DNA of 38,819 nt from Microcystis aeruginosa Ma_SC_T_19800800_S464 (GTDB lineage Bacteria > Cyanobacteriota > Cyanobacteriia > Cyanobacteriales > Microcystaceae). The stretch spans positions 1 through 38,819 of the forward strand of contig SFBL01000074.1 in NCBI GenBank assembly GCA_007095785.1. The letters run 5' to 3'. A program made the translations under genes and the position numbers. Within the stretch, counting starts at the first letter, position 1. Every line of letters starts with the position of its first letter. Positions 1 to 38,819 of this stretch are shown piece by piece. The notes under the pieces are model-generated. The model ran no database searches. It was not told the origin of the DNA and worked only from the letters and a program-made list of their open reading frames with translations.

Positions 1-118
1 AGGGATTTGACTTAAGAATATTTAATAACTCGTTAGCTTGTTTTGCCAACCCAGTACGAGCCAGCTTTTCAGCATCTTTTTTCGCTTGTTTGGTAAAAAC
101 CAACTGCCAATTATCCAT
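1..118 (-). CDS. Txe/YoeB-family toxin, N-terminal part (runs off the window)
   Basis: Reading leftward from the ATG at 116-118 gives an N-terminus starting MDNWQLVFTKQAKKDAEKLA, typical of Txe/YoeB-type mRNA interferases of the RelE superfamily, which cleave mRNA at ribosomes when the antitoxin is degraded. Only about 39 residues are visible, so the catalytic C-terminal half cannot be inspected. The start codon overlaps the last 8 bases of the upstream antitoxin gene (shared ATGGATAA), the translational coupling usual for such modules. The family call rests on the N-terminus and the partner. It could be a broken copy, since the end is outside the window. Confidence 0.75.
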   Translation of the reverse strand, partial: MDNWQLVFTKQAKKDAEKLARTGLAKQANELLNILKSNP

Positions 119-371
119 TTAAAATTGCTCTGATAGCCGCCTCATCCACACAATCTTCAATAGAAGTGTTGCCACCTTCAATAATTGAATCCACCATACC
201 AGGAATAGAATACAAATAAAGCGTTTCTTGAATAGAGTTCCAATCTTCCTCAGCGATTAAAATAGCATTTTTTTTCGTACCAGATAACAAAATCAGTTGA
301 TGATTATCATTGGTATCATTCACTAATTCATCAATTTGTTCTTTGGCTTCAGTAACAGTAACAATTTTCAT
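111..371 (-). CDS. YefM/Phd-type antitoxin
   Basis: An 86-residue protein starting MKIVTVTEAKEQIDELV, the typical N-terminal DNA-binding fold of Phd/YefM antitoxins, followed by an acidic C-terminal half that would wrap the toxin. The frame stays open upstream to 425, but the ATG at 371 matches the family N-terminus and has an AAGGGA ribosome-binding site 5 bases upstream, so I chose it. The stop codon overlaps the start of the downstream Txe-like toxin. As in other modules of this family, the antitoxin (and its complex with toxin) is expected to repress its own promoter. The pair looks intact as far as the window shows. Confidence 0.8.
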   Translation of the reverse strand: MKIVTVTEAKEQIDELVNDTNDNHQLILLSGTKKNAILIAEEDWNSIQETLYLYSIPGMVDSIIEGGNTSIEDCVDEAAIRAILNG

Positions 372-479
372 GTAACTATCCCTTAAATTAACAACAACAG
401 TGCAACCGATTTTAACAGAAATCAAGTATTATTCAGCATAATAGCACCTTTTCTAAATATTTGTCAAATTTCTTTTTGC

Positions 480-629
480 TTATTCTCGTTGCCAATTCTT
501 GATAAGTTGCCTTGCTCTGGAGCATGGTACATTGACTGATTGATTACTATTCTGGGTGTTCCTAGCTGAACCAGTTTCGCTGATATAACGCTTGACCAAG
601 GCACTACTATCTAAGAAATAAAGTGCCAT
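480..629 (-). pseudogene. Truncated VapC-like PIN-domain toxin
   Basis: A 49-codon frame begins MALYFLDSSALVKRYISETG, the canonical start of a VapC PIN-domain ribonuclease with the first metal-binding Asp (D7) and the following SSALVKRY motif. After about residue 21 the sequence no longer resembles a PIN domain and it stops at 480. Normal VapC toxins are about 130-145 residues, so most of the domain, including the remaining acidic residues, is missing. An internal deletion joining a short unrelated or distal tail is likely. It starts directly after the stop codon of the antitoxin gene at 630-893, the usual vapBC order. It cannot encode an active nuclease. Confidence 0.7.
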
Positions 630-893
630 TTAACGTCGTTCCTCAATAATCGTTTCTGAAATAGGTTTGCCCTCGATTTCAATCAATCGTCGCTCAGTTA
701 TCGGTTGAGATGAAGGACGCTTAATCTGCTTCACTAATCTGGCATCAAGAAGAGATTGGTGAAATAGCGCTTGTTTGTCAGCTTCTTCTTTATCCATAAG
801 ATACTGTTGAATCTTCTGATTAAGCTGCTGAAGTTCTTTTAGTTCAAGAGTCTCAAGCTGATTCAAGATTTGAGTAAGGATTGCCTGTGTCAT
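630..893 (-). CDS. VapB-like antitoxin (orphaned)
   Basis: An 87-residue, highly charged helical protein with a Leu/Gln-rich N-terminal half and the tail ITERRLIEIEGKPISETIIE, which I recognise only as a type seen upstream of PIN-domain toxin genes in cyanobacteria. No clear AbrB or ribbon-helix-helix signature is visible, so its DNA-binding fold is uncertain. The truncated vapC starts immediately after its stop codon (no spacer). With the toxin broken, the protein may persist as an orphan antitoxin or be on the way to loss. Confidence 0.6.
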   Translation of the reverse strand: MTQAILTQILNQLETLELKELQQLNQKIQQYLMDKEEADKQALFHQSLLDARLVKQIKRPSSQPITERRLIEIEGKPISETIIEERR

Positions 894-1225
894 AATCTGC
901 TACTTTTTTGGCTGAATCTCTTATTACCGGGGATGAAGACTTGTTAGTCCTGAACCCATTTAGAAACATTAAAATCATCACCGCATTAGCATTTTTGGAT
1001 ACTTATTCCATCAGTTGATGGGGTTTAGTGTTTTGCCTACTTTCCTGGCTACACCAAGATTAAAACGTAACTCAAAACACCATGCTATGGAACAACAAAC
1101 TATAGAAGGAACTTGGGAAGAAATTTGACAACATACCTACACCTGTCAGGCGCGGAGAGGGGAGAATAAATAAAAATAATCTCCTGACTCCTGACGACCG
1201 ACGGTTCAAAAACGGATAACTGATT
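894..1225. other. Gene-poor spacer with an antitoxin stub and a dispersed repeat
   Basis: No convincing intact gene is seen on either strand. The stretch contains a 13-codon antitoxin-like stub at 1087-1128 and, at 1183-1204, a copy of a 22-base sequence also present at 30555-30576 (20 of 22 identical). Both copies are followed by ATTCTAGCGA. It looks like a graveyard of accessory genes. Confidence 0.5.
1087..1128 (+). pseudogene. Antitoxin N-terminal remnant
   Basis: ATG at 1087 opens a frame reading MEQQTIEGTWEEI before a TGA. This resembles the N-termini of short cyanobacterial antitoxins that begin with a TIxGTWEEI-type segment. Nothing matching the rest of such a protein follows in this frame. 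It is a very short match and could be chance, but it lies next to two other toxin-antitoxin loci. Confidence 0.35.
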
Positions 1226-1510
1226 CTAGCGATCGATCTCGCCTTCGTAGGGTTGGACACCGATCGAGGGATAATTATCGTGGTTAGGACTGAAAACTTC
1301 TAACACTGCATGAGCTAACTTTTGGAAAAAGTCGGGACTCTCGTGCAAGGATTTGAGTGCCGCTTCTAATTCAGGAAGGGAGAAATCGAAGCCTTGGGAG
1401 CGAGCTATCTCTAGTAATTGCTGAGGATCCTGGGTTGAGCGCATTTTTTGACCCAATTCTTCGTTTTTAGCGGCTAAGGCGAAAAAGTCGAACACTTGAT
1501 TTTTAGACAT
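1226..1510 (-). CDS. Nif11-domain protein
   Basis: A 94-residue protein with an N-terminal Nif11-like domain (about residues 1-65: MSKNQVFDFFALAAKNEELG, then a Phe-Asp-Phe-Ser segment and LPELEAAL). Nif11 domains occur in small proteins near nitrogen-fixation genes and as leader peptides of ribosomally made natural products in cyanobacteria. The C-terminal part (HDNYPSIGVQPYEGEIDR) has no double-glycine cleavage site and no Cys/Ser/Thr-rich core, and no lanthionine synthetase or similar enzyme is nearby. It is therefore more likely a stand-alone Nif11 protein of unknown role than a natural-product precursor. An AAAGGAAAAG purine stretch precedes the ATG. Confidence 0.75.
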   Translation of the reverse strand: MSKNQVFDFFALAAKNEELGQKMRSTQDPQQLLEIARSQGFDFSLPELEAALKSLHESPDFFQKLAHAVLEVFSPNHDNYPSIGVQPYEGEIDR

Positions 1511-1827
1511 ATAAATACTTTTCCTTTGATGATTAAAGGTGTGGCCTCGGCGGCGTGGAGGTTAAACTGCCTAGTATGGTTTATTTTTATCCTACCAGTC
1601 AGGAGATATCCTCAAAGCAAAAGTTTCGTTTTTCTTTGCTTGTATGGCTGAGTATGCTTTTTCTGGGAAGTGGCAAGTGGGGTGTAGGGTGTGGGGTGTG
1701 GGGTGTAGGGTGTAGGGTGTGGGGAGAACAAAGCAGCCGCGCAGCCTCGGAGCCGACCGCCTCTTTCAAGTCAGAGGATAAATAGCCTAAAATAGAAACC
1801 TGCACTCTTGTTTCTGTAGCCAGCATC
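1511..1827. other. Spacer upstream of miaB
   Basis: It contains the GGTGTAG/GGTGTGG heptamer array at 1681-1722 and no gene I can support. Open frames on both strands here consist of the low-complexity repeat. The promoters of miaB and of the Nif11 gene should lie in this interval, but I see no clear -35/-10 pair. Confidence 0.5.
1681..1722 (+). repeat. Heptanucleotide tandem array (GGTGTAG/GGTGTGG)
   Basis: Six consecutive 7-base units: GGTGTAG, GGTGTGG, GGTGTGG, GGTGTAG, GGTGTAG, GGTGTGG. The fixed period of seven with a single varying base matches the short tandem heptamer repeats known from cyanobacterial spacers. Confidence 0.9.
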
Positions 1828-3168
1828 ATGAATAAGTCCCCACGTCGTTACCATATCACCACCTTTGGTTGTCAGATGAATAAAGCTGACTCCGAACGCA
1901 TGGCGGGTATTTTAGAAGATTTGGGGTTTCAATGGTCTGAGGATGCCAACGAAGCCGATTTAATCCTCTACAATACCTGTACAATTCGCGATAATGCCGA
2001 ACAGAAGGTGTATTCCTATCTCGGCAGACAGGCTAAACGCAAACAAACTCAACCCGATCTTACTTTAATTGTCGCTGGCTGCGTGGCCCAACAGGAAGGG
2101 GAACAATTATTAAGACGGGTTCCCGAAGTGGATTTAATTATCGGTCCGCAACACGCAAACCGTTTGGGAGACTTATTACAACAGGTTTTTGACGGTTCCC
2201 AGGTGGTGGCCACCGAACCCATCCACATCATGGAAGATATCACCAAACCGCGCCGGGATAGTAATATTACCGCTTGGGTGAACGTCATCTATGGTTGTAA
2301 TGAACGCTGTACCTATTGTGTGGTTCCGGGGGTGCGCGGGGTGGAACAATCTCGCACTCCTGCGGCAATTCGAGCAGAAATGGAACAATTAGGACAACAG
2401 GGTTATCAAGAAATCACCCTTTTAGGTCAAAATATTGATGCCTACGGACGGGATTTACCCGGAGTGACGGCAAGCGGCCGACATTTGCACAATTTCACCG
2501 ATTTACTCTACTACGTTCACGATGTGGCCGGCATTGAACGTCTCCGTTTTGCCACCAGTCACCCCCGCTATTTTACCGAACGTTTGATTAAAGCTTGTCA
2601 GGAATTACCTAAAGTTTGTGAACATTTTCATATCCCTTTTCAATCGGGGGATAATGATATCCTCAAGGCCATGAAACGGGGTTATACTCAGGAAAAATAC
2701 CGACAGATTATTGCTAATATTCGCGATTTAATGCCGGATGCTGCCATTAGTGCCGATGCGATTGTCGGATTCCCCGGAGAAACAGAGGCACAGTTTGAGA
2801 ATACTTTAAAATTAGTCGATGAGATTGGTTTTGATCAATTAAATACGGCTGCCTATTCTCCCCGTCCAGGCACTCCGGCTGCTATTTGGGATAATCAATT
2901 AAGTGAGCAGGTAAAAAGCGATCGCTTACAAAGATTAAATCATTTAGTGGCCACAAAAGCTGCTGAACGTTCTCAAAGATATTTAGGCAGAATTGAGGAA
3001 ATTTTAGTGGAAGACGTTAACCCTAAAGATGCTAGTCAAGTTATGGGAAGAACTAGAGGCAATCGCTTAACTTTCTTTACGGGAAATATTGAGGAATTGC
3101 GCGGCACATTTGTTAAGGTTAAAATTACCGAAGTCCGTCCCTTTAGTTTGACGGGAGTGATATGTTAA
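1828..3168 (+). CDS. miaB: tRNA-2-methylthio-N6-dimethylallyladenosine synthase MiaB
   Basis: A radical-SAM methylthiotransferase that adds a methylthio group to i6A at position 37 of tRNAs reading UNN codons. The 446 residues match the family length. The N-terminal UPF0004 domain holds the three auxiliary-cluster cysteines C15 (TFGCQMN), C51 (YNTCTIRD) and C85 (AGCVAQQ). The radical-SAM cluster CxxxCxxC is C157, C161 and C164 in [12 protein letters not shown]-terminal TRAM domain ends the protein (about 380-446). The ATG at 1828 gives the expected MxxxPxxYxIxTFGCQMN start. The gene appears monocistronic or co-transcribed with the short DUF2358 gene 64 bases downstream. Confidence 0.95.
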
Positions 3169-3232
3169 TAGTTAACAGTGACCCCTCAACAGTGAAAAAA
3201 GACAATAGCTATCGGGAATAATTGGGTACTTT

Positions 3233-3619
3233 ATGGATATTATCGCTATTTTGCAGCAAGATTATCAAAGATTTCCCCTTGATCAAACCTATGATATTTA
3301 TGCTGATAACGTTTATTTTCAAGACCCTCTCAATCAATTTCGGGGGATTAAACGCTATCGGGAAATGATTGGTTTTATGAGTCAATGGTTCCAAGCTATC
3401 AAGATGGATGTCCACGCAATTGAACAGCAGGGAAATATTATTAATACCCGTTGGACATTGCAGTGGACAACTCCTTTACCTTGGCGGCCCCGCATCGCTA
3501 TTTCTGGACGCAGCCAATTAACTCTCGATGACAATAATCTGATTATTTCTCATATCGATTATTGGGATTGTTCGCGCTGGGATGTGCTGCGTCAGCATTT
3601 ACCTTTTCCCGGTTCTTAA
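3233..3619 (+). CDS. DUF2358 protein, NTF2-like
   Basis: A 128-residue soluble protein with the look of a DUF2358/SnoaL-type NTF2-like fold: an N-terminal helix MDIIAILQQDYQRFP, then YDIYADNVYFQDPLNQFRG and strands ending in the WDCSRWDVLRQHLPFP tail. Proteins of this family are conserved in cyanobacteria and plastids but have no assigned reaction. It lies 64 bases after miaB on the same strand and converges with the GTPase gene, the two stop codons being only 9 bases apart. No catalytic motif is evident. Confidence 0.75.
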   Translation: MDIIAILQQDYQRFPLDQTYDIYADNVYFQDPLNQFRGIKRYREMIGFMSQWFQAIKMDVHAIEQQGNIINTRWTLQWTTPLPWRPRIAISGRSQLTLDDNNLIISHIDYWDCSRWDVLRQHLPFPGS

Positions 3620-3628
3620 CTACACTTT

Positions 3629-5041
3629 TTAACCAGAAAATGCCGACCAACGAGCGCTCGTTTGCTTGACAAAATCCTGTAAAAATGCTAGGCGCTGATT
3701 TTGTTCCCAAACCTGTTTAACTTTATTCTGCAAACTCGTCCAATTCCAATCATTATTCAGTTGCTCATTAATTTCCTGTTCTTGGAAATATTCAATTAAA
3801 CTTAAACCAGCTAAACGAGTTAGATAGGCTGCTCCAATTCCCTGCACTGTACCACCAGCAATATAAGTAATCGCATTTCCCTTGAGAATCGTTCCTAATG
3901 CCTGGGTTGTCACCTCTACCATGCCCAATTGTACCATCATTTTACCCAGGGTGGTCATGGCGGTTTTTGCTTGTTCAAGGGACATTTTTTGTTGATAAAT
4001 TGCCCCTAAATCCATTAACATTTGAGCGTTAGTGGCTGCCGCTAAAACTAAATCTAGGGCCGCGAGAGGATTAGCAAAAGTGGCAGTAGCGGCTATCCAT
4101 TGGTATTGTTCGATAACAGGTAAAGCCTTTTTGCGTCGGGATTGATTAAGTAATTGTTTGGTTTCCTTGGCTAATTCGAGCGCTTGTCTCCAGATAGTTC
4201 CAAGAACTAATTCGGACTTTTCTCGTTCGATAATTTGTCGGAGATGATTATCTAGATTATCAATAACAATAGCTTGGGTTTCCGTCCATTCCTTGATTTC
4301 TCCATTGCTTTGATGTTGACGAACTTTTAGGGGTTCAGGGGCAGCGGCTATGGCTAAAATATTATGAGCAGCAATAGTTTCTTTCAGTCTTTGTTTCAGG
4401 GAAAGGAGTATTTCTGCTCTGGTTTCGACGGTTAAACGATCCTGTTTATTCAGTAACAGGATAACACGCTGGTGCATTCGATCGAATTGCTGGAGGATTT
4501 GCCATTCGGAATCGCTTAAATCCCCATTGATGAGATACAAAACTAAGTCGGCTGCCAGAGCTTTTTTCTGGTTAGCGGTGGAGTCGAAAGTTAGAAGCGG
4601 TTCCGTTTCCACAAAAGCGATAGATTCCCCAAAGTTGCCGCTTTCTAGTAGTTTTTTTAGGGCAGTTTTACCAGTTTTTCTAGCACCAGTAATGGCAATT
4701 TTCAGATCTTGGCGACTAAATTCTTGATTTAATTGGGTTAAACTGGTTTTGAGTGGGGTTAAGTCTTGATTGGGGTCTTCTTTGGCCAGATAATTAATTA
4801 TCTTCTCAGCCTTGGTAATCGCTTGTTTAACCTTTTCTAGACTCAGGGGAGTGGGAGGGGAAAAATCGATTTTCGTGTTGGGTTTTTGCCACAACCAGAT
4901 ACTGGCACCAAGGACAAACGCACCGAAAATACCCCATGAACCGATTTCGCTCAGTGTACTATTGAGAGTTTCCCCCAGGGTGAAAGCGATGGTAATGCCT
5001 ATCCCCGTCACTAAAATCGGTTTACCCAATCTTACCGTCAT
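3629..5041 (-). CDS. Membrane-associated GTPase with DUF697-like C-terminus
   Basis: A 470-residue protein with one or two N-terminal hydrophobic segments (about residues 8-22 and 36-52), then an Era/YcjX-like G domain. The P-loop is GARKTGKT (119-126) and the base-specificity motif is NKQD (198-201). The expected G3 DxxG is not obvious; the position seems to read DSTA, so GTP hydrolysis may be unusual. The C-terminal half (about 300-440) is rich in Ala/Gly helices typical of DUF697 proteins, which insert in or sit on membranes. The ATG at 5041 is preceded by GAGGAAAA. Family members are common in cyanobacteria and plastids without a firm role; a function in membrane organisation or trafficking is inference. 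Confidence 0.75.
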   Translation of the reverse strand: MTVRLGKPILVTGIGITIAFTLGETLNSTLSEIGSWGIFGAFVLGASIWLWQKPNTKIDFSPPTPLSLEKVKQAITKAEKIINYLAKEDPNQDLTPLKTSLTQLNQEFSRQDLKIAITGARKTGKTALKKLLESGNFGESIAFVETEPLLTFDSTANQKKALAADLVLYLINGDLSDSEWQILQQFDRMHQRVILLLNKQDRLTVETRAEILLSLKQRLKETIAAHNILAIAAAPEPLKVRQHQSNGEIKEWTETQAIVIDNLDNHLRQIIEREKSELVLGTIWRQALELAKETKQLLNQSRRKKALPVIEQYQWIAATATFANPLAALDLVLAAATNAQMLMDLGAIYQQKMSLEQAKTAMTTLGKMMVQLGMVEVTTQALGTILKGNAITYIAGGTVQGIGAAYLTRLAGLSLIEYFQEQEINEQLNNDWNWTSLQNKVKQVWEQNQRLAFLQDFVKQTSARWSAFSG

Positions 5042-5149
5042 TTTTCCTCATCCTCGCCAACTGCTGTGATTATTCTAGCTTTTTTGTGCTGGATTTCATC
5101 CCAAGCCAAACTTTTTAGCCGACAATTCCCTGCGTTGCCCCGGCCGCTC

Positions 5150-5179
5150 TTGCCTAAAAAGCCCCAGATATGTCATAAT
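5150..5179 (+). promoter_or_regulatory. Candidate sigma-70 promoter for rpmG-rpsR
   Basis: TTGCCT (5150-5155) and CATAAT (5174-5179) are spaced 18 bases apart, 38 bases before the rpmG start. The match is by eye only. Confidence 0.4.
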
Positions 5180-5217
5180 GATCGATTGCGTGTAAATTTA
5201 CCCGATCCCCTGTTGTT

Positions 5218-5412
5218 ATGGCTAGTAAAAAAGGCGTTCGCCTAATCATCACTGTAGAATGCACGGAATGCCGCAGTAATCCCGATAAGCGTACCCCCGG
5301 CGTTTCTCGCTACACCACCAGCAAAAACCGTCGCAATACCACCGGCAGACTGGAAATCAAGAAATACTGTCCCCACTGCAATAAGCACACCGTCCACAAG
5401 GAAATTAAGTAA
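5218..5412 (+). CDS. rpmG: 50S ribosomal protein L33
   Basis: A 64-residue basic protein starting [20 protein letters not shown] and ending [14 protein letters not shown], the cyanobacterial/plastid form of bL33. It keeps four zinc-ligand cysteines as two CxxC pairs (CTEC and CPHC), so it is the zinc-binding version. rpsR follows after 40 bases on the same strand, the conserved rpmG-rpsR pair of cyanobacteria and plastids. The ATG at 5218 gives the standard N-terminus. Confidence 0.97.
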
Positions 5413-5452
5413 GCACACTTTAGTTAAAAAGTCAAGCAATCTTTACAAATCT

Positions 5453-5668
5453 ATGAGCTACTATCGTAAACGTCTCTCCCCCATCTCCCCCAGTCAACCG
5501 ATTGACTACAAAGACACCGAACTCCTCCGCAAATTCATCACCGAACGCGGCAAACTTCTACCTAGACGCATCACTGGTTTAACTTCTAAACAACAGCGAG
5601 ATTTAACGGAAGCGGTGAAACGGGCCCGTTTAATGGCTTTATTGCCTTTTGTCAACCAAGAAGCCTAA
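5453..5668 (+). CDS. rpsR: 30S ribosomal protein S18
   Basis: A 71-residue basic protein, [20 protein letters not shown], followed by [20 protein letters not shown] and LLPF, the bS18 signature. It binds S6 and the central domain of 16S rRNA in the 30S platform. It probably forms one transcript with rpmG, 40 bases upstream. The length is normal for cyanobacteria. Confidence 0.97.
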
Positions 5669-5733
5669 ATTCAGTGATCAGTAATCAGTAATCAGTGAAC
5701 AGTGATTACTGAAAATAACATATATAGTTAACT

Positions 5734-5841
5734 AATTACAGCAGTTATCTTAAATGGTGAGGTAGGAAGTTCTCCTTTTGGAGAGCCGGTCGTCCATACC
5801 AAATTAGGTTATGCTTCCTCTTGATGAGAAACGCTGTAATT
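5734..5841. other. Nested inverted-repeat element (possible small RNA or MITE remnant)
   Basis: AATTACAGC (5734-5742) pairs perfectly with GCTGTAATT (5833-5841). Inside, AGGAAG (5764-5769) pairs with CTTCCT (5814-5819). Within that, TCTCC-TTTT-GGAGA (5771-5784) forms a tight hairpin. Three nested or serial stems suggest a folded transcript or a palindromic insertion. No known RNA family was recognised. Confidence 0.45.
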
Positions 5842-5901
5842 GAACTCTGATAAGTAATAGGACAAAATTAACTTCTTGGTGAGGATAGGCACTCATGGAA
5901 G

Positions 5902-5941
5902 AGGTAGTTAGATATACTTAATTAATTGTGTCTAGCTACTT
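5902..5941. other. Long hairpin between rpsR and the kinase gene
   Basis: Bases 5904-5914 pair with 5929-5939 over 11 positions, with two G-U pairs; the stem extends to 5902/5941. The loop is AT-rich and no T-run follows, so it is not a standard intrinsic terminator in either direction. Confidence 0.4.
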
Positions 5942-6168
5942 AACTTAAAACTTAAACCTGATCACTGATAACTGGTCACTGATAACTGATAAGCGATCTC
6001 AGTATATTGGGGTTGCTTTCTCGTTTTTGCAAAGAAATATATCGAAATCGGCAGCGGATGGGAAAATTTGTGCGAGAATCTAAAGAAATTGTTAAATCGC
6101 CCTAGGAGTAGCCAACGATTTTGTGATTATCGATCCAAATCCACCAATTAGCACAAGGGGAGGCTCTT

Positions 6169-8397
6169 ATGGAAAAGCAGCCATCAGAAATCGAGATCGA
6201 GCTAGATACACAGCTAAAAGCGGAGGATTCCGAGCAGTTTCTGCGTAGTATATTTAATTCCGTGCAAGCGTCGATTTTTGTAGTGGACGTGCTGGAAAAT
6301 AGAGATTTTCGCTATGTGGGAGCAAACCCCGTTCATGAACGCTGGACAGGATTGCGCTCATCGGATATTAAAGGCAAAACTCCCGAACAAATCCTTCCCC
6401 CCGATGATGCGCGTAGTGTGCGGCAACATTATAGTGATTGTGTGCGTTACGGAACGACTATTTCCTACGAACAGTATTTACCTTTTCAAAATATACCCTA
6501 CTGGTGGCTGACAACTTTAACACCCCTACGGGATAACAATGCGCGTATCTATCGTTTAGTGGGAACCAGTACCAATATCACCGAACGCAAACGGGCCGAA
6601 GAAGCTTTAAGATTACAAGCAGAACGGGAACAACTACTAGGGGTAATGCAGGAAAGAATCCGGCAATCGTTGGATCTCGATCGCATTTTGCAAAGAACCG
6701 TTAAAGAAGTGCGACAATTCCTCCACTGCGATCGAGTGTTAATTTATCGTTTATTCCCCGATCATAGTGGCATGATTGTGGTGGAATCCCATACTGCGAG
6801 GATTAATTCTGTCTTAGGAAACAGCATCGAGGATCCCTGTTTTAATTTATCCGCAGAACGTCTGGAAAATTATCGTCGCGGGAGAATTCAAGTTATTGAA
6901 AATGTTCATAATTCGGGACTTGATCCCTGTTATCGCAGCCTACTAACCTCTTTGCAAGTACAGGCTAACTTGGTGGTGCCAATTATCTGCGATAACCAAC
7001 TCTGGGGGTTACTAATTGCCCAAAATTGCCAAAAAACTCGCTCTTGGCAATCCCAAGAAATCGATCTGCTTAAACAATTAGCCATTCAAGTGGGAATTGC
7101 TATTCAACAAGCGGAACTGCACCAACGGGTAAAATGCTTGAATACTGCCTTAGAATCGGAGGTTCAGCAAAGAACCGCCGAATTGCAGATGACTTTGAAG
7201 TATGAAGCATTAATCGGACGGATTACCGAAAAAATTCGCGATAGTCTCGATGAAAATCATATTTTGCAAACCACCACTAGGGAATTAGTCCAGGTTTTAC
7301 CCGTAGAACGCGCCCAAATTGAGCTTTACAATCCCAGTCGCAGCAAAGCCACTATTGTCCACGAATATACCACTCAAGAGTTTATTTGTCAGGGAATTAG
7401 CCGTCAAATTAGCGATTTTCCCGAAATCTATCAACCGCTGCTGCACAAACAAGTTTTACAATTTGTCGATTATCTTCCCCTTGGCAATCCGCAAATCTGT
7501 CGTGTTAACCGTTGCGCTTGTCCTATCTTTGACGATCAGGGTTTTTTGGGCAATATTTGGCTAATTCGGCCAGCTAATCAGATTTTTAACTCCTTAGAAA
7601 CTAATTTGATCCAACATATTGCCACCGAATGTGCGATCGCTATTCGCCAGGCGCGACTTTACGAATCTTCCCAAGCACAAGTGAGGGAATTAGAAAAACT
7701 GGAAAGATTAAAAAGCGAATTCCTGAAAACCCTTTCCCATGAACTGCGAACCCCGATTACCAGCATTCGTCTAGCGGTGGAAACCCTAGAGAGTCTCCTA
7801 GAATATCAAGGGATCGAGATTGATCCACAGGATTCGATCGGTCAACTGTTGCAAATTCTTAACATTGAATGTCAGCGTCAGAGTAAGTTAGTTAATGATT
7901 TGTTGACTTTAACCTATCTAGATGCGGAAACCGACCCTCCGGCGATCGAAACAATCGACTTACTTTCTTGGCTACCCTTATTAGTGGAACCTTTTCGCAC
8001 TCTCACCCGCGAGCGACAACAGCAGTTAATTTTAGATATAGATGGGGATATACCGGAGATTAATACCAGTCTGTGTGATATAGAACGCATAATAGCGGAA
8101 TTACTGACCAATGCTTCTAAATATACCCCAGAACAAGGGATAATTAGGGTAAATGTGAGGCGTGCGGACGAGCAAATATTAATCAGTGTGAGTAATTCAG
8201 GAGTAGAAATCGCTCCAGAGGAATTATCAAGAATATTTGCTCCTTTTTATCGCATTCCTAACCAAGATCCTTGGCGCTACAGTGGCACCGGTTTAGGTTT
8301 AGCTTTAGTCCACAAACTGATTAAACCCCTGAATGCCACCATTGATGTCACCAGTGCCAATGCTGTCACCACTTTTACCCTCACCTTGCCAATCTAG
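6169..8397 (+). CDS. PAS-GAF-GAF sensor histidine kinase with a cyanobacteriochrome-like (DXCF) GAF
   Basis: A 742-residue cytoplasmic sensor kinase. Order: PAS domain (about 20-140), GAF1 (about 155-315), coiled linker, GAF2 (about 345-495), HisKA with the phospho-accepting H524 in SHELRTP, and HATPase_c ending with the G-box GTGLGLAL. No membrane segment is seen. GAF1 has D222-P-C224-F, matching the DXCF motif of blue/green-type cyanobacteriochromes, and C254 (LDPCYRSLL, before QANLVVPI), where phytochrome-like GAFs attach the bilin. The spacing of 30 residues is close to known DXCF proteins. Tyr follows C254 where His is commoner, and LLIAQN replaces the usual LLIAH. It is therefore a likely light sensor, but bilin binding is inferred. 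No response regulator is adjacent. Confidence 0.85.
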   Translation: MEKQPSEIEIELDTQLKAEDSEQFLRSIFNSVQASIFVVDVLENRDFRYVGANPVHERWTGLRSSDIKGKTPEQILPPDDARSVRQHYSDCVRYGTTISYEQYLPFQNIPYWWLTTLTPLRDNNARIYRLVGTSTNITERKRAEEALRLQAEREQLLGVMQERIRQSLDLDRILQRTVKEVRQFLHCDRVLIYRLFPDHSGMIVVESHTARINSVLGNSIEDPCFNLSAERLENYRRGRIQVIENVHNSGLDPCYRSLLTSLQVQANLVVPIICDNQLWGLLIAQNCQKTRSWQSQEIDLLKQLAIQVGIAIQQAELHQRVKCLNTALESEVQQRTAELQMTLKYEALIGRITEKIRDSLDENHILQTTTRELVQVLPVERAQIELYNPSRSKATIVHEYTTQEFICQGISRQISDFPEIYQPLLHKQVLQFVDYLPLGNPQICRVNRCACPIFDDQGFLGNIWLIRPANQIFNSLETNLIQHIATECAIAIRQARLYESSQAQVRELEKLERLKSEFLKTLSHELRTPITSIRLAVETLESLLEYQGIEIDPQDSIGQLLQILNIECQRQSKLVNDLLTLTYLDAETDPPAIETIDLLSWLPLLVEPFRTLTRERQQQLILDIDGDIPEINTSLCDIERIIAELLTNASKYTPEQGIIRVNVRRADEQILISVSNSGVEIAPEELSRIFAPFYRIPNQDPWRYSGTGLGLALVHKLIKPLNATIDVTSANAVTTFTLTLPI

Positions 8398-8473
8398 TCG
8401 AGCAGAAAACTTTTTAGAAAAAAACCTTGCAATTATTTCGAGGGTGTGCTATATTGAGAAAGGACTGAAAAAC

Positions 8474-8546
<73 letters not shown>

Positions 8547-8787
8547 TCGAAAAAACACCAAAATTAGCCCTGTATTTACTTCTTATTCTGCTGGGTTTTG
8601 TAAACGCAGGCATAGGCGGTTAGAATGCGTCTTAGCTTATAAGTGATGATACGGGCCGCAGATATTCGATCGAATTAGAGTCTTCAGTTCACTGATTACT
8701 GATCACTGAAAAGTCTCCCCAACCGGCAACTACTTTTTGATTTTGGGCTTGACGTAAGCGGTCACGGATTAAGATAATCTAACAAGT
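8547..8787. other. Spacer with a coding-like scrap on the minus strand
   Basis: The minus strand at 8712-8775 reads ILIRDRLRQAQNQKVVAGWG between a stop codon and the edge of a heptamer repeat (8690-8710). It looks like real protein sequence left over from a deleted gene, but I cannot name the family. No other feature is seen before the HEAT-repeat gene. Confidence 0.3.
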
Positions 8788-9531
8788 ATGTACGACAATG
8801 AAATCCTAGACTCTAGCAACTCCTTAAATAATCCTCTCGATGGGAGCGATCCGGATCAAGCAGCGGAAATCCCCCCCGATCCCGAGGAAATGCTTTCATT
8901 GCTTACTTCTGCTCATGTTAGCGAGAGAATGATCGCCGCTCGCGCCTTTTGTGAATTGCGGGACGAAAGAGCGATCGCGCCGTTACTGGAGATGTTAAAC
9001 GATGTCTGTCCCCTGGTGCGTGTCAGTGTCGCCTATGCTTTGGGACGAAATCCCAGTCTTAGCTCTGTTGCTCCCTTAATCGATTTACTGGCCAAAGATT
9101 GGAATGGTTACGTCAGAAAAGGGGTAGTTTGGGCCCTGGGTAACTGTGGCGATCACAGAGCGATCGAGCCTTTGGTTCATGCTCTCAAAACTGATATTTC
9201 GGCGGTGCGATTATGGGCAGCCAGTAGTTTGGCCCAGATTGCCAAGGTCAATTATGAAGATATCATCACCGTGTTGCCGCCTTTAATTGAAGGATTGCGC
9301 CGAGATTTAATCGCAGCGGTGCGGAGTAATTGCGCTTGGTCGATCGGTCAATTATGCCGAGAATTGCCCTTCAATGTGATTTATGCCACGGCGATCGATG
9401 CTTTGATCGAAGCCTTGGTGGAAGATGAGGATTTAGGTGTCAAGGAAGATGCTAGGGGTGCTTTATTAAAAGTGGGCGACCCGAGAGGATTACAATTGAT
9501 CGAGGAATTAGAGCTTGAAGGAATTATCTAA
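8788..9531 (+). CDS. HEAT-repeat (PBS-lyase-type) protein
   Basis: A 247-residue soluble protein with an acidic N-terminus and about five HEAT-like helical repeats (residues 35-235), such as RERAIAPLLEMLNDVCPLVR-type units and NCGDHRAIEPLVHAL. The repeats resemble those in CpcE/CpcF-type phycobilin lyases, but similar repeats occur in many cyanobacterial scaffold proteins, so lyase activity is not implied. The 3' end overlaps the ubiX start by 17 bases, so the two are co-transcribed and probably translationally coupled. The partner is unknown. Confidence 0.8.
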   Translation: MYDNEILDSSNSLNNPLDGSDPDQAAEIPPDPEEMLSLLTSAHVSERMIAARAFCELRDERAIAPLLEMLNDVCPLVRVSVAYALGRNPSLSSVAPLIDLLAKDWNGYVRKGVVWALGNCGDHRAIEPLVHALKTDISAVRLWAASSLAQIAKVNYEDIITVLPPLIEGLRRDLIAAVRSNCAWSIGQLCRELPFNVIYATAIDALIEALVEDEDLGVKEDARGALLKVGDPRGLQLIEELELEGII

Positions 9532-10132
9532 ACCGCTAATTTTGGGCGTTACGGGGGCATCAGGGCTGATTTATGCTGTCCGTACCCTCAAATATCTACT
9601 TTTAGCCGACTACACGATCGATCTAGTGGCCTCCAGATCAGCTTACACTGTCTGGCAAGCGGAAGATAATATGCGGATGCCTCCAGAACCGGAGCTGCAA
9701 GAACAATTTTGGCGCAGCCAATGCGGGGTGATGGAAAAGGGAAAACTACGCTGTCATCGTTGGGGTGATGTGGGGGCAACGATCGCCAGTGGTTCCTATC
9801 GCACCCTTGGTATGGTAATTATTCCCTGTAGCATGAGTACAGTGGCCAAATTAGCGGGGGGATTAAGTTCCGATTTGCTAGAAAGAGCGGCCGATGTGCA
9901 GATTAAGGAGGGCAGAAAATTGGTTGTAGTGCCGCGAGAAACCCCTTTTAGTTTAATTCATCTGCGTAATTTAACTACTTTGGCCGAGGCGGGCGTTAGA
10001 ATCGTGCCAGCAATACCGGCCTGGTATCATCATCCCCAATCGATCGAGGATTTGGTTGATTTTGTCATTGCTCGTACTCTCGATCAGTTAGATATTGATT
10101 GTGTGACAATTAATCGCTGGCAAGGACATTAA
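9515..10132 (+). CDS. ubiX: Flavin prenyltransferase UbiX
   Basis: A 205-residue flavoprotein of the UbiX/Pad1 family that attaches a dimethylallyl group to reduced FMN, producing the prenylated cofactor used by UbiD decarboxylases. The N-terminal GVTGASGLIYAVRTLK is the FMN-binding Rossmann motif. PCSMSTVAKLAGGLSSDLLE and the RETPFSLIHLRNL segment are the family signatures around the prenyl-phosphate site. The start is TTG at 9515, chosen because KPLILGVTGASG is the standard N-terminus and no in-frame ATG lies nearby; GAGGAA lies upstream within the HEAT-repeat gene. The 17-base overlap suggests translational coupling. Confidence 0.93.
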   Translation: MKELSKPLILGVTGASGLIYAVRTLKYLLLADYTIDLVASRSAYTVWQAEDNMRMPPEPELQEQFWRSQCGVMEKGKLRCHRWGDVGATIASGSYRTLGMVIIPCSMSTVAKLAGGLSSDLLERAADVQIKEGRKLVVVPRETPFSLIHLRNLTTLAEAGVRIVPAIPAWYHHPQSIEDLVDFVIARTLDQLDIDCVTINRWQGH

Positions 10133-10133
10133 C

Positions 10134-10161
10134 AGTTATCAGTTATCAGTTATCAGTTATC
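10134..10161 (+). repeat. Heptamer array (AGTTATC)4
   Basis: Four perfect AGTTATC units lie directly after the ubiX stop codon and grade into degenerate GTGGTTA-type units. Confidence 0.9.
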
Positions 10162-10192
10162 AGTGGATAGTGGACAGTGGTTAGTGGTTAGT

Positions 10193-10316
10193 GGGAAAGC
10201 ATCTCATTTATGCAAGTGAGTAATTATACTTATCCATAAAACTGGTTTCTAGCAAGACTTTCAAAATAGCTTGACATAAAAACCTGATTTAGGGGTTACA
10301 AAGGTGAGATGCTCCC
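10193..10316. mobile_element. MITE-like element with GGGA(AA)GCATCTCA terminal repeats
   Basis: The left end GGGAAAGCATCTCA (10193-10206) and right end TGAGATGCTCCC (10305-10316) form a 12-base terminal inverted repeat with a two-base insertion in the left copy. The 124-base interior has no coding frame. Both flanks contain GTGGTTAGTG, which is either a target duplication or the local repeat. Size, ends and lack of genes fit a non-autonomous transposon derivative. Confidence 0.55.
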
Positions 10317-10333
10317 GTTCGTGGTTAGTGATT

Positions 10334-10390
10334 GATCACTGTTTACTGATCACTGTTTACTGATCACTGTTTACTGATCACTGATCACTG
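10334..10390 (+). repeat. 14-base tandem array (GATCACTGTTTACT)3
   Basis: Three perfect 14-base units (10334-10375) are followed by GATCACTGATCACTG. Each unit is two heptamers (GATCACT, GTTTACT), so the array is a higher-order form of the 7-base repeats. It ends 17 bases before the LapA-like gene. Confidence 0.9.
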
Positions 10391-10407
10391 AATCAAGGGA
10401 GGTAAAA

Positions 10408-11022
10408 ATGGGCTGGATTATGGTCTTATTTGCGATCGCTGTAGGCGGATTACTGATCTGGCAGAATCTGGGGGTGATCACTTTGGTCTTTTTTGGCGGT
10501 ATTATGACGGTAAAACTGCCCCTAGCGGTCTGGGTGTTACTTTTCACCCTAGCGGGAATTATCAGTGGTTTAACCCTGCAATTTCTCTATAGTTTTGGTC
10601 GTCCTTTAGCTGCCCCAAAAGCTTCCCCTCGTATAGGAAATAATCCTACAGTCCCACCGCCATCTCCCCGACCTACCTATATTCAAGATTCTGCTCCGTC
10701 TCCACCGAGTAACGATTGGGAAAGAGATAGCGGTGATGATTGGAATTTTGATACACCCCCCGAAAAACCGACGATCATTCAGGAGCGGGAAGAATTCTCG
10801 TCTAGGCTTGCAGATGAGGAAAAAGCAAATTTTGTCAAGCCACCAAGTGACAGTTCTCAAACTGACTCGGTTTATTCCTATAGTTACCGCACAGCCAAAC
10901 AGACTCGCGGGGAAAAAGTCGATCAAGTTTACGATGTTAATTATCGGATTATTACGCCACCTACCCAGGATCAAAACCAAGATCGGGAGGTAAACAAAGC
11001 AGATGAGGAAGAGTGGATATAA
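10408..11022 (+). CDS. LapA-domain (DUF1049) membrane protein
   Basis: A 204-residue protein with two N-terminal transmembrane helices (about residues 3-28 and 38-64), separated by a short loop ending KLPLAVWVLLFTLAG, the pattern of LapA/DUF1049 domain proteins. The remaining 140 residues are a Pro/Ser-rich, acidic, probably disordered cytoplasmic tail with a YSYSYRTAKQTRGEKVDQVY segment. LapA proteins in proteobacteria act in lipopolysaccharide export; the cyanobacterial versions have no proven role. GGGAGGT lies just before the ATG. Confidence 0.75.
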   Translation: MGWIMVLFAIAVGGLLIWQNLGVITLVFFGGIMTVKLPLAVWVLLFTLAGIISGLTLQFLYSFGRPLAAPKASPRIGNNPTVPPPSPRPTYIQDSAPSPPSNDWERDSGDDWNFDTPPEKPTIIQEREEFSSRLADEEKANFVKPPSDSSQTDSVYSYSYRTAKQTRGEKVDQVYDVNYRIITPPTQDQNQDREVNKADEEEWI

Positions 11023-11126
11023 ACTTGCCCTTAGGTTTCTACCCAAATCCCTCAGAGAAGATAAACTTTTCTGGCCTTGTCTCCTGTCTTACAATAGTCA
11101 AATCTAGGTTGTGTAGATAGAGTGCC

Positions 11127-11651
11127 ATGAAACACACATTATCCGTATTAGTTGAAGATGAAGCGGGAGTCTTAACCCGTATTGCTGGATTATTTGCCCG
11201 TCGCGGCTTTAATATTGAAAGTCTGGCCGTGGGTCCAGCCGAACAGATGGGAGTTTCTCGGATTACGATGGTAGTACCGGGAGACGAGAATAGCATCGAA
11301 CAGTTAACCAAACAACTTTACAAATTAATTAACGTCCTCAAGGTGCAGGATATCACTCAAACCCCTTGCGTGGAAAGGGAATTAATGCTGATTAAAGTTA
11401 ATGCTACCGCCGATCGCCGGGCCGAAGTGATCGAATTAGCGCAGGTATTCCGAGCGCGGATTGTGGATATTTCCGAGGAAACTCTGACCATCGAAGTGGT
11501 GGGGGATCCGGGTAAAATGGTGGCGATTATGCAAATGCTGAATAAATTTGGCGTTCGCGAGGTGGCGCGTACCGGTAAAATTGCTCTGATTCGCGAGTCG
11601 GGAGTCAATACGGAATACCTGAAAGCTTTAGAGGCTAAAATGTCAATTTAG
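11127..11651 (+). CDS. ilvH: Acetolactate synthase small (regulatory) subunit
   Basis: A 174-residue regulatory subunit of acetohydroxyacid synthase, the first shared step of branched-chain amino-acid synthesis. It starts [20 protein letters not shown], an ACT domain with the Val-binding [17 protein letters not shown] region, and has a second ACT-like C-terminal domain (about 85-165) ending [11 protein letters not shown]. The length matches IlvH. The catalytic IlvB is not nearby, as is common in cyanobacteria. The gene stands alone between the LapA-like and PBP genes. Confidence 0.95.
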
Positions 11652-11722
11652 GGATATTGGGCATGAATTGGGGGGATGGGGTGTTAGGGTGTTAGGGTTT
11701 TAGTTGAAATTCCACACTTCAC

Positions 11723-11757
11723 CATCCCCCATCCCCCATCCCCCATCCCCCAACCCC
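11723..11757 (+). repeat. Heptamer array (CATCCCC)4-CAACCCC
   Basis: Four CATCCCC units and one CAACCCC lie just upstream of the PBP gene. The period of seven is strict. Confidence 0.9.
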
Positions 11758-11768
11758 TGATAAAAACT

Positions 11769-14021
11769 ATGTCTAACCAGTCGCCGAAAACCCAAATTAG
11801 TCAACTTGTCACCGTTGCCGTGCAGAAATTGCAAGGAAAGGTGAATTTTCAGGCGGTAAATCTCAAAAAAGGGGCGAGAGTTCCTGAATTACGCCTTAAA
11901 AACGAGAATGGCAGCGGGGAAAGCAAATATCCCCTAATCGGCGATCGCTATTTATTGGGTCGTAGTTCCAGTTCCTGTGATATTACTATCCGTAATACCG
12001 TAGTGAGTCAGATTCATTGTTCCCTGCAGCGGGACCCGAAAAATCCCCATAATTTCCTGCTCACAGATGAAAACTCCACCAACGGGGTTTATATGGGTAA
12101 ACGTCGTCTGAAAAGCGTTTCCCTGCGTCATGGTGATACCTTTACCCTGGCACCCCCAGACTTAGCCAATTGTGTCACCATCTCCTATTACTGTCCCCCT
12201 CCCCTGTGGGCGCGACTTTTGCGCTATGGTTTCTATGGTGCGGGAGGTATTTTCGGTTTATTAGTTCTAGGGATTATCTGGGAAAGTCGCAGAGTTAATG
12301 TTTATCCACTCCCTTCCGGGGTGAGCGGTCCGGTGGTGGTTTACCCTAGGGATGGTCAAACTCCCCTCAATCCCAGGCGACAGGAAACTCACCAAGAATT
12401 AGATAATCTGGGCGATTTTTCTCCCTATTTGCCCAAGGCGGTTGTCGCTTCCGAAGATAGTCGTTTTTACTGGCATTTTGGCGTTGATCCTTTGGGGATT
12501 GTCCGGGCTGTTATGATTAATCGGGAACGTCAAGGCATTCATCAGGGGGCCAGTACCCTGACTCAACAGTTAGCGCGTAGTTTATTCCCCGAAGTCGGTC
12601 GCCAAAATACTGCCGATCGCAAACTTCGGGAGATGGTTGTCGCTTTACAATTAGAAGCGGTCTATAGTAAGGATACAATTCTCAAAACCTATCTCAATCG
12701 AGTTTATCTCGGTCTGGCCGGTTACGGTTTTGAAGACGCAGCCCGCTTTTATTTCGATAAATCCGCTAGAGATTTAGATATCTCCGAGGCTGCCACCCTT
12801 GTGGCTATGTTACCCGCTCCGAATCGATTTAATCCCATTCAAGATTACGACACTTCTGTACAATTACGCAATCGTGTCATCGATCGCATGGCTCAATTGG
12901 GCATGATTTCCCCAGAAGCGGCCGCCAGCGCTCGCAGATCCCGCATTGAAATCAGTCCCCAGGCCAAAAAATCCCTATCTAGTACGATTGCACCATATTT
13001 TTATAGTTACGTTTTCGAGGAATTACAGGATCTTTTAGGGGAAGAAGTGGCCAAAGAGGGCAATTTTATCGTTGAAACCAGTTTAGACCGCCGGCTGCAA
13101 GCGATCGCAGAAAAAAGCTTAAAAAATAATGTCTTAAACCAAGGCCTCCGGTATCGATACTCCCAAGGGGCTTTAGTTACCTTAAACAGTCAAACCGGGG
13201 AAATTCTCGCTTTAGTCGGGGGAGTTGATTATCAAAAAAGCCAATTTAACCGCGCTATCCAAGCTAAACGTCAACCAGGTTCCACTTTTAAGGTATTTGC
13301 TTATGCTGCCGCCCTGGAAAAGGGAATATCGCCTTATAAAACCTATACCTGCGCTGGACTCTCTTGGCAAGGACAAGCCTATTCTCCCTGTGAACGCAGT
13401 AGCGGGGGAGTCAATATGTTTCAAGGTTTAGCGCAATCGGAAAATAGTGTCGCCCTTCGCATTGCTCGCGAGGCAGGATTAAGTAATGTGGTCAATGTGG
13501 CGGAACGTTTGGGGGTGAAATCACCTTTAAATCCTGTACCGGGGCTAATTTTAGGGCAAAGCGAAGTAAATGTCTTGGAAATGACCAGCGCTTATGGGGT
13601 TTTTGACCATGGTGGGCGCTGGAATCGTCCCCACGCCATTAAACGCATTCTCGACGCTTCCGACTGTAAAAATGTGGAGGATTTGAGTACTTGTCGGGTT
13701 ATTTATGACTATGGCGAGGATAGCGATAGAAATCAGCAGGTAATCTCAGCTAAAACCGCCGAGACGATGAACAGTTTATTGCGGGGGGTGATAACTAATG
13801 GTACAGGCGGCGCTGCCAGTATTGGCATGGGAGAAGCGGGTAAAACGGGAACTACGGATAATTATGTGGACCTCTGGTTTATCGGTTATCTTCCCCGTCG
13901 CGACTGGGTGACGGGCATTTGGTTGGGGAATGATAATAATTCTCCCACTTCCGGCAGCAGTCAACAGGCAGCCAAGTTATGGGGCGATTATCACCGTCAG
14001 TTAATCACTACACAAAATTAG
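11769..14021 (+). CDS. FHA domain-containing class A penicillin-binding protein
   Basis: A 750-residue bifunctional peptidoglycan synthase. A cytoplasmic FHA domain (about 55-130; LLGRSSSSCDITI and STNGVYMG motifs) binds phosphothreonine. A transmembrane helix follows (about 150-170). The GT51 glycosyltransferase (about 205-390) has E229 in SEDSRF. The transpeptidase domain carries the active-site S505 in PGSTFK, S557-E-N559, and K692-T-G. All catalytic motifs are present, so it should polymerise and cross-link murein. The FHA fusion implies control by a Ser/Thr kinase; none is in the window. The protein ends soon after the transpeptidase domain. Confidence 0.92.
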   Translation: MSNQSPKTQISQLVTVAVQKLQGKVNFQAVNLKKGARVPELRLKNENGSGESKYPLIGDRYLLGRSSSSCDITIRNTVVSQIHCSLQRDPKNPHNFLLTDENSTNGVYMGKRRLKSVSLRHGDTFTLAPPDLANCVTISYYCPPPLWARLLRYGFYGAGGIFGLLVLGIIWESRRVNVYPLPSGVSGPVVVYPRDGQTPLNPRRQETHQELDNLGDFSPYLPKAVVASEDSRFYWHFGVDPLGIVRAVMINRERQGIHQGASTLTQQLARSLFPEVGRQNTADRKLREMVVALQLEAVYSKDTILKTYLNRVYLGLAGYGFEDAARFYFDKSARDLDISEAATLVAMLPAPNRFNPIQDYDTSVQLRNRVIDRMAQLGMISPEAAASARRSRIEISPQAKKSLSSTIAPYFYSYVFEELQDLLGEEVAKEGNFIVETSLDRRLQAIAEKSLKNNVLNQGLRYRYSQGALVTLNSQTGEILALVGGVDYQKSQFNRAIQAKRQPGSTFKVFAYAAALEKGISPYKTYTCAGLSWQGQAYSPCERSSGGVNMFQGLAQSENSVALRIAREAGLSNVVNVAERLGVKSPLNPVPGLILGQSEVNVLEMTSAYGVFDHGGRWNRPHAIKRILDASDCKNVEDLSTCRVIYDYGEDSDRNQQVISAKTAETMNSLLRGVITNGTGGAASIGMGEAGKTGTTDNYVDLWFIGYLPRRDWVTGIWLGNDNNSPTSGSSQQAAKLWGDYHRQLITTQN

Positions 14022-14217
14022 TCCCAATAGGACTAGCTACTGTTCCCGTTGCCTGTTCCAGAGTTACCTAATACCAGAGACTTCCTACCTCACTATTAAA
14101 GTAATAAGGGTGTCCTAGCTTTAGCTAACACACCCGCAGAGACTATTTCTGGTGGCTTGGTTTTACCCCAAAAATCCACAACTGCTAGACCCACTTGAGT
14201 GGAGGAACAGGGATAGA
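14022..14217. other. Convergent spacer with a hairpin
   Basis: Between the PBP gene and the minus-strand RTX gene lies a stem of GGGTGT with ACACCC around 14109-14136, enclosing TAGC-TTTA-GCTA. It could act as a bidirectional terminator, but no clear T-run follows on either strand. Confidence 0.4.
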
Positions 14218-15201
14218 TTAGGCAATCACCTGAATATTGCCCGCACCGAGGGTCGCTGCGCCAGAGCCAGCAATGTTTGCGATTGTAACCAGACCACCAG
14301 AATTAGCCAGATCTGAGTCAAACGATAAAACACCGCCACTGTAGATAATTTTGGCAGTGCCATTTTCAGTTGTCGAGAATAGGGTAGGAGTTAAAGTACC
14401 GCCAATGGTAGTCAGTCCGCCGAAACCACTGGAAGAAAGTACGATAGCATCTGCACCCTGACCAAAATCCGTGATGCTGTCACCGCCTTCGTTGGGATTG
14501 TTGTAAACAAAAAGGTCAGGATCATTACCACCAGTGAGGGTATCGTTTCCTAAGCCGCCGATTAGGGTATCGTTACCACCGCGACCTAATAGGATATCGT
14601 TACCATTGCCACCGATTAGGGAATCCTGTTGCGTACCACCATCTAGGGAATCGTTTCCGTTGCCACCATCTAGGACATCCATTCCCGCGCCACCATTTAG
14701 GGTATCGTTACCATCTCCACCCATTAGGGTATCCGCTACACTGGCACCAGTTAGGCTATCGTTGAACGCACTACCTGTGATGAAATAGGAATCGGTGGCG
14801 AGGAGATTCCAGATACCATTTCTTTGCACACCCGACGCTTTCGTGTTAACAATACCGCCGCTTAGTTGGTAAGTGCCAGCAGACCCACCTCTAACAAAGG
14901 TAAAGCTATTTGCTGGCAGGGAAAATGACTGAGAAAAGCTTCCACCGTACTGGGAAAGGGTTGCGCTATCAGCAGGGCCGAAGTTGGTTATTCTCCAAGC
15001 TGTAAGGCTTTCGTTGGGGCCCAAGGGTAAAAGGCCCTGGGAAGTGAGATTATCCTGGGTAATGGTAATGCCTGGTCCTGATAAATAAATGGGGATATCA
15101 TAGGTGTTCAGGAAAGAGGCAACTGACGTAGTCACAGCAGGATTGAAACTAGCACCAGAGGGACCGGAGAGGCCAGCGAATGATATAGTTACAGTGGGCA
15201 T
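14218..15201 (-). CDS. RTX-like calcium-binding repeat protein
   Basis: A 327-residue protein when started at the ATG at 15201 (MPTVTISFAGLSG); the open frame reaches 15285, but that extension is not protein-like. About residues 150-225 hold eight tandem nonapeptides of the GGxGxDxLx type, which bind calcium in a parallel beta-roll; the fourth (GGTQQDSL) is degenerate. The C-terminal DLFVYNNPNEGGDSITDFG segment resembles the end of type I-secreted RTX proteins. No signal peptide and no ABC/HlyD/TolC secretion genes are nearby. The N-terminal 130 residues match no enzyme I recognise. A role as a surface or extracellular protein is inference. Confidence 0.8.
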   Translation of the reverse strand: MPTVTISFAGLSGPSGASFNPAVTTSVASFLNTYDIPIYLSGPGITITQDNLTSQGLLPLGPNESLTAWRITNFGPADSATLSQYGGSFSQSFSLPANSFTFVRGGSAGTYQLSGGIVNTKASGVQRNGIWNLLATDSYFITGSAFNDSLTGASVADTLMGGDGNDTLNGGAGMDVLDGGNGNDSLDGGTQQDSLIGGNGNDILLGRGGNDTLIGGLGNDTLTGGNDPDLFVYNNPNEGGDSITDFGQGADAIVLSSSGFGGLTTIGGTLTPTLFSTTENGTAKIIYSGGVLSFDSDLANSGGLVTIANIAGSGAATLGAGNIQVIA

Positions 15202-15354
15202 AGTTTTTTCTTTGAATGATATGTTTGAACTTGAAGAGTTTGACAGTCTTCCCAAGATTATTATATACCACGAAAAAAAATGCAACCTTGTTTTCTCGAT
15301 TTGTTTCCTGAATTGTTGCTAATGTTCGTTATTTTACATCTGGTCAAGTTTTTA

Positions 15355-15888
15355 TCAATTTTGGGTGAATTTTTGGCTGGGTGTGATATAAATCACCCCA
15401 GAAATTAAAGTTAATGCTACCGATAGCCAAAAAGAGAACTGAGTAATTAAATTATATTCAGAAGGCAAGGGAGCAATTAAGAGAGCGATAGCGACAATTT
15501 GGCTGAATGTTTTGCTTTTTCCCCACCAATTAGCCCCTTTTATGTCGCTATTTCCCGTTAAATTCGGATTAATACGCCAACCAGCGATCGCCAATTCGCG
15601 AGCAAGAATTAAAAATACTCCCCAAGCAGCAATTAAATCCATTTCAATGAGAGCTAAGAGAGGAGCGAGAACCAGCAATTTATCGACTAAAGGATCGAGA
15701 AATTTGCCTAATTCGGTGATTTGATCCAATTTTCGCGCTAGATAACCATCGAGCCAATCGGTACTGGCAGCAATCAGAAAGATAATTAAACTTAACCAGC
15801 GATCGATTTCTGTGCCTTGGTGCAACCAGTATAAAATTAATGGCAGTCCCAAGAGTCGCGATAGGGTAATCGAGTTGGGTAGGTTCAT
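15355..15888 (-). CDS. pgsA: CDP-diacylglycerol--glycerol-3-phosphate 3-phosphatidyltransferase
   Basis: A 177-residue integral membrane enzyme that makes phosphatidylglycerol phosphate, precursor of the PG needed by photosystems. The CDP-alcohol phosphotransferase motif D-x2-DG-x2-AR-x8-G-x3-D-x3-D is complete in DWLDGYLARKLDQITELGKF and the following LDPLVDK. Four to five hydrophobic helices fit the family. The ATG at 15888 starts MNLPNSITLSRL, the standard N-terminus. A heptamer repeat array lies 4 bases upstream of the start, so the ribosome-binding region is within repeat DNA. Confidence 0.94.
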   Translation of the reverse strand: MNLPNSITLSRLLGLPLILYWLHQGTEIDRWLSLIIFLIAASTDWLDGYLARKLDQITELGKFLDPLVDKLLVLAPLLALIEMDLIAAWGVFLILARELAIAGWRINPNLTGNSDIKGANWWGKSKTFSQIVAIALLIAPLPSEYNLITQFSFWLSVALTLISGVIYITPSQKFTQN

Positions 15889-15892
15889 TTTT

Positions 15893-15936
15893 CAGTGATC
15901 AGTAATCAGTAATCAGTAATCAGTAATCAGTAATCA
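15893..15936 (+). repeat. Heptamer array (CAGTGAT, CAGTAAT x5)
   Basis: One CAGTGAT and five CAGTAAT units, interrupted on the right by the GGCTCTCTTA end of a MITE-like element. Confidence 0.9.
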
Positions 15937-16082
15937 GGCTCTCTTAGGTTTGGTGGGTAAAATGTATTCTAAGATACATTCCTCCTAGCGAGTGAGTGGA
16001 AGGAACCACAAAGACACAGAGGACACAAAGACTGATCGATCATAATGTAAGTTAAACTTATCACACAAAGAATAAGAGAGCC
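15937..16082. mobile_element. MITE-like element with GGCTCTCTTA ends
   Basis: GGCTCTCTTA (15937-15946) and TAAGAGAGCC (16073-16082) are a perfect 10-base inverted repeat around 126 bases without a gene. GTAATCA occurs immediately outside both ends, and CAGTAAT repeats resume on the right. This is what an insertion into a pre-existing heptamer array with a 7-base target duplication would look like. A 10-base match can arise by chance, so confidence is moderate. Confidence 0.45.
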
Positions 16083-16131
16083 GTAATCAGTAATCAGTAA
16101 ACATTAAACAGTCAACAGTAATCAGTAAAAA

Positions 16132-16166
16132 GGCAGCTCCGAGCTTGTCGCTTAATACTATTCACT
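16132..16166 (+). repeat. Dispersed 35-base repeat, copy 1
   Basis: This stretch (beginning GGCAGCTCCGAGCTTG) recurs on the opposite strand at 26019-26053 with 34 of 35 bases identical. Both copies sit inside heptamer-repeat spacers. Confidence 0.85.
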
Positions 16167-16260
16167 TAAAACTTAAAACTTAAAACTTAAAACTTAAAAC
16201 TTAAAACTTAAAACTTAAAACTTAAAACTTAAAACTGATAACTGATAACTGATAACTGAT
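16165..16260 (+). repeat. Heptamer arrays (CTTAAAA)10 and (CTGATAA)3.7
   Basis: Ten perfect CTTAAAA units (16165-16234) switch without a gap to CTGATAA units (16235-16260), which end 1 base before the desaturase stop codon. Confidence 0.95.
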
Positions 16261-16261
16261 T

Positions 16262-17356
16262 TTAGCTGGCTAATTTTAGATCGAAATTACTTTGTTTATT
16301 GCCTAATTGTCTGAGCCAACGATAATTATAAGCTAAAGCACCCCAGAAGGTGGGATAAACAGCATAATTAACGCCAAATTCGTGGCAAACTTCCGCTAAA
16401 ATTGGGGCAATTTTGGGGTAGTGAATATGACAAATTTGCGGGAAAAGATGGTGAACAACTTGATAATTTAAACCTCCTAAATACCAATTTAAAAAGGCAT
16501 TTTTAGGAGCAAAATCTACGGTAGTTCGCACTTGAAAAATTGCCCATTCGTCTTCGATTTGGTTAGCTGCCGAGGGTTGAATAAATTCGGCGGGTTCCAA
16601 AACGTGAGCCAACATAAATACATGACAAGCAAGCAATCCATAGGTCGTAAAAACAATGAGAAAACCGATCGCTATTTCTAGGGGACTATAACCAACTAAG
16701 AGGGGAATGCCAATAAACCAAAAGAGATAAATAACTTTTCCGCTCAATAAAACGAATAGATCAATCGCTTTAGGATTGGGAATTTTAATCTCGCCAAAAC
16801 GATGACGAAAGAGGATGGAGCGCACATCGGAAAATGACCAATAGATAGGAATTATAGCGTAGAGGATTGGGATAAATAAATGTTGATAACGATGATACCA
16901 TTTATGCTCGGCATGGGGAGTCATTCGCACGATACCATCGCCGTGAATTTCCACATCGTACCCTAAAACATTGGTGTAGGTATGATGGAGATAATTATGA
17001 CGAAAACGCCAGAGATAACTGGAAGTACCAATGATATAATCGTAGGTCAGTCCAAGGAGAGAATTAACCCATTTTTTACTAGAATAGCCGCCATGGTTGG
17101 CATCATGACCAATGCTAAAACCAATCCCTGCTAATCCTCCTCCTAAAACCATGCAACCGATAATTTTTAGCCACCAGATATCCGGACCAAAAAGCACAAA
17201 TAACCAAGCGGCAATTACCCAAGTTAAAATCGTGATCGTCTTCAGGTACATGGCCAAATTATCTCTGGTGGGGATGCCGTTTTCGGTAAAATAAGCATCA
17301 ACCCGTTTATTCAATTCCTTTCTAAAACCCTGATTTTCGGTAAAAGTTACTCGCAT
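16262..17356 (-). CDS. desD: Delta-6 acyl-lipid fatty acid desaturase
   Basis: A 364-residue membrane di-iron desaturase that introduces the delta-6 double bond into lipid-bound C18 acyl chains in cyanobacterial membranes. The three histidine boxes are HDANHGG, HNYLHH and QVVHH. VEIHGDG, LAHVLE and ICHIHYP match the Synechocystis DesD pattern I remember closely. The frame could start 12 codons upstream at a TTG (17392), but the ATG at 17356 gives the DesD-like start MRVTFTENQGFRKELNKRVD and is preferred. Several hydrophobic segments flank the boxes. The product would be gamma-linolenic or stearidonic lipid. It is divergent from the CHAT-receptor operon. Confidence 0.9.
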   Translation of the reverse strand: MRVTFTENQGFRKELNKRVDAYFTENGIPTRDNLAMYLKTITILTWVIAAWLFVLFGPDIWWLKIIGCMVLGGGLAGIGFSIGHDANHGGYSSKKWVNSLLGLTYDYIIGTSSYLWRFRHNYLHHTYTNVLGYDVEIHGDGIVRMTPHAEHKWYHRYQHLFIPILYAIIPIYWSFSDVRSILFRHRFGEIKIPNPKAIDLFVLLSGKVIYLFWFIGIPLLVGYSPLEIAIGFLIVFTTYGLLACHVFMLAHVLEPAEFIQPSAANQIEDEWAIFQVRTTVDFAPKNAFLNWYLGGLNYQVVHHLFPQICHIHYPKIAPILAEVCHEFGVNYAVYPTFWGALAYNYRWLRQLGNKQSNFDLKLAS

Positions 17357-17601
17357 TCCTAATTTTTGTCCTAGAAGTTGATATGACGGCAATTTGTGGC
17401 AGCTCAGAGGGAATCTATGAGTCTTTTACTGGTTTGCTAAGGCTGTCTCACTATAACTGATAGTTTCTCATCAGTCCCTCATCTATTGTCAGAGAAAGAG
17501 GTGCGCTTGGCAAGGGAATCACCGAATTTATTTGCCACTCTTGCAGAAAATCTTCGGTTTTTACCTAATCAGATATCAGATACCTGTAGCTGGTGATAGA
17601 G
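17357..17601. other. Divergent intergenic region of desD and the CHAT-receptor operon
   Basis: This 245-base region must hold promoters in both directions. I see no consensus -35/-10 pair. A short inverted motif (GATATCAGATACC) lies at 17571-17583, just before the operon start. Confidence 0.35.
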
Positions 17602-18750
17602 ATGAGCGTTAGGTACTTTTATACTACTATTAAAGCGATTGAAGGCGATCGAGTTTTCTGGTGCGAAGTGCCACAATTAAGAAAATCGATCAATGCGATC
17701 GCTGGAAAGGTGGCAAATGATCAAGCGGTATATCTTGATCTGTGGCAATGGTTACAGAATGATCCTAATAACCAATTAGTCAAGTCTCATTGGATGGTTT
17801 TTTTACAATATCGCTCCTGTATGGTAACTCAAAGGGTCTATCAAAATGTTGGCCATCGGATCGATGCTGATTATGAAACCCTATTCTACTATTTGCTGAA
17901 TTTGCTGGCCACGGCAATCACCAACAATCCTAGCAATTTTTACGGCAACTTTCAGGATCAAAAGACCAAACTGGGATTTTTTCGCTTAATTTTAGAAAAA
18001 TGGACAGATAAAAAATTAAGAAATACTCTCTATAATTTCCTGCGAGGAGAGTATAAAACTATCGGCAGGACTAATCTCGGTATAGTCAGTCTTTTTAGTG
18101 CGAATAAAATTCAAAAAGTTTTACGAGCATCGGGTATATTTACCGAGAATCACCTGCTAATATTTAACTGTTTTCGAGAGGTAAAAAAAGCTTCTCTTAG
18201 ATCATTGGATAAGTGGCAAGAGGAGGATTGGCAACAAGTAATCGATCGCTTGCAGCAGTTACAACCGCAAGTTATTTTCACCATTGAGGAAGTGCAAGCA
18301 AAACTCAATCAAATAGGGGAGATAATGCGTAATCACATCGATCCTCCTTGCTCTAAATTTGAGCCGACTAATTATGACCATGATAGCAATTACTTTTGGG
18401 AAAATCTCCCCAGCAAGAGGCCAAGTCAAGACTTACTACAACAGCAAGAAATCCAGGAAGATATTAAGAAGTTACTGATCACTCAAGAGGAGGAAGTTAA
18501 ACAGATTGTCTATTGTTACTATCATCAAAAGATGACACAGGTACAGATCGCTAATCGATTGGGAGTTCACTCATCTACTATTAGTCGAGAAATAACCCAA
18601 TTATGTAAAAAAATTTATCAGCTACTCTGTGCAAGGGAAGGCAAAGATTGTCCTAAGTTATTAAATGAGATTAAATTACAATCTCTGCAAAAACAAGAGA
18701 TCGATGCTTATCTAGAATATTTTTGTCAGTCCTACTTAACTCAAAACTAA
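17602..18750 (+). CDS. Sigma-70 region 4-like DNA-binding protein
   Basis: A 382-residue protein (ATG at 17602; a GTG three codons upstream is possible). The N-terminal 270 residues are helical, without a recognisable sigma region 2. The C-terminal segment (about 290-345 of the longer frame) reads as a sigma region 4/LuxR-type helix-turn-helix: KMTQVQIANRLGVHSSTISR followed by a basic helix. Proteins of this type, annotated as sigma-70-like, typically precede DUF1822 genes in cyanobacteria, as here (16-base spacer). It probably regulates transcription of its own operon. Whether it can recruit RNA polymerase core is unclear, because region 2 is not obvious. It has no close relation to the primary sigma factors. 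Confidence 0.7.
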   Translation: MSVRYFYTTIKAIEGDRVFWCEVPQLRKSINAIAGKVANDQAVYLDLWQWLQNDPNNQLVKSHWMVFLQYRSCMVTQRVYQNVGHRIDADYETLFYYLLNLLATAITNNPSNFYGNFQDQKTKLGFFRLILEKWTDKKLRNTLYNFLRGEYKTIGRTNLGIVSLFSANKIQKVLRASGIFTENHLLIFNCFREVKKASLRSLDKWQEEDWQQVIDRLQQLQPQVIFTIEEVQAKLNQIGEIMRNHIDPPCSKFEPTNYDHDSNYFWENLPSKRPSQDLLQQQEIQEDIKKLLITQEEEVKQIVYCYYHQKMTQVQIANRLGVHSSTISREITQLCKKIYQLLCAREGKDCPKLLNEIKLQSLQKQEIDAYLEYFCQSYLTQN

Positions 18751-18766
18751 TCTGTCAGGAGATACC

Positions 18767-20131
18767 ATGAAAGTCAACCTCGATATTTTGCAACAAATTA
18801 ACCCGAAATCTCTTTGGCTAACTTTTTCGGAAACAGAGATTAAACAAGCTCGATCGATTCTCGGTCAATATTCTAATCAAACCGCCAAAAATCAGGCTTT
18901 GATTAATTACTTAGTCCAAATATGCTTAAGCAATTGGCTGAAAAACAATCTTGATTCTTCTCTTAAAATAATACCTAAAAACCATCAGTATCTTTGGGAG
19001 TTTATTAACGGGGTTACTTGGCAAATTCAAGATAAAAAAGTGACTACTATTCCCAGTCAAGCCATTGACATTGAGGGATTGACAATAGAGCAAGAATGGG
19101 TTGATATTCCCGATTTAGCGGCGGATTTTTATCTAGGAGTGCAGGTAGATTTAGCAGAAAAATTCCTCAATATCTGGGGTTTTATATCCAGAAAAGATGT
19201 TAAAAATCTCGCAGAATACGATCCAATTTACCATCAATATTATTTGGACAGTGAGCAAATAATTGATAATTTAGATATTCTTTGGCAGAGTTTGTTAGAG
19301 GGAAAGAGTGAAAAAGGAAAACTGGAATCCTTAGCAAACTTATCGCCAGCAATAGCAGAAAATTTAATTAAAAAGTTAGGTCAAGTTTCACCCTATTCTC
19401 CGAGATTAGATATTAGTTGTCAGCAGTGGTTAGCTTTGTTGAATAATCAGCAATGGCGAGAAAAACTTTATCAGCAGCGTCTAGAAATAATCCCCACTAA
19501 ACTTAGTCAATGGTTGCAGGGAATTATTACAGAGAAATGGCAGGAAATCCTTAACACCCTCGACAATTATCGTCCAATTAATCCGGGGTTTTTGTTGGCT
19601 GCTGAAAAAATCAGCAGCCGAGAATCTCCGACAGATATTCAGGGAGAAATTAGACAACTGTATGCTAGTCAAAAAGAGGTGGAATTTTGGGAACATTTAA
19701 CCCCAGAGGAAGCTTTAGCAAAACTACAACATCAAACCCAAGATGAAACTATTCGCTGGCAAGCAGCCGAATATCTCTGGAATATCGATCCTCATTATCC
19801 CAATGCTGCTATCCGTAAAATGCTCGATGTGGGTAGTCAATTAATGGGACATAAAATCGCTTTAATGGTGGGAGTTTTATCGACCAGTGACCAGAGAATT
19901 GCTGTCTTAATTCGTGCCTATGCCATGGAAAATTTTGCCAAGCTACCCCCCGGTTTATCTTTGCAAATTAGCGATGAAATAGGCCAATTAATCCCCAGTT
20001 TAGAGGCAATAGCAAGGGAGAAACCCTTAGATAGCTATCTGCAACTTTATTTTCTAGCTGATGCCGATGATCGCTTTAATGTTAACCTAAGTTTAGGGGA
20101 TAGTAGCATTACCGAACACTTTAGGATTTAA
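18767..20131 (+). CDS. DUF1822 family protein
   Basis: A 454-residue soluble protein. The N-terminal half has the DUF1822 pattern: an early helix ending in NYLVQICLSNWLKNNL, then EWVDIPDLAADFYLGVQVDL, a LNIWGFISRKDVKNLAEYD strand-turn, and YYLDSEQIIDNLDILW. The C-terminal 200 residues are helical with a HEAT-like segment (TIRWQAAEYLWNIDPHYPNA) and a DUF1822-typical end. The function of the family is unknown; its constant position after sigma-like genes suggests it works with, or restrains, that factor. It starts 16 bases after the upstream gene and ends 32 bases before the CHAT-receptor gene. AGGAG precedes the start. Confidence 0.8.
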   Translation: MKVNLDILQQINPKSLWLTFSETEIKQARSILGQYSNQTAKNQALINYLVQICLSNWLKNNLDSSLKIIPKNHQYLWEFINGVTWQIQDKKVTTIPSQAIDIEGLTIEQEWVDIPDLAADFYLGVQVDLAEKFLNIWGFISRKDVKNLAEYDPIYHQYYLDSEQIIDNLDILWQSLLEGKSEKGKLESLANLSPAIAENLIKKLGQVSPYSPRLDISCQQWLALLNNQQWREKLYQQRLEIIPTKLSQWLQGIITEKWQEILNTLDNYRPINPGFLLAAEKISSRESPTDIQGEIRQLYASQKEVEFWEHLTPEEALAKLQHQTQDETIRWQAAEYLWNIDPHYPNAAIRKMLDVGSQLMGHKIALMVGVLSTSDQRIAVLIRAYAMENFAKLPPGLSLQISDEIGQLIPSLEAIAREKPLDSYLQLYFLADADDRFNVNLSLGDSSITEHFRI

Positions 20132-20163
20132 TAGAGATAGCAGAAAATGTCAAGGGTAAAGAC

Positions 20164-22773
20164 ATGAGCAGAGTTGTGATTCTGAAAATTGGGGAGGGAA
20201 ATTTTGCAACGGGATTTTCCGTCACTCTAGAAATTCGTGACAATAATCGCTTGATAGCGCCTTTTGCTGAGGGGAAATTAGTCCCTAACCTTGACATTGC
20301 CGACGCTTTGCAAAATTATCGTCGAGCTTATTATCATTGGGTAAAAAGTCAACCCAGTTTAGGAATTACCGTTCCCCATAGTATGATCACCAATGCAGCG
20401 GTGGGTGATCCTAGAGACAACCTGAGAAAAGCTACTCAAACTTTAAAAGATAGCCTAAATGAATGGCTAAATTCTAGTTATCTGAGTTCGATACAAAATC
20501 ATATTTTGTTCCATATAGGTACTGAGTCAGAAGTCAGATTTTTTATCCAAACTACCCACTTTGATTTACAACAAATTCCCTGGGAGTCTTGGAATTTTTT
20601 ACACGAATGGTGTCCCGATATGGAAATTGCTCTTACTATCCAGAGAAATCCCCCGATAATTAACCTGACTTCTCCAATTAAGGTTTTAGTAATTTTGGGC
20701 AATATTGACATCGGAAATGAGCATACTTCCGTGTGTTTATCCAGTTTGCAAACGGTACTAGGAAATCCAGATAAGATTTTTATGCAAATCTTAAGTCCTA
20801 GTTCAGAAGTTCCTCTTTCAACGAAAAGTATTCACAATGAGTTGATCGAAAATCAATGGGATATTGTAGTTTATTTAGGTCATAGTCAAACCAGTAGCGA
20901 CGGTCACGATGGAGTTTTTATCATTGATAATGATACGGCTTTATCTCCTGAACATAACTTAAGGAATTCCCTAGAAATAGCTGTTAAAAAAGGATTAAAA
21001 CTTGTTATCTGTAACTCCTGCGATGGGTTAGGTATTGGTCGTCAGTTGGCTAAGATCAGAGTACCCCATATTATTGTTATGAAAGAACCGATAGCGGTGC
21101 GGGTTGCTTTGAGATTTCTAGAAGTTTTTCTTCCCAATTTTCTTGGACATAAATCCCTACAAGAATCCTTAACAAGCGCTCGACAAGAATTAAGATTACA
21201 TGAATTTGAGGTGGATGCTGCTAGTTCTTCTTTGCTGCCTCGTTTGATAGAAAATCCTGAAGAACCACCGTTAATTTTACCTTTAACCCCTGAAAATACG
21301 GAGGAAAATCACCAAAATAATGATGAGCAAAGTTGGCCTTCACGTCTATCTAGTCGCTGGAAACAAGCTCTGTTATTTATTTTAAGTCTTCTGGTAACTT
21401 TATCAGTTTTATATGGGGGAGGAGTATTTTCCGATGATGCTAGTAAATACCCAGAAATTAGCTTAGGTGAAGAAATATTATTCAAGACAAACCGACAAGA
21501 TAACAGTCTTGAACGGGGAAGACAAGCTTTTAAAAACCAAGAATATAAACAAGCAATTAAGCTTTTTAAACAATCCCTTGATCGCTTGCCCAATAATCCA
21601 GAGATTCGAATCTATTATAATAACGCTCGTGCGGCCTATCAAGACAGAAATCCCTTAAAAATTGCCACCAGTGTTCCTCTTGGTAATAATCCAGAAATTG
21701 CCCAAGAAATTTTACGAGGTATTGCTTTATTCCAACAGGAGTTAAACGATGAACAGGCCAAAAACCCCGATTTTCACTTTCTACAGGTAGTGGTCGCTAA
21801 TGATAATAATAGCGCCGTAGATGCCGAAGATCGAGCCGAAAAATTTGTTAAAGATCCGTCAATTATAGCAGTGGTTGGTCATAATGCTTCTGCTGCTAGT
21901 GAAGCGGCCAAAGATATCTATGTACCAGGGAAAATTGTTGCCATATCCCCTACGAGCTTTTCCCCGAAAATCTCTGGCAATGACTATATATATAAAATGG
22001 TTCCCGATCTGGAAACTTTTGCCACAACCTTAAGTGAATATATCCGTCAACAAACTGACAAGCTAATTATCCAAAACCCCACTAATTTAATTTGTTACGA
22101 CAATCGCTCTGGAGATAATTATAACTTTGCTAAAAAATATAGAAACATTCTTCTCGGTCAGCAGTTTCAAAAATTTGTTAAAGATGAAGATTTTGACTGC
22201 AATATCGAACCAAAAATTCATTTAGGTGAACAAGAAATTTATCAAAAAATTGCTCAATATCAAGTAAATATTCTCATGGTTGCTCCCTATGTTAATGATC
22301 TGAAAAGAGCCGTCAGTATCTTTAAGCAACGTCCCGCAGAACAGTTAAACTTAGTAACTTTAGGTTCCCCCACTTTTCAAAGTTATCTCACCCTTGCAGA
22401 AGGTAAACAAGGAGTAGAAAATTTAGTTATCACCGTGCCTTGGTATGATCTCAAACAAGATAATTATATCCAGAGTTTTTGGCAAAATAAGATCAATGTT
22501 TGGCGCACTCCCATGTCCTACGATGCGACCAAAGTTATCCTCACCGCTTTGCGAAAGTTATACCAACAAGGACAAAAATTCGATCGAGAATTATTAAATC
22601 AAGTTTTAAGAAACGATTTTTCTATCGAAGGAATGACTGGCACTGTTAGATTCGATGAGAATGGTGTCCGCAACATGAATAATAATCCTGATGATCGCCG
22701 CTACTTGATTCTACAGGTCAAAAATGGTCGATTTGTCCCCCTCGCTCCCATTAAATCTGCCGGTCCACTCTAA
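20164..22773 (+). CDS. CHAT caspase-like protease fused to a periplasmic ligand-binding domain
   Basis: An 869-residue transmembrane protein. Residues 1-370 are cytoplasmic, with a C-terminal CHAT (caspase HetF-associated) protease domain. Its catalytic pair is visible as H240 in VVYLGHSQ and C286 in CNSCDGLG, followed by the IRVPHIIVMKEPI strand typical of cyanobacterial CHAT effectors. A single membrane helix follows (about 400-420). A short TPR-like pair comes next (about 445-490: QAFKNQEYKQAIKLFKQSLD). A type-I periplasmic solute-binding domain (about 500-869; LivK/Peripla_BP_6-like, with VVGHNASAASEAAKDIY) ends the protein. The layout is that of a receptor whose outer domain could switch an inner protease. 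Ligand and protein substrate are unknown. The outer half is paralogous to the gene at 23612. Confidence 0.85.
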   Translation: MSRVVILKIGEGNFATGFSVTLEIRDNNRLIAPFAEGKLVPNLDIADALQNYRRAYYHWVKSQPSLGITVPHSMITNAAVGDPRDNLRKATQTLKDSLNEWLNSSYLSSIQNHILFHIGTESEVRFFIQTTHFDLQQIPWESWNFLHEWCPDMEIALTIQRNPPIINLTSPIKVLVILGNIDIGNEHTSVCLSSLQTVLGNPDKIFMQILSPSSEVPLSTKSIHNELIENQWDIVVYLGHSQTSSDGHDGVFIIDNDTALSPEHNLRNSLEIAVKKGLKLVICNSCDGLGIGRQLAKIRVPHIIVMKEPIAVRVALRFLEVFLPNFLGHKSLQESLTSARQELRLHEFEVDAASSSLLPRLIENPEEPPLILPLTPENTEENHQNNDEQSWPSRLSSRWKQALLFILSLLVTLSVLYGGGVFSDDASKYPEISLGEEILFKTNRQDNSLERGRQAFKNQEYKQAIKLFKQSLDRLPNNPEIRIYYNNARAAYQDRNPLKIATSVPLGNNPEIAQEILRGIALFQQELNDEQAKNPDFHFLQVVVANDNNSAVDAEDRAEKFVKDPSIIAVVGHNASAASEAAKDIYVPGKIVAISPTSFSPKISGNDYIYKMVPDLETFATTLSEYIRQQTDKLIIQNPTNLICYDNRSGDNYNFAKKYRNILLGQQFQKFVKDEDFDCNIEPKIHLGEQEIYQKIAQYQVNILMVAPYVNDLKRAVSIFKQRPAEQLNLVTLGSPTFQSYLTLAEGKQGVENLVITVPWYDLKQDNYIQSFWQNKINVWRTPMSYDATKVILTALRKLYQQGQKFDRELLNQVLRNDFSIEGMTGTVRFDENGVRNMNNNPDDRRYLILQVKNGRFVPLAPIKSAGPL

Positions 22774-22880
22774 ACCTTCCTATCCTTGTCAAGACTTTTT
22801 ACAAAACTTAACCTTATCCACTGCATCAAAGTTGGCCATCACTCCTAATTAACAGGTAATACCTCTAGGAGACAAACGGC

Positions 22881-23600
22881 ATGAAATTGTTAAAAAAATT
22901 AACCCCAAAGGCCTTGATTTTTTGGCTGATCGGTGATAAGGCAGGAAATTCTCTCGTTGCGATCTGGAATTGGTTGTGGGGTATTCCCATCGAATCCGGC
23001 GGAAAAATTGCCGTAGAATCGGCCAGAGAATCCCTAGAATCGATGCAAAAATCCCTAGCGGAATTAACAGAATCGGTGGCGAAAGTAGTAGCGGCCCAGC
23101 AATCTGCTCAAGCACAATACGAGGCAAAAAAACAGGAACACACAAACTACTTGCAGCAGGCTGTCACCGCTCAAAAAAAAGGTCTTCAAGAAGCGGCAAG
23201 ACTGGCTATGGTTAAGGTTATCTCCCTAGAAAAAATTCTACCCGCCATGAAAGATCGGGTTGATAATGCCGAAAAAGTGGTCATTGCTGCTAAGGAAAAA
23301 CTTCGCAAAGAGCAGGAAAAAATCGAGCATTATAAGTTAGAAATGAGCAACTTAAAAGCGATTAGTTCCATGAATGAGGCTTTAGGTAAAATAAACGAAT
23401 TTGATAGTAGTCTCAACCTCAATACCTCCCGCGATCGCTTTGAGGATGCCAATGGAGCGATTAACGACCGTTATCGAAAAGAAAACGTCTATAGTGAATT
23501 AAGCGAGAACTATAGCGAGAAATTAGCTCAAGAAATCGATTTCTTAAGCCTTGATGACGAAATTAACCGCCGTTTAGCCGAATTCAATCAGCAAAGTTAA
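22881..23600 (+). CDS. PspA/Vipp1 (ESCRT-III)-like coiled-coil protein
   Basis: A 239-residue, almost wholly helical protein. A hydrophobic/amphipathic start (ALIFWLIGDKAGNSLVAIWN) may touch the membrane. A long coiled coil (about 45-165) is followed by MNEALGKINEFDSSLNLNTS and a RFEDANGAINDRY helix, resembling the alpha3-alpha5 part of PspA/IM30 proteins. Those proteins polymerise on stressed membranes and remodel or seal them. I rate the match as distant, so a generic coiled-coil protein is the alternative. The start has an AGGAG 13 bases upstream. The gene follows the CHAT receptor by 107 bases and the second receptor starts 11 bases after its stop. Confidence 0.6.
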   Translation: MKLLKKLTPKALIFWLIGDKAGNSLVAIWNWLWGIPIESGGKIAVESARESLESMQKSLAELTESVAKVVAAQQSAQAQYEAKKQEHTNYLQQAVTAQKKGLQEAARLAMVKVISLEKILPAMKDRVDNAEKVVIAAKEKLRKEQEKIEHYKLEMSNLKAISSMNEALGKINEFDSSLNLNTSRDRFEDANGAINDRYRKENVYSELSENYSEKLAQEIDFLSLDDEINRRLAEFNQQS

Positions 23601-23611
23601 GGAGTAAAGCG

Positions 23612-24961
23612 ATGACAAAGACTGGCAAAAAAGCGAGCTTACCGCCAATTTTCTATGTTTTACTGGGGTTGATCGGCTGGTTTCTTTTTCCCCAAATATT
23701 GGCAATATTTGCCCCAAAAGCCGATAATAATCCCCGCATGAGTTACGGCAATCATCTCCTGATCAAAACTAATTCTAACACCACCAAAGAATCAGCGATC
23801 GCTGCCATTGCTCAAGGTGATCACCAAGAAGCAGAGCAACTCCTGCAAAAATCCCTCGCTCAACGTCCCAACGATCCCGAAAGCGTAATTTATCTAAGCA
23901 ACCTGCAAACTGGCTCAAATCCCTTTAAAATCGCCGTTGTTGTCCCAGCGACAACTAATCCCAACGTCGCTCAAGAAATATTGCGAGGAGTCGCCAGCGC
24001 ACAAACCCAGATCAATCAACAGGGAGGGATCAACGGCAGAAAACTGATGGTTATCGTGGTTAATGACGATAATCAGCCGCAGATATCGAAAGAGGTAGCC
24101 AGTGAATTAGTCAAAAATCCCGATATTATCGCTGTTATCGGTCATAATGCCTCCGATGCCAGTTTAGCCGCCGCTCCCATCTACGAAAAAGGCGGTTTGG
24201 TGATGATTTCTCCCACCTCCCTGGCTAATAATCTCTCCGGTGCGGGAAATTATATCTTTCGTCTGGTGGCTTCTAACGGCAAAATTACGGAAAAATTAGC
24301 AAATTACATAGTAAATACTGCTAAAGTCCAGAAAATTGCTTTTTGCTACGATTCTCAAGCTCCCGATAATATTTCCTTTAAAGATGAGTTGATGGCTAAT
24401 GTGGCGAAAAAAGGCGGTCAAATTGTGCCGATTGTCTGTGATCTGAGTGTACCCAATTTTAAGGCCGATCAAGCCCTTAATCAGGCGATTTCTGGGGGTG
24501 CTAACGGTCTATTTGTCGTCGCTCATGTTGATCGTCTCGATCCCGTTTTTGAGGTTATTCGCTCCAATCGTCAGCGTTTGCCTCTGTTTAGTAGTCCCAC
24601 CCTCTACAATATTCGCACCCTCGAAGATGGCGGCAAAAACGCCCAAGGTTTAACCCTTGCCGCACCCTGGCACCCCTCGGTTAACCAGACTTTTGCCAAT
24701 CTTATGCAGGAACAGTGGCGCGGTCCAGTTAGTTGGCGCACAGCTACCAGTTTTGACGCTACACGGGTGATTATTGCCGGTTTAAGGGAAAATCCTCAAC
24801 GTCAGGGCCTACAATCCAGGCTGCGTTCCGCCAATTTTCATCAAACAGGGGCCACCGGAAAAATTAGCTTTGATCCTAATACTGGCGATCGCATTGGTCA
24901 ACCAGTGTTAATTCAAGTGCGCTCGACTCCCGACGGTGAGCAGTTTGTCCCTTTACCTTAA
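23612..24961 (+). CDS. Membrane-anchored periplasmic ligand-binding protein, paralogue of the CHAT receptor ectodomain
   Basis: A 449-residue protein: short basic cytoplasmic start, one transmembrane helix (about 11-32), a TPR-like segment (about 60-100: IAQGDHQEAEQLLQKSLAQRP), then a LivK/Peripla_BP_6-like solute-binding domain to the end (IAVIGHNASDASLAAAPIYE; QEILRGVASAQTQINQQGGI). The region from about residue 45 onward aligns motif by motif with residues 430-869 of the CHAT receptor (LLIKTN/ILFKTN, NPFKIA/NPLKIA, QEILRG, VIGHNAS/VVGHNAS). No protease domain is present. No ABC permease or ATPase is nearby, so transport is unlikely. A partner, co-receptor or decoy for the CHAT receptor is the inferred role. 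Confidence 0.8.
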   Translation: MTKTGKKASLPPIFYVLLGLIGWFLFPQILAIFAPKADNNPRMSYGNHLLIKTNSNTTKESAIAAIAQGDHQEAEQLLQKSLAQRPNDPESVIYLSNLQTGSNPFKIAVVVPATTNPNVAQEILRGVASAQTQINQQGGINGRKLMVIVVNDDNQPQISKEVASELVKNPDIIAVIGHNASDASLAAAPIYEKGGLVMISPTSLANNLSGAGNYIFRLVASNGKITEKLANYIVNTAKVQKIAFCYDSQAPDNISFKDELMANVAKKGGQIVPIVCDLSVPNFKADQALNQAISGGANGLFVVAHVDRLDPVFEVIRSNRQRLPLFSSPTLYNIRTLEDGGKNAQGLTLAAPWHPSVNQTFANLMQEQWRGPVSWRTATSFDATRVIIAGLRENPQRQGLQSRLRSANFHQTGATGKISFDPNTGDRIGQPVLIQVRSTPDGEQFVPLP

Positions 24962-24984
24962 AAAGTCCCTAGTCCACAAAATTC

Positions 24985-25005
24985 GGGAGAGCTGCCAACT
25001 CTCCC
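24985..25005 (+). terminator. Hairpin after the CHAT-receptor operon
   Basis: GGGAGAG (24985-24991) and CTCTCCC (24999-25005) form a perfect 7-base stem with a 7-base loop, 24 bases after the last stop codon. No T-run follows on the + strand (the next bases are CCCGAAAAAA), so it is a weak or non-classical terminator candidate. Confidence 0.45.
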
Positions 25006-25245
25006 CCCGAAAAAATCTCAAAAATTACGATTATTTCAATGTTGGATTCCAAGCTATTTAAGGGTTTAGGCTCCTTTAAACTACTAATTTGCTATAACCA
25101 GTCTAGGAGAGCCGAAATGAATAGCTAATATGTTAAAATATGCCTAAGTAGATAGGTGTTAAAAATTGTCAGATGCCCCTTATTAAGGGTAGCAGGGGGG
25201 ATCAAAGGCAAAATCTATCTTCAATTAAATTATAACTACTTACCT

Positions 25246-25953
25246 ATGGATATCGTTATTATCGAAGATGAAATTGAAATCGCCCATTTGATTCAGCAAA
25301 CTTTAGAGCGGGAATCCTTTACTTGTCATCTGGCTTATAATGGTAGGGTAGGACTAGAACTATTTTATCAAAAGCAACCAGACTTAGTTATTTTAGATTT
25401 AATGTTACCGGAATTAGACGGACTAGAACTGTGTGCTAGAATTCGCCAAAAACCCGGGACAAAAGACCCCTATATTTTAATGTTAACCGCTAGGGGAGAA
25501 GAAATTGATCGCATTATCGGTCTATCCACAGGAGCCGATGATTACATGGTCAAACCCTTTAGTCCCCGGGAATTAACCGCTCGGGTAAGAGCCTTATTAA
25601 GACGTAGTTTAAGACACGATAGTCAACCGCAGCAACTCCATCGCAGCCGTCATTTTCTGATCGACTTAGATCAACATTCTGCTCTTCGTAAATTGGAGGG
25701 AATGCCAGAGGAAACCCTCGATTTAACCACCTTAGAATTTAATTTATTAGCTACCTTTGTTAGTTATCCCAATCGCGTCTGGAGTCGCACCCAATTAATC
25801 GATAATCTCTGGGGAAATGATTTTTTTGGCGATGAAAGGGTAGTAGATACCCATATCCGACGCTTACGCAAAAAAGTAGAACCCGATCCTGCTAATCCGA
25901 TCTTTATCAAAACTGTAGTCGGTGTCGGTTATAAATTTGAGGATGACATTTGA
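25246..25953 (+). CDS. OmpR/PhoB-family response regulator
   Basis: A 235-residue two-component regulator. The receiver domain (1-120) has acidic pocket residues E7/D8, phospho-acceptor D51 (VILDLMLPELDG), T81 and K103 (DDYMVKPF). The C-terminal winged-helix domain (about 140-232) has the typical VWSRTQLIDNLWG and RVVDTHIRRLRKKV recognition helix. The frame stays open 30 codons upstream (to 25156), but the ATG at 25246 gives the normal MDIVIIEDEIE start. No cognate kinase is adjacent; the kinase at 6169 lies about 17 kb away and pairing would be guesswork. The target genes are unknown. Confidence 0.92.
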   Translation: MDIVIIEDEIEIAHLIQQTLERESFTCHLAYNGRVGLELFYQKQPDLVILDLMLPELDGLELCARIRQKPGTKDPYILMLTARGEEIDRIIGLSTGADDYMVKPFSPRELTARVRALLRRSLRHDSQPQQLHRSRHFLIDLDQHSALRKLEGMPEETLDLTTLEFNLLATFVSYPNRVWSRTQLIDNLWGNDFFGDERVVDTHIRRLRKKVEPDPANPIFIKTVVGVGYKFEDDI

Positions 25954-26018
25954 TCAGTGATCGGTTATCAGTGATCAGTTATCAGATGTGAGTTTTCAGT
26001 TATCAGATGTGAGTTTTC

Positions 26019-26053
26019 AGTGAATAGTATTAAGCGACAAGCTCGCAGCTGCC
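26019..26053 (-). repeat. Dispersed 35-base repeat, copy 2
   Basis: The reverse complement of this stretch matches 16132-16166 at 34 of 35 positions; the one difference is G for C at the eighth base. Confidence 0.85.
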
Positions 26054-26207
26054 TGCTCACTGCTCACTGATTACTGATTACTGCTCACTGATTACTGATT
26101 ACTGATTACTGCTCACTGATTACTGATTACTGCTCACTGATTACTGATTACTGCTCACTGATTACTGATTACTGATTACTGCTCACTGATTACTGCTCAA
26201 TGATTAC
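26054..26207 (+). repeat. Two-word heptamer array, 22 units of TGCTCAC / TGATTAC
   Basis: Exactly 154 bases read in 7-base steps as A=TGCTCAC and B=TGATTAC in the order AABBABBBABBABBABBBABAB (one A copy ends in A instead of C). No unit breaks the period. Confidence 0.95.
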
Positions 26208-26346
26208 TGACCAACACCCCAACCCCAATAAAAAATTCTTTCTAAAGCCATTTAAGCAGTCTTTAACCCTTATGTGCTACAATTTTTGAAGATTTTGCTA
26301 TTCATTTAGGTTCAATCAGGGATCACAGCCTTTTCAGGGAAATTTT

Positions 26347-29013
26347 ATGACAAGTAACTACGGCGCGGAACAGATACAAGTTCTCGAAGGGTTAGAACCA
26401 GTCAGGAAGCGGCCGGGGATGTATATCGGTACGACTGGGCCGCGGGGACTACATCATTTAGTCTATGAAGTGGTGGACAACTCGATCGATGAGGCCCTAG
26501 CGGGTTACTGTACTCATATCGAAGTGGATATCAAGGCCGATGGTTCCGTCAGCGTCACCGACGATGGCCGGGGTATTCCCACCGATGTTCACCCCACCAC
26601 GGGTAAATCTGCCCTCGAAACCGTTCTCACTATACTTCATGCCGGCGGTAAATTTGGCAGTGGTGGCTATAAAGTGTCGGGAGGGTTACACGGAGTCGGG
26701 ATTTCCGTCGTTAATGCTCTTTCCGCATGGGTCGATGTGACAGTCTGGCGCGATCATAAAGTACATATCCAACGCTACGAAAGAGGTATCCCCGTCACAG
26801 AATTGGTCAGCAGTCCTAGTCAAGAGGAAAAAACGGGAACTAGGGTTAATTTCCTGCCAGACACCGAAATTTTTAGCCAAGGCATCGAATTTGATTACAG
26901 TACCCTCTCCGGACGTTTACGAGAACTAGCCTACTTAAATGCGGGTGTTAAAATCACCTTTAGCGATTACCGTCCCGAAGAACCCCACATCGAAACCTAT
27001 TGTTATGAGGGGGGTATTAAAGAATACGTCGCCTATATGTGTCGGGAAAAAGAAACTCTGCACAAAGATATTATCTATGTATCGGGGGAAAAGAACGGAA
27101 TTAATATCGAAGTGGCGTTTCAGTGGTGTATAGATGCCTATAGCGACAATATTCTCGGTTTTGCTAATAATATCCGCACCATTGACGGGGGAACTCATCT
27201 AGAAGGATTAAAAGCAGTCCTGACTCGTACTTTAAATAATGTTGCTCGTAAACGCAATAAAATTAAAGAAAACGAGCCTAATCTAGCGGGGGAAAACGTC
27301 CGTGAGGGTTTAACCGCCGTTATTTCCGTAAAAGTCCCCGAACCGGAATTTGAGGGACAAACCAAGACCAAATTGGGTAACACCGAAGTCCGGGGTATTG
27401 TTGATTCCCTGGTGGGGGAAACTCTCAACGAATACCTAGAACAAAATCCCCAAGTGGCCGACACGATTATCGAAAAAGCAGTACAAGCGTACAAAGCGGC
27501 GGAAGCAGCCCGACGGGCCCGGGACTTAGTACGACGGAAATCGGTCTTGGAATCCTCACCTTTACCGGGTAAATTGGCTGATTGTAGCGAAAGAGACCCA
27601 GAAAAGTCGGAAATTTACATCGTTGAAGGTGACAGCGCCGGCGGCTGTTTTCATGGTGATACAGAAATCGCCCTTGTCGATGGACGCAACCTCAGTTTTA
27701 AACAGCTAGTGACCGAACAAGCCCAAGGAAAGGAACATTTTTGTTATACCATTCGTGACAATGGCACGATCGGGGTTGAACGAGTTATTAATGCCCGCAT
27801 CACCAAAAAAGACGCAGAAGTAATTAAAATTACTCTCGATCATGGTGAAGCGATTATTTGTACTCCTGACCATCTTTTCCTGTTAAGAGATGGTAGCTAT
27901 AAACCTGCTGCGGCTTTAACTCCAGAAGATGCTTTAATGCCTTTGTATCGGAAATTGTCCGCTCTTCGTGACCCCGGAATCACCATTAACGGTTATGAAA
28001 TGGTCTGGAATCCCGCTTCCGATTCTTGGTTGTTCACTCATGCGATCGCTGATTGGTATAATCGTTGGCAGGGAATTAACACGATCAAGAAAACTTACTA
28101 TCAAAAAACCCTAGCGACCTTAAAACAAATTGAGATCGATCGAGGTTATATTGATTTGGAAGCTTATCAAAAATATCGGCTTCAGACGCGGGATAAATCA
28201 ATATTGCGATTTGATTCTTTCTGCGATCGCTACTTTGATGGTGATAAAAATAAAGCCTTAGAAGCGGTGGCTAATTACAATCATCGAGTCGTGGCGATCG
28301 AGCGATTAGAGACAAGATTCGATGTCTATGATATCGAGGTTCCTCATACTCATAACTTTGCCCTTGCCTCCGGTGTTTTCGTCCATAACAGTGCCAAACA
28401 GGGGCGCGATCGTCGTTTTCAAGCGATTCTACCTCTGCGGGGAAAAATCCTCAATATCGAAAAAACCGATGATGCCAAAATCTACAAAAATACGGAAATT
28501 CAATCCTTAATTACAGCCCTCGGTTTAGGAATTAAAGGAGAAGATTTCGACCCCTCACAATTGCGCTATCATCGCATTGTTTTAATGACTGATGCTGATG
28601 TGGATGGCGCACACATCCGAACTTTGTTGTTAACTTTCTTCTATCGTTATCAGAAGAATTTAATTGACCAAGGTTATGTATATATCGCCTGTCCTCCTCT
28701 CTATAAATTGGAACGCGGTAAAAATCATTCCTACTGCTATAGCGATCGAGAATTACAGCAAAAGATAGCAGAATTTCCCTCTAATGCTAACTACACAATC
28801 CAACGTTTTAAAGGGTTAGGAGAAATGATGCCCCAACAACTTTGGGATACTACCATGAATCCCGAAACTCGCACTTTAAAACGGGTGGAAATCGAAGACG
28901 CAGCCAAAGCAGAGGAATTATTTACCATTCTTATGGGCGATCGAGTTGCCCCCCGGCGAGAATTTATCGAAACCCACGGACCGCGTTTAAATCTTACCGA
29001 TTTGGACATTTAA
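26347..29013 (+). CDS. gyrB: DNA gyrase subunit B with an in-frame intein
   Basis: An 888-codon precursor. The first 433 residues are the GHKL ATPase ([32 protein letters not shown]) and transducer domains, up to the TOPRIM motif VEGDSAGG. Residues 434-681 are an intein. The sequence resumes at S682 with [20 protein letters not shown] and ends with the TOPRIM and C-terminal parts ([33 protein letters not shown]). After splicing, GyrB would be 640 residues, normal for cyanobacteria. With GyrA it introduces negative supercoils using ATP. The intein interrupts the catalytic TOPRIM glutamate loop, so unspliced protein should be inactive. The ATG at 26347 gives the usual [20 protein letters not shown] start. 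Confidence 0.97.
27646..28389 (+). other. GyrB mini-intein (248 residues)
   Basis: Block A starts at C434 ([13 protein letters not shown]). Block B is [10 protein letters not shown] with the TxxH motif. Block F is [18 protein letters not shown] and block G is VFVHN followed by extein Ser. All splicing residues (first Cys, block B His, penultimate His, terminal Asn, +1 Ser) are present. The insertion point equals that of the Synechocystis GyrB intein, which I recall as about 435 residues. Between B and F, segments that flank an HNH endonuclease in related inteins ([17 protein letters not shown] and [20 protein letters not shown]) are joined directly, without the HNH core. Splicing should work; homing should not. 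Confidence 0.9.
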
Positions 29014-29024
29014 ACAGTAACTTG

Positions 29025-29054
29025 GGGCTGTGTTAGTCTAGGCTAATACAGCCC
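29025..29054 (+). terminator. gyrB 3' hairpin, probable terminator
   Basis: GGGCTGTGTTAG (29025-29036) pairs with CTAATACAGCCC (29043-29054) over 12 positions, with one G-U pair and a 6-base loop, 12 bases after the gyrB stop. No T-run follows directly, but strength and position make a terminator likely. Confidence 0.6.
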
Positions 29055-29229
29055 GATCATATTCCCTAAATAAAGATAGATTATTCATTCTTTATTATCG
29101 ATGTAATTCTGACGGATATCCACACGCTCGATCATCGGCCCGCTAAAATTTGATTTTTACAGAAGCTCTATTATAGCATAGGCTTTGAGCAAGCGGATTG
29201 GGGTGGAGACTTCCCCCGCCATATTTTTG

Positions 29230-30444
29230 TTAAACTAACTTTTGGATAGCTGCTACTAACTGCTCGATTTCTGATGGCAAAGTGAAATAATGGACACAGG
29301 CACGCACGCAGAGGGGGTCGAGGAGAGTTCGCAGTAAAAACCCTTGTTTTTCTAGCTGTTGCACTAAATTTTGTGGGGTGATGGCCGAGTCAATTTGAAA
29401 GGAAACTAAACCAGATTCCGGCGGAGAATTTTTTAAACATTTCACCCCTTTAATCGTCTTTAATTCTTCCCAGAGATAAGCCGCTAATTGACAAATCTTT
29501 TCGTATCTTTGTCCCCCATCACCCCAGGCGTTATGTACCGCAATAGTTGCCCTTAAACCCTCAAATTGAGGATAGGCAGAAGTGGCCACTTCAAAGCGTC
29601 TAGCGTCTGGTTTCCAACCGATAGGCTGTCCTCGGTTATCTGTTTCAACACCGCGCCAACCGATAAAAGTGGGCTGTAAACTAGAGAAAATTTCGGGACG
29701 AATATACAATCCTCCCACACCGGCCGGTCCACACCACCATTTATGACCCGTAAAAGCATAACAATCGGCCTCAGTAGCACTTAAATCCAAGGGCAAACAA
29801 CCCACGGATTGGGCAGCATCCACCACCACTAAAACGGGTTTTTCGGTGACAGAATTATCATGACAAAGTTGCGAGATTTCCTTGAGGGGTAAAACCTGTC
29901 CAGTATTCCACAGAACGTGACTAACCACCAAAACCCTAGTTTTTGGCCGTAAATGCGCGGAAATGACTTCTATGGGGTTGCCGTCGTTTAAAGTTTCCCG
30001 AATAGGACAAGTGGAGATTTCCAGATGATAACGACGGGCAATTTCCCGAACCGTGGCGATAATTCCGGGGTGTTCACAATCGGTTAGTAAAATATGTTCC
30101 CCCGCTTGCCAATCAACTCCCCAGAGGGCGATATTACAGCCCACAGTGACATCCTCGGTGATAGAGAGATTGCTGGGGCTAATTCCCAACTCCTGAGCCA
30201 TTTCTTGCCTGAGAAGTTCCGTTTTTCTGGTAATCCAATCGTTTACCTGTCCTGAAAAAGGCCCCTTTTGTTGGAGAAAATTATGGGCATCGATAATCGC
30301 TTCTAATCCGGCCTTGGGCAAGGTTCCCTGACCACCGAAATTAAAATAAACTTTATTGCTAAGTCCCCGAAATTCCTGTCTTTGTTCGGCTAAATCTGGT
30401 TTACTAGGGGCGCAATCGAGGCTATTTTCGTCTAAATTCTGCAT
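29230..30444 (-). CDS. Class V aminotransferase-fold enzyme, L-cysteine/cystine lyase (C-DES)-like
   Basis: A 404-residue PLP enzyme of the cysteine-desulfurase fold. The Schiff-base lysine is in FTGHKWWCGPAG. The phosphate-binding and cofactor segments are TEDVTVGCNIALWG, DCEHPGI, SHVLWNTGQVLP and VDAAQSVGCLPLDL. KVYFNFGGQGTLP at the N-terminus and the small C-terminal domain resemble the cyanobacterial cystine lyase C-DES rather than SufS or IscS. The mobile Cys loop of SufS/IscS is not seen at the usual place. It would release a persulfide from cystine for Fe-S assembly, or act on another amino acid. It stands alone on the minus strand. Confidence 0.8.
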   Translation of the reverse strand: MQNLDENSLDCAPSKPDLAEQRQEFRGLSNKVYFNFGGQGTLPKAGLEAIIDAHNFLQQKGPFSGQVNDWITRKTELLRQEMAQELGISPSNLSITEDVTVGCNIALWGVDWQAGEHILLTDCEHPGIIATVREIARRYHLEISTCPIRETLNDGNPIEVISAHLRPKTRVLVVSHVLWNTGQVLPLKEISQLCHDNSVTEKPVLVVVDAAQSVGCLPLDLSATEADCYAFTGHKWWCGPAGVGGLYIRPEIFSSLQPTFIGWRGVETDNRGQPIGWKPDARRFEVATSAYPQFEGLRATIAVHNAWGDGGQRYEKICQLAAYLWEELKTIKGVKCLKNSPPESGLVSFQIDSAITPQNLVQQLEKQGFLLRTLLDPLCVRACVHYFTLPSEIEQLVAAIQKLV

Positions 30445-30463
30445 AAGCGAGGAGATGGGGGGT

Positions 30464-30491
30464 CAGTTATCAGTTATCAGTTATCAGTTAT
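30464..30491 (+). repeat. Heptamer array (CAGTTAT)4
   Basis: Four perfect units lie in the spacer upstream of the C-DES-like gene (divergent side). The copy of the 22-base dispersed repeat at 30555-30576 follows. Confidence 0.9.
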
Positions 30492-30554
30492 CGGTTAGAA
30501 GGTGTTGGGTTTTGGGGTTTTAGGGTTTTAGTTGAATTCCCCATTTCCCCACTT

Positions 30555-30576
30555 CCTGACTCCCAACGACCGACGG
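30555..30576 (+). repeat. Dispersed 22-base repeat, second copy
   Basis: CCTGACTCC then two bases then ACGACCGACGG; the same frame of bases is at 1183-1204, and both copies are followed within 50 bases by ATTCTAGCGA. Confidence 0.6.
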
Positions 30577-30724
30577 CTGAATTCTAGCGACGGATTAAGT
30601 CGCAATTGTCACAATAGTATTAGAGTAGAGGAAACATACTTGGGAATGTTTTCTTTTTTTAAGTTTATTATTTTTTACTTTACTTCACTGGTCCAGGAAA
30701 GCTTAACTTTTCTCCTTGTATAGA

Positions 30725-32161
30725 ATGCTACTGACCGATGATCTACTTCTAGACTACCAACGTTGTCAACGCCGTGGGTTTTTAAATCTCTACGGCAATA
30801 GCCAAGAAAAAGACCCTGAGCGAGATTTTTTGCTTAAATTGCGCCAGGAGAGTCAAATTAACGTTAACAAAGTCCTGCAAGACTCCTATCCCGATTATTG
30901 TTCCCTGACTACTCCCACCAGCGATATTTTAGCCGCCGCTAGGGAAACGGAAGCTTTGATGGGTCAGGGGGTATCCTGTATTTATCACGGAGTCCTTTTA
31001 CAATCCGGCTATCCCGTCTCTTTAACCGGTTCCCCGCATTTATTAATTAAACAGGCAGGAAAGTCGAAATTTGGCGATTGGATTTATTATCCCCTCAATA
31101 TTCAACTCGGTCGCCGTCCTAAGCCTGAATATAAGATGCTGGCTACTTTTTACGCCTATTTATTAGCCAGTATGCAGGGAGTTTTTCCCAATTACGCGGA
31201 AATTGTCCTACGTCGTCATAATCGCTATCGGGTGGAATTGAATCTCTGGTTAACTAAACTAGAGGAAATAATCAAAAAGTTCGGCGAAATGGTGATTAAT
31301 CGCCAAGAACCAGAAGTTTTTATCTCGCGTCAGCGTTGCAGTTTATGTCATTGGTATAGTCACTGTTATGGTATCGCCCAAGCGAGTCAACATCTTTCTT
31401 TAGTCCCGGGGGTAACTCCCAGTCGTTACCAATTTTTACAGTCTTTGGGGGTTTCCACCATGGAATCCCTGGCGCTTACCTGTCCTACCCGTATGGGGGA
31501 GGGGATGGGGTTAGAGGTGGCTAATCAGTTACAATTACAGGCCCAAGCAATTATTGAAAATCGGGCCTTTCGCAAAAGCAACGGCAAAACTGCTTATTTG
31601 TCCCCCCTACCGAGGGCCGAGATTGAATTTTATTTTGACATCGAAGCGGAACCAGAACAGAATTTAGATTATCTTTTGGGGGTTTTACGGGTTGACCATC
31701 GAGTTAATACCCAGCAATTTTATCCCTTTTTGGCAGAAAAGCCAGAAGATGAAGGCAGGATTTGGCAGGAATTCTTAACCTTAGTCATGCAGGATTATCA
31801 AGCACCAATTTTTCACTTTTCTGAGTACGAAGTGGAAACAATTAAGCGATTAGGTTATCTTTATAAAACTCCTTCTTCTTTGATTAATCAGTTAGTTTCT
31901 CGCTGTTTTGATCTGCACTATCATGTAGTTAACTCGGTAACTTTTCCCGTGGAAAGTTATTCTTTAAAATCCCTCGCTAACTGGATTGGCTTTCAATGGC
32001 GCGATCGAGGAGTAAGCGGGGATCAATGCGTTTGGTGGTATGACCAGTGGTTAAAAACAGGAGATCGGACTTTATTGGCGGCTATTTTACGTTACAATGA
32101 GGATGATTGTCGCGCCACCTTTATACTAAAAGATTGGCTTTTGACATACCCCACGCCGTAA
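30725..32161 (+). CDS. TM0106-family RecB-like nuclease with RNase H-like C-terminal domain
   Basis: A 478-residue protein (ATG at 30725; a TTG three codons earlier is possible). The N-terminal part resembles RecB/Cas4-type nucleases with a probable four-Cys iron-sulfur site: one Cys near residue 14 (YQRCQRRGF) plus CSLCHWYSHC near 205-214. The usual acidic/DxK nuclease residues are not obvious; the corresponding strand reads YYPLNIQLGRRPKPEYK. A helix-hairpin-helix-like middle (LVPGVTPSRYQFLQSLGV) leads to an RNase H-fold exonuclease domain with DIEAEP and YNEDDCRAT. The last codons and stop (TYPTP) lie inside the end of a mobile element (32141-32541), so the native C-terminus was probably altered slightly. 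Confidence 0.8.
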   Translation: MLLTDDLLLDYQRCQRRGFLNLYGNSQEKDPERDFLLKLRQESQINVNKVLQDSYPDYCSLTTPTSDILAAARETEALMGQGVSCIYHGVLLQSGYPVSLTGSPHLLIKQAGKSKFGDWIYYPLNIQLGRRPKPEYKMLATFYAYLLASMQGVFPNYAEIVLRRHNRYRVELNLWLTKLEEIIKKFGEMVINRQEPEVFISRQRCSLCHWYSHCYGIAQASQHLSLVPGVTPSRYQFLQSLGVSTMESLALTCPTRMGEGMGLEVANQLQLQAQAIIENRAFRKSNGKTAYLSPLPRAEIEFYFDIEAEPEQNLDYLLGVLRVDHRVNTQQFYPFLAEKPEDEGRIWQEFLTLVMQDYQAPIFHFSEYEVETIKRLGYLYKTPSSLINQLVSRCFDLHYHVVNSVTFPVESYSLKSLANWIGFQWRDRGVSGDQCVWWYDQWLKTGDRTLLAAILRYNEDDCRATFILKDWLLTYPTP

Positions 32162-32541
32162 ACGGACGTGGATTCTTCTAGCATCACTGCTGAGAATTTC
32201 TGGCTCAACGAGTCCACTTGAATTAGATTCCTGGCGAAATCCCACCCAGAGGTGGTTCTCTCCTCAGACTTTCGCTCCCTTACAGAAGCCTGTTTTCGTA
32301 TGCCCTACGATACAGTTCAAAACCTCTAAAATAATTGGTTTCTCTGGTACTTGACGCTTAGAGCTTTTACCTATAGGAGCATTCCCCTATAGAACCCCAT
32401 AACTCTAGTTTTCAAGGTGCGTTCATCCTGCGATGACTGGGTTTTTTAAGCGGTTGCTTACCCTGCCCGCTATTCTTAATATCATACATCAGATAAAGTC
32501 GCCCTAAAAGGGCGAGGCTTTAAACCCAATTTTTCGGTCAA
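32141..32541 (-). mobile_element. IS200/IS605-like element without transposase or nuclease gene
   Basis: TTGAC (32141-32145) and its complement GTCAA (32537-32541) bound about 390 bases. Near one end is a hairpin with CCACG-CCG/CGG-CGTGG stems (32151-32171), near the other a TCGCCC/GGGCGA hairpin (32499-32515). Subterminal hairpins plus a TTGAC-type target are the style of IS200/IS605 ends. No TnpA, TnpB or IscB frame is present, so movement would require enzymes supplied in trans. The element overlaps the last codons of the RecB-like gene; the TAA at 32159-32161 sits in the loop of the first hairpin. Confidence 0.6.
32146..32515 (-). ncRNA. HEARO/omega-RNA-like structured RNA, no IscB alongside
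   Basis: Read leftward on the minus strand, the interior has a series of stems: the TCGCCC hairpin at the 5' end, a 9-base stem at 32371-32392, CCACC/GGTGG at 32242-32255 and the terminal hairpin at 32151-32171. It carries GGATGAACGC (complement of 32419-32428), which I recall from IscB guide-RNA scaffolds. The RNA-first layout and about 370-nt length fit HEARO, the RNA that guides IscB nucleases. A TnpB-type right-end RNA is the alternative. An IscB gene would be expected after 32146 on the minus strand, but only the RecB-like gene (opposite strand) is there. Confidence 0.5.
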
Positions 32542-32656
32542 CTTTTTAATTTGATTCTAAAGATTTATGACAAATAGGGGGGAATGTAACCGCTGCTACC
32601 CGTAGCGGCAAAGGGAAAATGATAAGCTATGGATGTGAAGACAGTCCCCTCACCCA
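32542..32656. other. Short leader of the small membrane protein gene
   Basis: CCGCT..AGCGG (about 32590-32608) can form a small hairpin; nothing else is seen. Confidence 0.3.
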
Positions 32657-32899
32657 ATGGTGATCCCCATGTTCTCCCCACTTTTTCCGCTTCTACTCCT
32701 ACTGCTTTCCTTCCTTAGTCTTCTCTGGTATCAAAAAACCGATAATGATATTTTTAAAGCTCTTGCCGTTAGTAGTTTGATTTTTGCAATTATTTGGGGC
32801 TTAGTTCTCGTTCATTGGTCAATTCACCTGCTGGGACTGCTGTTATTGTTAAAATTCAGAACCCCCGCTTTCAGTTTGGTGCGCGTGCCTAGATGGTGA
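32657..32899 (+). CDS. Small two-helix membrane protein, unknown function
   Basis: An 80-residue very hydrophobic protein with two predicted transmembrane segments (about residues 8-24 and 36-66) separated by YQKTDNDIFKALAV, a polar loop. The ATG at 32657 starts MVIPMFSPLF; a second ATG four codons later is possible. I do not recognise a family, but the length and helix-loop-helix pattern resemble small conserved thylakoid or plasma-membrane proteins of cyanobacteria. It converges with the zinc-ribbon gene, with 10 bases between the stop codons. Confidence 0.5.
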   Translation: MVIPMFSPLFPLLLLLLSFLSLLWYQKTDNDIFKALAVSSLIFAIIWGLVLVHWSIHLLGLLLLLKFRTPAFSLVRVPRW

Positions 32900-32909
32900 T
32901 GGTTTGACC

Positions 32910-33290
32910 CTAATCTTCCAACTGTCGGGTAGGTACTTCGATCGCTTGTACATCGATCGTACCGGGAGGGGTGAGAATAATAAACTTACCCCCTGCCACT
33001 TTTAACGGTTCACCACAGTTAGGACATTGGCATTCCGTGCGATTAAAACCCGTAAATTCGTAGCTACAGACGGGACAGCTATCTTCAACTAAATTGCGTC
33101 GTAACCACCAGCGAAAAATCCCCCAAGCAATCACAGGAGAAATTATTAGGAATGCCACGAGAATTAAAAAACTATTGACTAACCAACCCAGTCCGATCGA
33201 GCCTAACAACAATCCGACTAAAATCAAAGATAAGAAACAACCCAAACCAGAATCATTGACAGAATAGCTGCGGAAAAAGTTGTTATTCAC
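32910..33290 (-). CDS. Membrane protein with zinc ribbon
   Basis: A 126-residue protein: two adjacent transmembrane helices (about 15-62) followed by a cytoplasmic zinc ribbon with CPVCSYEF and CQCPNCGEPL (two CxxC pairs, about 73-95) and an ILTPPGTIDVQAIEV tail. The combination is found in cyanobacterial and plastid proteins of unknown role. The four cysteines should bind zinc; a redox or scaffold function is possible, but nothing in the context decides. The ATG at 33290 is the only good start. Confidence 0.7.
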   Translation of the reverse strand: MNNNFFRSYSVNDSGLGCFLSLILVGLLLGSIGLGWLVNSFLILVAFLIISPVIAWGIFRWWLRRNLVEDSCPVCSYEFTGFNRTECQCPNCGEPLKVAGGKFIILTPPGTIDVQAIEVPTRQLED

Positions 33291-33488
33291 GGCTCAACCC
33301 TCGATTCATCAAAGCTGCAATTATCTTTAACCTAACACATTCCCAACACATTGCCACGGTTAAATCTTCTTTTGACTCACTGGTTCCTCACCCTATTCTG
33401 CCTTGGCTTTAGTTTTGAGCGAGATTATCCAGATTGACATCCTCACCAAATCTGCTGGCGAGTAGGTCGTCTGCTCGCTTCAACTTGT

Positions 33489-33494
33489 TATAAT
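33489..33494 (+). promoter_or_regulatory. Candidate -10 box (TATAAT) for mtnB
   Basis: A perfect TATAAT lies 35 bases before the mtnB start. No convincing -35 box is visible 17 bases upstream. A GCGAG/CTCGC hairpin lies just ahead of it. Confidence 0.4.
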
Positions 33495-33528
33495 AGGTCG
33501 ATACCTATCCACCATATCTCTGAAAACC

Positions 33529-34146
33529 ATGAGCGATCCTCGTCTGTCTCTAGTGGCAGCTGCCCGAAGATTTTATCAACTGGGTTGGATGCTTGGCACG
33601 GCGGGTAATTTATCCGCTAAAGTTGATGATCATAGTTTTTGGATTACTGCCAGTGGCAAAAGTAAAGGTAAATTAACAGAACAGGATTTTGTGCGCGTGG
33701 ATCTGACCGGGAAAGTCAGGGAATTAGCTCATCCGGATAATCGTCCTTCGGCAGAAACTAGCATTCATCAGGTGATTTATTGTCTCTTTCCCCAAGCACA
33801 AGCTTGTTATCATGTTCACTCGGTGGAAGCGAATTTAGTTTCCCGTTTTGCTCGCGAGGACAAGTTATCGTTACCTCCCTTAGAAATGTTGAAAGGTTTA
33901 GGTATTTGGGTAGAAAATCCTCAAGTATTTATGCCAGTTTTTACCAACTATCTCGATGTGCCGAAAATTGCTGCAGAAATAGAAAGTAGATTGTCAGCTT
34001 TCCCCCCAGAAATTCCCGCTTTACTGATTTCTTACCATGGCGTGACAGTTTGGGGTGAGTCTCTAGAAACTACCGAGAATTATTTAGAGATAGTCGAGTA
34101 TATTTTTCGCTATCTAGTGGCAGCCTATCAAGTAAAACCTTGTTAA
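33529..34146 (+). CDS. mtnB: Methylthioribulose-1-phosphate dehydratase
   Basis: A 205-residue class II aldolase-fold enzyme of the methionine salvage pathway, converting 5-methylthioribulose-1-phosphate to the diketone. Visible features: GWMLGTAGNLSAKVDDHSFW and ITASGKSKGKL near the N-terminus; SAETSIHQVIY; the zinc ligands in CYHVHSVEAN (HxH) and a third His in LISYHGVTVWG; and PLEMLKGLG. The length and all metal ligands fit MtnB rather than fuculose aldolase. Other salvage genes are not in the window. The ATG at 33529 gives MSDPRLSLVAAARRFYQLGW, the standard start. Confidence 0.9.
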   Translation: MSDPRLSLVAAARRFYQLGWMLGTAGNLSAKVDDHSFWITASGKSKGKLTEQDFVRVDLTGKVRELAHPDNRPSAETSIHQVIYCLFPQAQACYHVHSVEANLVSRFAREDKLSLPPLEMLKGLGIWVENPQVFMPVFTNYLDVPKIAAEIESRLSAFPPEIPALLISYHGVTVWGESLETTENYLEIVEYIFRYLVAAYQVKPC

Positions 34147-34194
34147 ATTTTCATTTAGACAAGGGAATAAAAGAAAGATTGCCGATATTTGCCA

Positions 34195-34265
<71 letters not shown>

Positions 34266-34399
34266 GATCAGTCATTATTCATCTTAGCACAATAGATGAC
34301 AGTTTGCCAAGAGTGGAACCCAAGAGTTAAGCGATCAATCTATGATCTATGCAGCCCTTTTCTAATCTAGTGAGAGATTTTAGGCTTTTAAAAGCAATT

Positions 34400-34735
34400 A
34401 TGATGAGAAATCCAAGATATTTACTAACTTTTATCGGTTTATTGGCTTTATCCTTGCCAGTACAGGCTAATAATACCGTTTACCTTAGCCAAAGTTCTAA
34501 TACTGCCACGACTTTCGACAGTTATCGTCAAGAATGTTTACAAAGAGCGCGCGGGGAAGGATTAGCTGCTGATGTGGCAAAAGACCTATGCGACTGCACG
34601 ATTAAAAAATTCCAAGCTCGTTACAATCTACAGCAATTCCGCTCCCTCGTGCAGAAGTCGAAAACCGATAAAGCTGCCGCTAGAACTTTAGCGAGTGTGG
34701 GAGAAGCTTGTTTTGATGAGATTTTGTACGAATAG
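34400..34735 (+). CDS. Secreted or periplasmic small protein with four cysteines
   Basis: A 111-residue protein when started at the ATG at 34400. MMRNPRYLLTFIGLLALSLP is a good signal peptide with cleavage near VQA-NN. The frame continues 17 codons upstream (to 34349), but that addition would bury the signal peptide. The mature part is helical, with C-x(n)-CDC and a C-terminal Cys (ECLQRARGEG, DLCDCTIKKF, GEACFDEIL), likely two disulfides. The pattern resembles small helical secreted proteins of unknown function in cyanobacteria. No neighbour suggests a role. Confidence 0.6.
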   Translation: MMRNPRYLLTFIGLLALSLPVQANNTVYLSQSSNTATTFDSYRQECLQRARGEGLAADVAKDLCDCTIKKFQARYNLQQFRSLVQKSKTDKAAARTLASVGEACFDEILYE

Positions 34736-35144
34736 CAGGGATTTTTTTAGCTATGACATTGACACTCCCTGCTACCCGCTCCGGGACTCATAGACAGTCT
34801 TAACGAGTAATTTAAATAGTCAACAGCTTATTTATGTCAACGCTCCCGATGGCACAAAAATCGCATTATTGGAGTATCAAGACGATTATCAATGGCGATA
34901 ATTTCTGTCTCAAATTCTTTAGGAATGCCTCCCAATCATTAATAAGTTCAGACGTATTATACTAAATCCTGTTTTAAAAGTATAGGAGGGTAAGGAGTGG
35001 GGAATTAGGGAAGTAGGGAGTGGGTTTTTAAAGTTCGATTGGCAGTTAATCGCACTATTAAAAACCGATTTTGTGTTATTATCTAAATTCTTGGAGCTTG
35101 TTGCTGTATAATTCTGATGACTGCCACCGCTTTTCATCTGAACT
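34736..35144. other. Spacer with a possible gene remnant
   Basis: The + strand at about 34797-34901 reads as ...QQLIYVNAPDGTKIALLEYQ... to a TAA, with a stop codon just upstream and no start. It looks like the C-terminal end of a lost gene. The rest (34902-35144) contains only purine-rich runs and the leader of the Mrr-type gene. Confidence 0.35.
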
Positions 35145-36068
35145 ATGCCCATTCCCGATTTTCAATCGATTATGTTGCCCCTATTAAAAATACTTGCAGA
35201 TGGCAAAGTTTATAAATATCGAGAAATTCTTGAAGCTTTGGTCAGAGAGTTTCAAGTCACGGAAGCAGAAAGAAAAGAAATGCTTCCCAGTGGACAACAA
35301 GAAATTTTTGCTAATCGAGTCGGTTGGGCAAAAACCTATTTAAAGAAAGCGGGATTAATTGACTCACCCCAAAGAGCAACTTTTGTAATTTCTGAGAGAG
35401 GACAAGAAATCTTATCTCAAAATCCTGCTCGAATTGATGCAAAATTTCTGAGACAGTTTCCCGAATTTCAAGAATTCAATCAAGTCAATAAGCAAAATGA
35501 AACTATTACTCTTGAAAGCAATTTATCAACTTCTGAGCAAGAACAAACACCAGAAGAATTACTAGAAAACTCCTATAAAGAAATTCGGCAAGCATTAGCG
35601 ACAGACTTACTCTCTATTCTGCGAAAATTATCCCCAGATAATTTTGAAAAATTAGTAGTAGAATTACTGGTAAAAATGGGTTATGGAGGCTCGATTAGAG
35701 ATGCTGGTAAAGCGGTGGGTAAGAGCGGTGATCAAGGGATTGATGGGATAATAAAAGAAGATAGACTCGGTTTAGATATAATCTATATTCAAGCCAAAAG
35801 ATGGGCTGATAATAATGCCGTTGGTCGTCCAGAAATCCAGAAATTTGTCGGGGCATTAGCGGGACAAGGAGCCAAAAAAGGTATTTTCATCACTACTTCC
35901 TATTTTACCAAAGAGGCTTTAGAATATGCCCCCAGAAATGAGATAAAAATAGTGCTGATTGATGGGGAAGAATTAGGTCAATTGATGATTGATTATAACT
36001 TAGGTGTATCGACCAAAGAAATCTATGAAATCAAGAGAATTGATCATGATTATTTTGGGGATGAATGA
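35145..36068 (+). CDS. mrr: Mrr-family restriction endonuclease
   Basis: A 307-residue protein with an N-terminal winged-helix Mrr_N domain (about 1-95: MLPLLKILADGKVYKYREIL, VGWAKTYLKKAGLI, ISERGQEIL) and a C-terminal Mrr_cat domain (about 155-290). The catalytic motif is the PD-(D/E)xK variant D200 with Q216-A-K218 (GDQGIDGIIKED then IYIQAKRW). These enzymes cut DNA with foreign methylation; target modification cannot be read from sequence. All catalytic residues look intact. No methyltransferase is nearby, consistent with a type IV enzyme. The ATG at 35145 gives the standard MPIPDFQSIMLPLLK start. Confidence 0.9.
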   Translation: MPIPDFQSIMLPLLKILADGKVYKYREILEALVREFQVTEAERKEMLPSGQQEIFANRVGWAKTYLKKAGLIDSPQRATFVISERGQEILSQNPARIDAKFLRQFPEFQEFNQVNKQNETITLESNLSTSEQEQTPEELLENSYKEIRQALATDLLSILRKLSPDNFEKLVVELLVKMGYGGSIRDAGKAVGKSGDQGIDGIIKEDRLGLDIIYIQAKRWADNNAVGRPEIQKFVGALAGQGAKKGIFITTSYFTKEALEYAPRNEIKIVLIDGEELGQLMIDYNLGVSTKEIYEIKRIDHDYFGDE

Positions 36069-36143
36069 GAGAGAGAAGGGGACAAGGGTTACAGAAAACG
36101 GCCATGGCGTTAAAATAGATAGAAAAAATAGAGGATAAAAACT

Positions 36144-36725
36144 ATGGACGGGATGACCTTTTTTCAGAAAAGTGCGGGACAGTGGAAATCTCAGCGCACT
36201 ACCCATCATTTACCCTTTCGACGCTCAGAAACCGGCGATTCCGAGATTTATGTGGAAGCTTTAAGCTCCGATAACCCGAAAATTATCGCTATCTGTGAAA
36301 TGCACGAAGTGGATCCCGCTAAGACTGTGGGAGGTGCCTTTGTCAGTTGGGATGGTTCGATGCAGTGGGACAAAGAAGACGAAAATCATCAAGGAACCAC
36401 CGTTTTTGCGCTAATTCCCGACGAAGATAATCCCCAAGCTGGTGTTCTCCTGCGGGAGCGAGGTTATGCGGAAATCGTTCCCGTGGCGGGCCGTTATCAC
36501 ATTGATGAACAGGAAGGTTTAGTCTTAATTACAGAATACGAAACTATGACCTCGATCGAGCGTTTTTGGTTTGCCGATGCCGATTTACGTCTCCGCACTA
36601 GCACAGTTCAACGTTTTGGCGGTTTTAATACGGCCACGTTCTGTGCTGAATCCCGCAATCAGTCATCGGAGTCAGTCTCTAGTGATTCCCCCGAACCGTC
36701 ATCCTATTCGATTAGTGGCTGGTAA
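36144..36725 (+). CDS. cpcS: CpcS/CpeS-type phycobiliprotein chromophore lyase
   Basis: A 193-residue lipocalin-like lyase that attaches phycocyanobilin to cysteine-84-type sites of phycobiliproteins. Family features: MTFFQKSAGQWKSQRTTHHL at the start, a W-rich GGAFVSWDGSMQWDKED, GVLLRERGYAEIVPVAGRY and SIERFWFADADLRLRTSTV. The C-terminal Ser-rich tail (SSESVSSDSPEPSS) is disordered. Whether it is the S-I or another subtype needs a tree. The cpcG linker gene follows after 311 bases of repeats on the same strand, a sensible phycobilisome context. Confidence 0.88.
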   Translation: MDGMTFFQKSAGQWKSQRTTHHLPFRRSETGDSEIYVEALSSDNPKIIAICEMHEVDPAKTVGGAFVSWDGSMQWDKEDENHQGTTVFALIPDEDNPQAGVLLRERGYAEIVPVAGRYHIDEQEGLVLITEYETMTSIERFWFADADLRLRTSTVQRFGGFNTATFCAESRNQSSESVSSDSPEPSSYSISGW

Positions 36726-36728
36726 ATT

Positions 36729-36798
36729 CAGTTATCAGTTATCAGTCATCAGTCATCAGTCATCAGTTATCAGTTATCAGTTATCAGTCATCAGTCAT
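36729..36798 (+). repeat. Two-word heptamer array, 10 units of CAGTTAT / CAGTCAT
   Basis: With T=CAGTTAT and C=CAGTCAT the order is TTCCCTTTCC, without a break in the 7-base period. Confidence 0.95.
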
Positions 36799-36843
36799 CA
36801 GCTTTTTTCTCCCCTCTCCCCCGCAACGCGCACGCAGTGACCA

Positions 36844-36906
36844 CCCCAACCCCCAACCCCCAACCCCCAACCCCCAACCCCTAACCCCCAACCCCCAACC
36901 CCCAAC
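36844..36906 (+). repeat. Heptamer array (CCCCAAC), 9 units
   Basis: Nine units, the sixth being CCCTAAC. Strict period of seven. Confidence 0.95.
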
Positions 36907-37036
36907 ACCCCGGATAGTAAACAAGTTTTCTTAACAATTGTAAGAATTTTTAATATTTCTTTTCTAGTTGGCACCTACTCCCTTATCATTAGGAGGAAAG
37001 TTTTTTAAGCATTTCTAAGGATACGGAGGTTTACCC

Positions 37037-37789
37037 TTGGCCATTCCTCTTTTAAATTACGCCCCCAAGTCCCAAAACGTGCGGGTAGCTGGTTATGATG
37101 TCGGTGGAGACGAAAAACCGAAAGTTTACACGACGGAAAATGTCCTCTCCCCTACCGACCTGGACGATTTAATCGAAGCCGCTTACCGTCAGATTTTCTT
37201 CCATGCCTTTAAATGGGATCGGGAACCTTTCCTCGAATCCCAATTACGCAATGGACAATTATCGGTGCGGGATTTCATTCGTGGCCTACTGTTATCGAAA
37301 ACCTTCTATAACAGCTTCTACGAGAAAAACAGCAACTATCGCTTTGTCGAACAGGTAGTACAAAGAGTTCTCGGTCGCGATGTCTATAGCGAAAGAGAAA
37401 AAATTGCTTGGTCGATTGTCGTTGCCACCAAAGGGATTCAAGGTTTTGTCGATCAACTGCTCAACAGTGACGAGTATCTGCAAAGCTTTGGTTATGATAC
37501 CGTTCCTTACCAACGTCGTCGCACCCTAGCCAGCCGCGACATCGGTGAACGTCCCTTCAACATCACCTCGCCTCGCTACGATGGCTACTATCGTGGTATT
37601 TTGGGCTTCCCCCAAATCGTTTGGCAGAATGCTGTCCGTCGCTATATTCCCCAAGAGCAAAAACCCAAAGCTGGCGATCCTTCCAGCTTCTTGGCTATGG
37701 CCCGGGGTCTCGGTAGCGCCAAAGGCAATCCTGTACCAAGAGTCTCCGCTATGAATATTAACATCGAGGCTTCTGTACCCCGTCGTTAA
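37037..37789 (+). CDS. cpcG: Phycobilisome rod-core linker CpcG
   Basis: A 250-residue linker joining phycocyanin rods to the allophycocyanin core. The N-terminal PBS linker domain (about 15-180) shows [60 protein letters not shown] and [20 protein letters not shown]. The C-terminal tail lacks the hydrophobic segment of the CpcG2/CpcL (photosystem I) type, so it is the standard core-binding form. The start is TTG at 37037, chosen because ALPLLxYAPKSQ is the known N-terminus and GGAGG precedes it. The length is normal. Confidence 0.93.
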
Positions 37790-37808
37790 TTTTTAGCTAA
37801 ACCTGCCG

Positions 37809-37879
37809 GGGAGAGTCCCTAATTGGCAGAATGACCTGCGAACCATAATCAGGTTATCCTGTGAATTGGTGGCTCTCCC
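37809..37879 (+). terminator. Branched hairpin downstream of cpcG
   Basis: GGGAGAG (37809-37815) pairs with CTCTCCC (37873-37879), enclosing a second 8-base stem at 37831-37838 with 37850-37857. It lies 20 bases after the cpcG stop. It could end or stabilise the transcript; no T-run follows. Confidence 0.45.
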
Positions 37880-37987
37880 TATGGAGTTGCTCCTGAGATA
37901 ATCCCCCCAGCGAGATCGTATTCCAAGGCAGACCCTTGCAACAAGGATATTAAGTATTGATCTTCTAGGACACCTTCTAGTAATCGC

Positions 37988-38767
37988 TTACTCTGCTTCT
38001 CCAACTAATATAAATCCGGCCCAGTTAACGGGTTCAGGGTGTTGTTTCATAATAGTTAACATTGCTTGTTGTAAAGCTTGGGCTTTATTGGGTTTAGTTT
38101 TAAGATTGTTGTAAAATTCGATCATTAAATCAGAAGTTGCTGCATCGGGAACAGACCATAAAGAAACAACTACACTTTTGACTCCTGCTGCCATAAAAGG
38201 TCTTGCTATACCTACAACTCCATCACTGGTAATCTCTCCTAATCCTGTATCACAAGCACTTAAAACAACTAAATTAGTGCGTAAGTGCATCCCATAAATT
38301 TCTCCACTCAAAAAGCCAGATTGTTCGTTAGCAGGGGCTAGAGCGATAGCTTGATCATTACCATGAGTTGCTAAGTGAATAATATCAGCATTAGGCATTT
38401 GTCCGGTGACATTTTGTATATTCGCTTGTTCACCAATTAGGGGTTGAGTTCCTAACATTTGAGAAATGGCTTCTGCTTCTTTTTCTGTTCCGGGTAAAGC
38501 GGGAAGTTGTTGACCATTTTCCATTTTAGGCATGGTAGGATTTCCAACAATTAGAGCATTTGAGGTAAGATTTAGAGTATTGTTACTAGATTCTTGATCA
38601 ATTAGTTGTAGGGTTTGAATAGAGGGAGAAATCTGGATTGGATGCTTTTCTATGAGATATTTTCCATCAGCAGTTTTTAAAGCAGCAAAAGGAACTCTAA
38701 AGCCCACATTCAGCAGATTAAATTGAAAAAAAGTTATTTTAGGTAAAGTGGATTTTAAAATGACCAA
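37988..38767 (-). pseudogene. CHAT-domain protease, 5' part lost to an IS insertion
   Basis: The open frame (259 codons) carries the C-terminal CHAT domain of a TPR-CHAT type protein: RVPFAALK, ADIIHLATHG with the catalytic His, VVLSACDTGLGEITSDGVVG with the catalytic Cys, and VKSVVVSLWSVPDAATSDLM. Homology seems to begin near residue 23 (about 38701). Upstream codons are unlike protein, there is no ATG, and a stop codon is in frame at about 38785. The + strand from about 38704 reads instead as the end and start of an insertion sequence. The catalytic pair is intact but the N-terminal part, usually TPRs, is gone. This is a different CHAT subfamily from the receptor at 20164. Confidence 0.75.
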
Positions 38768-38819
38768 AATGAAAACAGAAGTTCAAATAGACATACAAGA
38801 CATAGACCACTTGGGTATC
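38704..38819 (+). mobile_element. Left end of an IS1634-like insertion sequence (continues outside)
   Basis: The CHAT homology stops near 38701, and from there the + strand runs into a transposase-like frame. The exact terminus is not certain; an inverted-repeat end cannot be checked because the other end is outside the window. Confidence 0.5.
38760..38819 (+). CDS. IS1634-family (DUF4277) transposase, first 20 codons
   Basis: ATG at 38760 gives MTKMKTEVQIDIQDIDHLGI to the window edge. The DIxHLGI segment is the start of DUF4277 transposases of the IS1634/IS4 group. A second ATG is at 38769. Only 20 residues are visible, so the family call depends on that motif plus the truncated CHAT gene beside it. 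Confidence 0.55.
   Translation, partial: MTKMKTEVQIDIQDIDHLGI

Follow-up and report, generated by a model that had tools for sequence, protein, structure and literature searches.

The locus described here raises the question of what a caspase-like protease joined to a solute-binding ectodomain does beside a sigma-like factor and a DUF1822 protein, and whether this arrangement is new. The window (the whole 38,819-nt stretch of Microcystis aeruginosa contig SFBL01000074.1 that was analyzed) carries five neighboring ORFs on the + strand, with spacings of 16, 32, 107, and 11 bases (ORF listing). A first-pass annotation had proposed these genes as an undescribed signaling operon; its account of five genes on one strand with these gaps was borne out by the ORF coordinates, and its domain calls for the five proteins hold in Pfam. 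The explanation that we favor, with a probability of roughly 0.45, is that a transmembrane protease under ligand control acts through DUF1822 to free or activate the sigma factor, and that an optional gene pair tunes the sensing.

The third gene (20164..22773, + strand) encodes the transmembrane receptor-protease of 869 aa, assigned by Pfam, dyad conservation, hydropathy, and LivJ/4mlc profile matches. Its parts are, in order, an N-terminal module, a CHAT domain (His240, Cys286), a transmembrane segment at approximately residues 399-423, TPR, and a LivJ-like periplasmic-binding ectodomain. The ectodomain matched Peripla_BP_6 (6.2e-11) and also ANF_receptor in Pfam, and LivJ/4mlc in the profile search. 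The CHAT call was borderline (24.2 bits against a cut-off of 24.0), and the His240-Cys286 dyad was kept in all 37 readable homologues, 7 of them from Microcystis (the alignment had 38 rows, and the 38th is a fragment without the catalytic region). The earlier description of a transmembrane CHAT protease with a solute-binding ectodomain agrees with the transmembrane segment, the Peripla_BP_6 domain, and the intact dyad, the CHAT score being borderline. Residues 1 to approximately 372 matched proteins with other C-termini, including a CHASE2 protein of the same genome. By hydropathy only, single transmembrane segments were found in this protein and in the last of the five (approximately residues 8-35), and none above threshold in the sigma-like, DUF1822, and PspA-like proteins.

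The first gene (17602..18750, + strand; an alternative GTG start at 17593 is possible) encodes a sigma-70-family-like factor of the long subtype (382 aa), identified by Sigma70_r4 (1e-5; 25.4 bits against a cut-off of 24.1), its fold model, and profile matches (SigF, 1.5e-7; FliA, 7e-5). Pfam detected region 4, and region 2 was absent from the Pfam families of 14 long-subtype members. The AlphaFold2 model (pLDDT 77) had sigma or RNA-polymerase entries, by title, as all of its best 50 of 267 PDB matches (E up to 10), the strongest at E 1.2e-3 and with low TM-scores. The label "sigma region 4-like" stands for region 4 and is probably too narrow for the remainder, because the model resembles a complete sigma factor.

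The second gene (18767..20131, + strand) encodes the 454-aa DUF1822 protein (PF08852, 2.3e-65), the proposed partner of the sigma factor and the proposed substrate of the protease. Its model shows a mixed N-terminal half, a low-confidence linker (residues 253-286), helices, and a beta-rich C-terminal domain. A reading of DUF1822 as a known fold was rejected: the structure search gave no PDB fold match at E 0.001 or below, and the profile search gave two weak, unrelated matches, with no anti-sigma or Csx30-like fold recognized. Csx30 was absent among the best 50 of 624 weaker PDB matches, and a weak match to the anti-sigma sensor domain 7cg8 (E 0.064) was set aside. The genome of the window has six DUF1822 matches spread over five loci.

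The five genes occurred in the same order in 10 of 12 Microcystis genomes, and the three-gene core (sigma, DUF1822, receptor) in 11 of 12. One genome (L234) had only the first three genes, with a truncated receptor; a recombinant origin of this receptor was rejected, because its ectodomain is a shortened form of the receptor's own. The DUF1822 orthologue of the window was missing from another (G235). Among 78 loci with a gene for a relative of the 869-aa protein, the trio was present at 64 (58 of 72 outside Microcystis): directly upstream on the same strand in 50, behind one tandem sister receptor in 6, and convergent in 8. This count was taken from the matched receptor gene at each locus, which takes in L104 and drops L159; rules not following the matched gene gave 62 trios, or 61 on the same strand and 64 in all, and with a rule of this kind the trio was found in at least one locus for 34 of 39 organism labels outside Microcystis. 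Fourteen of the 78 receptors were without the trio, and eight of these have at least 3 kb upstream. Median gaps were 6 bases between sigma and DUF1822 and 39.5 bases between DUF1822 and CHAT. In a DUF1822-centered sample of 80, a sigma gene was directly upstream in 66 and a CHAT gene downstream in 38, so the sigma factor was the most constant DUF1822 partner; in 37 of the 80, a sigma gene was adjacent and a CHAT gene of this type was not. The five genes are two modules, a conserved trio and an optional PspA-like/PBP pair. The operon had been expected to fail if receptors usually stood alone or their neighbors varied at random, and these counts favor it for three genes, which recur across many cyanobacterial genera, and not for five.

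The pair consists of a PspA/IM30-like protein (22881..23600, + strand; 239 aa; PF04012, PspA_IM30, 1.2e-11) and a membrane-anchored TPR and periplasmic-binding protein without protease (23612..24961, + strand; 449 aa; PF13458, Peripla_BP_6, 4.4e-34), the latter LivJ-like by profile match. It is 35% identical to residues 420-834 of the receptor, which confirms its earlier identification as a protease-free ectodomain paralogue; we propose that it is an accessory co-receptor or decoy. The 107-base gap before the PspA-like gene (22774..22880, no strand), in which AGGAG precedes the ATG, aligned in Microcystis and was conserved in 10 Microcystis genomes; it is a possible internal promoter. Upstream of both the sigma gene and the PspA-like gene, the sequence was conserved in Microcystis. 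A promoter motif common to the two was rejected, the only candidate found by eye being a TTGTCA hexamer that could arise by chance, and a general promoter scan (33 promoter-like sites against 18.8 expected) was left out of the argument.

It is quite possible that this pair is a separate unit and a chance neighbor of the trio, which would be compatible with the best explanation of the trio. PspA-like homologues were followed by a solute-binding-protein gene at 28 of 30 loci, seven of them in Microcystis; pairs were found without the receptor-protease in 1.5-kb flanks and with two unrelated PBP folds; and in one Microcystis genome the pair has been lost and the first three genes remain. The PspA-like gene is thus a separable accessory. 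Against mere chance, 7 of the 72 non-Microcystis loci also have the pair, placed before or after the trio. It occurs as well on a Planktothrix plasmid, where PGAP names the same kinds of genes, both receptors are labeled ABC substrate-binding proteins, and Pfam places CHAT in the receptor adjoining DUF1822. The psp partners are PspB, PspC, PspF, and Lia; Pfam detected none of them in the five genes.

Partial correlations of tree distances across 39 trios (sigma-DUF1822, 0.80; DUF1822-CHAT, 0.62; CHAT-ectodomain, 0.42; sigma-CHAT, -0.24) formed a chain of sigma, DUF1822, CHAT, and ectodomain, in which CHAT was closer to DUF1822 than to its own ectodomain; because the order of the chain is that of the genes, it might also result from linkage and recombination. 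Within one of two DUF1822 clusters examined, the partial correlation of sigma with DUF1822 dropped to 0.09.

In the mechanism that we favor, the LivJ-like ectodomain would bind a small molecule outside the cytoplasm, plausibly an amino-acid-like one given its family, and binding would activate the cytoplasmic CHAT protease through its conserved dyad. The protease would then act on DUF1822, most likely by cutting the flexible linker. DUF1822, which is paired with the sigma gene, would bind and regulate the co-encoded sigma factor, and its cutting would release or activate the factor and change transcription. The associated PspA-like protein and second PBP protein may tune sensing as an optional membrane-side pair. 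A more specific version is tentative: the one-piece receptor-protease would cut DUF1822 at a conserved linker Arg, freeing sigma, and DUF1822/sigma would be a general cyanobacterial output module into which many sensors (PBP, CHASE2, TPR-CHAT, trypsin, STAND) plug, with PspA-like proteins as membrane partners of solute-binding receptors. An Arg-Ser/Gly motif was found in the linkers of 91 of 121 DUF1822 sequences, against at most 57 in 500 shuffles, a significance somewhat inflated because R[SG] was chosen after inspection (the patterns compared were R[SG], R, [FAYM]R[SGQ], K[SG], [DE][SG], L[SG], and R[^SG]). By context, it occurred in 51 of 75 CHAT-adjacent sequences, 39 of 43 without a CHAT neighbor, and 1 of 3 convergent ones; it is at least as common without CHAT and does not separate the CHAT-adjacent DUF1822s. 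The linker of the window's own DUF1822 has Arg285-Glu and not Arg-Ser/Gly. As a CHAT-specific site, strict LAFR (8 of 75, 0 of 43, and 0 of 3 in the same contexts) was too rare to carry the case.

DUF1822 might instead be no anti-sigma but an uncut scaffold or co-activator that joins receptor and sigma factor, with the caspase-like domain cutting itself or another target, which we consider rather unlikely. Autopeptidase activation is proposed in the section of Kaur et al. 2021 (PMC8195603) on these proteins, the helical middle part of the DUF1822 model would suit this role, and so would the 37 of 80 genes with sigma but no adjoining CHAT; however, the low-confidence, motif-bearing linker suits a substrate better. 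So do proteases of several families near DUF1822: a trypsin-like protease at one locus (L300), a Rce1/CAAX-type protease beyond a CHAT-like gene at a second (L231), and, on the far side of the CHAT gene, a trypsin-TPR protein at a third (L229). CHAT proteases act in other bacterial defense systems. A regulated cell-death or defense module, in which CHAT would respond to damage or infection by cleaving host proteins, is also suggested by passages of the literature that discuss cyanobacterial caspase homologues with programmed cell death, by the caspase activity of M. aeruginosa under oxidative stress cited in PMC3501461, and by the CHAT protease at work in the defense system CASP as described in PMC10028731. 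We regard it as improbable: PADLOC matched two of the five proteins, weakly and only in HTH and coiled-coil parts, and gave nothing for the other three, the receptor had no tblastn match in 50,697 phage records, and on these two results the defense-system reading was rejected; the frequency of the core and of the five genes in Microcystis also seems to us unlike that of a defense island. For the cell-death part of the cell-death or stress role suggested by the first-pass annotation, no support was found among the five proteins and neighborhoods, because DUF1822 has a sigma factor as its most constant partner and Pfam, NCBIfam, and PADLOC revealed no toxic effector or pore among the five. An amino-acid sensing or transport-related operon, with a vestigial CHAT domain and PBP proteins that work for an ABC transporter, would account for the two LivJ-like ectodomains and the annotation labels, but it is very improbable, since Pfam found neither a permease nor an ATPase in the five genes, the PBP and CHAT domains are parts of a single polypeptide, and the dyad was kept in every readable homologue.

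If the receptor-DUF1822-sigma explanation is true, cyanobacterial caspase-like proteases would be gene-control receptors rather than death agents, with several copies per genome, and the locus would offer both an experimental handle on the function of these homologues and a natural switch from ligand to protease to sigma.

The 2021 EACC2-caspase paper is reportedly by Kaur, Burroughs, Iyer, and Aravind. At its core, the operon is not undescribed, as had been claimed, because the part made up of sigma-like factor, DUF1822, and caspase-like protease with a variable C-terminus was predicted there as the EACC2-caspase/ECF-sigma/DUF1822 system (PMC8195603); no experiment on this core was found in the literature searched. 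That section predicts a constant N-terminal module and caspase domain with a variable sensor C-terminus (CHASE2 and others), an ECF sigma factor and DUF1822 as neighbors, and a sigma response triggered by stimulus-dependent proteolysis, as is likewise predicted here. The window's receptor appears to have the same constant N-terminal module, caspase-like domain, and variable C-terminus, with His240 and Cys286 as the putative His-Cys dyad, and sigma and DUF1822 are its neighbors in the window and at 64 of 78 relative loci. The section names "several small-molecule-binding domains" but not the PBP ectodomain, nor does it describe the PspA-like/PBP pair. The window's sigma factor also differs in being of the long subtype and modeling as a whole sigma-70-family factor.

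In regulated proteolysis of the RseA/DegS/sigma-E type, an extracytoplasmic signal, a protease, and a sigma factor are linked. Here, in contrast, a single protein would act as both sensor and protease, and DUF1822, as the proposed regulator, has no predicted transmembrane segment. This type is mentioned in PMC10028731 (2022), which describes CASP/Craspase of type III-E CRISPR, where the sigma inhibitor Csx30 is the substrate of a CHAT protease. CASP likewise combines a CHAT protease, a sigma factor, and a third protein, but as described there its trigger is RNA through Cas7-11 and its protease is TPR-CHAT; none of the five genes matched Cas7-11 (Pfam, NCBIfam, PADLOC), and DUF1822 has no likeness to Csx30 detectable by structure and profile searches. 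The PspA_IM30 domain is shared with the PspA/IM30 family and the PSP response, whereas the solute-binding partner found here was not among the pairings in the portion of PMC11237479 (2024) consulted, and an ABC substrate-binding system differs by the permease and ATPase absent from the five genes (Pfam). Caspase homologues fused to ANF-receptor domains are listed in PMC2853523 (2010) and PMC3501461 (2012); compared by description, these metacaspase fusions (ANF-receptor/CHASE2) likewise join a caspase homologue to an extracellular ligand-binding domain, and an outside receptor with a cytoplasmic protease was inferred for the CHASE2 protein in the latter. They differ in that the term DUF1822 is absent from both papers and that PMC3501461, in its account of operons, places sigma factors with metacaspases of Myxococcus and other lineages and not with these fusions. 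The logic of the receptor-DUF1822-sigma explanation would be that of CASP, with cleavage as the predicted step; in its sensor and accessory parts the locus appears to be a new variant of the predicted system, and it is best read as the PBP-receptor form of the EACC2-caspase/sigma/DUF1822 system.

The five genes at 17602-24961 (+ strand) encode, in order, a sigma-like factor, a DUF1822 protein, an 869-aa CHAT receptor-protease, a PspA-like protein and a second periplasmic-binding (PBP) protein. The ORF check and Pfam confirmed the first-pass description of five ORFs on one strand, with gaps of 16, 32, 107 and 11 bases and the domains claimed. The CHAT match of the window's receptor was borderline (24.2 bits; Pfam cut-off, 24.0), and that of a relative in locus L098 scored 58 bits (Pfam). 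The predicted dyad, His240 and Cys286, is intact in the receptor sequence. Of 38 aligned homologues, 37 retained it (seven of these from Microcystis), the 38th being a fragment without the dyad region. Hydropathy placed a single TM helix between the protease and the TPR plus periplasmic-binding ectodomain, and a membrane anchor at the N-terminus of the second PBP protein.

All five genes were found in order in 10 of 12 Microcystis genomes (the window, L071-L076, L233, L235 and L236). The window's DUF1822 orthologue was present in 11 of 12 and absent from genome G235. Locus L234 retained the first three genes, with a C-terminally shortened receptor, and lacked the PspA-like and second PBP genes. 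The identical receptor was found in L096, from the same Microcystis strain; the deletion took the C-terminal end of the receptor and both downstream genes, and in this receptor Cys, not Gly, directly precedes the dyad histidine. The gyrB gene (26347-29013) carries an intein (Intein_splicing, 1.5e-18, Pfam scan of the window ORF), and the ORF at this place was 888 aa in the window and L091, shorter (640 aa) in L092, L094 and L096, and longer (1075 aa) in L093, which, with the intein scan covering the window ORF, suggests gain and loss of inteins among Microcystis strains. A protein with four scored RTX calcium-binding repeat stretches is encoded at 14218-15285 (- strand; 7.2e-20), a position occupied in other strains by ORFs of varying length.

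The receptor scan covered one genome per species (84,980 species), used an alignment of nine full-length receptors as query and returned 544 stretches, 517 of them encoding relatives. The best 80 gave 78 loci (L091-L168; six from Microcystis), which thus represent the family members closest to the window. Within this set, sigma and DUF1822 genes were linked to the matched receptor in 64 of 78 loci, and in 58 of the 72 outside Microcystis. They immediately preceded the receptor, on its strand, in 50 loci (including L104, with DUF1822 in two ORFs), were separated from the receptor by one sister receptor in six (L097, L098, L099, L115, L120 and L131) and were convergent in eight. Among the 14 loci without a linked trio, L129 and L159 had DUF1822 elsewhere in the locus and 12 had no DUF1822, the upstream sequence being < 3 kb in six of these and approximately 10 kb in the other six.

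The PspA-like gene was present in 8 of the 72 non-Microcystis loci and adjoined a PBP gene in 7 (L098, L104, L107, L112, L120, L131 and L132). Outside Microcystis, the uninterrupted five-gene order was found in the 78-locus set only in Iningainema (L107), where ORFs are split. The proposal that all five genes recur together across genomes therefore held for the first three but not for the whole operon: the stable unit is the trio of sigma-like factor, DUF1822 and CHAT receptor, and the other two genes are an optional pair. Seven receptor loci outside Microcystis had the long sigma subtype (L097, L098, L099, L107, L120, L131 and L135); the PspA-like gene was found in five of them, and the remaining two have little sequence past the receptors. 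A Planktothrix plasmid is publicly annotated, in order, as PspA/IM30, ABC substrate-binding, hypothetical, sigma-70, DUF1822 and ABC substrate-binding proteins. Pfam assigned CHAT and Peripla_BP_6 to the last of these, matched PspA_IM30 to the first below cut-off and found no match in the sigma-70 protein.

The six loci with a sister receptor had a single sigma-DUF1822 pair followed by two to four CHAT-PBP receptors, as if several inputs fed one output. Convergent DUF1822-sigma pairs and receptors occurred in Calothrix-like genomes (L136, L137, L142, L144, L145, L157, L163 and L166), and a second sigma-DUF1822-CHAT set adjoined the convergent one in L137, L142, L144, L145 and L157.

PspA-like matches (E ≤ 1e-10) were found in 38 of 386 genomes and, among the matches listed, the gene was followed by a solute-binding-protein gene in 28 of 30. 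This was Peripla_BP_6 in 10 loci (7 Microcystis) and the unrelated, PstS-type PBP_like_2 in 18 (L178-L184, L186-L190 and L192-L197; assignment confirmed by Pfam for four of 18), with no CHAT gene within the 1.5-kb flanks of these 18. In L186, a DUF1822-sigma pair adjoins the PspA-like and PBP_like_2 genes on the opposite strand. The pairing was not found in the available portion of a PspA survey (PMC11237479). The receptor profile over the ectodomain matched 4mlc (2.2e-34) and LivJ structures (approximately 1e-20), family membership that points to amino-acid-like ligands.

The DUF1822-centred sample comprised 80 places hand-picked from the top-scoring list, and is thus biased to high scores, with some genomes present several times; the best-scoring DUF1822 per locus was used (two < 250 aa). 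The gene immediately upstream, on the same strand, encoded a sigma factor in 66 of 80, and a CHAT gene of the window's type was downstream in 38 of 80 (both, 29; sigma alone, 37; CHAT alone, 9; neither, 5). Thus, the sigma factor is the most constant partner of DUF1822. Ten scanned proteins near DUF1822 comprised two TPR-CHAT, one trypsin-like, one STAND-WD40, one chloride channel, two oxidoreductases, one DUF4870 and two of no family. In a distant family of the phylum (f31), > 100 small genomes each had one weak DUF1822 match (E approximately 1e-4 to 1e-17).

The window's genome had six DUF1822 matches over five loci. Besides the window, L229 encodes a sigma-like protein, DUF1822 and CHAT-CHASE2, with a trypsin-TPR protein beyond them; L230 has a short sigma and DUF1822, no directly adjoining CHAT and a 681-aa CHAT-type ORF approximately 2 kb on, on the other strand; in L231, DUF1822 is accompanied by a CHAT-like protein scoring under the Pfam cut-off (20.3 bits) and by an Rce1-type protease; and in L232, a short sigma and DUF1822 are followed, approximately 0.8 kb on, by a CHAT protein of 1183 aa. 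The top CHAT match in the whole genome (2.8e-61) was an ORF of approximately 260 aa at the window end (37988-38767, - strand).

In the window's sigma-like protein, Pfam detected region 4 alone; Sigma70_r4 was found in 9 of 14 long-subtype members (4 of the 9 Microcystis, window included). The best 50 of 267 PDB matches to its AlphaFold2 model (15 sequences, pLDDT 77, pTM 0.52) were all sigma-factor or RNA-polymerase entries by title, most spanning approximately 300 columns. The best E was 1.2e-3 (none ≤ 1e-3) with whole-chain TM-scores of approximately 0.2, and the SigF region-4 domain gave TM 0.82 over its own length. The protein is probably a diverged sigma-70-family factor, with a sigma-like fold that the model supports, short of proof. 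A short subtype was found in the majority of other loci (54 ORFs, with 18 of the long subtype). The short subtype was weakly ECF-like (Pfam region 2 in 3 of 32; E 0.019 against the RpoE/SigE chain 2q1z), and its profile resembled the long one weakly (23.9% probability, HTH region only), so that no shared descent is claimed.

In 39 short-sigma trios, tree-distance correlations, which include common species history, were 0.89 for sigma-DUF1822, 0.85 for DUF1822-CHAT, 0.69 for sigma-CHAT and 0.73 for CHAT-ectodomain (simple distances: 0.93, 0.94, 0.88 and 0.78). CHAT and ectodomain belong to the same polypeptide; DUF1822-CHAT exceeded CHAT-ectodomain in 400 of 400 resamples. Partial correlations formed a chain (sigma-DUF1822, 0.80; DUF1822-CHAT, 0.62; CHAT-ectodomain, 0.42), with low values off it (sigma-CHAT, -0.24; DUF1822-ectodomain, 0.08; sigma-ectodomain, -0.06). 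Because this chain coincides with the gene order, linkage could also account for it. Within the larger of two DUF1822 clusters (26 loci), sigma and DUF1822 gave a partial correlation of 0.62; within the smaller (10 loci), it was only 0.09, and there CHAT-ectodomain (0.94) came close to DUF1822-CHAT (0.97). Over the whole set, CHAT was less in step with its ectodomain than with DUF1822, as expected of a swappable sensor.

In the DUF1822 model (22 sequences, pLDDT 78, pTM 0.55), the N-terminal half was mixed, residues 253-286 formed a linker of low confidence, and the remainder comprised helices and a beta-rich C-terminal domain. No PDB match reached 1e-3; Kaur et al. (PMC8195603) label DUF1822 a TPR protein. 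Among 121 non-redundant, mutually related DUF1822s, Arg followed by Ser/Gly, a pattern picked post hoc, occurred 5-40 residues past a near-invariant Trp (present in 120) in 91. The 500 shuffles gave 42 on average and 57 at most, and seven equal-length control windows gave 9 to 27. The motif was as common without a CHAT neighbour (39/43) as with one (51/75; convergent, 1/3), and the window's DUF1822 has Arg285-Glu instead. It is a candidate cleavage site, a lead and no more.

The core system was predicted by Kaur et al. 2021 (PMC8195603), and caspase homologues with ANF-receptor and CHASE2 domains were catalogued in 2010 (PMC2853523) and 2012 (PMC3501461). The literature searched, mostly without subscription papers and without bioRxiv preprints, yielded no experiments on these proteins, and papers combining 'CHAT protease' and 'sigma factor' were on CRISPR. 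In the mechanism that we propose, a ligand would activate the receptor protease, DUF1822 would be its substrate and would regulate the sigma factor, and the PspA-like/PBP pair may have a role in the system. Searches detected no likeness between DUF1822 and Csx30, so the claim is limited to CASP-like working, not CASP membership. By analogy, the trio may work like CASP, the closest worked-out logic, in which the CHAT protease of the type III-E CRISPR system cuts Csx30 and thereby lifts the inhibition of CASP-sigma (PMC10028731).
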